From contig JAEHOE010000114.1 of assembly GCA_016858145.1 (NCBI GenBank), forward strand, positions 371,816 to 435,815: a stretch of 64,000 nt of DNA, written 5' to 3'. The position numbers and the translations under genes were made by a program. Shown piece after piece: positions 1 to 64,000 of the stretch (positions are counted from its first letter, which is position 1; each line of letters begins with the position of its first letter). The notes under the pieces are model-generated. The model saw only the letters and a list, made by a program, of their open reading frames with translations, searched no databases and was not told where the DNA came from. The DNA is from Edaphochlamys debaryana. Taxonomy: Eukaryota; Chlorophyta; Chlorophyceae; Chlamydomonadales.

Positions 1-19
1 TAAACGCGCAAAGGGTGGA

Positions 20-1435
20 TCAAAGAGAAGCGGAGTGCTCATGGCAGCACCCGCAGCGCATCCTGGAGCAGTTTCCGCTGACCAGGCCGCAGCAGCCGTT
101 GGCAGAATAGACCTTCTCAGAGGTGAGGTCCTCTGTGGCCGCAGAGCTTCCGGGACGAGGCAGGTAAACGTCGTGGGGTCGCAAGGAGTAACGCTGCAAG
201 GCCACAGGGAGCTTGTAGGCGTCGCTTTCCTCGGAGAGCCGCAGGTGGTGGTCAACGTAAGGTTTCATGGCCCCAACGGTTGCGCCACCCGCGCAGGGCC
301 GACAGCGCTGCACGTAGAGCAGCAGCTTAGAGAGATGTGCTTGCGAGGTGAGATGCCGAAGCGATGGGCTGTCAGGAGGAAGAAAGGCGGGAGCGTTGCC
401 AACAACCAGGCTCCAGCTTAGATCAGTGTGAAGTATGAGACGGAGGCGGTTGGCTTGAAGGGAGGGGACAAGGGGCTCAAAAGAAAGACCCTTGCCATTT
501 GGGTTGAGGCGGCAGAACCAAGCTCCAAGTAACGATGGATCCCATGTGGACCATCCAGCTGAAGACTGGTTGCGAGGGCTGAAGGCAGCCTCGATGTCCT
601 TGAGGCGTGTTGACTCGGGAAGCATAAAGAACTCCTCGTCGGTAGAAGCAGATGCGGCAGAGGCAGCAGCTTTCATGACGTCCGAAGCCAGGCTGTGCGA
701 CAGCATCAGCGGGGGCGTTTCATTTGTAAGCAGCAGCGTGGCCAGGGAGCCGAAGTTGGGATCGTCCAACAGACGCTTGACGGAAAGGTGGAAGTAGCAA
801 GGGCGGCTCCTGCCGTGCAGACGGGTGGAGCGGTCCCTGGCGCGGACGTCTGCTACGTATTCCTGGAGCTGGCGTGCGGTGCAGGAGAGGCCAGAGATGA
901 ACGAGAAGGCCACAGCCACGCGTGTCTGGAAGGTCTCCTGGGTAATGGTGGGCAGGAGCTTGAAAGCATCGGGCTTGTACGAAGTGCCGTACCCCAGGTC
1001 CAGCATGGCGTACAGGAGAAGCTCAGAGCCGCTAGTCTTGTGCCCAGTCTTGAAGTCCGCAGCAGAGAAGGTGCGGACAGGAGGAGGGGCTGGCGGTGGC
1101 GGCCCGGCAGCGGCTGTGGCAGCGGCGGCGGCGGCGGCCCGAGGTGAAAGCATGGGTAGGACAGCACCCGTCACGTTGCTGACCGCGGAGCCGAGACCGT
1201 GAAGGGCCGCAAGCTCCACAGCTTCAGCTTCCTGGCCAGACACTGGTTGCGGCCACGAAACGGTTTGGGCCGGGGTCCTGGTCTGACTGGACCGTGCCTC
1301 GATGTGCCTGTTCCGACCCAAGTTTTCACCCTGCATACATCGCGCCTGTCTCTCGGTGACCCCCGGACCTCCTACATATGTTGGGTAGCTTCTGCACATC
1401 AAAGGTCGGCCAGCGCAGGCCTTCCCGCGCTTCAA
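20..1435 (-). CDS. Unrecognised protein, about 430-470 residues
   Basis: A single open frame of 471 codons on the minus strand. The first codon of the open frame is TTG, so the true start is probably an internal Met (residue 13 or 34) or an upstream exon. Residues 80-120 hold a low-complexity stretch of alanines and prolines. The rest has ordinary globular composition, with motifs such as SELLLYAMLDLGYG, a Leu-rich segment (FGSLATLLLTNETPPLML) and a Cys-rich end (CCGLVSGNCSRMRCGCC). I see no signal peptide, membrane segment or known catalytic motif. Length without stops and a balanced amino-acid composition make it likelier to be coding than the shadow frames. It could be a host gene or a domesticated transposon ORF; I do not recognise the family. 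Confidence 0.5.
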   Translation of the reverse strand: MKRGKACAGRPLMCRSYPTYVGGPGVTERQARCMQGENLGRNRHIEARSSQTRTPAQTVSWPQPVSGQEAEAVELAALHGLGSAVSNVTGAVLPMLSPRAAAAAAATAAAGPPPPAPPPVRTFSAADFKTGHKTSGSELLLYAMLDLGYGTSYKPDAFKLLPTITQETFQTRVAVAFSFISGLSCTARQLQEYVADVRARDRSTRLHGRSRPCYFHLSVKRLLDDPNFGSLATLLLTNETPPLMLSHSLASDVMKAAASAASASTDEEFFMLPESTRLKDIEAAFSPRNQSSAGWSTWDPSLLGAWFCRLNPNGKGLSFEPLVPSLQANRLRLILHTDLSWSLVVGNAPAFLPPDSPSLRHLTSQAHLSKLLLYVQRCRPCAGGATVGAMKPYVDHHLRLSEESDAYKLPVALQRYSLRPHDVYLPRPGSSAATEDLTSEKVYSANGCCGLVSGNCSRMRCGCCHEHSASL

Positions 1436-1881
1436 ACGGACAATCGCGACACCCCGAATGTCGTGGTTTTGACCCGGCAGAGGCCCAGACCGCCCTCAGA
1501 CACCTTCTATAGGGTAAAGGGTTGCTCCTAACGCCACGGGAGAACGCGGCACGACGCAGAGCGCCGATTGACCCAAACCCACCGCGACAAGCTGGCTCCA
1601 GCGGCTCCGCTCCCTCCAGCGGGGTGATATGGGCTCCATATCAAGCCAGCATGCTTCTAGGCCGGGCTCCGGGTCAAAAGCGCTCGGGTCGGCGCAATGC
1701 GCATGCGACGGGCGACTGCCCGAGAAAGTTGGTCGGTGGCCGCGGCTGGCCGGTCCCAAGGGTGTTTTATGTGTATGTGTATATGGTTATGCGGTCTGGA
1801 GCGCTTCTGAGGGGTCGTAAGTCGGCACGCCACGTACCCGACCCCGAGCTGCCCTCCCCTCTCCCCTGGCTCGCGGGCGTG
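1436..1881. other. Intergenic, divergent 5' region
   Basis: No gene seen. It lies between the minus-strand ORF and the first matrix-protein gene on the plus strand, so it should hold promoters for both. I could not identify a convincing TATA box. Short plus-strand ORFs here have no supporting composition. Confidence 0.4.
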
Positions 1882-4800
1882 ATGCCCTGCTTGCGACCGT
1901 GACGCTGCTGCTCCTTGCTTTCAACGCTTCTGCGTCGTGGAAGGATGTGGAATCGTCGCTGGCGCCGTTTCTCGGCCGGCGTACCTTACAGCAGCAGCGA
2001 TGCACACTGACGTGTGCAAGCCTCGCAGTGAGTGGGCACATACCTGACGTTTATTGGTCTCCGTAACTGAGGGGTAGAGGTTGCGAGAGAGGTCCCGAGG
2101 TCCCGTCCCGAGCATCAAGCCATCGGCCTCGCCGGAATTCGCCCCCTCTGCAGAACTGCGTCACGGCTCGTTGCGTCAGCTTCAGCTCGGGAGTCCTCAC
2201 GATTCAGATTGATGCCCTGAGCTGCAAGAACGATGTGCTCAGGTCCGTCGCCCCCCCGGGGATGTGTTGTGTCGAAATGATCCTTCGGCCGGCGTCAGAG
2301 CTATCGGACCTCGCTAGTTACCAGGGCCGCCTCCTCCCATACGCACGCCTCCTGATTGTGGTGCCGCTGTGTGGTCTTCCTGCCGGAGGGCTGGCGCAGC
2401 TCAAATCCTGCACTTCACTGTTCGCCGACGCACCCCCTGGAACTCCCGCCCTCCACCTAGTCCCCCGCCCTCAGCCTAGTCCCCCGCGTTACTGCCTGCT
2501 GACAATGCGTTTCCCCTGCTTTCCGCCCACCGTCCGTCCCCTCTCCCCCACCTCCGATGCTACAGTTGGATCTGCTGTGCCACGAGCGCCTGCACCCCGG
2601 TCAGCTGCAGCGCCACCGCCACTCTGGAAGGGAACGCGTGCCTGGAGGCGAGCAGCGGCACCTACACGGTTCCCCTGGGAACCACATCGCTTCCGTTGCA
2701 GGTGGGTGGTGACGGTGAGCCCTTAGTTCAGGTATATACCTAGCTAGCATGCTGTACGGTGAGGTCCATCCGGTGAGGTCCGGTCTGTTGGTAGCTGGCC
2801 ACAAACCGAGTCCGAGTTGACGCGGACTGCGCCACTGCGCGCGGTCACCGTGGCTGACCTGGCTTGGTTGCTTCTCTCGCTCTCGCTCCTCCCTCGGACA
2901 TGCATGTGCCCGGCCCATCCATGCCCCATGCCAGATCCACGACGGCTCTCTGGACGGCACAAACACCTGCTCCGGGGGCCGTGGCTACGGCCCGGACCAG
3001 TGCTGCAGCGGTGGCGGCAACAGCAACTGCGGGATTGCCTCGGTCTGCAATGTCATCGTCCCGATCACCGAGCTAGACATGTGGGTGCACCCGGGTGTGG
3101 GCGCCGCTGTGGGTGCTGGGGTCTGATCGGGGCGGAGGAGGGTAGCACCGCCTGGCGTGTAAGCAGCCCGGGCCAGGCCCCCAGACAAGGCCCGGGTCCC
3201 GGCCCCAACGCCCCGGCCCCGGCTCCTAGGCACCTCAGGACTTGCTAGAGCGCCTCGGGATTCAAAAGCCAAACGTAACACATGTACCCTTACAGCAAGT
3301 TGCTATTATATATCAATGCAAGTCTGCAGCGGCGGGTCCGGTAGCGGTGGAGGTCGCTTAGCGATTTGGCGGAAGCCTCTGCACCACGTCATGGCTGGTC
3401 GGCTGGGGCTGTGCAGCCCTACCTCTGAAGGAAGGCGAGGGTCGGCATGTCTTGGCTTTCGCGCGGTCCCGCCGGCCTCCACGGATACCCGCCGGCATCC
3501 ATGCCGGCCTCTCCATGCCAGGATTTGACATGTTTGGGAGGCCCTGGCCCCTGAACCAACCCTCCAGACCATCCCCCGCCTTGTACGGCATACGCGGTAC
3601 GGCCCACTTAGACAAAGTCGACTATATGTGTGTCCCTTCTCTCCCCTGAATCCTCCCAACAGCTGCATTCCGAAGCCACCCAGCCCTCGGTCGCCACCCC
3701 CGCCCAGCCCTCCGCCGCCGCCTCCCCCGCCAAGCCCCCCTCCCCCGCCGCCACCCAGCCCTCCTCCCCCCCCCCCGCCCAGCCCTCCCCCGCCTCCCCC
3801 GCCCAGCCCTCCTCCCCCGCCGCCGCCCAGCCCTCCTCCTCCGCCCCCGCCCAGCCCTCCTCCCCCACCGCCGCCCAGCCCTCCTCCGCCGCCCCCGCCC
3901 AGCCCTCCTCCGCCGCCCCCGCCTCCCCCGCCTCCCCCGCCCAGCCCTCCTCCGCCTCCCCCGCCCAGCCCCCCTCCTCCACCGCCCCCGCCCAGCCCTC
4001 CTCCACCTCCTCCGCCCAGCCCCCCTCCACCACCCCCGCCCAGCCCCCCCCCGCCTCCCCCACCCAGCCCGCCCCCGCCGCCGCCGCCCAGCCCTCCTCC
4101 GCCGCCTCCCCCGCCCAGCCCTCCTCCCCCACCCCCACCCAGCCCTCCTCCGCCCCCACCGCCAAGCCCTCCCCCGCCGCCTCCGCCAAGCCCTCCACCG
4201 CCCCCGCCACCTAGCCCTCCTCCCCCGCCTCCTCCGCCCAGCCCTCCTCCTCCGCCCCAGCCAAGCCCCCCTCCCCCACCCCCGCCCAGCCCTCCTCCTC
4301 CACCCCCGCCCAGCCCTCCTCCCCCGCCTCCTCCAAGCCCACCGCCCCCTCCCCCGCCAAGCCCTCCGCCGCCACCGCCACCCAGCCCTCCTCCGCCGCC
4401 TCCTCCGCCCAGCCCACCTCCCCCACCCCCCCCCAGCCCGCCCCCGCCTCCCCCGCCCAGCCCTCCCCCACCTCCCCCGCCCAGCCCTCCTCCCCCACCT
4501 CCCCCGCCCAGCCCTCCTCCCCCACCTCCCCCGCCCAGCCCTCCTCCCCCACCCCCTCCCAGCCCTCCTCCGCCTCCCCCGCCCAGCCCTCCTCCGCCTC
4601 CCCCACCCAGTCCTCCTCCGCCTCCTCCCCCGCCTAGCCCTCCCCCGCCTCCCCCCCCTAGCCCTCCTCCGCCTCCCCCGCCTCCCCCGCCCAGCCCTCC
4701 CCCACCTCCCCCGCCCAGCCCTCCCCCACCTCCCCCGCCCAGCCCTCCTCCCCCACCCCCTCCCAGCCCTTCTCCACCTCCTCCGCCCAGCCCTCCTCCG

Positions 4801-7697
4801 CCTCCCCCACCCAGCCCTCCTCCGCCTCCGCCGCCCAGCCCTCCCCCGCCGCCACCGCCCAGCTCTCCTCCACCTCCTCCCCCGCCTAGCCCTCCCCCGC
4901 CTCCCCCCCCTAGCCCTCCCCCGCCTCCCCCGCCTCCCCCGCCCAGCCCTCCTCCCCCGCCCCCGCCCAGCCCTCCTCCGCCTCCTCCGCCCAGCCCTCC
5001 TCCCCCGCCTCCGCCGCCTAGTCCTCCTCCCCCGCCCCCGCCTAGCCCTCCCCCGCCTCCGCCACCCAGCCCTCCGCCGCCGCCTCCACCGCCCAGCCCT
5101 CCGCCGCCACCTCCCCCGCCCAGCCCGCCTCCCCCGCCCCCTCCCAGCCCTCCCCCACCTCCGCCGCCCAGCCCTCCCCCACCCCCCTCCGCCGCCCAGC
5201 CCTCCCCCGCCTCCGCCGCCCAGCCCCCCTCCCCCGCCCCCGCCAAGCCCTCCCCCTCCCCCTCCGCCCAGCCCTCCTCCCCCGCCCCCTCCGCCCAGCC
5301 CTCCTCCCCCGCCCCCCGCCCAGCCCTCCTCCCCCGCCCCCGCCCAGCCCTCCCCCGCCTCCCCCGCCCAGCCCTCCTCCCCCGCCTCCCCCACCCAGCC
5401 CTCCTCAGCCTTCCCCACCCAGCCCTCCGCCCCCTCCCCCTCCCAGCCCCCCGCCACCGCCTCCCCCACCCAGCCCTCCTCCGCCTCCCCCACCCAGCCC
5501 TCCGCCCCCTCCCCCTCCCAGCCCTCCGCCTCCGCCTCCGCCGCGCAGCCCTCCCCCCCCGCCTCCGCCCAGCCCTCCTCCCCCGCCGCCGCCCAGCCCT
5601 CCCCCGCCCCCGCCACCCAGCCCTCCTCCTCCTCCCCCCCCGCCCAGCCCCGCTCCCCCTAATGCACCTGTGACTCCCAACATTGCTTCGCCGCCGCTCG
5701 CTCCTCCGCCCAGTCCTCCGCCCTCGCCAGCTCCTCTGGTCTGTAATGGTGATACCGCTTGGCTGGCGCCCGGTAAGTCCTTGCAGCGGGCCATGCCCGC
5801 TTATATATCGCTTGCTTTCATGGCATAGAGTACAGCTCAACATTTTTGCACAAACAGAGGCGATTGTTTTGACGCACGAAGACTCCGTCACGTTCCTTTC
5901 TATGTGCTCTGTGCGACCCGATCTTCGGAAGCTTCTGCCCTCCCCGTACCACACATCCTTCCGAGTCTTTTGGGGCTGAGGCCCCACCTCCCCAATTTAC
6001 CCCGTGTTGGGTGGGTTATATATCGAGGGCAGCGTGGTGTCTTGCGCGTTTGGGGGCTGAGCCCCTGCACAAGACCTGCGATTCACTCCCAGCCCCCGAT
6101 GCCACAAGCTTTAGTTCCTTATTCCTGTCTATGGCGTTCAGGGCAGGGAAACTTATCGACCCGGCGCAAACTCAACTTTTTGGGAAGGCCGTCGCACCAC
6201 CTCGCACCCATAGCCCAAGGAGCAATTCGGGTATACATTTCGGTAGTCACCTTCAACTTGCAACTCTGAACGAGGTAGTTCGGGAACCCCACGGATGCTG
6301 CGCCCTGCCCCCTGCCCCCTCTCCCCCCGAAGCTCCGCGCGGAGCGCATCACACGCCCCTTAGCTGTAAACTGTGCCTGCACGCATAATCCTCTGCCCTC
6401 TATTCCAGGGCTTCTACAGCTTCGAGGAAGCTGACACCCTTCTTGTCGACCCCACCCTCGGCCTCTTCCCCCAGCGAGCAACGGATCCGCCCAGTCGGGG
6501 CAGACCATCCCTGCCTACACAACCCCGCCCCTGACCGCGACGACCCGTCCGGCCGTCGTGTTCACCTGGTACCCCATCCAGACCATCCTGCCCACGGTGC
6601 AGAGGTGCGTAAGCGAACTGGCTGCGAGCCAATAGCTTCCTGCCTAACTGTCTAGCCAGCTGCCTAGCTGCCACCGGCTCTTTGGCTCCATACCGGCACC
6701 AACGTCGCCTTCATTCCGCCACGTGACCGCTCGCACCCCATGCACCCACCCTCACCCACGCACCCCCTCTTCCTTCTACGTTTATGTCTTCAAATCCCTC
6801 GTTCTGCGCCACCTGATCCTCGTTTGCAGATGGGGCGGCTACTTCACGCTCCCCAGCCCTCCTGTCGGCACCACCTACACTAGCTTCGTGCCCATCCCGG
6901 CCAACAACTCCCAGCTCTACAGCTGCGCGGGGTGCTCCGGCAACGACCCGGGCAACGGCTACTACGTGGGGGGCGCATCGCTGGCAGTGTGAGTCCGGGT
7001 CTCGGTTTGCCTCGGGTCTTGTTTCCTGTTGCCTGTTGCTTGCGGTTCCAGTTGACTTTGATCCTTACCTGCATGTGTGTCCCGTACGTACCCATCCGCA
7101 GTAAGACATTCAACGCTACGTACGCCGTCGCCACGTGCACCATCCGCATCGCCAGCCCCGGCGGCGCCGGCACGCCCGTGATTTCTGCCACAAACTCGCA
7201 CTTCTACGCCTCCTACCTCCCTCTTACCAACGCGGCGCCCGGCTCATTCCCGCCCTCGAGCACCACCCCCGCGCTGCCGCAGGGCGAGGGCTCCACGGTG
7301 AGTGCCGTACGCATGTACACACGTGTGGGGCAGCGCCGTACGCGTTGCCTCGCTGCAATACTTGCTGGGGGCAGGAGGGGGACTGGGCTTGCCCCACGCC
7401 GCCGGGGTGCTGAGCCCGACAGAGCCTGGGAAGCACCTTACTCTTGGGCCTGCCGCCCTTAGCAACCGGCCAGCTCACAATCACCGAAATTTGAGCATTT
7501 CGCATCCCAGATCAGCAGAGTCATGAGGCGTGTGCCTTCTCAGCCTCCCGCTACCTTATTGCTTACCTTGCTTACCTCTTCCTCCTTGCGCCTCCCCCCA
7601 GATCACAATCACCGGCAACGTCCAGGGTGGCACCCGGCCCGCCACCAACCCCATCGTCTACCTGGCCTGCCACCTCGACACCAGCACCTGCAGCTAG
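1882..7697 (+). CDS. Secreted Cys-rich / poly-proline extracellular-matrix glycoprotein (HRGP-like), copy 1
   Basis: Probable secreted cell-wall/matrix protein. Exons inferred from splice sites with matching phases: 1882-2027, 2154-2242, 2566-2701, 2935-3080, 3663-5772, 6475-6604, 6830-6988, 7102-7297, 7602-7697. Exon 1 encodes a hydrophobic signal core (LLATVTLLLLAFNASA). The next exons form a Cys-rich domain (WICCATSAC, CCSGGGNSNCG). Exon 5 is about 700 residues of SPPPPPPP-type repeats, expected to be hydroxylated and arabinosylated. The last four exons are a globular C-terminal domain ending TSTCS. The same exon pattern and phases recur in the gene at 61584. The diagnostic pherophorin motif (FPFC..C) is not visible, so I do not call it a pherophorin. 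Three apparent 1-nt defects exist: the ATG at 1882 is out of frame with the signal peptide, and two C6 runs (5182-5187, 5312-5317) shift the repeat frame. Only after both shifts does the frame match the C-terminal exons. Confidence 0.82.
3690..5655 (+). repeat. Coding Ser-Pro(4-9) repeat tract
   Basis: About 2 kb of nearly pure C-rich sequence, with units reading AGC followed by 6-9 proline codons (mostly CCT, CCC, CCG). It encodes the rigid HRGP spacer of the surrounding gene. Its complement reads as a very long glycine-rich frame, which is an artefact of composition. Confidence 0.95.
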
Positions 7698-8752
7698 GCG
7701 GCGTACGACACCAGGAGACAATCAAATACATATCTTAACATACACTTGATCATCGCATGGAAAGATACCGGTACGCACGAAGCCTCTGAGGGCGTGCAGC
7801 AGTCGTACAGTGGGGCTGTATGCCGAGTCGTACAATTAGAAAGCGTGCATGGACCATCCAGCCAGCAGGTTCATTCTCATGCATGGCGCGCTATCTGAAA
7901 GAAGAATAATGAATCTTTGGGCGTGCGCTACTGTACGTACAACTCTGCCGTCTTCCGAAGTTGTTGGCTTCTTGCGCACTTTACTCTGTTGCATAGGACT
8001 GGTGGCACTCGACATTGGCAGCGCCTGTGCCATGTGTGTCCCCCATGGTGGATCCGTGAATGTTGTGTAGACGGATGTTTGGCGGGGTTCAGGCTTCGCT
8101 GTAGGGTATTTATGCCGTCGAGCCGGAGCTACATGGATAGGCAGCAGGCCGAGTAGAGAGTAGAGGGTAGGGGTGTTCACGGCCCTGAGTAGTGCTGTAA
8201 CCGAAGGGAACGAAGACGAGCCGTTCCAATCCTATCCTACCGTCGCACGGAGCGAGAGCCAGCACTGTCATTTTGCGACACGGAGCACGAGGCATGCAGA
8301 AGGCAGGCCCCGGTGTGGGTATGGGACAGAGAGTTCACACCTCCGCCAACTTCTGCGAGCAAACCATCCTGTCGAGCCACCCCGATACCACGCCCTTGCC
8401 AAGGCCTAGAACGGGACGTCCTCGCCCACACATGCCTTCGGACACCTCTGACACCAGTTGGCGGTACTCGGCCACGCCCTCAGCAGGACCCCTCCCCCGT
8501 CCAGGGACCCCACCTCTGCCCTGCGTTCCCAACGCCTCCCAGCCCCGCTCCTCCATCCCAGGCACCACGCACACCCGGCCTCCCTGCATCGCCGCGCTGC
8601 ACCCAGCACGCGACATGTTGCATGGCCCGTCTCAATGCCTATGCCAATGCGGCTCTCCCCAGCTTGCTCGGCTCTCATCGCAACACAGCACACGAGTGCC
8701 TCTGCTCCGCTCCGGTCCGCGCCCTGCCACACGCTACACGCCACCCCGCGGC
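7698..8752. other. Convergent 3' region between matrix gene and exostosin gene
   Basis: No coding exon seen. The left part is the 3' UTR of the matrix gene up to the TGTAA signal at 8196. The right part should be the 3' UTR of the minus-strand exostosin gene. I did not find a clear TGTAA for the latter. Confidence 0.5.
8196..8200 (+). terminator. TGTAA polyadenylation signal
   Basis: TGTAA, the usual volvocine polyadenylation signal, lies about 500 nt after the stop codon of the first matrix gene. That 3' UTR length is normal for this lineage. Confidence 0.55.
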
Positions 8753-11700
8753 CTACCGCCGGCTGCCCTCGCCGCCCCCGCCCCCGCCGCCGCTGCCGCC
8801 CCTAAAGTGCGCCGCCTGCAGGCTGTAGGCGCGCCGCTGCAGCGCCGCCAGTGTGAACTCGTAGGCCAGGCCCCGGTGCCGCCGCTGCCAGATGAAGGCG
8901 CGGTAGTACCTGCGGGGGTGGGTGGGGGTTGGTGCGTCGGGACTACCGCGTGGAGGCGCGGTAGTACTGGTACCTGCGGCAAGCGTCGGTTGGCTCGCCA
9001 CCCAGGCAGGAGACTGGGTGGTGCGGCACGCTGCGGAGGGACGCGGCGTCACTCTGCTGGTGGCGAGTTTGCCGCGGAATACTGTATGCCGGTATTGGTA
9101 CCCGTCAGCTCGAAGCAATTCCGCTATGGATAAAATAAGAACTAGCAGCCAAGCAACACCCCAACATAGCCCGGGCAGCCTCGTGTGTGCGTGGTCTCAG
9201 CTTCCGGCGGCTTCCCAATAGGCTTACTTGGCCATGGCCATGCGCATCCCGGCCAGCGCGTCATCGCTGTACGACCGCAGGATCTCCACCAGGCGGGGCA
9301 CGTCACGCAGCGGCAGCCGTACGGCGAACTCCTCGTACGGCATGGTGTCCTGCGTGCGTGCGGTGCGTGCGGAGTGGGGGGTGGCATACATGCGCCAGGT
9401 CAGATCCAGGAAGGAACGGGAACCGGGTACCACAGCCACCGGTAACGAGTCAAAGGGCTCGACACAAGGGGCGATGCACCTGAGGTGGAGCTAGTCGTAT
9501 GAGTGTTTAGGTGCTGGGTTTCAATAGATGTTCGGGTCGCATGAGTGTGTGGATGGTCCCCAGCAGCTGCCGCACGTCGGCCCCTTTCTGGTTCCTTCCA
9601 GGCCCTCACCGAGCCAACGGCCCCGCGCTGGCCCCCATCCTCGTCCATCCAACGCACGGCCCCACTTGCTCCAGCACCACCCGAGGACGGCCACGGGTAA
9701 TCCATTGCCCTCCGTACGGCCCCGCACGCACGTCACGCACCTCGAACGGCTGGTAAACCATGTCCTGTATTACAAGCGGGATACATCCGGTTTGCATGGC
9801 TTGAGCCAGGCGGATCCCGAATCCGTAGCCGTACCTGCGGCATGCATTACGCAGAAGCCTGCTGTCACTAAAAGGTCAAGTCTCACCGCAACAAGACGGG
9901 ATGCAGACGCACGGGCGCGGGACGCCATGTACGGCACCCGCACCGCACCGCATCGCGCGCCGCAGGAGCCGCAGACCCCCACGCCTACCGACCCCCCGGC
10001 CCGACAAGCACACCGCCCTGGCTTTCACGAGCAGCCCTTCAAACTCACGGCGAGAAGCAGAACTTGGACGCCCTCAGTCGCTGGTCGTAGTCGGGCACCC
10101 GCCCCGATATGAGGTCCACGCCCTCCAGGTCGGAGGCGTTGGAGAGCAGGCGGAACAGGGTCTGTGGAGGGGAGGATGGAGGGGGGGATGAGAGGGATGG
10201 TGTGCGAGGGATGGAGGGGACGGAGGGGATGAAGGGGGAGGGTACTAGGCTTCCAGGCGACCAGGGCCACGGGCAGGGGCGCGGCTCGGGGGATGGATTT
10301 GCGGACGTGGCTTCATCTCTTCCAGAGCCCAGGGACCGCAGGGGGCGCAGGCTTGTGGGGAGCGCCGCACACGCCCTGCCGCCGCGCACCCCCCCCCCCC
10401 GCCCCCGCCCCGTTGCGTTCGGGCCCTGCCTGCCGCGTGCCGCCGCTGTACTCGGTTCCGTCGCCCACGCCCCCCGCGAACACCAGCAGCTTGGTGCGGG
10501 CGGGGTCGCGCCCCTGGTTGGCCTCCAGGTCCTGCGGGCGTGGTGGTTGGGAGGGGATGATGATGAGGAGCGGAAGGGAGGCGAGGGTAGCGAGGGGGGC
10601 CGGGCGTCCTCGACGAGCGGATGGGGTCGCCTGCCTTTAGCCCACGTGTATAAACCCAGCCCCCCGATGCTGCCTCGCCCCTCCTGACGCAGGCCCGACC
10701 AGTTCGTGTGAGCGCCAAGCCGGGCCCCATGCAGGTCCAGGCCCTATACAGGCCCATGCCGCACACAGGGCCAGGCCCCACCCAGGCCCAGGCCCAGGCC
10801 CACCCGGTAGATCCCGGCGGCCTGGTCCAGGAACATGTCGCTGTGGGGCGGCGCCACGACGTCCCGCTTCAGCTGCAGGCAGCCGTAGTCCTGAGGGGGA
10901 AGGGGGAAGGGGGGGTTGAGACGAGGGGGCGGGATCTTCTCTGAGGAACTGGAAGATGGAGGGAGAGGAAGGGGTGTACTGACCCTGATCCAGCATGAAG
11001 ACACGTGGGAAACCCAAGCAAGAGGCGTGTGCGGGCCGTGGTGCTGCTAGGCTCGCCGCGTGCACCGCCCCCGCCCCCGCGCCCGCCCCCGCGCACCCGG
11101 TTCCTGACGTCGCGCCAGGGGTGGTCCTGCACCTGCATGCCGAAGTGCACCACCTGGGGGGGGGGAGGGAGGTGGATGGGGTCAGGATGGGGGGGCCTGT
11201 GCCAAAGTGCCTTCGTACCTTCGAGTACGAGGGCGCGCCGCACGGGGCCCAGACGATGCGCAGAAAGTACGCGCCGTATGGCAGACGCCGTGCCGTACCT
11301 TGATGACGTCATCCTGGATCCAGCGATCCAGGAAGCAGGAGCCCCGGTCCCCGACCGTCCACACGAAGTGGTCTGCGCCGCCTGTAGCGCCAGAGGGGGG
11401 TTTGCGTAAGGGTCAGAAGTGCCCAAGCGGGCAGGGCAACCCACAGCTGGGAAAGCTGTGCAACGGTAACACAAAGAGGGTCTCAGAGGGTCTCAGAACC
11501 CGGTCACGCGGACAGAGAGAACTAGGCAGCGGTTCGCGAGTCTCGCGTGTCGAAGAATGTTGGGAGCCTTCAGCCTTGCCCTTGACTCAGTAGTCAGTCC
11601 ACCTGGCCCCCGCCTGAATGGCTCCGATTCCGAATAGGCCTCCTCCTCCTCCGATCCCCTGAACTTCGTCGGCCCCGTGAGTCCCGGCCACCGCAGCCAA

Positions 11701-14700
11701 GGTCCCGAGAGCCGCCGCCCTGACGGGCCCCCGGGCCCCCAGGCCCCCACCGCTTGCCGTCCATAAATGCCCCCTCCTCCTCCTCCTCCTCCTCCTCCTC
11801 TCACGCCCCCGGGCCCCCATCGCTTGCTTGCCGCCGCCCCTCAGTGCCCCGCTCCTCCTCCTGGCACGCCACCGCCACTGCCGCCGCCGCCTCCAAGCGG
11901 CCGCACGCTGCGGTTCATGGCCGTGCGCTGTGCAACCGTCACGCACGCACCTGAGCGGTTGTAGAAGGGCCAGTTCTGTCGTACGTAGTTAATGACGTAC
12001 TCTATCTGGGGGTTGGAGTTGCCGACGTTGCCTGAATAGTACATGGTGAGGGCCTGAGGGGGCGAGGGGAGGGGAGGGAGGGGCCCGAGCGAGGGATGAG
12101 GGTGGCTGGAGAGCAGGTCAAGGAGGGCAGGGGCCCGAAAGGAGGGCTGCGTGCTGTCAACTGGCTTCGCGCTGAGCGGGATCGGGTCATGTCGCCTCGC
12201 CTCGCCAGGAGAGAGTGCCGGTACCGGTACCGGCAGCGAGGGGGCCGGGGGCAGCACCTCGCAGAGCGGAGGACGAGGCTGCGCACCCCTGGTCCGTTCT
12301 TTGCCTGCCCGCACCCCCCCAACACACGCCTTTACGCACCGGTATGTAGAAGAGGTGCGCCTCATAGGGGTTCTCTGCGGCAGCACAGCGAGGGGCCAGC
12401 ACACACCAGCAGGGTGACAGCATTAGAGAGAGCCACGGCCACAGCGCCAGCCACGGCTACACATTACGACATGGGGGCCACCCACGCACGGCCCAGCCCA
12501 GCCCCACGCCCCACCCACCACCGCATCCCAGCCCCCACCCACCTGTCCGCACCACCGTGTCAGTCAGGAAGTTCTCAATGAAGAACTCCTCGGCCTGGTA
12601 GCTGGGGTGGGGGAGGGGGATGGGGGGATGGGGGGTTGGGGGTTGGGAGTTAGGGGTTTGGGGTTTGGGGTTGGGGTTGAGGGATGGTGGTGGGGCACAC
12701 GAGATAACGAGGCTCAGCCGGGCAAGACATGGGTCGGAGAGTCAGGGCGGCTTGCGGCGGGCTGGATGAGCTGAGGCTGGCGGAACGCGGAGCGGGGGTG
12801 AGGGGCGGCGCAGGGCGTGGTCCGCACGGCAGCCGCTGGGGGCGCTGCGGCTCCCTTGTGCCCCTTCTGTCGGGAGCGCGGCAGGGAACCCCCTGGACGG
12901 AGATCCCCCCTGTCAGAGCTGTGTACACGCTCCTTGCACACACTCCTCTTGGGAACTCACATGGAGTCGCGCGCGTGGACCCACTCGAACATCTCGTGCC
13001 TGGGGGGTGGAGTGAGGGGGCAAGCACAACCCGCCACCGTTGCCTTTCCATGCCGAAACACGGAGGAGGCGCAGGAAGAGGTGAAGAAGCAGGGGTGCGC
13101 TAGGTGCGCTTTGGCGCAGGACTCCGGGCAGCTTCCGCACCGCAGCGCACCGCCCAGGCCCGACGCGGCTCACGGGAAGGAGGCCTCCCACGGAAGGTCG
13201 TACATGTAGATCTTGAACCGCGTAAGGGAGGGCGATCTGTGTACGGGTCGACCACGGGCAACAGGGTCATCGCATGCATGCATGAGTCAGCATGCATTCC
13301 GTGACGCTGCTGTCGTACACGTGCGCACCTGAGATCCGGCACCGGCTGCGGCTGCTGCGGCAGGTAGGCATTGGAGCGGTGGCAGCCCCAGCCCCAGCGC
13401 CCGTCGGGGCATTTGCAGAAGCCACTGTAAAGGGGGGAGGGGGAGGGGAAGGGCGCGGGGGCGGCTTGCATGCGGCATGGGTGATGGGGCGAGACCCGCA
13501 GGTGCGGCACGAATAGCAGTGGAAGTGGAAAGTGGACAGTGAACAGTGGACGATGGAGGGCGATGAGGAGGAAGCGGGAGGCGTTTGTAATGGGCGCTGG
13601 GCGGAGTGCTTCAACACCGGTAGGTGAAACGCACAGTGTCCGCATAGGCGCGGCCCAAGGAGCCCAAAGGTGCCTCCGACCGCAAGCCGCCCGTCCTCCT
13701 GTGCCCCTTCCCTTCCGCGGCCCCACCTCAGGCAGGTGCCCACGCCTCCGCAGGTGGGGCTGAAGGAGCAGGCCTTCTCGGTCTCGACCTGGGGCGCAGG
13801 GCGGGGGCACGGGAGGGGGATGTGGGGGCCGAAGGCCGAGGGATGCTCGTGGAGTGACAAAACAGAGGCCGCATGAGCTGTGGCCCTTGCGGCGGGCCTC
13901 GAAATGGGTTGCGGACTATTGGACGGACTGGGAGCTTGGCTCCTCCCACCCGACTGCTGGCGGGGGCCCGTCAAAGGGCTCCTACACGGCCACACCACAA
14001 CCCTGTTCGCTGGCTCTACAGAACCTCCACCTACCCCCGGGCCCTCAGCAGCTAAGGGTCAGGGTGGCAACCGCAAGGGGCGAGGTGCACGAATCCGGGG
14101 AGTGGAGCCCAGCCCTCAGAACCAACCCCAGTAGGAGCTCATCGCCCCGCCCCCACGCCTTGATGAGGAGCCCCCCGTGAGGAGCTGGTTCCTGCTGCCG
14201 CCGCCCCGGCGGCTGACTCACCCCCGAGCAGTCCGTGCCGTTGAACCCCAGCCGGCACATGCAACGAGGCTCCTGGGGGCGGGAAGGGGCGGGGGCGCGG
14301 GCAGGTAGCTTACCACGAGGGTAGTGGGTGTAGCGGGAAGACACCGCCCAGTCAGGGGGAGAATCACGGTAGGGCGCTTCTTCCTTCCAAGGGTACGCAG
14401 CCACGTCAGGCCAAAGATACTATATCAAGATCCCCGGGTCCCCCGCCTTCCGAAGGGGATCCCACCTTTTCCCATTCCCAGTGAAAGCAGCTGCCGTGGC
14501 CATTGGAGCAGCCGTTGGGGCAGCGGGAGAGCGCCCGCGCGGTGTGCTTCCCTGCGCAAGGTCAGACCGTGTGGGCAGGGGAGGGAAACGTCGCTATGGT
14601 CAGGGGCACGTGGCCCGCGGTGCCACCGAGAGGAGCGTCGAGGCGGGGGGCAGTTCGCGGCAGGCCCGAGATGCGCATACACAACCACTGTAGCGCCGCA

Positions 14701-17024
14701 CAGCCGCTCGGCAGCCATGTATGGGTGTGCCCGCAACACCGGCGGTCCTTGCCCTCGCCCCATTCCACAGCCCCACAGCTGCGTCGACCTCGCCCACAGC
14801 TCACACTGCATGTGCGGGATGTCGGGGCGGTGCATTGACGATAAGTAGATGCGCCGAGCGTCCTGCGGGGTGGCGAGCACGTGGGGCGGTGGGGCGGGGG
14901 GAGGAGGGGAGGGGGCAGGCCAGTGGGCTGCTGCAGCTGCGTGGGGTTGGCAGCGGACAGACGGGCGGGGCGTCCGTGGCTGCATTGGATGGGCAGACAG
15001 CAAACAGACGGGTGGGCGGGCCCACGTGAGGCCCAGCCCCGTGACAGGCAATGGCTCCGGTACCAGTACGCACACACTGCTCGTCACGCCAGCATTGCTC
15101 CCTTCTGCCCTTTGCCTACCTCACCCACTACAGATACCGCTGGCTCTATGGGCAGGCGCCTTCGTGTCACATGGAGAGGCCTCCCCTCTCATGCCCCAAC
15201 CCCCGTCCTCGTCCACAAATAAAATGATGGCAGGGGTTATAAGGAGGCTCACCTTTAGCCGCATGTCTTCGTCGTACGTATCTTTGCGGAAGAACTCGGG
15301 GATCTGAATGGCAGATGAGTTGTCCCGTTGGTATGGCCCTGTGGTTACAGTGCTACAGTGTTCCCGTGCTGGTTATGGCCCAGTAAATCCTGCAGTTTGC
15401 CGTACGCTCGGCCCGTACATAGGCGCACCTGGTCGTACCAGATCGTCTCGGTTTCGGGGTTCTCGGGATAGCGCGAGCTGACCTGTGGCCGCGCCAGGGC
15501 GCCCGCCGTACCCGTTTCGTTATTGCCGTACAGCCAACAGGCGCCGCCAGCGTAGTAGTGCACGTCCTACGGATGGGTACGGACAGGGCGTTCATGAGTC
15601 ATGCCAGCCGGAGACAGTAATGTGGCCTGAGTCAGTCACGCCAGCGGTGCGATGACTCACGCCGACGCGACACCGGTGTGTGTCGACGCCGTATCGGCAG
15701 TACATCTTGAAGCATGCCCGGTAGCATTCGCAGTTCTGCACATACACACCAAGGGGGCGCAGGGATAGTTATTTAGCCGCCGTGCCTCAGTGGCAGTGGC
15801 AGTGCCACTGCCACTGCCTCAGTGGCAGTGACGAACCACAGCAAGGGGCAAGAACCGCGCGTGGCGTCGGGGGGCAGGGGGGTGGGGCCGGGGACGTCCA
15901 CTAGGGTCAGGACAATGCAGTAGAGCAGCGCATACCGGGACTGCCTCCGCCTCTCCAGCTGCCCTGCCCTCACCTTGGGAAACCAGTTGCCGCACCCGCC
16001 TGCGAGGAAGCCCGGAGGGAGGCCTGCTCAGTCAGCAGTCCAGGCAGCGGATGGAGGGCCTTCCCCCTTACGCCTGCCCGCCCACGCCCACGTCAGTACA
16101 TATCTGCTTGTGCCGCATTCCAAATCATGGCCGGCGTGCGCTGAACAGGTGCCGTGCCCACCACCACGCCCTCGCTGCACGTGGGCCTCAGTCGTCGGTC
16201 GTAATAGGGACTGTTCGTGTAAGTTGAGGAGGCATAAGCGCGGCGGGAAGTCGGCGTCCTACGGTGCGCGGAGCTGCGGCCGCGACCCCGGGCCCCACAC
16301 GCTCACGCCTCCAACCTCGTCCCTGCGTCTACACACGGTCACAGCTCCGTCCACCACGGTCCATCCGCCTGTTGGCAGCTTAGCAACGCCCCTCCCTGCT
16401 CCGGCATGCCGCCGCGGCCCAGCCGCTGTGCTGCCCACCTGGGTCGTCCGGGGTCTGCTTGCAGGCCGCAAGGGTGTCCACGTCACACGTGTCCCCTGGG
16501 ACAATGATAGGTTGGGACAGGAACAACTCAGACGCAGGCGAGAGCGACATACATACCTGTCTCAGGGATCTCAGGGCCAACAAGTGCCGGCCTAGCCCCC
16601 GCACGTGAGGTTTCCACGTCTGGCTGACTCACCGTCCCAGCCCCAGGGGCACTCGCAGCGCCCCGTCTCGTAGTTGCAGTGGCCGCGCGTTCCGCTGGGG
16701 GGCGTGGGACAGCGCACGTGAGGAAAGGGCCTCCCGAGGTCTGCGCACACACACTCGCTCTGCCCTTGCTGGTAGACTGCCAGTCCCCAACAGCCACCTC
16801 AACCTCCGCCTCCAGGTTCACACCCATCATCCCTGAGTAACACGCGCAGCCCCTTACACCCACCATCCCGACGGACAGGGCTTGCGGCCCTCGACCACGC
16901 CAGTCTCGCCTGGCGCCAGAAGCTGCCGGCCCCAGGCTGTCCCCGGGGAGGCGAGGAGCAGGACCTGGAGCAGGGGCAGCAAGCCCGCCCCTGCACCCAG
17001 TCCCCCCGCAGCACGGCCGGCCAT
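8753..17024 (-). CDS. Exostosin-family (GT47) glycosyltransferase with EGF-like motifs
   Basis: A 25-exon gene, predicted 678 residues, probably a Golgi or secreted glycosyltransferase. Exons (genomic, 5' to 3' on the minus strand): 16864-17024, 16633-16694, 16439-16495, 15974-15999, 15661-15735, 15429-15566, 15253-15303, 14805-14862, 14466-14551, 14222-14272, 13727-13788, 13329-13424, 13174-13236, 12961-12999, 12543-12601, 12340-12374, 11951-12053, 11299-11381, 11097-11153, 10804-10890, 10430-10531, 10049-10161, 9741-9834, 9228-9349, 8753-8909. All phases close. The N-terminus is a signal peptide or anchor (LLPLLQVLLLASPG). Three Cys-rich EGF-like motifs follow: CNYETGRCECPWGWDG; CPNGCSNGHGSC with CMCRLGFNGTDC; and CKCPDGRWGWGC. 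The exostosin core runs KIYMYDLPWE, AHLFYIP, VVHFGMQ, YSGGTRQ, then SKFCFSPYGYGFGIRLAQAMQTGC and IPLVIQDMVYQPFE. The intron after 10430 begins GC rather than GT. Neighbouring HRGP genes suggest wall-protein glycosylation, which is inference. Confidence 0.92.
11773..11801 (+). repeat. CTC trinucleotide microsatellite in an intron
   Basis: About nine CTC units within an intron of the exostosin gene, between exons 11951-12053 and 11299-11381. Confidence 0.9.
15788..15816. repeat. Perfect 14-bp inverted repeat with 1-nt centre
   Basis: CAGTGGCAGTGGCA, then one G, then its exact reverse complement, in the intron between exostosin exons 15974-15999 and 15661-15735. A partial direct copy follows at 15818-15830. 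Confidence 0.9.
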
Positions 17025-17880
17025 CAGCGTCACAGATGGGCTTGCGCCATCGCGCGTGTGAGCGCGGTGGTCATCGTGCTTCGAGGGTGGAGGGCACACT
17101 CTTTCCCAGGAAAGCCGGTCACCGCGCTGTGATCGCTGCACTATTACGAAGCTGGCTTCGTTCTTTCGTTCCGCGGCGTACTGCAACAGACGGCGCTGCG
17201 TGTAGAGCAAGAATGACTTCCGCAGCTGTCACCGTTGCCGACGAGGAACTCCCGAAGCTTGGGGACAGAATATGCAGGTTAAGCTCTAAGGGCAGCTGGC
17301 GGGTAGGACAGCGTTCACTACGAGAAGATGTCGCCGGTGATACTGAGAAATGTCGCACAGAACGCTGAAGAAGAGGTGGAGTTGCGTGGGCGGCCAACTT
17401 AGTATTGCGGAGGCAGGGAATGGGCTGACCAGTACATAGGGCGGTGGCGTGCCACGCTCATCCGGCTGATCTGCCCACCGCCGGGGCGCCGGCCGCCGGG
17501 CAGTCCGCCTGTTGCCCTCAGCCTGCAGTCCTGGCCTCCTGGGCAGAGTTCACCCCGCCCACCCTGGTCGTCCATGCACCAACCTCACCACTGCATTCTG
17601 CGGTGCCAGCTAATTTGGGAGCAGAGCAGCCTTGGCCCGAGGCTTGGCGCTCGGTACCGGTACTTGCTGGCCCACCCAAACTGCACCTCGGACTGCACCC
17701 TTCACTTGTCCCACCGCCGCTGCTCTTGTGCACTTCCTTTCGCCCCCCTATTCTGCCGCGCCGCCGAAACCTTCCCATCCTCAGCAGCCGCAACTTGCAG
17801 CGCTAGACTCACTGCACTGTCAGCACATGGGGGCCTGGCCGAGCTCCGGTGTGGTGAGCACAGGGAAACGACGTCACAAC
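17025..17880. other. 5' region of the exostosin gene
   Basis: No gene recognised. It should contain the exostosin promoter. The Fanzor element begins at its right edge. Confidence 0.4.
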
Positions 17881-17936
17881 AAGGTGTGTCTGTCCTCCTC
17901 AGGACAGGGAAAAGGGCTGAGCCCCAAACCCCGCGA
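17881..17936 (-). ncRNA. Candidate Fanzor guide-RNA scaffold / transposon end
   Basis: This segment lies 3' of the Fanzor stop codon and is almost identical at 55301-55355. It contains CTGTCCT-CCTC-AGGACAG (17890-17907), a perfect 7-bp stem with a 4-nt loop, and GGGC-TGA-GCCC (17914-17924). TnpB and Fanzor guide RNAs are known to arise next to the 3' end of the nuclease gene at the element boundary, with the guide read from flanking DNA. Position, structure and conservation fit, but a terminal binding site for a transposase would look the same. Transcription is not shown. Confidence 0.3.
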
Positions 17937-18180
17937 GGCCGGTCAGCACTGGGGCCGCGCAATCAAGCACTACGCCCCACAGCGCACGGACTGAACCCAC
18001 GCCGCCATAAGTTAGGGGCCTTCGCAACCCCGCAATGCCGGACTTTGCCGGTTGGGTTGGGCGCACATTCACATGCACCCTTCAGAAGATAGAAAGAGAA
18101 GATGTCCGTCTCCAATCCGCTCCTGCCCACACGCCACACGCTACATCTCTCCCTCCGCCGCCGCCGCTGCTTTTGGGCGC

Positions 18181-19301
18181 TCAGCCCGGGTCCACGGCCG
18201 GCGGCCGCTCCAGCGCGGCCGGCCGCGTGTAGCCCAGCAGCTTCAGCAGGAGGAGGATGCGGATCACGTTGGCAGCGGAGACGTCGCGGTTCTGAGGGGG
18301 CGTGGGAAGGGGTGCGGGTCAGTCCAGCCAAGTCTACCCAACCAGCCCTCCGCCACACCAACGCCGCCAAGCCCCAGCGGACCGTCCCCAACCCACCCAC
18401 CCACCCGCACCTACCCAGGTTGTGAAGCAACTGTTGCAGTCTTTCACCGACCAGGCCCGCTGGCCATCCCGTAGGCCCGCAAGTCCGTTCCTCAGCACCA
18501 TGTCCTGGTGCCCGCAGTTGTAGCACGTCTGCGGTGTGGGTGTGCGCACGTAGGAGGGGGTCGAAGAAGGAAGGATGCGACTGCAAGACCTAATGAAGCG
18601 CCCCTCTCGCCTGGCTGGTACCGATGCGCCCCGCCCACCTCGCTAGTCCTGTACTCGTCGATGACGAGGACGTGCTTCGCGTATCGCTCGCGGAGCAGCT
18701 TTATTAACCGCCCGGTGGGGGCGCGCCCGCCCTTGGTCGAAATGGGCGAGCCCCCTTGTCCCCCGCCGAAAGCCCACGACCCCCAGCCCACCACCACCTC
18801 CTCCTGCCGCCGCCCGCGCGTGAGTTGCTGGGCGACGCGGTGCAGTGCGCGGTCGCGCTGGATGAAGGCGGCCCAGCGCTTGCGGCGGAACGCCGAGGTG
18901 TGGTAGTGCCAGAGCACATCCACCACACCCAGCGCTGGGCCCGGAGGCCCCGCGCCCGACGGCCCCGCATCCGCATCCGCCGGCCTGCCGAAGAGGTAGC
19001 GCAGGTGCACCTCGTACCGCGCAGAGGAGGCGGTTGCCGCCGTAGGGATGGCGGCAATGTACCGCTGCAGCTCTGGTGGAGCCTGGAGGTCAACAGCCCT
19101 GACTGGCCCGAGGCCAGCCATCTGCCGCCAATGTCCCATGGGCATGCGATAGCAGCCGCGCCTCTGGCGCCTGCGCTTGGCCGTAGCCCCTCGCGGCTGC
19201 CAGTGCTTTGACTGCTTGCGACGCTTGCCCCCCCGGCGCCGCCTTCGTCTGGCTGTTGTCCCCGCGCGCACGGGGCGGCGGGGCTGAGGCGGCAACCTCA
19301 C
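18181..19301 (-). CDS. Fanzor (eukaryotic TnpB-like RuvC nuclease), 5'-truncated
   Basis: Exons: 18639 to about 19301, 18415-18528, 18181-18291; phases close. Family knowledge: Fanzor proteins are RNA-guided, RuvC-type DNA nucleases carried by eukaryotic transposons. Seen here: a basic Arg/Lys-rich start; the region VVVGWGSWAFGGG; RuvC-II motif VIDEYRTS with the acidic Glu at 18654-18656; a zinc finger of two CxxC pairs (CYNCGH and CNSC); and RuvC-III motif NRDVSAANVIRILL with the Asp at 18283-18285, ending at a TGA (18181-18183). Missing: the RuvC-I Asp (DPG-like motif) and the usual N-terminal recognition region. No ATG opens the frame; a TGA lies just upstream and only about 50 bp remain before the element's right arm. 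The copy is therefore probably an inactive deletion product, unless further exons were missed in 19302-19584. Confidence 0.8.
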
Positions 19302-19584
19302 ATATCGTCGTATCCGTTCAGCTGTTGGTCATGCAGGTACTGATGCCTGGGGCCTGATACTGGTCTCGTCGATCACATACAGCCAGCGCAGGGTCCATAA
19401 CTTTCCCTGCTCTTAATCACAAGCGATAGGGATAAGGAAACTAAAGCTTGTGGCATAGCGGGCTAGGCGTGAATCGCATGTTTATGTGTGACACAGGCAC
19501 GCACGCACGCACGCACGCCGACACGGGGTAATCCCGGGGGGCTTCGCCGCCCGAAGAGCCTGACGGCGGCGGCTCAGCCCAAAA

Positions 19585-20171
19585 ACAACATCGAGGCCCG
19601 AGGGAGGCCGCATTGCAGTACCCATTCCTGGGTCGTTGGTCTCCCCTTCGTCCTCCCGCCAACCATCCGCTCGCTTTCGCCCCCCTCACTTCCGACGCGC
19701 CTCCACAGCGCGCGTGCGGCGCGCCCTTACCGGTAGACAGTCAACCTCGCCACCAACAATGCCTTGGTGTTGCTGCCGTGGGGAGACCCTAGTAACCCAC
19801 TCCCGCCCACACTCAGCACCCCAGCCAGCGCCCGGCTGACGCTGCACCCGGCTGGCTTCCCACAGCCCCGTCCGTAGGGCCCCCACAGGCCAGCGCAAAA
19901 CCCCTGGACCAAACCTCCTGCCCCTTCCTCTTGCGAGCGGCACGGCCTGACTTGGGCCCCGCAGCGCCGGCGCCAGCCTCCGTGTTGTCGCAACACGTGC
20001 TCACGGCAAGAACCGAGAAGGGCCACGGCTAGACCGCCCTTCACAGTCTCCACAGTCTCCAACCACCTGGCGGCACTGAACACCGCTTGCGGAGCCATCA
20101 GACAGGCTGTACGCCCTGACGGGCTCCAGCAACCGTTGCTGGGCAGCTAAGAGAGATCCGCGTCAGCCGCT
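19585..20171. other. 3' region of the NusG-domain gene
   Basis: No gene recognised; open frames here lack any recognisable motif. It is probably 3' UTR and intergenic DNA between the NusG-domain gene and the Fanzor element. Confidence 0.4.
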
Positions 20172-23100
20172 TCACTCCGCGCCGCCGGCCGCGTCGCCGC
20201 CACCGCCACCGCCGCCGCCGCCGCCACCGCGGCGATCCTGCCACCCGCCGCCGCCGCGGCCGCCGCCGCCACCCTGCCGGTCCTGGTACCCGCTGTTGCG
20301 GTTGTTGTAGCCTCCGCCGCCCCTGCCGCCGCCGCCGTAGCTACCGCCGCCGCCGCCTCGCCCGCCTCCGCCGTAGCGGCCGCCGCCACCGCGGCCGCCA
20401 CCGCCATAGCTCCGGTCGTTGCCGTAGCTCCGGTCGTTGCCGTAGCCGCCCCTGCCTCCGCCATCGCCCCCATAACCGCCGCCTCCCCTGCCGCCGCCAC
20501 CGTCGCCCCCGTAGCCTCCGCCTCCGCCACCGCTGCGACGGTCCTGCCAGCCGCCGTCACCACCGCCGCCGCCACGGCCGCCACCTTGTTGCCGGTAGCC
20601 GCCGCCGCCGCCGCCGCGGCCGCTGGAATTCCCGTAGTCTGCACGGGCAGCAGGCGGGGAGTGAGTGGACAAGGCGGCGCAAGCGGGAGACCCCGTGCCT
20701 AAACTATGGCCCCTAAGCAGCAAACCCCGGCACCAGCACTTCACAGCGCCCTCTGCTCGCAGCCTCGCTAACCCTTAGCACCGGTCCCCAGCTCAGCCCA
20801 GGACAGCACCGCTCACCGTTCCAGCCGCCGCCGCCGCCGCGCCCGCCGCCGCCGCCGCCGGACTGCCGGCTGTAGCCGCCGCCGCCGCCGCCGCCGCCGC
20901 CCTCGAAGGGGTCCAGGTCCAGGTCAAAGGGGTCGTCCAAGCCCCCCCCGATCCCGGCACCCTCCATGTACCCCCACTCATCGTCTCCCCCAAGGCCGCC
21001 AAACAGGTCGTCCACGTCAGCACCGGCCCCGCCGGCGGCAGCGGCGCCGCCGAGCTTGCCGCCAGCGGCGGCGCCAAAGCTGCCGCCACCACGGCCACCG
21101 CGGCCGCCGCGGCCGCCGGCGGCGGCGCCGGCGCCCACCGGCATGTCCCAGAATGAGTCAGTGTCGCCGGCGCCGGCGCCGAAGTCGTCCATGTAACCGC
21201 CGTAACCGCCGCCGCCGCCGAAGGTTCCGGAGCGGCCGGCGGCGGCCGCGCCGCCGCCGATGCCGCCGCCGGGGCCAAAGTCGTCCGCAAAGTCCAGGCC
21301 GTCCAGGTCAAAGTCGCCGGCGTTGGCAAACGCGCTGCCGCCGCCAGCGCGCTTGGCGCCGCCGGCGGCGCCGCTGGCCTTGCCGGAAGCGTAACCGCCG
21401 AAGTCGACGGCGGTTGGGTCGTCGCTCAGGTCAAAGTCGAAGTCGTCGAAACCGTCGCCGCCGCCGGCGGCGCCGCCGAGGGGGTCGCGGCCCTTGGGGG
21501 CCGGGTAGCCGAGCCCGTCCTCCAGCATGACTGAGCCATCCAGGCCCGCGACGGATCCCAGGCCCAGGCCCAGCTCGTCCGCTGACGTGGCCTTGCGCCC
21601 GCCCTTACCGGCCGCCGCTGCGCCCGCCGCCGCCGCCGCCGCGGCGGCGCCGCCCTTGCCCGCGGCGGCGCCGCGGGTGACGCCCGCGTCTGCGTCGTTC
21701 GGGGTGCGAGGTTCAGGGCTCGCAGGGGGGGGCTAGAGGTTTCTCTGTGCCCCGTGCGCTCCCTCCAAACCCTCAGACGCTGTGCCCACCTGCCCCCGCT
21801 CACGCGCCACCCCGCCCTAGCCACGTACCCCTGCCATACCGTCCCACGCCCCCGCTCAATCCCCTCCCCGCCCCTTGCCCCACCCCTTACACCCCTCTCC
21901 CCACCTCTCGCGGGCGCCGCCGCCTGCTCCCCGAACCATGCGTCCATGTCCAGGCCCCCACCGCTGGGGCCCCCCACCAGGCCCAGCTCGTCGCCGTCGC
22001 CCGCATCGTCGAAGTCGAGGTCAAAGTCGTCCTGGGGGGAAGGGAGAAGTGTGGAGTGTGTGTGTGTGTGGGCGTCGCAAGGCGCTGTACTGCGGGCCGA
22101 GTCGAGGTGCCACAATTGAGGCCGCGTGCAGGCCTTGGTGGACCGCACATCCCCGCTCTCGCCCTTGCCCGCCCTGTTCGTGTCCACCTCGGCGGTTCAC
22201 AGAGAGGCGGAGGTCGGCCGGCTTGCCGCCTCCCTCCCCTGCCCAGCCTGCGTCCCCGGCCCGCCTCCCGGGCTGCCTGCCGGGCCCTCTCCCTGGCCAG
22301 CCTGCGTCCCCACCCCCAAGCCGCGCGGCTCGCTGGCTGCCGCTCCCTCTCCCCTTCACTCTCCGTCTCCTCCAACGATAGCATCTCAGCCCCACCTGAG
22401 CTGCACCACGGCCCGCCGCCGCGCCGCCGCGAGCCGCGGACCCGGGCGGGGGGATGGGCGCCGGCATGCCACCGGCGCGGGGGGCGGAGGACTGCCAGGC
22501 GGGCGGCTGGGCGGGCTGCGGGGGGCCAGGGGCGGAGACAGGAGCGAGGGGGCAAGACACGCATGGGTGTATGGGCGAAAGGAAGGGAAGGAGCCAGGAG
22601 CGTCGGTGCGGCTCAAGCTTCCGCGCGGCAGTGCAAATAAACTCTCCACCAAGTACCCAACCAATCAACCAACCGACCAACCGACCAGCCAACCACCAAC
22701 CGACCTGACCGAAGTCGTCCTCGAAGTCCAGGTCGGCCGGGGCGTCGCGGCCGCCCCGGGGCGAGGAGGCGGGCGCGCCGTACCTGTGGGTAGAGGGCGT
22801 GGGCGGGCTTTCAGGGTGGTTTTGGTGATGATTGTAAACCCTTCGCCGCGTAGCCATCCGCCCTCCATGGCCACACCCGACCATGTCTGCCCGCCCGCCC
22901 CTTTGCCCCGCCCCCGCCTGCATCTCCCCACTCCCAACCTCCAATGCCCATAACCCCAGCCTCCGCACCTGTCGCTCTGCCGCCCGCGCGGCGGCTCCGA
23001 CGCAAACGGACTCCTCCGCTCCGTGCCCCTGCGCTCCCCTCCCGTCGCCCAGCCGCCGGCCTCCTCGCGCCGCCCCTGCCCCTGCTCCCGCCGCTCCCCC

Positions 23101-26100
23101 CAGCTGCCGCCCCCGTCCCGCCGGTCCCGCCGGGAGCTCTCCGCCCAGCCGCCGCCCTCGCGCCGGTCGTCGCCCGCGCCGCGGCCGCCGCGCGAGTCAC
23201 GCGAATCACGCGAGTCGCGCGAGTCACGCATCTCGCGCCCGCCGCGCGCGTCACGCGAGTCACGTCCGTCACGCGCATCGCGCCCGTCACGTGCGTCGCG
23301 CGGGCCGCGCTCCTCACGTGGGCCGCGGTCGTTGCGGTCACGTGCGTCGCGGGGGTTGCGGTCCCGCCTGGGCGCGCGCACGGGTGCGTAGGACAGCTCG
23401 GTGCCGCGGCCGTCCAGGCCCCCATCGATCTCGGCGTTGGGGTCCTCCGCTGGGGGTGGGTGGGTGGATGGGCGTGGGGGCGGGGGCAGGGCAGGGCGTT
23501 AGGGCAGGGTACAGCATGGGCGAGAGAAGCATGCATCAACACAGACAGACCGCTGCAACTGGCGCGGCGCCCTCCCTCCTCCCCTCCTTCCCGCCCTCCC
23601 TCCTGCCCTCCTCCCTGCCGTACCTTCCGCCGCGGCGCTGTTGCCGTCGTACCAGTTGGACGGGTTCTCCCGCCCCCCCGTGTACGTGGCGGCGTTGGTG
23701 TAGACGCGGTTGCCGGCGGCATCCAGCTCCATGGCGCCCTCGCGGCTCTCGGCCCGCTCGTCCTGGCGGTTGGCGGTTGGGACGGTTACTATGCGGTTTG
23801 GGGGCTCTCCCGCGCCGCGGGCTACTGCCCTTCGGCCCCAGCACCCTGCCCCCAACTCAAGTACCCGGCCCCCGGCCCCACCTTGCCCTCCACGTCACCG
23901 CCCGCCTGCCCAAACATCTCCAGCTGCGGGGGCACAGGAGGGGGTCGCGGGCGGTCAGGCGCCAGGGCTGCACCAAGACCAGCAGGTGAGGTAGTCAGAG
24001 CGCTGTGCACCTACTCAGGACGGGGCCCTTCCTGCGACCCAGGTCCCCACCTCCCACCCCATGCGCCCCCCCTCACCCCCTCACAGCATCTCCCCCATAC
24101 TGATACCACCCTTCATCCACCCCCCACCCCCCCCGCCCCCCACCATCTTGGCCTCCAGCTCCTCCTTGGCCAGGGGCGTGTCCTCCGGCTGCGCCTCCCA
24201 CTCCCGCGCCTCCTCCAGTGCCTGGGGGGCCAGTGGCTGGATCAGCTTGACGGCGCCCTAGGGGGAGGGATTGGAAGGGTGGAGGGTCGAGGGGTGGGAT
24301 GTGAAACGGATGGGAGCGAGGAAGATCGTTGTTCGCCTCGGGCCCCGGGGCGCTGCGTGTCACCGCTCGAGGCGCCACGAACCGTGTCCCCGGCCCCCTC
24401 CTCACCCCCTCCTTACCCGCTCCCCCTCGAGGACTCGCTCGCCGGACCTTTCGCTCTGGACCTCGGTGCACATCGGGCTCGCTGGCTGCCGCTCTATCTC
24501 TTCCTTCGCTCTCCAATGCTCCGAAAATTACCCCCTCCCCCTCCCCCCATCCCTCACCGGCCCCTCGATGAAGAAGTCCTCCTCCCCCCGCCAGCGCTGG
24601 AAGCCGTACACCCCCTCGATGATGGCGATGGTGCGCTCCGACAGCGGCAGCCGCACGTACACCCAGCCCTCCTTGTACACCAGCTGGGGGGGGGGGGTGA
24701 GGGAGGAGGGAGGAGGGAAGGGGAGGGCGCAGGGGGTGGGCGGGTGGGAGGGTAGGTGAGTGAAGTCCTGGGTAAGGTGCCGGTAGGCACTGGGGGCCAA
24801 GGCCGCATGGATGGGGGAGGGAGCACTGCCAGCACGGAGGGGACACGGTTTGTGCGCAAGGGAGGGAGGGAGGCAGGGAGTAGAGGAGCCTGCCGGTGCG
24901 CACCTTCTTCTTGATCAGCTTGCCGGTCTTCTTGCCGATGGCGAAGCCCTTGCGCGAGGGCACGTACACCTCGATCAGCTCCGAGGGGGGGACCAGCTCG
25001 CCTGGAGGAGGAGGCAGGGCGGGAGGGGGAGGCGGGAGAAACCGGTTGAGAGGCCAGACGAGGGGGCTGGCTGCGCAAGACGGGTGTCGGGGCACACCGG
25101 CGCGAAGCCCTCCGCTCAGCCCAACAGACCCTTGGCCTCCCAGCAGCCCGCACATGGCACCTGCCAAACACGCCCGGCCCCGCCTCTATCGCCCACCACA
25201 CCCCTCTGCACACCCCCTCTCCACCCCCCTGCCCACCCGTCTCCGGGTCCTCCAGCGCCTCCTCCATGTCCATCAGCTTGGCCGCCAGCCCGTCGGCCCA
25301 CTTGGTCTCCATACCGGGGCTGACCTGCACGCAGGCGGGTGCGCAGGAGGGGCGGTGGTCAAGGGGGTGGGGTAGGGGGTGAGCAGTGAGGGGTGAGGGA
25401 GGATGGAATGCAGCAGCTACGGGCGAGGCTGGGCCGCTGCATCTTGGCAGCACTGCAGGGCTGCGTTGCGCCTCAAGAGGGAGGCCAGGGGCAAGGTGGG
25501 GTCCAGGCAGGCGCCCACTCACCCCGATGCCGTACCACTCCTTGCGCCCCTGGCCCAGCGCCGCGCGGTTGGTCCCGATGATCTCCCTATGCGGGGCACG
25601 GGGCATGGGGCATGGGGCCTTGACTGGAAGGCGTGTGGCTGGCAGGGGTTTGTGATATTTGTAAGACAGCGGACACGGACGCACCAGGGCATCATGCTCC
25701 CACAAGCCGACCATCCCCGGCGGCGGCACACGCGTCGTGACTTGCCGCCTAACCCAGCACCGCGCCTGCCCTAGGCGAACACGTCCCATTATGCCCCCCA
25801 ACACCGGCCCCCTCGTTCCCCAGGACCCCACCCGCGGTCGTTGAGCTGTAGCACCGCCTCCGCCAGCAGCTCCGCCTCCGTCTTGGCGGCGGGGGCCTTG
25901 GGCGCGCTGCGGCCGCGGCGGCGGGCCGCGGCGGCGGCCGCACCGCTGCGGGGCGGCGGCAGCGAGATTCCGAGCGCCGGCCGCTCCTCCTCCGCCGTTG
26001 GGGCCGGGGCCGCGGCGGCGTCCTCCGTCGCGGCCGCGGCGCGGCGGGTCGACACGACGTCGGGCACCGCGAGGGTCTTGCGCGTGGTGCGCTTGGCTTT

Positions 26101-26751
26101 GGGCTTCGCCTCAGCGACCTCCTCGGCCGCAGCGTCGTCGGCCGCGACCGTCGCGACCTTCTTGCGGGTGCGCTTGGGCTTGGCGACCGCCGCGGCATCC
26201 TCCGCGGGGATGGCAGCTGACACGGCCTCGACTCCGTCAGCAGCGACCGCGGGCTCGCCAGCGACCTGTGTCGCCCTCGCCCGCGAAGCCCGCTTGGGCT
26301 TGGCCGGAGCGGGGGCAGCATCCTCGGGGGCAGCCACACCGCCATCCGCACCCTCGGCGCCCGCGATCGCCGACTCCTCGCCAGCGACCTGCGTTGCCCT
26401 CGCGCGAGACGCCCGCTTCGGCTTTGCGGGGGCCGGGGCCTCCGCCTCGCCCTCGTCGGCATTCGCCGTTACCGGCTCGGCTGACTTGCGCCGGGTGGTG
26501 CGCTTCGGGGCAGCCTCGCCCTCTGCATCACCAGCTACAGCTGTCGCGCGCGCCTTGCGAGACCGGGTGCTCGTGGCTGGGGCTGGTGCGGGTTCCGCCG
26601 CCGTGAAATTCTCGGCCTGAGCCTCCTCTCCTGGGTCGACAGTCTTGCGAGCGGCTCTCTTTGCATGAGCAGCTACACATCTCGCAGCCGCGGGCCTCGT
26701 CAGCCCAGGCTGCAGTGCAGCAGGGCCGAGAGCCCGAGCCACGAAAGCCAT
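20172..26751 (-). CDS. Plastid-type NusG (NGN)-domain protein with acidic and RGG low-complexity tails
   Basis: A 14-exon gene, about 1245 residues: 25832-26751, 25523-25586, 25237-25324, 24904-25001, 24558-24683, 24144-24257, 23882-23923, 23624-23762, 22969-23449, 22705-22783, 22396-22515, 21905-22031, 20817-21689, 20172-20638; all phases close. The N-terminus (MAFVARALGPAALQPG) looks like a chloroplast transit peptide. Residues 40-300 hold repeated Ala/Lys blocks, including KPKRASRARATQVAGE twice. Exons 2-6 match a NusG N-terminal domain: EWYGIGVSPGMETKWADGL, IEVYVPSRKGFAIGKKTGK, EGWVYVRLPL, and VYGFQRWRGEEDFFIEGP. I do not see the usual KOW domain. The second half is disordered: an RD-rich block (RDSRDSRD), then repeated acidic-aromatic motifs (DLDFEDDFG, DDFDLDFDD, FDDFDFDLSDD, DPFDLDLDPF), then GGYGG/RGG repeats. 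The layout recalls pTAC13-type plastid NusG proteins, but the tail is unusual. Likely role: plastid transcription elongation or RNA binding (inference). Confidence 0.82.
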
Positions 26752-27824
26752 GTTGACCAGCCCTGAAGCAGCTGGAGCGAAGTTGGCAACCCCTATGCCC
26801 CTACGTTAATGGGCCACAACGAGCGAGGCCGTTGTGTTGGACCCTGGCAGATCGCGGCTTGCGTGGCAGGTCGGCCTCATGGCGTGCCGTGGCGTGCCCC
26901 AGCTCGGCGGCCCCCCGACTGCCCACGCGCTGTGTGCATGCCGGCCAGGCCTCTCTAACCATGAGCCATCCACATGTGCCCAAACTAACAGTAGCTCCCT
27001 CGAAGCCCTGCAACAGATGTTGGGGCCTGCTCCAGGGTAGCCTTCAGGAGCCTGGTGGTGGGGTGCCCACGCCGGCCCACGGGGGTGCCCGAGGGGGGAC
27101 CCTAAGCTGAGTCACTCCACAAGTCTGCGGTCAAGTACCCCAGGCCCCAGCGTGCCGGGAAGTTGAGGGCACCATGCTCTGGGCCTTGTCCACTGTTGCA
27201 AACACCCGACGTCCCGACCATGCGTCGATGCCGTTCTGGCCAAGACCTGGTAGGACACAGACACGCCCCGACCACTCCTCAATGCACTACCACGAGTCTA
27301 CCTCATCCTCCATCAATCCCCAGCACAAGCCAGCCACTCGAGGGATGAATACCAAGCACTACCAGAGTCTAAACTCTATACCAGTACCCTTTGCTGGAAT
27401 GCACCTGCCACCATCAGCGCACGCCTCTCGATATCTGCCCCCAGTTCAACCGCCAGCCACACCACCCCAGCATAGGACTGGGGCTCCAGACGCAAGCCAG
27501 GACCGATCTCCCACAATTTGCGGCAGCAAGTGATCCCCACCCGCCGGACATCGGATACTGCAGGGCGCTGGAGCGCACACCTCCCCAAGGGCGAGAACGA
27601 CCCCGGCAGCGCGTGTCCGGGCAAGGTTCCGCCGAAGGGCCGACGCACGGTTCCAAACCGATCCGCACTGTACGGCGTGTTTACCACCGCGGGCCCCACC
27701 GCTCCACCTCCATCCCCGCTCCCCAGTGCCCTCACACCACCGTGCTGACGGTGGCCCAGGCCGTCTTGCTGGAACGTCTCATCCCCCCATCCCAGAGAAA
27801 GAAGCTGTGTTGCCCCAGTCCCGG
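26752..27824. other. Intergenic between NusG-domain gene and PP2C fusion gene
   Basis: No gene or repeat recognised. Both neighbours are on the minus strand, so it should contain the PP2C 3' UTR and the NusG-gene promoter. No clear TGTAA (minus strand) found. Confidence 0.4.
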
Positions 27825-30800
27825 TCATGCCGCGGTGACGATTGCCACCACAACGGTGATGTCATCCATCTTGCCGCCGCGTGGGAACAGCCGCTGGAGC
27901 CACGTGGCCTGGGGAAGGGGACAGGGTTGGCGGAAGTGACAACCCAAGACAGGTAACCCCTTGACAACGCAGGCCATGGCGAGGGCCCCTGCCCTGGGCT
28001 GTATAGCCCTAAACCCCTCTCCAACGCCCTTTCAGCCGCATACCGTGGATTGGTTGGCCATCTCGACCGCCCAAGGCGACCGGAAGGCGGGGTCCTGCGC
28101 GTGCCGGAAGGCGGTGGTGGCCAGGTTCGCCGCCAATTGCTGCGCCGCCGGCAGCACAGCCGCCTGCGCCGCGGGTCCGGCGGCGGCCGCCGGCAGCACT
28201 GACGTGGCGGCGGCCACGATCGACACCAGCTCCTCGTCCCACATGTTGTCGTACAGTCCGTCCGTACCGAGCACCACCACATCGCCCGGCTCAAGCGCCA
28301 ACTGCGGGCGCGGCACCACGCGTTAACAAAGGAACAGAGCCGCAGAAGCGAGTCCGGGCCAACGCCGCTTCCGGGGATGAAGGGGCTGCGCTGTCACGGG
28401 GCAGGGCCGCATGGCTTCGGACTCCCCGGGCTTTCGGTTCCCTATCTGAGACCGGCCTTTACACGAGCAGCCCTGAACACACGCACACCTGGTAGACCTG
28501 CGCGTCCGCCGCCGTGTCTGTGTCTGGCAGGTTGTCCGGGTGCGCCATCTGGAAGGGCATGTTGAACTGGTGCTCCTGCGCGCTGGTGGCCAGAACCAGG
28601 GAGCCGCGCCGGACCACGCGCACGCCAGAGTCACCCAGGTTGGCGATGGACAGGAGGCCGTTGGCGCCGGAGCCGGGGGCGGCGTTGGGCGGCGGCACCA
28701 GGGCTGCCACGACGGCGGTGCAGGAGCCCAGGGTGCGGACCGCCGCCTGGGCGTCGCCCAGGAACTCGCGCGGGTCTGAGTGGGGAGCAGAGGGACAGAG
28801 GGGGGCAGAGCGGCAGAGGGGAAGCACGTGAGCACGTCGTGCTTGCGCAACCCCCCAGGCGCGGGGTGCCCAGGGTTCTGCAAGGAGGTTGCGGGAATGC
28901 CGAATTATGACATGGTGGCAAGGCAGCCGGGAGATGCGCGACCGCGGTGGGGCTTGGCTGGCAGAGAGCACAGCACGCCCCGACCCGCTCCCGCTCGCAC
29001 GCCCAGCACGCACCCGCCATGGAGCTCCGCGCCTCCGCCGCGCGTGCCGCCGCCGCCATGACCTCCTTGGAGTAGGCGCTGGGGTCGACGTTGGCCTTGG
29101 CCCAGCCGCCCACGCCGTCCGCAACGCCCAGGGCGGACACCGTGGCGGTACCGCTGGGGCCCGTGACGGCGCCGTTGACGATCGTACCGGCGGCGGGCGT
29201 TACAATGAAGTACGCGTCCTCCGAGACCTTGTTCTCGGCCGCCTTGACCACGTGCGGTACGGCGTAGCCGGCGGCGGTAAGCTGTAACCGGCGGTTGACG
29301 GCGGCTGCGGGGGTGGTTGCGGTGCCGGAGCCGGGCCGTGTGCTGGCGGGCGGCTTGCTGCCAATGCCGCCAGCGCCGCCGGGGGTGAGGGTGCGCTGTA
29401 CGATGGATTGGGTGATGGCCGCGATCTCAGCACCCAGCTCTGCGTCTGATAGAAAGACGGAGTTGAGGGCGGCCGCAGGGACCTTGGGCGGGCCGGTGGG
29501 GGGCTTGGCGGCGGAGGCCGCGGATGTTGAGGGGGCTGGCGAGGAGGCCGCTGGGGTGGTCGAGGCGGTGGACGCAGCGCTTGCCGCTGGCGGCGACGGA
29601 GCGGCGCGGCCCCACTCGGAGATGGGGGGCGCGTTGAAGCCTGCGCAAAAGGCGTGACACCAAGCGGGGGAGGGGGGTGGGATCCGTAAGTCACTGGCCG
29701 GTATCATCTAGTGCAAGGGTTTCACTCGGTCACACAGCAACAGTACATGGCTTGCCAGGCGGGGCAGACAGCAACCCTCGGGAAAAGGCCCCCTTGCAAC
29801 GGTCACACCTTTTGGCTTGGTGTCCTTGACCACCGCCGCCTCCTTCTCGGCCGCGCGCTTGGCAGCGTCGGCCGCCCCCGCCGCCGCCGCCAGGGCCGCC
29901 GCCGCCGGCGAGGGCGCCTTCGCCTTGCCGTTTGCCGCCGTCGCTCCGCCCCCGTTGGGCTTGCCGCTGGCTCCATTGCCGCTGCCATTGCCCGCCGACC
30001 CACTTCCGTTGCCACCACCATTGCCCCCGCTGCCGCCGCCGCCTACCGGCTTGGAGCTTGCGGCGAGGGGCTTGGGCGGAATGACGGGGGGCGGGCCGCC
30101 CGCCTCCGGCTGTGCGCTGCCCCACATGGAGGCTGGCTCGGCGCCAGGGCGAGTGCCCAGCGGTATGATGGGAGGCGGCGTGGGCACGGACGCAGGCGGC
30201 CTGGTGGCTGCGGCGGGCCTGGGCTCAGGCACTGGGGTGCTGCGCTGCGCCCATGCCTCAACCGGCGCTCCTGCAGAACTGCTGCTGCTGCTAGTTCCAG
30301 CCTCTGCCACTGGAGCGGACGCGGACTGGGGCCCTGCCTCAGCAACGGCATCGGGCACGGTGCGGCGGAAGTCGCTGAGGATGGTGTCCTGGAGGCCGGG
30401 CTTGCGCGGGGTCAGGCCGGCCGTGGAGCCCGGCCCCACCTCGGGCGCAGACGCAGAGGGGGTGGCCGAGGCGGACGCGGATGCGGAGGTGGATGCGTCA
30501 ACGCTCTTGACGATGGAGTCGGGTGCTTCGAGAGGAGAGCCCAGCGCATAGGGCGAGGAGCTTGAGCCGGATGCGGACGACGTCGAAGGCTGCAGCGGCC
30601 TGGGGGCCAGGGCCCGGGGCCGGAGCTCGCCCTGCTGGGATGCCAGAGAGGAGCGAAGCGACGGGCCCCCCTCTTGCGAGCTCTCCTCCGCGAAAGAGCC
30701 GAACGGGGAGGCAGATGTGGAGGCTGCGGCGGGGCTCTCGGTGCCCGCAACGCCGCCAGCTGGGCTGCCGCTCTCCGCAGGTGGCAGTGGCGGCGGCTCC

Positions 30801-33800
30801 GGCTCCCAACCGCCTGGCCCCGGCCCAGCCCAAGACGCCGCCTCAGCGGTCGACGCCGCGGCGGGTGGCGCCGGCCCTGGCGCTTCCGACGGGGGACCGG
30901 AGGACGCTGCGGGCTGCTGGAAGAGTGTGGGCGGGCTGGTGAACCGCGGCCTGCGCCGGCCCTCCGCGTCCGCGTCTGTGTATGAGCTCGCGCCAGCCTC
31001 CGCACGCCCGCTGCTGCTGGCTGCGCCAGGGCTGCCCGGCTCGCGCTCCGTGAGGATCCGGGCCCACACCGACTGCACAGAGGTGTCGCTCGCTGCGGCC
31101 CCTTCCCCTGCCTGTTGCCCCGACCCTCCAGGCTTCGCAGCAGCAGCCTGGGGCGCCGGCTCAACGGGACGAGCCGTAGCCGAGGGCGCGGTGCTGGAGG
31201 GCTTGGGTGCGCTTGCATCGGCCCTGGGCCCAGAGCTGACAAGAGCCGGGTTGTTGGGCCCCGGCCCGGCAGCGGGGGTGGAGGGAGGGACGGAGGCGCT
31301 GGTTGGGCTGCCTGATCGCCCCGCGGTCCCGGCGCTCGACCCCGGCCCGGTGGTGGGCTTAGCAGGGCTTGGGGCCGCGGCAGGGCCGGGCGGCTGAGGC
31401 CCTCTCGTCCCGGGGATAGGTCCCCGAGCGGACGGGGGCACGGGTGTCCCCGTAACCGGCGCTGGCCCTGGTGTGCTGCCCACACGCCGCAGGTTAGAGC
31501 TGGGCCCGGGCGAGGCCGCGGTTCCCGAAGCCGGCGAGGGCGCCCTGCCCGCGGCTGAGGGCCCCGGAGAGCCCGTCCGCTCCCGGCCAGGGCTGGCGCC
31601 GGGACTGGCGCCGGGACTGGCACCGGTCCCGGCAGCCGCCGGGCGGGCGGTCGAGGTGGTAGCTGCCGGCGGCGGAGACTCACGCGGGAGCGGTGGCCCG
31701 GTCCCGCCAAACTCGGACGGCCAGTCCCGGCGGATTGGTGTGATGGGCTTGGGGCTGCCGCTGGTTTGGGGGGCCTCGGGTGCGGGTGCAGCGCCGGCAC
31801 GGCTGGCGGCGCCTGCTGCGGGCGCAGGGGCGGCTGAAGGGACCGCAGTGCTGGGGCTTGGCCGTGAGCCGACCGACGGGGGCTGCGGTGGCGCGAGCGA
31901 GGATGGCGGCACCCGGAGGATGGGCTGGATGGGCGGGGGCGGTGGCGGCCGGGCGCCGTAGCCGGGTGGCCCCGGCTGTGGCGGCGGCGCCTGCCCGGGA
32001 CCGAGCGGGAGCGCGGGCCGCGACGCCAGGGGTGGTGGTGGCGCGCCGCCGGCCGGCCGGCCTGTCGCCGCGTACTGTTGCTCGCGCTCCTGCAAGGGAA
32101 GCGAACATGTAAAGTGAGGGTGAATACGGTGCCAAGAGCCAGGAGGCGGGTGCGCATGCAACATGCATGTGCGCAGCACTTCTGCCTTGCACCGGATAAG
32201 GGCAGGAGCAGAATCTTCACCCAGACAAGGAACGGAACATGTACCGCAGCGCAGGCACACTTACGTGCAGCGCCTGCTGCAGCCGTGCAACCTGCTGCGT
32301 GAGGCTCTGCACGTCCCGCGCCGCCCCCGCCGACTGCTGCGCCGCCGACTGCTTGGAGCCCTCGGCCGCGCGCCTCAGCGCCCCCACTGCGCTCTGGGCG
32401 GCGGACAGCTCCTGCCGCAGAGACTCCAGCTCCGACAGCTGCTGACGGATCTGGGAACGGGGGGGCGGGGGGCGTCAAGCCAGGGGATAGGTGCTTGTCC
32501 AAAATCGATGGCAGAAAGCTTGGATGCACCAGGCGCCCTGACCTCGCCCGAAGCGCACTCCACGCCCGCCCGCTCGCCCCCACGCCCCCACGCACCTGCA
32601 CCGAGGCCACGTCCACCTCCTGTGCCAGGCGCTGCTTCTCCGCCGCCACCTCCTGCAGCGCCCGCCCGCTGGCCTCCAGCTGCGCGCGCCAGGAGCTCTC
32701 GGCGGTGCGGACCTGTAGAGTCGCGAAGCGAGCGGCGGGGGAAGGGGGTGGGTTGGAAGGGGCGCAGCAGCTGAGCTGGTAGCGGCGCGGCACCTTATAC
32801 GCGAGGACGCACGTGTCTGAGAGGTACCGAACAAACGCGCAGCCGTACAGAGATTGTGCGGGAGAAACGTACCTGCTGCGCCACAGCCTCCTGCGCCGCC
32901 CGCATGTCCCGCTGCTGCGACTGGGAGGTGTTGGACAGCGCGGCCTGCAGCTGGGCCTGAGGTGGGGTGAGGGGCAGGAGCACACGGGAGGCAGGAGCCA
33001 CGCAGCAGAGGTCAGGAGCGGGGCTTCAAGGCAGCGCCAGGCCCGAGAGCGCGCCCTCAGTCGAGGATGCAGGGACCGCAGTCCAAGACGCACCTGCATC
33101 TGCTGTTCCCGCTCAGCGGCCGCCTGCTGCATCTGCTTGTCACGCTCCTGCCGGATATGGCAAAGATTACGAGATGCTCTGAGCCAAGCACGAAACAGTT
33201 GGACAGCGTCCTAAACTCCCAGCGGACCCCGGTCTGCACACACAGACGACAGCCCTTCGACAAGGGAAAAGAGCAGGCCTGAGTGCATGTCACTCACCCT
33301 CAGCAGGCTGCGCACTCGGGCCTGCACCTCCTTGCGCAGAGCCAGCTGCGCCGTGGTGCCGCTCGCCTGGGCTTGCTGCGCGAAGCAGTTTGGAGGCAAG
33401 GACGGTACAAGAGCAGGGGCAGTCTGAAGAATGGAGCCAGAAACAGAGCCCCGAGGCGGCAAGCTTTGTGTCGGTGTGCATGGCGGCCCACGGGAGCCGC
33501 CGGGCCCAACCTCGATACACCCACCTTGCCCTCCTCCTCCTGCTGCAGCTTCAGCCGCTGCTCCACGACGCCCCGCAGCTCAATCTCACGGCCCTGCAAT
33601 CCGGGCAGCACGCAAGAACCTGAACTCGAGTCCGATGCCGGACCGGTACTCCCTGTCGTGCACCTTCGGCCGGCCGCATGGAGACAAACCCAAACTCCTG
33701 CCAGGCAGCCCCCGCCCTGCCGCACTCCCCATCCCAACGCCTGCCACTACCGCACCCCCGCCCTGCGTGCCTACAAAGAGATACGACTCCTTCCACCTTC

Positions 33801-36800
33801 GTTCCCCCGCCCCGAGCGAGGCCCCACCTGCAGCTCCGAGCTCAGCGACCGCTCCCGCGTGCGCGCCTCGGGGAGCATGACGGTGCGGTAGAGGGAGTTG
33901 AGCTCCGAGGTGAGGGCCGCCAGCTGCTGCGTCAGGCGCTGGGTGCCCTGCGGACGGCGCCAGGCGGGGGTAGGTACATTAGGCACGACGGGACCAGCGC
34001 TCTGCGTGCCTGCTACGAGGGACCTTGCCGGCGCTCCCTCTACGGCGTCATCCCTGACCATGACCCTTTAGCTAGCGATGCCCGAATCCTGTGGATCGCC
34101 CGTCAGTGTCCGTCAAAACCGCAGGCGGGTGCACCCGGACTCACCGGCTCGTCCTGCACGGCCTCGCGCGCCCGCAGCGCCTGGCGCGTCCGGTTGGCAG
34201 CTTCCTCCAACTCCTTGGCCTTAGTCACCAGCACGGGGCCCAGGCGGGGCACGGCGGCCGCCTGTCGCCGTTGCAACGAACACAAGTCAGCGTGTGTAAC
34301 AGCATGCTAAGGAGCAGAGTTCAAGATGGAACAAAGTGGGAAAGTGATACGTCTGCACACGCACCTGCAGTCTGGACAGCTCCCCCTGCAGCGTCTCGAG
34401 CTGCTTCCGGAGGGCGGACTCGCGGGCGTCCAGGGAGCGGAGGGCCTGGGGGGGGGGAGTGGGAGTGGGGGAGGCGGGGCAAGCATGGAGGCAGGAGCTT
34501 CTGGACGGGTAACAGGCACAGAAGGCGCATCACGAGGGCCGTGGCGATAAGTACCTTCCACGCAACGAGGGGTCGAGCGTATGCTGCTGCGGGCGCAGAA
34601 TGCACGCACCTGGGCCACCTCCGGTGAGGAGGCGGGCTTGGGCTCCTTGGCGCGAGTGTAGCCGGGGAGGACTGCCTGCCTGAGCTCGTCCTGCGCAGCG
34701 GTGGGACCAGAGCGTGAGGCGCCTGCCCGTGACGGCGCATCCTGGGCCACTGCTTGACGTGATGCCACCCTCGCCGCCCCCCAGTCCTCCCCTCCCCACC
34801 TCTAGCGCCTCCATGAAGTCGCCCCCCAGCAGCCCGTCCAGCTGCTCCTTGACGGCCGCCAGCTGCCCCCGCGCCTCCAGCGCCTCCTGCCTCGCCGCCC
34901 CCAGCTGCTGCTCCAGGGAGGAGCGGAGGGAGGACACCTCGGACACGCGGCGAGCGGAGGCCTGCTCGGCGCGGATGCGGGCTTCCTGCACCGGGGCAAG
35001 GCGACGCAAGAGCGCCCAATGATTATGGGAGAACAGTTTGAGGACAGCTGACCCCTGCGAGCCGAGTGCTGCCAACGCCTCCCAGAAGCCTGCGCTCACC
35101 TCGAGCTCCTTGCGCATTTCCTCCACTTCGGCCTTTTGCGCCGTTGCGCGGGCCCGCGCCTCCGTCCGGAGCGCCTCCGCCTGGCGGGGCAAACGCACAG
35201 GGCAGAGACAGCGCGGTCCCAGTAATGCGATGAGGATACCACTTGGTTTGCCAGCCTGCTGTCCAGACTAAACAGCACCCCTTGCACGCAGCCCCGGTCA
35301 TGTGCCCATTGAGCGTACCTGCCGGCCACTCTCGTCCAGCAGGCCACTGAGGGAGGACACCTCGGCCTCGCGGGAGGCCTCCACAGCCTCCAGCTGCACA
35401 CACACAGGGCCAGGGGGAGGAGCGTCAGGAGCAGCACGTTTAAGGATGGGGCGTCATGGCATGCAAGGATGGCTGCGTAAGCACTGTCCACACGGTGATG
35501 GTTGGGCCCCAGCCCTCGCACCCGCTTGCGCAGGGACTCGATCTCCTCCTGGGATGCCGCCTCCTTCCTGGCCGCCTCCTCCTGGAGCTGCTTCACCTCG
35601 GCCTCGCGCTCGGCCTGCCAGGCCGCCATCTGCGGACCAGGGACAGGGCGTCAAATGAACGTTGTCTGGAATGGAGCGTCAAAAGAGCAGCCTTTGGCAA
35701 TTAGCTACCTGTCAATGCTCTTGGCGATGCGCCGAGTCTGGTCCTCGCTAGCCCCGGGCTCCCGTGCCACCCGCCCATCACGCCCCCTTCCGTCGCCGGC
35801 TGCGCCTGTATCCTTCTGCGCACCAGAGCGCGCGGTATCCGGCGCTCCCTGCCCGCCCGCCCACCAACCTTGAGCTTGATGGCTTCCACCTCCTCCCGCG
35901 TGCCGCCCATGGCCTTACGCGCCTCCTCCTTGAGCCGCTGAGACCGCTCCCGGGACCGCTGCTCGGCTTCCTCCATCTGCGCAGGGTCAGGGTTAGTAAG
36001 GCCGGGTTTAGGAGATGGGTTGGGAAGGCGGCACAGGGTCAGGGGCCTGGCGCTAAGCATGGGCCTTCCAGCTCCGGTCTTGCGGGCCCCTCGCGCCACA
36101 TGGCAGCACACACCTCCTTGCGGTGCGCCTCGGCCTCCTCTTTCGCCCGAGCCTCTGCGGCCCTCAGGGCTTCCCGGAGGCGCTGCATCTCCCCATCGCG
36201 CGCGTCAAGTACGGAACCCATCTGCGGGGGCCGTCAGGGGTCGGAGGGCCAATACGGGTCGGTCTGCCTGCGAGTCCTGTAGAGCCGTGCTCTGCCTGCG
36301 AGCCCTGCTCTTAGGCAGCGGCCAACCCTTCTCGGCGCCAACCCACATCAACAGACCAACCAGCCCACCTGCTGTGCCGCCAGCTTGCTCTGCTCCAGCA
36401 CCTCGGTCAGCTCCGCCTCGCTCTCGCGCAGAGCGGCCAGCTGGGCCTCCTTCTCAGCGAGTTTACCCTGCAAGGTGCCGGTAAGAGCGGGCGGACCAGC
36501 CACCTCCATCACGAGCCAGGCCCACGCAGGCACACATCACCTCGAGGGCCGTCGCACAAACACGCCCCACGGCAAGATGGACGCCCCAGCTCTACGGCAA
36601 GCTTCATGTCGTAGCGCCGGCCAGCACATGCAGCCGGCTATTGGTCTGGGACGCTGCGCGTGGCCCAAGCTCCCCAAGAACCATGGCGCCACACAAGCCA
36701 CTCCGACCTCCGACCCCGCAGCCCCCACAACTCCCGCTCGCCTGCAGGCGTGCCATCGCCAGGCGGTCCTCGTCCGAAGCCGCCTGCATCTGTGGGGACA

Positions 36801-38380
36801 GAAGCAAAGCAAACCGAGAAGCAACCAGGTCCGTCCGCGCTCCAAGCACAACCACACAACGTTCGACAAAGCCCCCCGCCAGCCCCTCGCCGCTCCGCCA
36901 CCGGCCCCGCGCCCCACCTGGCGTATGCGCTCCTCCGCAGCCGCACTGGCACCGGCCGTGGCCTCCAGCCGCGCCTGCAGCTGCAGCTCCACCTCGCCCA
37001 CGCGCGCGTTGAGGTCGGCGTTCTCCGCCATCAGGTGGGCCACGTGTGCCTCCAGCTGCACCGCCCGCGCCAGGGCCTGCGGGGAGAGGGGAGGGCGCGA
37101 AGCGAGGCGGGAGGGCCCGAAGCGGGCGGGTTTCGTGAAGCGCAGCAGCATGTGGGTCGGGAAGAGCAGTATCAAGGCCTGCCGCTGTCATGGCAGTTGC
37201 AGGCTAAGGTGCGGCCGCTCACCGCTGTGAGGCGGCCCTGCGTGTCGGCCAGCTCCAGGCGCAGGTCCTCGATCCGCGCCTGCAGCTCCCGGCGCTGCTC
37301 CTCGGAGCGGGCCAGCTCCTGGCGGCCCGCCTCCACCTCGACTGGGGGAAGGCGGGGACGGGGCCAACGGTTGCGTCGAGGGACGGGCCCAAGGAGGGTC
37401 TCTTTCGAGCTTGCAACCCACTTATGCAAGGAAACGGAAGGGAGCTCTGCTACGGCAAAGTGCCAGCCTCCGGCCCTCACCTGTGAGCATGCAGTTGCGG
37501 TCCTCCTCCCGCCTGAGCCGCTCCCGCAGAGCCCCCACCATCGCCTCTAGCAGCTGCGTCCGCCGGAGCGTTTCCTGCACACAGCGGCGACGAAAAGCAG
37601 CGCACACACGTCTACCTCCACACGAGACGTCCGCGTTGGGAAAAGTCATTTCGAGGCGGCCACGTCGACTGCATTCGCCCTCTTTTCCAGGTACCGGTAA
37701 GCGCTCACCTGTAAACCCTAGCTGTCAACCCCTGACACAGACCATGTAACCCGCTCATACCGTGATTTCCTCGTTGGCCCCAGCCACGCCGGGGCTGGAG
37801 GTCCCCTTGGCCCGGGCCAGCTCCTGCTCTTTGGTCCGCAACTCAGCCTGGAGCTCTGTGGCAGACTGCAGGGAGGTCATGGGCAAGGGCGGTTCAGTTT
37901 CAGGGAGGAGAGACGTGGTCGTGGGTCAGTGCCCGAGAGGGCACACGCTCCCCTCGAGGTCCCCTCGCCTGCTACGGTCCCCAAATGCATCCGCAGGCTG
38001 CTTGCGCGGCTGCAAGCCCGCATCACGACTGGCGCCCCACGACCCCTACCGCCAGTCACCACAACCCTGCTTACCCGCTTGGCCCTCTCCTGCTCGGCTT
38101 CCAGACTCTGCTGCTGTTGCCGCATCGACTCAGCCTCGGCCTCCAGGGCCAGCTGCATCTGGCGGGCCGCGGCGTCCGTCTCCGCCACCACGGCGCTGAT
38201 CTCCTGCAGCTTTTGTGCCGCGCGCTGAGCGGTGCCCGCAGGATCCGTTTCCGCAGAGTCCGGCGCTCCGCTTCCAGGCAGGCCGCCGGCCGTGGCTGTG
38301 CCGCGCTGGTCGAGGGCCCGCTTGACGAGTGCTGCGGCTCCAGCCAGAGCGACGAGCCCACCCGCAACCCAGGGCAACAT
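27825..38380 (-). CDS. Membrane-anchored coiled-coil protein fused to a PTC7-type PP2C phosphatase
   Basis: The start at 38380 opens with a hydrophobic segment (MLPWVAGGLVALAGAAALV), a likely membrane anchor or targeting signal. About 20 short exons (for example 38075-38380, 37761-37865, 37481-37574, 37223-37341, down to 32265-32450) encode heptad-rich coiled coil (e.g. LRSSLEQQLGAARQEALEA, AELTEVLEQSKLAAQQ). A single 2.3-kb exon, 29809-32089, is Pro/Ser/Ala-rich and disordered. The last exons, 29014-29640, 28489-28775, 28044-28301 and 27825-27908, carry the phosphatase: GVADGVGGWAKANVDP, SIANLGDSGVRVVRRG, HQFNMPFQ, PGDVVVLGTDGLYDNMWDEE, GKMDDITVVVAIV. These are the hallmark motifs of the PTC7/PPTC7 subgroup of metal-dependent Ser/Thr phosphatases, with the metal-binding Asp residues present. 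Splice phases agree across the coil/disordered/PP2C junctions from 32450 down to 27825, supporting one gene, although two overlapping or adjacent genes cannot be excluded. Substrates are unknown. Confidence 0.78.
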
Positions 38381-39303
38381 GCCGCCTGGCACAGGAGGCG
38401 TGGTTGGCCCCGAGGGCTGTGGAATGGTTTGGTGAACCTGAAGCGGGATGCCCGGGACAGTGGGAGGGCGGGAAAACGACGGTTTCGGGGTGGCGCATGT
38501 CGGGATGGTGACACGATCGAAACCGTCTCACCGCTGTGCAGACAGCCCACCTGTTGTTTGCCACGGCCTGCACCAGAGTTGACCATGATCTTCGCAGCAA
38601 GCACGGTGGCCATGCGCCTGCTCCGCGCCACTGAAGTCCATGACCTCGAAGCCACAGCCCGCCGAAGTTGCGGAAGCGGCACCGGATATGCATATGCCCT
38701 CATAAAGGGCACGCACGGCAATGCAGACCGCGGACGGAGCGCTGCCCCGGCAGTAGTCGACTGCATTCCCGCGAGGCGTGGAATTCTACACGACTCCAGG
38801 CCTACAAGTAATGATCCAGCATCAAGAGGTGCGCTACAACTGAAGGCAACGCCATCTGTCGGGTGGCGCTTCTGCAGAGTTGACCGGCGAGCAACGTTCT
38901 CAACAGCTTTTGGCCCTGCCTTGTAAAGGCAAGGAATGCAATGTACTTGTATCAGCACTATGTATGCCAGGGCCATTAACCCTTGACCCGGAACACGCGT
39001 GTTGCGCCGCTCCGTCTTCGGCGCCACGCCTCCCGCAGGTCCCGCCGGCCCGCCCGCGACCCTGGCTGCCCCCCGCTCCCCGCAGTTCCCCCGTAGGAGC
39101 TCATGCCTCGCCCCCCTCGTACCTTACCAGTCTGATTCTCGTCCGGAAGCTCACCTGGTACGTTGGGGCGGGAGGCACGCTGGAGGCACGGCGGGGCCAA
39201 TGCAGGGACCGCGGCCTGCCCGCGCCCAGGTCTCGCTTGCACTGCTCATCACGCTCCCACATCGCTTAAAATGCAACAGTCGATTTAGTTGGTCGAGAGG
39301 ACT
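38381..39303. promoter_or_regulatory. Divergent promoter region
   Basis: About 0.9 kb between the start of the coiled-coil/PP2C gene (minus) and the start of the next gene (plus). No gene is recognised in it, so it probably serves both. No specific element was identified. Confidence 0.4.
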
Positions 39304-42300
39304 ATGGCTCTGCCACGAGCGAGCACCTTCGCGGATGCCGTTTGCGCGCGATTCGCGGCCTGCTTGGGCGATGTGACTGCGCTGACGACACAACTCCTCG
39401 CCTACAGCACGCGCGAGCTCAGGTGGGACGATCTGCAGGGCCCGCCAAAATGCGATGCACGCAGGCTGCGCGTCGCCTGCAGCGCGGGGTTCATGAGCGA
39501 TGTCGGGCTCTGCGAAGTGGCTGACGTGCAAGGGATTGCTCCCGCGTCTAAGCCGGATCGACCCTGTCCACGCGCACACTGACCCAGCCGGCTTCCTCTC
39601 GCTTGCTCCCCTGCTCGCAGCGAGGCCCCCACAGCCCGCGTCGTGCAGCTCCTCGCGCAGCGCTGCCAGAGCGCGGGCGAGCTGCGCAGCCTGCTGCTAT
39701 CCATTTCGGCCCAGCACCAGCGGCTTGCGGTGCTGCTGCGGGCAGTCCTTGAGGCGTGCTTGGCACGGATCCAGCTGGTAGCAGATGCCCTCGTCCTCAT
39801 CGCGCACGCTGCGCTGCCGCCAAGCAACGGCGCCAACGCCACCACTGCGTCTGGGGTACAGACAGCGGAGGGCGCTCTAGCACTGCTCTTCGTGGAGCTA
39901 CTCCGCCTCGCGGAGGGCGACGACGCCATACCGCCGCCAGGGGGCGATCCGCTGCACGCCGCGGGCGCCTGCGAGGGCTGGGACGGGGGCGGCTCACAGC
40001 AGGACGGGGCTCCCGCCCTCAATGACCACGCAGGGAGCACCGCAGTGCAGGTTGCAACGGCTGCGGCGGACGTGGCGGAGCGGCTCGTGGCATGGGCGGC
40101 CGAGCGCTGCCCCGCCGCGCTGGGCCTGCTGTGCCGGGGCGTGGCGCAGAGGTTGCTCCCGGTGGACTGCGGCCTGGCCGCCAGGTGGGGAGCATGGGCC
40201 CATGCGACCGGGACCCACACATGCACGCCCTCCAGCATGCTGGCCTTGACCCGCCCTTGATGGTGCGGCCGCTCTGCATGGCGGCTGCTCCGGCGCAATG
40301 GTACAAGGGTGCCGCACTTTGCAGTCCCGCTCTTGCGCTGATCCGCGCCCACTCCCCTGCGCCCGCAGTTGGGCGCACCGCCTGCTTCGCCGCTGCTTTG
40401 GCGCCAGCGCCAGCGGCACCAGCGCCTGCGCCTGCAGCGACCCCGCCGCTGCGGCCGCCGCCTGCGCCCCCTGGCTGCTGGCGGTGCTCGGGCCCGCAGT
40501 CCTCCTGCACCAGGCCGAGGGGCTGCTGCGGGGGGCCGCAGCGGCCGAGGACACGGCACTGGAGGGGCGATTGAACAGCACCGTTGCGGGCGGGCGGGGC
40601 GCTGGGGGCGCGGTTTCATCTAGGCCGAGCTCGAGGGGGGCAGCGGCTGCCGCGCCGGCGGCGGCGCTGCTGGCGGCGCTCGCTGCGCTGGGCGGGGAGG
40701 GCGAGGAAGGGGTGTGGGGGCTGCTGGGCAGGCTGCTGGGGTCGGCCGTGGCAGGAGGCGGCGGCGGTTTCGGTACGGGCGCCCACGCTGGCGGGGCCGG
40801 GGGCTTCGCCCAGAGCTTTTTGGCACGCGGGGCCGGGGCCGGGGCCGGGCCAGGAGATTTGGCTGGCTCCGCGGGGCCCGACCTGGCCCTGGCCTGCGCT
40901 GCCCTGGCTGCAGCGGAAGCCGTGGTGGCTGCAGCCTGCGGTGGGGCCATCTGCCCCTCCGCCGCCTCGACCGAAGCCGCTGCGCTGACCCGGGCCGAGG
41001 CGCTCCTGCGGCCCCTCCTGCTCCCCGGCGAGCCTGGGCCCTCGGGGCCTCACACGGGTGGAGGCGGGGGAGCGGGTCACCATGGGGTCAATAGCCGCTT
41101 CGCGGCGGTAGCCCGTGTGCTCCAGGCCTACACGCCCCACGCCGCCTGCCCCCAGCTGCTGACCGTGTGTGAGCGCCTGCTCCGAGAGGCGACTACCGCG
41201 CCCGCGTCGGGGCAGGCGGGTGGAGGTGGAGGAGGTGGCGGGGCGGCGGGCGGCGCTTACCTGGGCGCTGCGGATCGGGGCTTGGCGGCTGAGGTCCTCG
41301 CTGCGCTGCGGAGCCGCCGAGAGCATTTGGGGCCGGCGGCGGGGCCGGGCCGGGCGGCGGCGGCTGGAGGAGGAGGGGCTGGTGCAGGGGGAGGCGCAGC
41401 GGCGGCGGTGCAGGGAGTGGGTGACCCGGCCTTCGCGGTCCAATGCCTGGAGGAGTTCGAGCGGCGGGCGGGTGAGCGGGGCTGAGGAGAGGGAAGGAGG
41501 GTCTAGGGGGCCGGGAGCTCCTTGTAAGGGAGGTGGCCAAGGGGAAGGCAGGCAGGTGAGTGCATCAGAGGAGGGGAGAGCGCTCCGTGCAAAAGGCAGT
41601 GATACAGGGAGGCGTGCGGTTGGAGACGAGCTGTAGCCCGGGCGTCGGCAACCAACTCCCAACTGACCCACTTACCAACCGACCAACCTCCCTCCCCAGA
41701 CCACCTGAAGCGCATGTGCGGCGCGCTGCAGCGGCCCCGCTGGCAGTCGGGCGCCAAGCCGGTGCTGCTGCAGCCCACGCTGGACGCAGCCGCCGCCAGG
41801 CGCCGGCACCGCTACCTGCGGGTGCGTACCGCGGGTGTGGGGGGAGGGCCATCCGTGCGGTGTGGGCTGGTAGGGCTGCGCCACGCTGCCCTCGCCACCT
41901 GCACCGCGGCTCGACCTGGATGCTCTTCCCGCGTTCCCGGCCGCCGCCGGCCGGCCCTTCCGCCCCGCCTCCACAACCCCCACCTCCACCATCCCTTGCA
42001 CACCCTTGCGTTGGCCCCCTGCATTGCGCCCCCAGGCCGCCGCGGAGGTGCGGCTGGTGACCAGCAGCGAGCTGGCCGAGTGGGAGGAGCTGGCGGAGGC
42101 CCTGGGCCATGACCTGGAGGGGGAGGAGGGCAGCGAGCAGGGCGGGGTGAGTCGCGGTCCTGGTTCAAGGACGCTTTTGGGGGTCAGCGTGTGTAAATCG
42201 TTTTCGGTCTTCGGTCTTCTCTGAGGGCTTGGGACCGGACCCAATAGACCCCCCACCTGGCATGTGCCCCCTGTGTCTCACGCCCTCCGCCCCTCCGCGC

Positions 42301-43937
42301 AGGGCCCAGCCGGCGGGGGTCCTCTGGCGGACCTGCTGTGCCGCCTGCCCGCCATGGGCCCCCGCCTCACGCACCGCACGCTGGGGCCCGTGCTGGCGGC
42401 GCTGGAGGCCGCGCTGGCGGCGGAGCTATTCCCCGGCGGCGCCTCTGTCAGCGGCGAGGCAGCGACCACTAGAACGGCGCCGGGCGCTGCAGCCGCGGCC
42501 GGGGCCGGGGCCCGCAGCGAAGCGGCATCCACCAATGGCGACAGCCGCCCGCACGACCCCACCGCCGTGGACCGGGTCGTGGAGCTTGTGCTCCAGACCT
42601 TCGTGGCCGCGGAGGCGCTGGAGGCCGCGCAAGCCCTCACTGCCGGCGGCGCCGCGGCCGGGTCGCTGCACGCCACGCAGCGGCGCCAGGCGCACCTGGG
42701 CTGGCAGCTGGCGGTAGCTGCCGTGATGTGCCGCTTCGAGCCGCTGCACGCGCCGCTGGCGGCGCGGCTGACGGCGCTGGCGACGGAGCCGGGGCTGGCG
42801 GAGGGCGCTGACGAGGCCGCGGTGCTGGGCGTGGCGGCGGCGCTGGCGGTCATGGGCAGCGTCCGCGTTGTCGGGGGCGGCGGGGCGGCGCGGGTCGAGG
42901 CGGCGTTCACGTGGCGCCTGCCGCCGCGGGAGGCGGGGGTTGGTGGGGGCGGAGGTGGAGGTGGAGGTACGGGCGGGGCAGCGGTGCCGGTGCCGGGGCC
43001 CTCGCTGGCAGAGGCGGTGCTGTCGGCGCTGCCGCTCGGCCCCTCGCCGCGCGTCGTCCGCGCCTCCGCCACGCTCCTCGCCGCCTACCTGCGCCACTGT
43101 ACGGCGCTGGGCCGGTGGGTGCTGTACGACACCACGTGGCCGTCGTCGGATGCCCCCCATCCTGCAATTGGTGGTGGCTATGCTCCTCGTGCCATCACCT
43201 GCGGTGCGCCTCCTCGCCCGCCCGCTGCCGGCGCCCTGGGCCCTGGCGGTTGGCCGATCGCAGCGCCGCTGGGTGCCCCCATGGCCGTCAGCGGCGGCTC
43301 GGCAGCGGCGGGGCCGGCGGCCGGGCCGAGGTTCAAGGGCCAGCCGCCGGGCGAGGCCGCGGGCTGCCTGCCCCTGGCCGCGCTCGCCACGGCGGCCTGG
43401 ATCGAGCGCTACGCGCAGGCCTTTGGCGACCATGCAAGCGCCGGCGGCGGGGCGGTCAGCGGTTGTGGCCGGGACGCGGACGGGGACGCCGGCTCGGGCG
43501 CAGATGGCGGCTGCTTGAGGGACGCGCTGGCGGCATGTGCAGCGTTCCGGCGGTCGGGCCTGGGCCGAGTGCTGGAAGCGGAGCTTCAGCGTCTGGGGCC
43601 GGCAAGCTCTAGCGGCAGAGCCGTTGGAGCAGGAGGGCCAGCAGGAGCAGCGGCGGGCGGAGAGGCAGCAGGGGGTGGCGGCCAGGGGAGTGGGTGGTGG
43701 GCGGACGAGGGGGTGATGGTCCTCCTGACGCTGAGGTCGCTGCGGCAGGGACTGCCGCCGCCGCCGCGGCTTTGCCGGGAGCAGGCGGTACTCATTGCGA
43801 GGCACATGGGAGCGGGCGCGGGGGCCGGGATGGACGGACGCTCGGTAGGGATGCGGGAGCAGGTGGAAGTGGGGGAGGAGGAGGACTGCTGGGATGTGGC
43901 CCCGACGGCGGCCAAGCGCGCCAAAGCGGAGTGGTGA
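39304..43937 (+). CDS. Unrecognised Ala/Gly-rich, probably helical protein of about 1217 residues
   Basis: Six exons with closing phases: 39304-39422, 39621-40184, 40369-41471, 41700-41821, 42036-42146, 42303-43937. The ATG at 39304 starts MALPRASTFADAVCARFAAC. The protein is rich in amphipathic, Leu/Ala-based helical stretches (e.g. LRAVLEACLARIQLVADALV, ELAEWEELAEALGHDLEGEE, LTHRTLGPVLAALEAAL) separated by Gly/Ala low-complexity linkers. It ends with a basic cluster (TAAKRAKAEW) that could be a nuclear signal. No signal peptide, membrane helix or catalytic motif is visible. It resembles a helical-repeat scaffold, such as subunits of large nuclear complexes, but I cannot match a family and assign no function. 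Confidence 0.75.
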
Positions 43938-45654
43938 GTGGAACGCCCCAATCAGTAGGTGCTACGCGAAGATCAACATCATCAAAGGCCACGCAAACAC
44001 CTGCCCGGGCAGATGGCGAGGGCCTGTGGGCAGGGCACCCTGCTGGCGTAGGGCAAGGGCAAGGCGCAGGGAACGTTGGCGTTGCCCCGTGCCCTCGCCC
44101 GCGCGGCCAGCAAGGTCGCCGTGCCAGGCCCGCATAGCGGCGGCGCAGGGAATGGCCTACGCAGGTCCCTGGATACCTGCCAGGATAAAGGGTTACAGTA
44201 TAACCGTGCGCGCATACGGTGGCAGCAGCCGGGCGACGGATGACAGAAGCCTCCTGAGGGATGCCACGGTCGGTCAAGCTCGTCAAGAGGGCTTCGGGTG
44301 GTGAGTTCATCGGCGGAATGTAGCGGGGGTTGTGGTGTCGCGGCGAGCGAGCATCAAGGTTGCCGGGGGGCGGGGCACGAAATCCCGGGCATTTTGCGGC
44401 TAAGGGTTTGCACGGGACGTCTTGTGCGTCTCCTTTGCACCGGACGAACGTGCCATAGGCTTCAATTCATGCACATGGGTGTTCATGATCACCTGCGGCG
44501 CGCAGCGGAGGGAAAGTGCGTCGCGAGCGTCGTTCAACACGATGAAACCGCGATCCACGTGCCGCGGTTGCGTAACAGTCAAGCGGCTAATTTGATGGGA
44601 GGATTCGCGTCAACTTAGCAGTCCTCGTGCATGCAAACCTGGTTCCCTTGCAGACGCGCACAACGGGCTTGCTGGCGCGCCGCAAGGGCGGCGGAGGGGA
44701 CGGGGCGGGCAGCGAGCGATCGGCGTGGTGCACGGCCCGCCCCAAACGGGCGAACACGCAACCTCGCCACACACTGTAGCATTACACCCATAGAATCGTA
44801 TGCTTTGATAGCCTTACGGACTCGTAGCCTGCTGTCACGGCGACGGTGTTAGCGGCATGGCAAGGCCCGCTGCCTAGTGCCGTCGCTGGGTAATGCCAGC
44901 ACGGCTGTAATGGAATGCGTAATACGCTACGTGTCACTGTGTTGGCCGTTCTGCTCGTCTTCGGGCGCGACAGCCGTGTGGAGGCGAAGCCGGCCAACTC
45001 GACAACCTGTGCAGCGGAGCTAGCGAGGGCCATCGAGTGAGACGTGCAGCGCTAGTCCGTCATTAGCCGCACCCTCCCCTGCTGGTTCGCGAATCGAGTT
45101 TCACGCGCTTTCGACCCGCCAAACGGGTCTGCCTAGGGAATCTGGCTCGCTTAAAGTTGCCAGCAGTGTCCTCAAGGCTGTCCTTGAAGGGCCATCATGC
45201 AACAGCGTCAACGGCGAGGAGGTGGGTGGGATGGTTTAGTCGCCGCCCGCGTGTTGGCTATTACCTGCTCCGTCAGGTCGTTGGATCACGTACACATTCG
45301 TAGGGGCGGAAGGGCTGAAAGGAAGAGAAGTTGGGGAAAGAAGACGAAGCAAGCGGACTCGGGCGGGACGTACACGCCTGGCTACGGCGGGGCCTTGCAG
45401 GACTTCAGTGCCCGCCAGACCGGGGGTCGAGGACCCCACGCCTTGCCCCCTTGTGGCTGTGCTCTCTTTACGGCGAGCTGCAGCTCTGCCGGCATGCTGT
45501 GCCGTGTCAGTGGCGCCGCTGCGGGATGAAACCCCGCACCCATAGCACGCGACTGTTCTCCCGGTTTCAAGACGGGCGGAAGACAGGGATGGGCAGGGAC
45601 GACACAATTCGCTGGCTTCCTTCCCACGCCTTCCCGTGCGTTGCTGTGATGCAG
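43938..45654. other. Intergenic; 3' UTR of the preceding gene and 5' region of the cyclase
   Basis: No complete gene seen. A TGTAA at 44906-44910 could end the preceding transcript. One or more 5' exons of the cyclase (signal peptide) should lie in the right half but I could not fix them; an ATG at 45197 starts a short basic frame that is only a candidate. Confidence 0.35.
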
Positions 45655-48600
45655 GAGTCATGCCATTGGGGGGTCCAGACGCTGATCATAACCTGGCTGC
45701 GCTACCCCTCTTTCTTCAATGGTGAGCAGCGCCTCCACGGCTTGCCGCTGCCGGTCGTGCGTGCGTGCAGCGGCGGTCTCGCCGGGCGGCGCAAGGCGGA
45801 GCCGGGCCCTGTTTCGGAGTCGTACCCTTCAGTGACCCCTCCTTTCTTCGTCTCTCTCCGTAGGCTTTCTCTGGCAGTGGATCAGAGACCTCCGAGTCGA
45901 CCCCGCCATGAGCTCCGTCGTGGAGTGAGGCGCGGCAGTGCTGGGGGGCAGCAGGGCGGCGGGGGCCCTTTCCGCTCGGCTGGTGAAGGGATCTGCTTGG
46001 GAGTGTCGAGGCTTGGTCTACAGCAGTGTCAGCTGCATGTGTCTTCTCACGGCGGCAGACCCCCGGCGTCTCCCTCCCTCCAGGTATCTGGTGTTCAGTG
46101 ACCCCAACGGCCTGCCGTCTCTGGGGTCCTTTTCGTCGGCGATGAGCTTGAAGGACTACATGGTGCGCTAGTAACCGGACGCGGCGGGCTAGATGGGGCC
46201 GGGCCGGTGGTTTGCGGACGTCGTGCTGCAACAGCGGGGGCGGGGCCGCTGCTACCTGGGGCGCTGGCGGAGGGTCGGACCCTAGGAGTAATCCCTTCCC
46301 TTTCTGCAACGCCGGCTGCAGGTCGTCCAGCAAGACCAGTACACGTGTGGGTCGGGCCAGAGGGAGCCGTGATGCAGAACGAAAAGGGGCTGCCAGGCTA
46401 GCCGATCTACTGCATTGCGGCAATGCTCCCTGCCTGGAATCTCTGCCGGTTCACGCGCGCGCCGGCCTGGTAGTCAGCAGCCCCCGCCGCCCCGCCCTAC
46501 CCCCGCGTGCCGTGTCCCCTTGCAGTCACCTCTTCAGACCTCTCGGGGGTGCCCAGCAACGTGAGGTGGAACCTGCTGGGCACGCTGAAGACGGCGCAGC
46601 AGTCGCCGGAGAACGCGTGTGTGGACCGAAGCGACCCGCGGGGCTTCATGTCGCCCCAGTCGTTCCTGCTCACATACTACCGGAAAGACGCTCTGGACCT
46701 GCTGTTCCAGCGCGGAGCCATCCACTCTCCGGAGCTGCCGGGGGACTGGGACGCTCTCATAGCGCTGCTGGCGGCGCACAGGGCGGCGGTGGCGGCTGGG
46801 GGCAGCGGCGGCGAAGGGCTGCCGCGGCACGGCCTGTGCGTGCTGACACACGCCGACTGCGGGCAGCTGGGAGACCTCTGGGCCGCCGTGGCGGCAAGCG
46901 TCATGCAGACCAACGGCACATATCAGGCAGGTCTAAGGCAGGGCCGTGGTCGTACATGGGGGCTGGAGGCATGCCCTTCGGGCCGTGCGTCCTTGCGCGC
47001 GTGCGCTGGGGTGCGAGCGACTTGCTGGCCATGCCATGCCTCCTGGTCCATGCGGCCTGACTGTTCACCGCTGACTTGCCCTCACTTCCCCGCCGGCCCA
47101 CGTCCTCCCACTCACAGGGTTACGTGTACGACACCGCGGCTAGCCCCAGCCTGGCCATGCCTATGGCCAACTCGGCAGGCTGGTTGTACGCGGTGAGGCA
47201 ACGGCTCATTGCCGCACATCGCGCGCCCTTCTCGAGCTGCCCTGTCCTCCTGCTGACCGTGCGGTCTGTACCTCGCAGTCTGAGATCGTACGGCAGTTGA
47301 TGTTGTACAATGCACCCGACGTGGACTTCGACGGGCATGACCTCTGTACGGACATCAGCCCGTTCTTTGGCGAGGCGTTTGACTGCGTGCTCACCTTCAA
47401 TTGGGACGTCGGTGAGACAATGATCTGATCTGGATTATGCCGCGTTTCGCGACATCGACACTAGACTCATTGCGCGGGACGTGGGCACACGGGGCGCGTG
47501 GGGGGTGGGGGTGCGAGGCGACTTCGTGGCTAAGCAAGGTTGCCTCTGCCGCCCTACCTCCTGCGCGCTCCGGGCCCACACCCTTCGTGCCTGTGCCTGT
47601 CCCTCCCGCCCCAGTGCTCACCAGTCTGAACATGACGGCTCTGACGGCGCGAGGCTTCACGATCGGCGTGGGGCCCCTGCCGGGCAGCCGGCGAGTCCTG
47701 GACCGCCGCCCCCGCAGCCCCACCGCCGGGGCCCTGGTGCCCTGCAGCCCCGAGCTGTGCGGCCTCAGCGCCAACCACGACGCCCTCTACCTCAGCCCCC
47801 ACGCCGCCACCGCAGCTCGCGATCGAGGCCTGGAGGCCCTGGGGCCCGAGCCGAATTTGCACCCGACGGACGTTCCGCTGCGGCGCTGTGATGGGCGCGT
47901 GGTGGCGGCGCAAGAGGCGGCGGACGTGGTAGCCATGCTTGGGGCCGCCCCAGACGCGTTAGTAAACAGGGCGCCGTACAGAGTGATCCTCCACTCCCTC
48001 ATCCGCCTCATGCTCCTGCCCCCAAACCCAGGTGCGGTGGGTGTGCGTGCACCGCTACCGTGGGCCCGCTGTGTGCCCCCCTCGTGCCGCCCCATGATTG
48101 CCTGTCATTCCACGCTGAAGCGGGCGGGCAGAACTGGCCAGGCCTACTGACGTGCAAGCAACTTTGAAATCTCTTGTGCTTGACCCTTGCCGTTGACCGT
48201 TGTGAGAGCCGTTGCGAGCCGTTGCGAGCCGTTGCGAGCCGTTGCGAGAGCCGTTGCCGTTAGTTGACCGTTGACCGTTGCGAGAGCCGCTGTTGGTGAT
48301 TGCTGCTCTCCTTTCGTCTCCTACACGCAGGCTTCAACGCCAGCGGCATCCAGATGGTGGGAGACATGATCGATGGCCGCATCAGTGGGCAGGTCAGGAG
48401 GGCGGGCACGGCACGGCTTGCTCTGAAGCATGCAGCGCAGGGCGGGGCGGGGCCCGCCCAGCCGGGCCGAACACGCGCGCAGGGCGGTTTACAGCGTGGC
48501 TGGACCTCGCTGGCCCCATCCTGGTTGAAGCGTGTCTTTCTTGCACCGCGCTCCGCTCGCTTCGCCGCTGCAGTACCTGCAGCGACTGGCGGCGACCAAT

Positions 48601-51600
48601 GCCGCCCGCGCGGCGCTGGGCTTTGCGCCCACCAATTGGAGCGCCGACCCCTCCCGCTACGTGCGCATGCGGTGGTGGACGGCCCTCGCTTCGCCCTTCA
48701 ACACGTCGGCACTTGCACAGGCGGGCGTGCCGGACTACGCTGCGCAGGTGGGTCGGTGGCGCGCGCAGGGTTGGCTCAGATAACAAGGGCTTGGCTAGTA
48801 TTGCGCGCAGAGGCGCTGGCTGTGCCCGAGCGCGCGCCTGTTGCTTGGCGCTTCGATGGAACGAGGTCCCGCCCAAAGGGCCGCGTGCCGTCGAGCATTC
48901 ACCTCCGCCTTACCGTGGGCCTCTCGCCCGTGTGCGCCTCCCGCAGGGCCTGGTCCGGGCCGCATGGCACGGCCTCCATTCCCCCAACGCCGCAGCAGAC
49001 GCGTCCTCGCCGATCTACGTCAATTTCGTCAAGTGGGGCCTCGCGCAGGCGGGGAAGCTGCTCGAGGCCAACAACACTAAGGCCACCGCGGCCACAGACG
49101 CAAGGTGGGGCGGGTCTCACCACCGGCCACTGACGCCTTTGAGGCGTGTCCAAACAATCCAGCCTGAGGCCCTGCTATATGCCGCGTTCCCTGCCTATCT
49201 CAGCCTCTCATTCTTGGCCCTTTTACGCGCCTCCCGGTTTGCCCCTGCCCACAACCACCACAGCAAGCAGCTGTACGACGCTATGGTCATGGTGAACGAG
49301 GCGTTCGGCAATGAGCTGGTGCGCAGCACCTATGACGAGGCCGTCGACGCAGTGTGGACGCCGCCCCCGCCCCCGCCGCCCGAGCAGGGTGCGTGCCGCT
49401 CCTCGCTCGGCTTGGGCACATTGGGTTGCAGCAGCTCGGCTGCTTGAAGGGCGTGCTGCTGACCTCGTAATTACGTCCTGCCCCTACCTGATGGCGCAAG
49501 GCTGTGTGTCCTCTCACTTCCCTGCCCATACCTGTTTTGCTGACACGTGAACATGCCTGGACGACCCGCTTTCGTGTCTCCAAGCAGGTGACACCTCGTC
49601 CAGCTCCGACACGGACAGGAAGCTGCGGGCCATCCTAGGGTCGGTGCTGGGTGCCCTGGCCATAGCCCTGGCGGTGGCTTTCGTGGTGCTCCGCTTCCGG
49701 CAGCGGAACCGGGACCTGCTTGGCCGCGTGGTGGCGCCCCATGCGGGCCCCGGCACCACCCTGCTCTGCACCGACATTCAGAACTCCACACGGTGAGGCG
49801 TGACGTGGGGGGTGGGGGTGGGGTGGGGCTTCGGCAGGGGATGGGCCGCAGGTGTCATGAAGGTGTCATGGAGCAACGTACTCGGCTTGCCGCCCGCGCC
49901 TAGAACGCAATGCCGTAAGCTATAGCAGTCTTGCGCCTTAAGTGCTCTGTCTAGCAAAAGCGACGTTAAGGATCCTTCATTCGCGCCCTGGCCAAAGTAG
50001 AGAACCTTAATACTGATCTCTGCTGGCCTTGGCTCATAACACCCCCTGACCAGTCCCACACGGTCCCACAACATCGAATGATAGTAACCTCCAGCCTCGC
50101 TTGTCTGCCAAAACCCATCCCCCTGGCAAGCCTGTGGGAGGAGCTGAACGTGCCGGACATGGACCTAGCCATCAAGCTGCACCACGGCACCATCCGGCAG
50201 CTGCTGTCGGAGCACGACGGCTACGAGAGCGCCACGGAGGGCGATTCCTTCATCCTGGCCTTCCGGAATCCCTGTTCCGCCCTGAACTTCGCGGCGGCTT
50301 GCCAGCTGGAGCTGATGGAGGAGGTAGGGTTGCCCGGGTCGTCCGAGGCCCGGGGTGCCGGGTGTGGGGCTTGAGAGCGCGTGGCACAGACTCGCAATGC
50401 ATGACAGGGTTCAACCAACAGCGGCTGTGGGGAAGCAATGCCTTGACTTCCTTCCTGGCTATGTCGATCTTCCCTTCATCATGCTCGCTCCGTCTGGCCC
50501 GCTCAGGCCTGGCCGGAGGCGCTTCTGGCGCACCCGGACGCCTGCCCCGTCACAGCTGAGCCGCGAGACGTGGCCGCACTAGGCGCCGCCAGTAGCGGCA
50601 GCAGCCTGCGCGCCACCCGCGCCGCCCCTTCCAGCCGCTGCTGGCGCCCCTTCGGCGCCGTCGCCTCGCTGTGGAAGCGGCTCACCAAGGCCGGCTCTCC
50701 ACAACATGCGAACGGGGACGAGGCGCACAACAACGTCCCGAATCAGATTCTTTTCGGCGGGAGCGCATTGAGTGCATCCACCGGCGGGCCGGCGGAGGAG
50801 CGGTCGTACAGCCATCGGCGCCCCAGTGCCAATCTGGACGACGGCGGCGGTTCGTTGTATGGTTCTGGAGCTGTCCCCTTCGAGGCACTCCGGAGCCTGA
50901 TGACGGACGAGCTACTGGTCTCAAGGGACACCGTCAGGCGGCGGCTCTCCGACTTACCCGAATCTCCCCTGGAGTCTCGCCGCACCCTTGAAGGCGGGGA
51001 CCTCTGCAGCTCCGGTAGCAACGCAGTAGCCCTCGGCGCCGCCGGCTTCACCCTGACCACGTGCTCCACGTGGGCCAAAATGCTGACGGCGCCGCTGCCC
51101 CCCATGGTTGGCGGGTCGCAAGTGGGAGGCGCCGGGCTGCCGCAGGGGCCGCCGTCGCTCGGGCACCAGGCGGTCACGTCCTTGCCTCTGTCGCAAAGAG
51201 TCCGGTCGCTTAAGGCAAGTCCCGCGCGCGTCCGTCCTTTAGCTGTGTGCAGCAGCGGGGTGCTTTGTCGTCCTGTGCTGTGGGATGCCGACGCGTGAAA
51301 CGCACTGCTTTCCGCCGCGCAGGGCATGGGTCCTGCGCCCAAGAGGGTCCTGGTCTTCCGGGGCTTGCGCGTCCGCATGGGTGAGCTTGGGTGTACGGGG
51401 CGGGTGTCTGGGGCCCATGCATGGGCGCAGTGCCGTACCTCGTGCTCCATTCTGTGCGTGCGGGGCGGGGGTTGGATGGACGACCACCTGTCCTCCCTCT
51501 CGGCTGCCCATACAGGCATTCATTCGGGTCTGCCCGAGGGGCCCTTTGTAACGTACAACAAGGTCAACTCCACCTTCCAATACTCAGGTTCGTGGCCCGA

Positions 51601-53757
51601 AACCGGGAGGTTTGGCTCGGCATGGTCTCTGCTTGCCGAGCCTTCGTGCATCCAACATGACCACCGTTCCCAAGTATGTAAGCATGGCCCATTGTGCAAC
51701 CTCCCTGCAGGGCCCTTCGCGGAGATGGCAAAGCTCGGTAAGCGGCGGGCCATCTGACGGGTACTGCCCGGACAAACACCCCGCTACACACTTTCTTGGC
51801 ACACACCCAGCGCCCCGCCCGCCCCTCTTGCCCCGCGCAGTGTGTGACGCCGCCCCTGGAGGCCTGGTGATGCTGACCGACGCCGCCTTTGCGCGCTTGC
51901 GATCCGGAGAGCCCGGAGCAGCCGGACTGGGCGCTGCCGGAGTGGGCCACAAGGCCGGCGCCCTCGTCGTCATCTACTCCGGCCACCACGTGCTCAAGGA
52001 GCCCAAACCGCCAACCGCCATAAACTCAACCGCCAGCAGCGGCGGCGGCCTGGACGTCAAGAACACGCCAGGCAGTGCCAGCGTGGCTGTAACGCTCGAG
52101 GAGTCGGCCGAGGCCAGACCGGCGCCGGACTCCTCCCGCGCCCTCAAACCACCCGCGGCCGACAGCAGGCTGGGCCGGTTCTTCGGCGGCCGCCGCAAGC
52201 GCGCCTCGCTCCAGCCGCCGCCTGCCTCGGCCCGGCCCCACCTCCCCTCCGAGGCCGGGGGCCCCGGCGTGCCGCTCTTCCTCGCCGTGCCGGCGGGCTT
52301 GCTCAGCCGCTTCGCCTGCAGCGGGCCCATGCGCAGCCTGCGCCAGACGCAGACCGGCACCCTGGACGCGCCCACCGGCACAGGAGTCACGGTGGCTTTC
52401 CTCAAGGTCATTGGCGCCTCCACGCTGCTCGCGGACCTGCCCGGCCCCGCCGCACGCGCCATCGAGGCCGTGGAGCGCATGGCGTGTGGGCTGCTGGGCG
52501 CGGCGGGAGGTTACCTTGTGGAGGGCGGGGACGGGTTGATGCTGGCAGCCTTCGGGCTGCCGCTCGTGGGCCTGGAGTGGGCCCTGGACGTCATGGAGGG
52601 CCTGCGCGGACTGGTGGGTGGGTGGGTGGGTTTGGGGTGGGGTGGAGGGAAAGCATGGGTCGGGGAAACGTGCGGTTCGTGCGCGGGCGAAGGGGACCGC
52701 GACAACGCTCTGCGTCTCTCTCTTGGCGCCAGCCGCGGCAGCAAACGGTGGTGCGCTGTGCTGCCTGGCCTGTGACGAACTTGAGTCGGCTCCATGTGAT
52801 CTTGTGAGGGGGCCGCAGCGGCAACCGGTGGTGCGCCGTGCGCTGTGCCATCTGGCCTGTGACGAACCTGGCCCCGTGTGATGTACGCAGGCGTGGGAGG
52901 AGGAGCTCCTGTCTCACGAGCTGTGCGAGGAGGTGAGGGGACAGAGGCCGCGCGTGACAAGTCTCATGGGCCATCACGTCTGACTCGGGGAACTCTCCCC
53001 TGGTCTGACTACATCTCGAGCTCTTGACTTCTTGCTTGTGACCTCTGGCTTGCTGCTGCATCCCGGGTAGTCCCGCGGCCGTTTGCCCGCCACACGCCCT
53101 CACCCTACCTCCGCCCGCTTCCCGGCCCTCCTGACGACCCCAGGTGGTGACCGTGGCCCCCACCCCCAGCGTGGCGAACGACGGCATCACGCCGGCCGCA
53201 CCCGACAAGTCCTCCCTGGCCGGCCAGCCGGGGTACCTCAGGGAGCAGCTGGCGCGCTCTGGCAGCGTGCGCATCTCCGCAGCCACTCGGCGCACGCGGG
53301 ATGTGGGGCTGAGGGTCAAGGTGAGCGGCTGGGGCAGATAGTGGTGGGCGCGTGGGGAGTGGCCGAGTCCGTGCCAGCGAGCACCTTCGCAATTGTGTCA
53401 CGCGACTGCGTCCCGAGGCGTCACCTGAAGCTCGTGCCGCTGTGCCCTCAACCCCCGCAGTGCGGCCTGGCGATTGGCTCCGTTTCGCACAGCCTGACCG
53501 TTGCCAGCGGTCGGCTGTCGTACCGCGGCAAGGTGATGAACAGAGCGGCGCGCATCGCAGGCGTTGCCGCGGCCGGGCAGGTGCTGTGCAGCGGCGCCGT
53601 GTGGGAGGCGGCCACTGCGGCGGGCATGCCTGCGGTTGCACGTGCTGGGATTCGGAGCGGAACGGGACGGGGCATTGTGGGGCTGAGTCTGGGCCGTGTT
53701 GCCCTCAAGGGCATATCGTCCCCACTTGAAGTGGTGCAAGTTGCACGAGCTGAATGA
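45655..53757 (+). CDS. Receptor-type class III nucleotide cyclase with solute-binding-like ectodomain (5' end uncertain)
   Basis: At least 22 exons, about 1440 residues: 45655-45721, 45864-45924, 46084-46162, 46322-46346, 46526-46926, 47118-47192, 47279-47411, 47615-48031, 48331-48392, 48574-48747, 48947-49104, 49264-49388, 49588-49792, 50131-50323, 50507-51214, 51323-51380, 51516-51587, 51711-51737, 51841-52613, 52891-52932, 53144-53320, 53461-53757; phases close. The first 12 exons form an ectodomain resembling extracellular solute-binding proteins (FMSPQSFLLTYYRKDALDLL, CVLTFNWDV). One membrane helix follows (ILGSVLGALAIALAVAFVVL). The first cyclase half has LLCTDIQNST and ATEGDSFILAF, both metal Asp residues present, and ends YSGPFAEMAKL. 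The second half has VAFLKVIGAST, EGGDGLMLAAF and YRGKVMNRAARI. It thus makes a cyclic nucleotide in response to an unknown external ligand (inference). Substrate, ATP or GTP, is not decided by the sequence. The introns after 46926 and 51214 start with GC. Confidence 0.9.
48189..48290 (+). repeat. Intronic minisatellite, unit GTTGCGAGCC
   Basis: Four adjacent 10-bp units (48211-48250), flanked by degenerate GTTGACC/GTTGCGAG units, inside the cyclase intron between 48031 and 48331. Confidence 0.85.
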
Positions 53758-55300
53758 TGCACGCCATGCCCTGGAGGCTGGAAGTAAGGTACTGACTTTA
53801 AACTTGTTGAGGAGAACTGGCCATGCCGTGAACGCGCTGTTGTGTAAGGGCGCTAAACAGCAGGGCATGTTGTGTGCTTCGCCTACCATACACGCGACGT
53901 ACGACGTACGATGAGCTATTGAGCTGGCTGGTTGTGGTGATGCCGGGTTAAGCGGCATCAGAAACAACTGGAAGCAACTGATGCAGCTTGTTTCGTCACA
54001 TCTCGTATCCAGTTCGACACGGTGACGGCTCCTCCGCCCTTATTACTGTGAGCACTCTGACTGCTACGTGAGTCAGTGGGGCAGTACGCATTGGAGGACT
54101 GCGGTTGCGGACTTGAACGAACTAACTCGGTTGCATTTGTGTGTGACCAGTGCATGTGCGGGGACCTTGCGGCTAGTCCGCAATCCGTGGTGGCCCCTTG
54201 TCGTGCGCAGCTGCTTCACCTATACGATGCGGCTTCTTGCCACGTTGTTCTCGTCAAACCCCTTGTCTAGGACTACGCGTGACATGGATAGGTAGCGGTC
54301 TAGCGTACCCATGTCTTCATGCGGTTCCCAAGCGGTGTTGACTTTGTTAACGCTTTGGTGCACTGAGCGATGTGGGTTTTTTTATGTGTGGGATACGTAT
54401 GGCTTCCGTCCTCTTGAACTATGTGGGGGTGTCTGGGCTGAGCCGTCGGCATGTAGCGGGCTGGCGAAGGCCCCCTACAGTATGAATTGATACCCATGTG
54501 GATTGCGTGCCTGCCGCATGTGGATTGCGTGCCTGCCGCATGTGCGCGTTCACACATGAACTTGCCGGTACTACGATATTGAGGTGCCCTGCTGGTGCTC
54601 ACGTGGTCACGTGGTACTCAGGGCTTGAGCCCTTGCCTTGCCACGTTTCAGTGTCTGCCTTTGCGCAGAAACGGCTGGCGTCTTGAAGGTGTTTCGTTAT
54701 ATATAAAACAGCTAGAGGTTTCAGGTTTGGGATGGGTACATGGTTTGGGGCTGAGCCCAAGCTTCTGGGGCGGGGGGCCACTGGGCTCGACCTTTTTACT
54801 TCCTACCTTCGGGCAGCCACCCTTGTCGCAGATACCGGGCATCTGGCACTGCTAGTCACGGGTACGGGTACTTTCTGGCACTGGGGCGAATGCGCCAAGT
54901 GGCCGGGCCACGATCTGTCATGATCTGTCATGATGACTTCAAATACTCCATTCTGTCTTTGGAGTGGCAGACCTGTGACGGGTGGTCCAGCTTGTTATCA
55001 GGCCTGCAGCGCGCGGTGGGCGGGCAGCACGCAAGGGTATTTTTGAGTTGGGGTACTTTCTCCTTGGGGAGCGCACGACGTCGTCGCTTGGAACCAGAGG
55101 TGGTTCGGAGCGGGGCCAAGCCAGTGTGGCGAAAGGGGGGACAGGGGCGGGTGCACCATGGAGGTGCGGGCACTACAGGACGTTTGCGGTGAGCGAGCCC
55201 CGGTGGTTCCCGGGGTTCCCGGTGGCCACGTTCAATGTAAAGAGGTTCAAGCTGGAGGAGATAGAGCACGGATGACTCCCTGACGGCAATACAACCTAAC
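53758..55300. other. Gene-poor region with a short tandem duplication
   Basis: No gene recognised. Short ORFs on both strands lack family motifs. A 22-bp unit beginning CATGTGGATTGCG is duplicated in tandem at 54495-54538. A GGGCTGAGCCC motif, also present in the Fanzor element ends, occurs near 54747. Confidence 0.5.
53843..53847 (+). terminator. TGTAA polyadenylation signal
   Basis: TGTAA about 85 nt after the cyclase stop codon. Confidence 0.5.
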
Positions 55301-55622
55301 AAGGGTGTCTGTCCTCCTCAGGACAGGGAAAAGGGCTGAGCCCCAAACCCCGCGAGCAGGTAGAGTGCCTGGTCTAGACTGGGCCGATACTGGTCTGGTC
55401 GATCACAGCCAGCGCAGGGTCGATAACTTTCCACGCTCTTAATCACAAGCGATAGGTCTAAGGAAACTCGAGCTTGTGGCATCGCGGGCTGGGCGTGAAT
55501 CGCATGTTCTTGCGTGACGCAGGCACGCACGGACGGATGGACGGACGGACGGACACCGACACGGGGTAATCCCGGGGGGCTTCGCCGCCCGAAGAGCCTA
55601 ACGGCGGCGGCTCAGCCCAAAA
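55301..55622 (-). mobile_element. Non-autonomous deletion derivative of the Fanzor element
   Basis: Positions 55301-55355 match the left arm, and about 55383-55622 match the right arm, of the Fanzor element, with many short identical blocks and a few differences. The nuclease gene is absent. The tetranucleotide tract in the right arm is (GGAC)n here instead of (GCAC)n. No clear target duplication is visible. The two arms meet at about 55356-55382. Confidence 0.75.
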
Positions 55623-56477
55623 ATGCCACGGCCCACGGTAGCACCTGGCAGAAATGCGCAAGGCACCGTGCCCATGTATGTCCCAACTGGCCGCGTACGA
55701 CCTGACTTCCACGCGGCCCTTGATAACCCACCCAAGCAACACGGCAGCTAGCAGGCGTCATCACCAGGCAGAGCAAATTACGTACGCCGGAGCACAGGAC
55801 TGCCGCTTTGAGCCGTCTGAAGCGGCGATCGTGACTAGCCCAGGCTACAATATGCTGCCTGCTGGGGAGCGGGCGGGAAGGCGACGGTGTGGGCGGTGCT
55901 GGAAGGACCACGGCCCGTGGTGCCGGTCGAGGTGGAGCTTCCCAACAGTGCCAAGGCCCGCACCCACATGAGTCACACCCGTGTGCCGGTTGAACCTTTG
56001 CGTGAGGTGACTGGCGGTCCGGAGCCAAGCGTGCCATCGTGCTCTGCGCTGCATAGCGCTTTGCTTTAAACCTTTGCGACATGCCCGGGGGCCCACCAAG
56101 TTGTGCCCCAGACCTTTGTTGGCCTTTCATGTACTGAGAAATCGATCGACTAGAGAGGCGCGACTTTGCGCGTTTGTCCTGCGACCTTGAAGGCCAGCGG
56201 GACCGACCCGACCGCTCCCGAGCAACCTCGCCCCGCCCTCTCTCCCGCAGCAAGCCCGCGCGCGCGACACGGCGCACAAGTCTTGGGGGTGAGTCCCCGC
56301 GCCGCGATGCAGGAGCGAGTGCAATTCGCGCGTGAAGACCAAGGCGCTCGTATCCAGTGCAATTAGGTGCAGTGTTCAGGCGTCACGGAAATGCAATGCT
56401 AACGAGGGACGCGTGAATGCGCCTACGGAATCGGCGCCCTACTACTGGAATACGCGCGGAGTTGCTACTCGATTCGC
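55623..56477. other. Unassigned region; possible relic coding fragment
   Basis: No complete gene. The frame at 55887-56069 (plus) has reasonable composition (VLEGPRPVVPVEVELPNSAK) and a stop at 56069, and might be a decayed transposon ORF, but nothing specific is recognised. Confidence 0.3.
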
Positions 56478-56960
56478 GCAGTGTACGTGTATTAGGCGTA
56501 GCCTGGAAACTGGACTGGGAAACTGGACAGTCCGCCTCGGAAGGCCACGGGTAACGGACGCGAATGGACGGGCCGTTTCGTCCGTAGGTTCTTAAGGGGT
56601 GTCGGCTCTGCTGGTGTCGCGAAGCGGAAGCAGCTCAGACGAGTCAGAAGGCAGAAGACAAGCGACGGGGGGGATCGGGGGCGGCAACGGTCTGTCAGGG
56701 TCTGTCTCGTCTGTCAGGTGCGTGCAGCATGGGTGTACAGCTCAATTGAGCAGCCCTCGGTGCGTGCAGCATGGGTGTACAGCTCAATTGAGCGTTGGAC
56801 CGGAGGATGGGGCCGCACGTACCATTCTGCCATGGATGGTTGGAACGTCCTGTTGCACTATAAGGGCCCCACTGCATCGTGGGCCCCGTGGTCGGTCCGT
56901 ACTGGGGCCGGCAGGCATGACTGGGCCAACCAGGCACAGGGGTCGATGCAACGTGCGGCT
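56478..56960 (+). repeat. Tandem-array unit R1
   Basis: First copy of a unit containing, in order, GCAGTGTACGTGTATTAGG, an ACGGGCCGTTTCGTCCGT block, two 41-bp subunits with GTGCAGCATGGGTGTACAGC, then GGATGGGGCC and a GGGCCCCGTGGTC block. It lacks the 5' ACCCAATCAATGTT part seen in R3 and R4. Confidence 0.85.
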
Positions 56961-57831
56961 AGCCGGGTCTGGCGGTCCCCCTGGGCTGCCCAGGGCAGCG
57001 CGCGGGGGGCGGGGCCAGGCGGGTTCTACTCCAGCCCAACCCAGCCCAACCCTGGTCCCCACACCCCATGCCCCCAAAGCATGCCAGGAACGAGACGGTC
57101 AAGGGTACTGACCGTACCACAAACTTCCGGTAGTTCACATCTTTGACCACCTCTTTCCCAGACCTGTTATCCCCGGTCCGGGTGGGTTTCGGCACGGCCG
57201 GACCGAGGTCGGGTAGGGGCGTCCGGCCGCCTCACGCCCTTCACAACGTAGGCTAAGGAAAGCATATGTAGGTTTTTGGGAGTGATAATGAGCGGAGCAC
57301 GGCTCGCGATGCCCAGAACGGACCGTTGACTGACGGCCAGCGACCACCCGCGAGCGTTTCTGAGCGCCTCGCTATCCTCTTAGGGCTTCTTACAAAGTAC
57401 AACTACGGAGTGAGTTCTGGTGACTTCCGCAGTAGTCGCCCGCCCAAGCATGTCGGCCGACGTGCATCCGTGCCGACATGCCCCCGCGACCGACCGCTTC
57501 TAAGCACCCCAGGGCCTGAAACTGCCTCTATATACATAAGAAGCCTATAGGATCATTTTGAGGTGGGGGAGACAGGCAGGTGCTGGGGAGCCGGGGGGAA
57601 TGTTTGCCGGGAGCCCGACATGCCGACCCGAACCCGACCCGCTTGCACCATTAGGTCCTGCCTTGATGCATGCCCAAGACGTGTGGGGGTGATGCTGAGC
57701 GCTTCTGCCAGCCGCGGTGACAAAGCCCCGGCACGCACCCTGCCAAGCGGGACCTGAGTGATCAGGTCAGTGCAAGTTATGACAGGGACTTGCGATTTGG
57801 CTTGCAGGGGGCAAGCCCGTGAGGTGAGCCG

Positions 57832-58900
57832 CATCTACAGCGAACCTTGGAGTCAGCCATTTCCAGGGGGAACCCTGGCCATTTCGGCCCCTACTACAAC
57901 GTGCACGCGCTGCGTAGCGAGCGGTGTCAGCGCAGTGTACGTGTATTAGGCGTGGCCTGGATGGCTGGATACCGGACGGCCCGTCTGGAGGGTAATGGAC
58001 GGGCCGTTTCGTCCGTCGGTTCTCCGGGGCCGTCCGTCGGTTCTGTTGGTGCCGCTAAGCGAGTGCTGCTCAGACGAGCCAGAAGACAGAAGACGGGGGT
58101 GATCGGGGGCAGTGACGGTCTGTCAGGGTCTGTCTCGTCTGTCAGGTGTGTGCAGCATGGGTGTACAGCTCAATGGATCAGCCCTCGGTGCGTGCAGCAT
58201 GGGTGTACATACAGCTTATTGATTGAACGTTAGGAATGACGCGTTACAGGGTTGTGGCCAGCGGGCAGACGAGCTGCCGGCTCCGCATAAGGGGGCGAGA
58301 GTCAACTTCCCCCGACCCCAGGCGCTTCCTATGGGATCGTCAAACACCGAGTCTGCAACCTACTCCAGCCCCGTCAGCCACAGTCACAACCCTAGAGGGC
58401 TATCTTTAAACACAAGCATCGTAATGACGTTGAGTCAGGGGGAAGAAGGCTCGACATCCGCTGGGGAACCGACGTCTCTGACAGGCCGCCCAGGAAAGGG
58501 TGCTAAGGCGGAACGTCTCTCCACTTACTTCTTACTAATACCTTGTCAAGAGTCTTTTGCAAAAGAATGGACACGAGCCCAGAGCTCCGCAATCACTTAC
58601 TTGCAAACCAAGTCGAGAAAGGGTGGCGTGCCCGAGCGGGGCGTAGCGGGGCACCCGACTCTGGGCGTGCGGCATAAAGCCATTGAACGTTAGACCGGTC
58701 GATGGGGCCACACTAACATTATGCTGCCATTCTTGTGACTTCCTGGTGGTGGCACTAAGACCAGCCCTGCATCTTGGGCCCCGTGGTCCCCACTGGGGCC
58801 TGACTGGCCGGACCACCCAAGCACAGGGGCCAATGCAACGGAGGATCCTGCTCCCCCCCCAGGCTCGGGGTTGCTGGGGACTGGTGCGTATTGTCGCCTT
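57832..58900 (+). repeat. Tandem-array unit R2, interrupted by an insertion
   Basis: Begins CATCTACAGCGAACC and continues through the same blocks as R1, including the doubled GTGCAGCATGGGTGTACA subunit. It is interrupted at 58234-58681 and resumes with the GATGGGGCC and GGGCCCCGTGGTCC blocks. An inverted repeat ACGGCCCGTC / GACGGGCCGT lies at 57976-58007. Confidence 0.85.
58234..58681. mobile_element. 448-bp insertion with 12-bp target-site duplication
   Basis: ATTGAACGTTAG occurs at 58222-58233 and again at 58682-58693. The sequence between is missing from the paralogous units R1 and R3, which serve as empty sites. It has no poly-A tail and no obvious inverted ends. TGGCCAGCGGG near its start resembles a Pol III A box, so a SINE-like element is possible but unproven. 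Confidence 0.7.
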
Positions 58901-58914
58901 TATTTGATGACGGC

Positions 58915-59645
58915 ACCCAATCAATGTTTACCCGCCCGCCGCCCAAAGTGGCGCGCGCCTTTTTCGGCCTCGCTCTGTATGAGCGGCGCGCTTCTGTGCA
59001 GGGGTGGCGCCGGATGACACTCGATGTCAACGCATCTACAGCGAACCTTGGGGTCAGCCATTTCATCCCCTACTACGGGTGCACGCGCTGTGTTGGCGCG
59101 CTCGATTGGCGCAGGGCAAGTGTATTGGGCGTAGCCTGGAAACTGGACTGGGAAACTGGACAGTCCGCCTCGGAAGGCCACGGGTAATGGACGGGCCATT
59201 TCGTCCGTAGGGAATGGACGGGCCATTTCGTCCGTAAGGCGTGTGTGTCGGCTCTGCTGGTGCCGCAAAGCGGAAGCTGCTCAGATGAGTCAGAAGGCAG
59301 AAGACAAGCGACGGGGGGGATCGGGGGCAGCAACGGTCTGTCAGGGTCTGTCTCGTCTGTCAGGTGCGTGCAGCATGGGTGTACAGCTCAATTGAGCAGC
59401 CCTCGGTGCGTGCAGCATGGGTGTACAGCTCAATTGAGCGTTGGACCGGAGGATGGGGCCGCACTGCCATGCATTCTGCCGCTCTTGTTACATCCTGCTG
59501 CGGTGAGGGGCCCCAATCGGGGGGCGGCGACCGACAGTCGAGCCCGACAAGGCTTACTGGCTGAGGCATGATGCGAGGTTCCTAAGACCCTGCTCTCGCA
59601 CCCCGCCCCCCAGGGGTCGCTGTGGACTGGTGTGGGTTGCTGACA
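58915..59645 (+). repeat. Tandem-array unit R3
   Basis: Fullest copy: ACCCAATCAATGTT, a GGCGCGCGCC-rich part, CATCTACAGCGAACC, the GTAGCCTGGAAACTGG block, a duplicated AATGGACGGGCCATTTCGTC segment, two GTGCAGCATGGGTGTACAGC subunits and the GGATGGGGCCGCAC block. Confidence 0.85.
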
Positions 59646-60947
59646 CCGCCATGCATCGCCCGGGCGCGCCCACTGTTGTCCGGGGTTCACGGGTTACTGG
59701 GGGGGGGGGGCTGGATCCAAGAAGCGCCCCTGACTTCTGAAGCTGCGGGTGCTCATATAGACCTCCCAGACGTTGCCACGGCTCTGTCGCCAGAGTCCGC
59801 GGAGATTGGCCGGTGTTGCTCTGCTTGCTCCTCTGACCTTGGGGCAACTTGTACAAGCGCAGGGTAAATGCAGGGTAAATGCAACGTGCCCAGGGACTGG
59901 AACTTGGAGAACGAGCCAGCTCAAAGCATGCACGAGGGCCAGCGAGTACGTGTTCCCTATCCTCTCGACGTGTTCACTAGCTCAACAAGCTCAGCTACCC
60001 CACGCGCAGCTATACCCTCACGACACTAGGGGCGAGCAGGGGATGGCGGCTTGGTTTAAACGTCGTTACTGTTGATAACACGCACGTGTCCTTACTTCCT
60101 CCCAAGCTCCCCATCCCGCCCCCATCACCTGCTGCGCCAGATTGGTCGCTGACCCAGTTCTTCTCTCGGGTCTTACCCAAGCGCATGACCATTGACATCC
60201 TCTCTCGCCATACGCAGAGACCGAATGGAACATGGAAGGAACACAAGCAGGCGCACGGGGGTGCCGAGGGACTGTCGGGGGCACACGGGCGGAGGGGGGG
60301 CAAGGGGCGGGTTCGTGCAGTGTAACCAGCACACTCAGTGGCACCGGCATTGCGCAGATAATCGCAGGGCGATGTATAAAATGAACGCAGGGTGAGTGAT
60401 GGCTAGCGATCCTTGCCGATGAAATCGCAAACGTCGCGTGGGGCGACCTGGGGGCTTTTTGACACGTTTGCCCTCATCGTTTCCGTCCCAACGGATCGCC
60501 TGCGGAGTCCACCCGTCACCCCGCAATAAATAGGCCAATCAGCCAGGGGATTCAGCCAGGGGACTTGGAGATGTTTCGGTGCAGTGACCTGGCCTGGAGC
60601 TGGAGGCGCTAGGCCACCAAGTAACTTGAACCTTCTTTGAATGGTTCGCCATGGTATTGTGAGCAGCAATCCTGGCCTTCGCGGTTCACAAGATCGCGCC
60701 TACCTTGCTAACGACTGGGCGAGCTTTCTCCTTCGCGCACAGCGTTATAGCAAGGCGATATCCTGCCGTTTGGCTCCACCGGTGTCACACGAACCCGCCA
60801 TTTGGCGCGCCTTACTCCGCCGATGTCTCAAAAGGGCCTCGCTCAAGCCACAAGCGCAGGGATTGTCAGCGGGAGATAGGCGCGTGCGGCACGCCACAGG
60901 TGTTGCCTCATCGGCGTATTGCCTGCCGCCTTCGCTGACCTGCACCT
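59646..60947. other. Gene-poor spacer in the repeat array
   Basis: No gene recognised. It contains a G11-type homopolymer at about 59700 and no other structure that I can support. Confidence 0.4.
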
Positions 60948-61398
60948 ACCCAATCAATGTTCACCCCGCCCGCCGCCCAAAGTGGCGCGCGCCCCTTTCG
61001 GCCTGTACGAGCGGCGCGCTTCTGTGCAATAGCAGGCAGAGGTGGCGCCAGACACTCTAGTGTTGTGTGTGCGAGCGAGCTGTGCGTGCAACGTACGCAT
61101 CTACAGCGAACCTTGGAGTCAGCCATTTCGGCCCCTACTACAGCGGGTGCACGCGCTGCGTAGCGCAGTGTACGTGTATTAGGCGTAGCCTGGATACCGG
61201 ACGGCCCGTCTTGAGGGTAATGGACGGGCCGTTTCGTCCGTCGGTTCTCCGGGGCCGTCCGTCGGTTCTGCTGGTGCCGCTAAGCGAATGCTGCTCAGGC
61301 GAGTCAGAAGACAGAAGACGAGCGACGGGGGTGATGGGGGGCAGGGACGATCCGTCTCGTTTGTCAGGTGCAGCATGGGTGTACAGCTCGATTTTCTG
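60948..61398 (+). repeat. Tandem-array unit R4, just upstream of the second matrix gene
   Basis: Carries ACCCAATCAATGTT, CATCTACAGCGAACC, GCAGTGTACGTGTATTAGG, an inverted repeat (61201-61210 with 61223-61232) and one GCAGCATGGGTGTACAGCTC. It ends about 185 bp before the ATG at 61584, so it may lie in that gene's promoter. Confidence 0.85.
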
Positions 61399-61583
61399 TA
61401 TAACTGTCCAATGCAAGGTTTGCATTGCATAGCCCGACAGGCAAAATGTTCATTAAGTGCTGATTAGGGCTGTAGGGCGCATCCTTCGAGCGTCATATCT
61501 GGTGCTGCTGGGGCCCACTCGCTCAGAGGGCGTACGTTCATCAAGCGTGGAGTTCACCGCGTGGTGTCGTGAAGCTCTAAGCG

Positions 61584-64000
61584 ATGTCCCCATGCGTGAT
61601 GGCATCGCTACGAGGGCGCACAGCCCTTGGCATCGCCGTGCTTTGCGCTGCCCTCGCCGGAGGCCCCATGAGCGCGATGGCAGCGCGCCTCAGCGGAGGC
61701 GGGGCCACTGGTCTCAAGCAGCGTGACGACTCGGTGGAGCCAGGCTACGCTGGCTACTTTGGGCGCAAGCTCCAGCAGACCTGCTCGTACAGCTGCTCCA
61801 AGTAGGGCAGGGCAGGGTGGGGACGTAATCGGGCGCTGCAAGGGCGGGCAAGGGGCACCTACGGCCAGGGGCACCTACGGCCCCACCTACGGCCTACTCC
61901 AAAACCCCCAACCTGCTCCCAACACACATTCCTCGCCTTGCCGTCACGGCATGTTTCAATCTGGGCGAGGCCTTTCAAGGGACCTTGCTGTAGCTGTGCC
62001 GGTTCCCTCCCAGCTTTGCCTCCACGTGGTCAACCTGAAACCCCCCCGGCCGTGCCTTGACCCCATCCAGGTTTGACACGTGCTTGACCAACGCCTGCAC
62101 CTACTTCAACTCAACGCACATTTACGTCGTGGTTAGCATCGGCAGCTGCAAGCCCGGAAGCATATCGTGAGTGCGGGTGGGGTGGGACGTGGAACGGGCC
62201 TCAAAAAGGCTCAAACTGAGGGACACGCCAGTCCCCCTCCTGTCCTGTGCGCTAACCTGCCAGGTGCGTGCATTGCACTGAAGCTCGCCAACTGCCTGCA
62301 CCATCATTTGCTTTCGAGCCCCCGTCCCCCCCTCCCCCCCCCCACACCCTCCGGTCCCCTTCCCCCGCCACCCACACGCACCACCCAAGCCTGCCGGTAA
62401 CGCCCGGCCCCATCCGTCCCCCCGCCCCCCCCCGCCCTCTCACCTCCCCGCAGGTGGTTCTGCTGCAGCCAGCAGGCACCCGTCTGCAGCCTGGACACGA
62501 GCTCCTGCACGGGCACCGTGTCCGGCAACACTTGCAACACCGTGACCACCGTCGGGTACTACATCCAAATCGGTACCACCAGCTTTTCGGCGCAGGTAGA
62601 TAGTCGGCGCATCGGTACCTGCCCAGTGGCGCGTGTCAGCGGCGCACTTTCGCTGCTTGCACATATAATCTTCCTCCGTCCGGCTGATCCTTTCCTTAAG
62701 TAGCTGTCCGTGCCTGCCCTTCACAGGTCCACGACGGCCCCCTCAACGGAAACAACACCTGCCGGGCGTCCGAGGGAAAGACCTGCTGCGGTGGCGGCGG
62801 CAACAACTGCGGCGGCACGGGTTCCGTGTGCGACATCACCGTCAACATCAACGGTTATGCGCAGTGAGTACCGGTACTGAAGGGCTGGGAGGGGAATCCG
62901 ATTCGGGCCTGGACCTGAGCAGGATGGAACGGACTCTCGGCGGGGTTATTATTTCTACACCCGGGCGGTGTGCCGGGCAACAGCGAGGGTTACTCGAGAC
63001 AATAACTGTGCACGGTGCAGCCCCGCAGCTTGGATAGTTGGGTTCAGAGCCCTGGCACATGGGGACATGCGTGAAGGCATAGTGGGCATTGCGGGGGCCG
63101 TGCGGCGCGCTCCGCGCGAAGCTTACCGGGAGCAGGGGGTGGGGGACGGTCGCAAGGCAAAACACACTTCCACGCCGACCCGCGACAAAGTAGTGCGACT
63201 GCCTCTCCAACCACGCACCTGATCTGCAAAGGGCGGAGACATGGCGGTGCGGGCTTGAGCGAGCGAGGTTTGACCGAAGCCGGTGCTGAACATGCAATAA
63301 TGGGTTAGACCTGTCCGTTCAGGGTTGTTCTAGAACCAACCTTTGCTTGGCATGGGCAGGCGAGTCGGTCCACAACCTGTGCCCAAGCCCACGTGCGCAA
63401 GCTTGCACACCGTCATCGTACGGCTTGCTGTGACCGCTGTTGCCCTCTGCCCTCTGCCTAATCCGTACAGGTGCATTCTTCCGCCGCCTCCGCCCCCCAG
63501 CCCTCCGCCGCCTCCGCCCCCCAGCCCTCCGCCCCCGCCGCCGCCCAGCCCTCCTCCGCCTCCCCCGCCCAGTCCGCCGCCCCCGCCGCCTCCGCCTCCG
63601 CCTAGCCCGCCGCCGCCGCCACCGCCCAGCCCTCCCCCGCCGCCACCGCCCAGCCCTCCTCCTCCACCCCCGCCCAGCCCTCCGCCGCCTCCCCCGCCCA
63701 GCCCCGCCGCCCCCGCCGCCTCCGCCGCCGCCCAGCCCTCCCCCGCCTCCCCCACCCAGCCCTCCTCCCCCTCCTCCACCCCCAGCCCCCCTCCCCCTCC
63801 CCCGCCCAGCCCTCCCCCGCCTCCGCCGCCCAGCCCCCCTCCCCCTCCCCCGCCCAGCCCTCCACCCCCTCCCCCGCCCAGCCCCCGCCCCCGCCCCCGC
63901 CCAGCCCTCCTCCCCCACCTCCTCCGCCCAGCCCTCCCCCACCTCCCCCTCCTAGCCCCCCTCCGCCTCCCCCTCCAAGCCCTCCTCCCCCACCTCCTCC
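61584..64000 (+). CDS. Secreted Cys-rich / poly-proline extracellular-matrix glycoprotein, copy 2 (cut by window end)
   Basis: Exons 61584-61801, 62071-62166, 62454-62595, 62727-62863, 63471 to beyond 64000. Phases match those of the gene at 1882 exon by exon. The start is ATG 61584 or 61599; the signal peptide core is TALGIAVLCAALAGG. Both copies share a basic LQQ motif after the signal (GRKLQQ here, GRRTLQQQ in copy 1). The Cys-rich domain reads SYSCSK, FDTCLTNACTYFNSTHIYV, WFCCSQQAPVCS, VHDGPLNGNNTC and CCGGGGNNCGGTGSVCD, each aligning with copy 1 (for example IHDGSLDGTNTC and CCSGGGNSNCG). The last exon starts CILPPPPPPSPPP and enters the HRGP repeat. Three 1-nt length anomalies break the repeat frame, at about 63702-63705, 63779-63783 and 63892-63896. 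The C-terminal domain lies outside the window. Function: probable wall or matrix protein, ligand unknown. Confidence 0.85.
63480..64000 (+). repeat. Coding Ser-Pro(n) repeat tract of copy 2
   Basis: Units of AGC plus 5-10 proline codons, continuing to the window edge; same type as 3690-5655. Confidence 0.95.

Follow-up and report, generated by a model that had tools for sequence, protein, structure and literature searches.

Fanzor remains in a dispersed, likely Helitron2-type element family of Edaphochlamys debaryana, with TTTT as a predicted nuclease-adjacent motif

What kind of mobile element carries a Fanzor gene in the genome of Edaphochlamys debaryana, how does it move, and what might the nuclease do for it? 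These questions are raised by a minus-strand gene in a stretch of 64,000 nucleotides (G000:C114:371816-435815), here called the window, which we compared with the whole assembly (141.9 Mb, 502 contigs). Complete Fanzors, relatives of CRISPR enzymes, are predicted by analogy to cut DNA under RNA guidance. Our reading is that window 17879-19581 on the minus strand very probably belongs to a dispersed family of Helitron2 anatomy and is a copy with an internal deletion and C-terminal Fanzor1-like remains, likely placed after TTTT by rolling-circle transposition with RepHel acting in trans. The features are collected in Table 1; in what follows C numbers are contigs and L numbers are loci.

Table 1. 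Features of the element and its relatives in the window. Where a position q in the minus-strand element query is given in the text, the window position is 19601 - q.
Feature	Position	Strand	Basis or remark
Helitron2-type element with Fanzor remnant, about 1.70 kb	17879..19581	-	common ends of family copies
Adjoining T, countable as element or flank	17878	-	3' boundary of the Helitron2-type element
TTTT target tetranucleotide, predicted nuclease-adjacent motif (TAM)	19582..19585	-	TTTT left of the 5' end in 12/12 copies with one, among 30
5' asymmetric terminal inverted repeat GGGCTGAGCC	19571..19580	-	sequence; complement at 17914-17923
5' terminal hairpin, takes in the 5' repeat	19539..19580	-	DNA fold of 61-nt stretch
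5' arm including TTTT target, common to 55301-55622	19350..19585	-	5' end at hundreds of loci
Internal-deletion region; Fanzor N-terminal half and RuvC-I absent	19290..19349	-	part or whole present in L012/L034
Fanzor exon remnant ending in RuvC-II IDEYRTSE (IDEYRTS 18642-18662)	18639..19289	-	sequence, in-phase reading
Intron 1, GT..AG	18529..18638	-	in-phase splice; diverges faster than last two exons
Fanzor zinc-finger (TNB) exon, TCYNC..CNSC	18415..18528	-	PF07282 match
Intron 2, GT..AG	18292..18414	-	in-phase splice
Last Fanzor exon, RuvC-III NRDVSAAN and stop	18181..18291	-	sequence, profile match
Predicted candidate omegaRNA: conserved block of noncoding sequence that runs to the 3' end of the element	17878..18065	-	low divergence; DNA beyond 17878 would serve as guide
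3' subterminal inverted repeat GGCTCAGCCC	17914..17923	-	sequence
3' hairpin CTGTCCTGAGGAGGACAG	17890..17907	-	DNA fold centroid
Second, short non-coding Helitron2-type copy: 5' arm and last 60 nt	55299..55619	-	TTTT at 55620-55623
Older Helitron2-type 5'-arm remnant, about 80% identity	6068..6167	+	sequence comparison

The original prediction had recognised a Fanzor gene by IDEYRTS, a double CxxC finger and NRDVSAAN, and this was borne out. Three in-phase exons on the minus strand, with limits that are our reading of GT-AG sites in the genomic sequence, read ..IDEYRTSE / TCYNCGHQDM..CNSCFTTW / NRDVSAANVIR..DPG stop. The spliced product of 304 aa matches the Pfam profile PF07282 (Cas12f1-like_TNB) at E 5.1e-9, with 36.6 bits against a cut-off of 26.3, and it matches NCBIfam TnpB models with scores below their cut-offs. 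The two best matches in a sequence search of the PDB were the solved Fanzor1 proteins GtFz1 and SpuFz1, both marginal at E about 0.02 (range 0.02-0.09). IDEYRTS and NRDVSAAN align with DEYKTS and NRD of relatives from Chlamydomonas reinhardtii. With the catalytic triad of the Fanzor1 RuvC defined as in PMC11423790, the window copy lacks the RuvC-I aspartate, as had been noticed at the outset, and fuller copies of the gene family such as L012 and L034 have it. The order of the motif D-X(125-275)-[TS][TS]-X-X-C4 is kept; in C. reinhardtii P0001 the RuvC-I D and TS are about 291 residues apart by a hand count through low-complexity repeats, slightly above the published range. An AlphaFold2 model of C. 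reinhardtii P0003 built on a five-row alignment had a mean pLDDT of 34.1 and was unusable. Judged by its sequence, the remnant is the C-terminal part of a Fanzor, and the window copy is dead, as had been suspected.

The copy is also a delimitable mobile element with the common ends of a family. The limits first proposed for it, 17881..19584, were right to within 3 nt, the element actually spanning 17879-19581. The arms that it had been said to share with 55301-55622 are indeed common to both, 19350-19585 being 86% identical to the 5' part of that stretch and 17878-17937 being 98% identical to its 3' part. The family ends read TTTT followed by TGGGCTGAGCC on the 5' side and ACCCTTGT on the 3' side. 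An asymmetric inverted repeat of 10 bp begins 1 nt from the 5' end as GGGCTGAGCC and has its complement upstream of the hairpin at 17890-17907. When folded as DNA over 61 nt, the 5' end of the window copy forms a hairpin of -18.4 kcal/mol (z -2.50, 7 of 200 shuffles equally good), and that of the second copy in the window has a z of -2.93. The DNA fold of the 3' end (68 nt) was not significant against shuffles, with z values of -1.17 and -0.78 (24 and 42 of 200 shuffles as good). On the same strand and upstream of the element, window 20172-21732 contains Gly- and Arg-rich open frames (RGG-like) that probably belong to a host gene for an RNA-binding protein.

Copy number was examined with 22-mers that were allowed up to two mismatches and that gave no hits when reversed. 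Along the element from 5' to 3' there were 7 occurrences of a 22-mer adjacent to RuvC-I, 44 of one in the zinc-finger exon, 124 and 185 of two in the 3' noncoding part and 342 of one at the 3' end, and a 22-mer at the 5' end, TTTTTGGGCTGAGCCGCCGCCG, occurred 379 times. The counts of 342 and 379 take in Helitron2-type elements that lack a Fanzor, such as 55301-55622. A search of the genome with the element as query gave at least 69 matches; of its 938 candidates, 40 were scored. These data show a 3'-biased gradient of copy number. The sampled copies vary in how far they reach toward the 5' end, and many are internally deleted yet keep the 5' arm. The original prediction had stated that arms found genome-wide independently of one another and of any Fanzor gene would speak against it, and half of this is what we observed, as the ends far outnumber the zinc-finger exons. 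The finding nevertheless stands: arms that occur genome-wide without a Fanzor gene are Helitron2-type ends common to non-Fanzor elements.

We then compared the termini and flanks of 30 sampled copies. A duplication of ACAAC (GTTGT) had been suggested for the window copy, and this claim was not upheld. At the aligned 3' terminus GTT was present in 24 of the 30 copies, one base off in L018, replaced by GTC in three and different in two. Since GTT is thus part of the element's 3' end, ACAAC is not a target-site duplication, and the window copy showed no duplication of at least 7 bp. TTTT ended the left flank in all 12 copies with a 5' end, a count to be read with the fact that the pattern selecting these copies itself contained TTTTT and tolerated 3 mismatches in 18. 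Eleven of the 12 had no duplication of at least 7 bp after TTTT; L021, in which the first bases of the normal end are missing, had one of 7 bp. The base to the right of the element in these copies was T in 10, C in one and A in one, the last having an altered 3' end. Among 18 loci truncated at the 5' side, duplications of 9, 9, 16 and 12 bp directly after TTTT were found in four, compared with 1 of 304 mismatched flank pairs used as a control. L034 also has a 9-bp duplication after TTTT, its left flank lying outside the stretch covered by the 18-locus test, and no such duplication of at least 7 bp was found in 14 of the 18 loci (13 counting L034). A 7-bp candidate in L027 follows GTTT. As for empty sites, the joined flanks of the window copy matched only themselves, and those of L035, with 40 of 112 candidates scored, matched only through their left side, to a repeat.

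The carrier type had been left open, and no transposase had been seen. The latter is right for the window copy, and none was noticed in the other copies that were read. By its ends, its TTTT and its gradient, the carrier can now be named as likely of the Helitron2 type. Asymmetric repeats of 8-15 bp, with the 5' copy 0-2 bp from the end and the 3' copy subterminal before a hairpin, a 5' terminal hairpin, insertion at TTTT with no duplication at an intact 5' end, and truncated copies with variable duplications are all hallmarks of Helitron2 and were all found here. Some of this also resembles retroposition. The 5' truncation, the variable duplications of 7-16 bp and the T-rich target could mean that a LINE reverse transcriptase made the truncated copies with duplications by target-primed reverse transcription, in place of one-ended rolling-circle transposition, and the occurrence of all four bases at one position of the 3' block would suit this as well. 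We consider it very unlikely, given that the aligned copies keep introns, the 3' end is not followed by a poly(A) tail, many internally deleted copies keep both ends, and duplications are absent from the 11 copies whose intact 5' end lies directly after TTTT. A cut-and-paste DNA transposon of the Mariner, Sola or IS4 type hardly comes into question as the carrier, although Fanzor1 genes have been described from elements of these types as well (PMC3627910). Here the two outermost ends do not form inverted repeats with each other, the repeat being terminal at the 5' end and subterminal at the 3' end with a hairpin beyond it; intact ends have no duplication of fixed length; and the gradient is biased to the 3' side.

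A Helitron2-type carrier raises the matter of what mobilises it. The Helitron_like_N profile had 32 genomic matches, and at none of 30 loci were family ends found within 1.5 kb of one. Extra flank read at five places (over 17.1 kb at C139) likewise contained no family ends, apart from a short, separate Helitron2-type remnant near C139. The stretch C139:111600-128718 is an autonomous element of the Helitron2/Helentron type that encodes Rep, PIF1 helicase and endonuclease domains and an OTU domain scoring slightly below the Pfam cut-off. It is the kind of autonomous element able to supply RepHel in trans, but, that remnant aside, its flanks are without Fanzor-family ends as far as they were read, and on this ground it was rejected as the autonomous partner. 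As no RepHel partner with the same ends was found, we infer that a RepHel element moves the family in trans.

The original prediction also supposed that related full copies exist elsewhere in the genome. Fuller relatives do exist, with the RuvC-I 22-mer at its seven places, but the longest of them is interrupted. In L012 (C23) and L034 (C8) the RuvC-I region reads VVGVDPGAGRSWFTAA, and VVGVDPGAG stands at RuvC-I in L012, L034 and L010. L034 runs on into N-terminal open frames. The upstream 1.5 kb in L034 gave at least 20 matches in the genome from 16 scored candidates. Its first 980 bases had long matches only at C8:40.0-41.0 kb and at C8:22.9 kb, the latter being the stretch itself, and short pieces occur on C89 and C105. 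The N-terminal half is present at length in two C8 copies about 17 kb apart (C8:19000-43600). The longest copy that was read, C8:22447-26256, has an in-frame stop and a frameshift, as judged against L070 and L012, and the copy at 40 kb is without the part from RuvC-I to RuvC-II. No intact Fanzor gene was seen in this assembly with these searches. The C8 stretch beside the first copy of the N-terminal half has a duplicate beside the second.

Other genes with a TNB domain were observed as well. Further PF07282 genes lie on C10, C61 and C115, with a cluster of six other TNB-domain genes at C10:787973-836294 (L001, L005-L008) and one of three at C115:122636-138150 (L003, L004). Beside the TNB genes on C10 lie a macro-domain gene (L006) and, at L001, a D5-type primase that a Hint domain interrupts, and the surroundings of this cluster look like endogenised giant-virus DNA.

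Comparisons between family copies carry a record of selection. For the RuvC-containing exon of L012 and L034, dN was 0.086 and dS 0.318 over 381 codons, a ratio of 0.27. Two N-terminal pieces compared between L034 and L070 gave dN/dS of 0.21 (84 codons) and 0.41 (122 codons). These data show that the coding exons were under past purifying selection between subfamilies. We also compared diverged with main copies by pairwise alignment of 6 by 4 copy pairs, which are not independent of one another. The two introns had diverged by 10.6% and 7.5%, the last two exons by 2.9% and 2.0%, and the end part of the long exon by 8.0%.

The same comparison bears on whether the element encodes a guide RNA. 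The noncoding 3' part had diverged by 3.2% in window 17938-18065 (q1536-1663) and by 1.2% over the final 58 nt, compared with 7.0% in the preceding noncoding stretch (q1421-1535). This conservation may reflect the terminus of the Helitron and nothing more, in which case there would be no omegaRNA and the Fanzor would be an inert, hitch-hiking passenger. Such a reading fits the lack of compensatory changes in the 3' block (0 of 60 consensus pairs), the ordinary RNA folding of the 3' end (z -0.73 to -1.50) and the result from Rfam, which had no family in the element when window 17000-20500 was searched and one sub-threshold JUMPstart match outside it. It also fits the smooth gradient of copy number and the short copy at 55301-55622, which has only the last 60 nt in common at its 3' end. 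However, an inert passenger does not sit well with purifying selection on the coding exons, nor with a block that diverges less than both the noncoding stretch before it and the introns, even if the pairs are not independent. In addition, characterised Fanzor1 loci encode their omegaRNA at this very place, the 3' end of the element, with a guide that runs into the flank (PMC10432273). We regard the passenger account as possible though unlikely. By analogy with those loci we predict that the 3' end encodes an omegaRNA and that TTTT, the insertion site, is also the motif of the nuclease, and we see modest support for the omegaRNA.

Two observations concern the 3' block itself. At window 18046 on the minus strand, the variable position in GGC[N]AAGTCC, A was found in 11, C in 7, G in 6 and T in 4 of 28 copies, and the neighbouring positions are nearly invariant; this could be the single loop position left free to vary in an RNA under constraint. 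We also considered a step in copy number at the omegaRNA boundary, as might be left by 'ghost' elements kept for their RNA, and rejected it, the gradient being smooth.

TnpB helps transposons to persist by cutting empty sites. If the predicted omegaRNA exists, a complete relative of the window copy would bind the RNA transcript of the element's final 190 nt, and the guide would be the genomic sequence just beyond the 3' end (past 17878). The TAM would be the TTTT beside the sequence that matches the guide in the empty site, which would consist of TTTT and the right flank for an insertion with an intact 5' end and of TTTT, the duplication and the right flank for one with a duplication. The nuclease would then cut alleles free of the insertion and so promote the conversion of these to the filled state. 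At a filled site the sequence that matches the guide is preceded by CTTGT and not by TTTT, for which reason this site would escape cutting. A further, tentative idea, which we think rather unlikely to hold, is that transposon and nuclease share the tetranucleotide: Helitron2 would join its 3' end to the DNA right after TTTT, and Fanzor would use the same TTTT as its TAM. Every copy, including those that encode no protein, would be an omegaRNA gene directed against its own empty site, and one active Fanzor, loaded with well over a hundred guides, could cut empty alleles genome-wide and thereby spread a rolling-circle transposon that is unable to excise itself. If true, this would be an RNA-guided drive for Helitrons in eukaryotes.

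The interest of the locus rests on this sharp prediction, with TTTT as the TAM and the 3' flank as the guide, and not on the dead window copy. Since TTTT predicts a TAM and the 3' flank predicts a guide for each copy, the question of how Fanzor benefits a transposon becomes testable. The purifying selection on coding exons is of interest here as well, although hundreds of copies have spread that do not themselves carry a complete Fanzor gene.

Of the known systems, those of C. reinhardtii are nearest. Nine protein relatives were found at E <= 0.01 with 7986 candidates scored, all of them from C. reinhardtii, and the top one was 49% identical over 89% of the query. In P0005/P0006 (CHLRE_01g045400) from that species, RuvC-I is GVDACGGG and not GVDPCGGG. 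Among 5.39 million open-licence papers, 'Helitron2' together with 'Fanzor' occurs in the 2013 description only, and 'CrFz1' is absent from the papers listed in a further search; most subscription papers are outside the scope of such a search. A 2023 survey of Fanzor nucleases in Science Advances may have covered C. reinhardtii loci. Helitron2 elements were reported in all of the species compared in PMC8226300, E. debaryana included, and the word Fanzor is absent from the main text of that paper.

The biochemically characterised Fanzor1 nucleases SpuFz1 and GtFz1 (PMC10432273; PMC11423790) resemble the E. debaryana family in the TNB zinc finger, in the RuvC glutamate before the finger (DEYKTS in SpuFz1, DEYRTS here) and in the RuvC-I aspartate, which is present here in the fuller copies only. 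The RuvC aspartate after the finger (NRD) is shared with SpuFz1, and GtFz1 has N in place of D. By contrast, the sequence similarity to both is marginal, at the E of about 0.02 noted above. SPu-1 is described as an element of 2.1 kb with terminal inverted repeats of 33 bp and putative TA duplications (PMC3627910). The TAM of SpuFz1 is given as CATA, with a CA motif upstream of its elements (PMC10432273), whereas the tetranucleotide beside the E. debaryana element, and by analogy its predicted TAM, is TTTT; PMC11423790 gives the TAMs of SpuFz1 and GtFz1 in the opposite order.

The closest published counterparts are CRe-1, CRe-2 and CRe-3, Fanzor1-carrying non-autonomous Helitron2 elements of C. 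reinhardtii (Bao and Jurka, 2013; PMC3627910). As described there, they differ from the E. debaryana family in being from another genome, and the identity of about 49% is to the top C. reinhardtii match, which is itself not necessarily one of the three. They also differ in having EST-supported gene models of 5 or 10 exons, compared with no complete Fanzor gene seen here. According to the same description, the two have in common introns, asymmetric inverted repeats, hairpins, insertion at TTTT and the lack of a transposase in the element. In both, likewise, intact 5' ends come without a duplication, truncated ones can have one after TTTT, and 3' ends are overabundant, with internal deletions. 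With the E. debaryana family the published type is no longer confined to C. reinhardtii, and for a Fanzor in a probable relative of that alga the likely carrier is settled as Helitron2.
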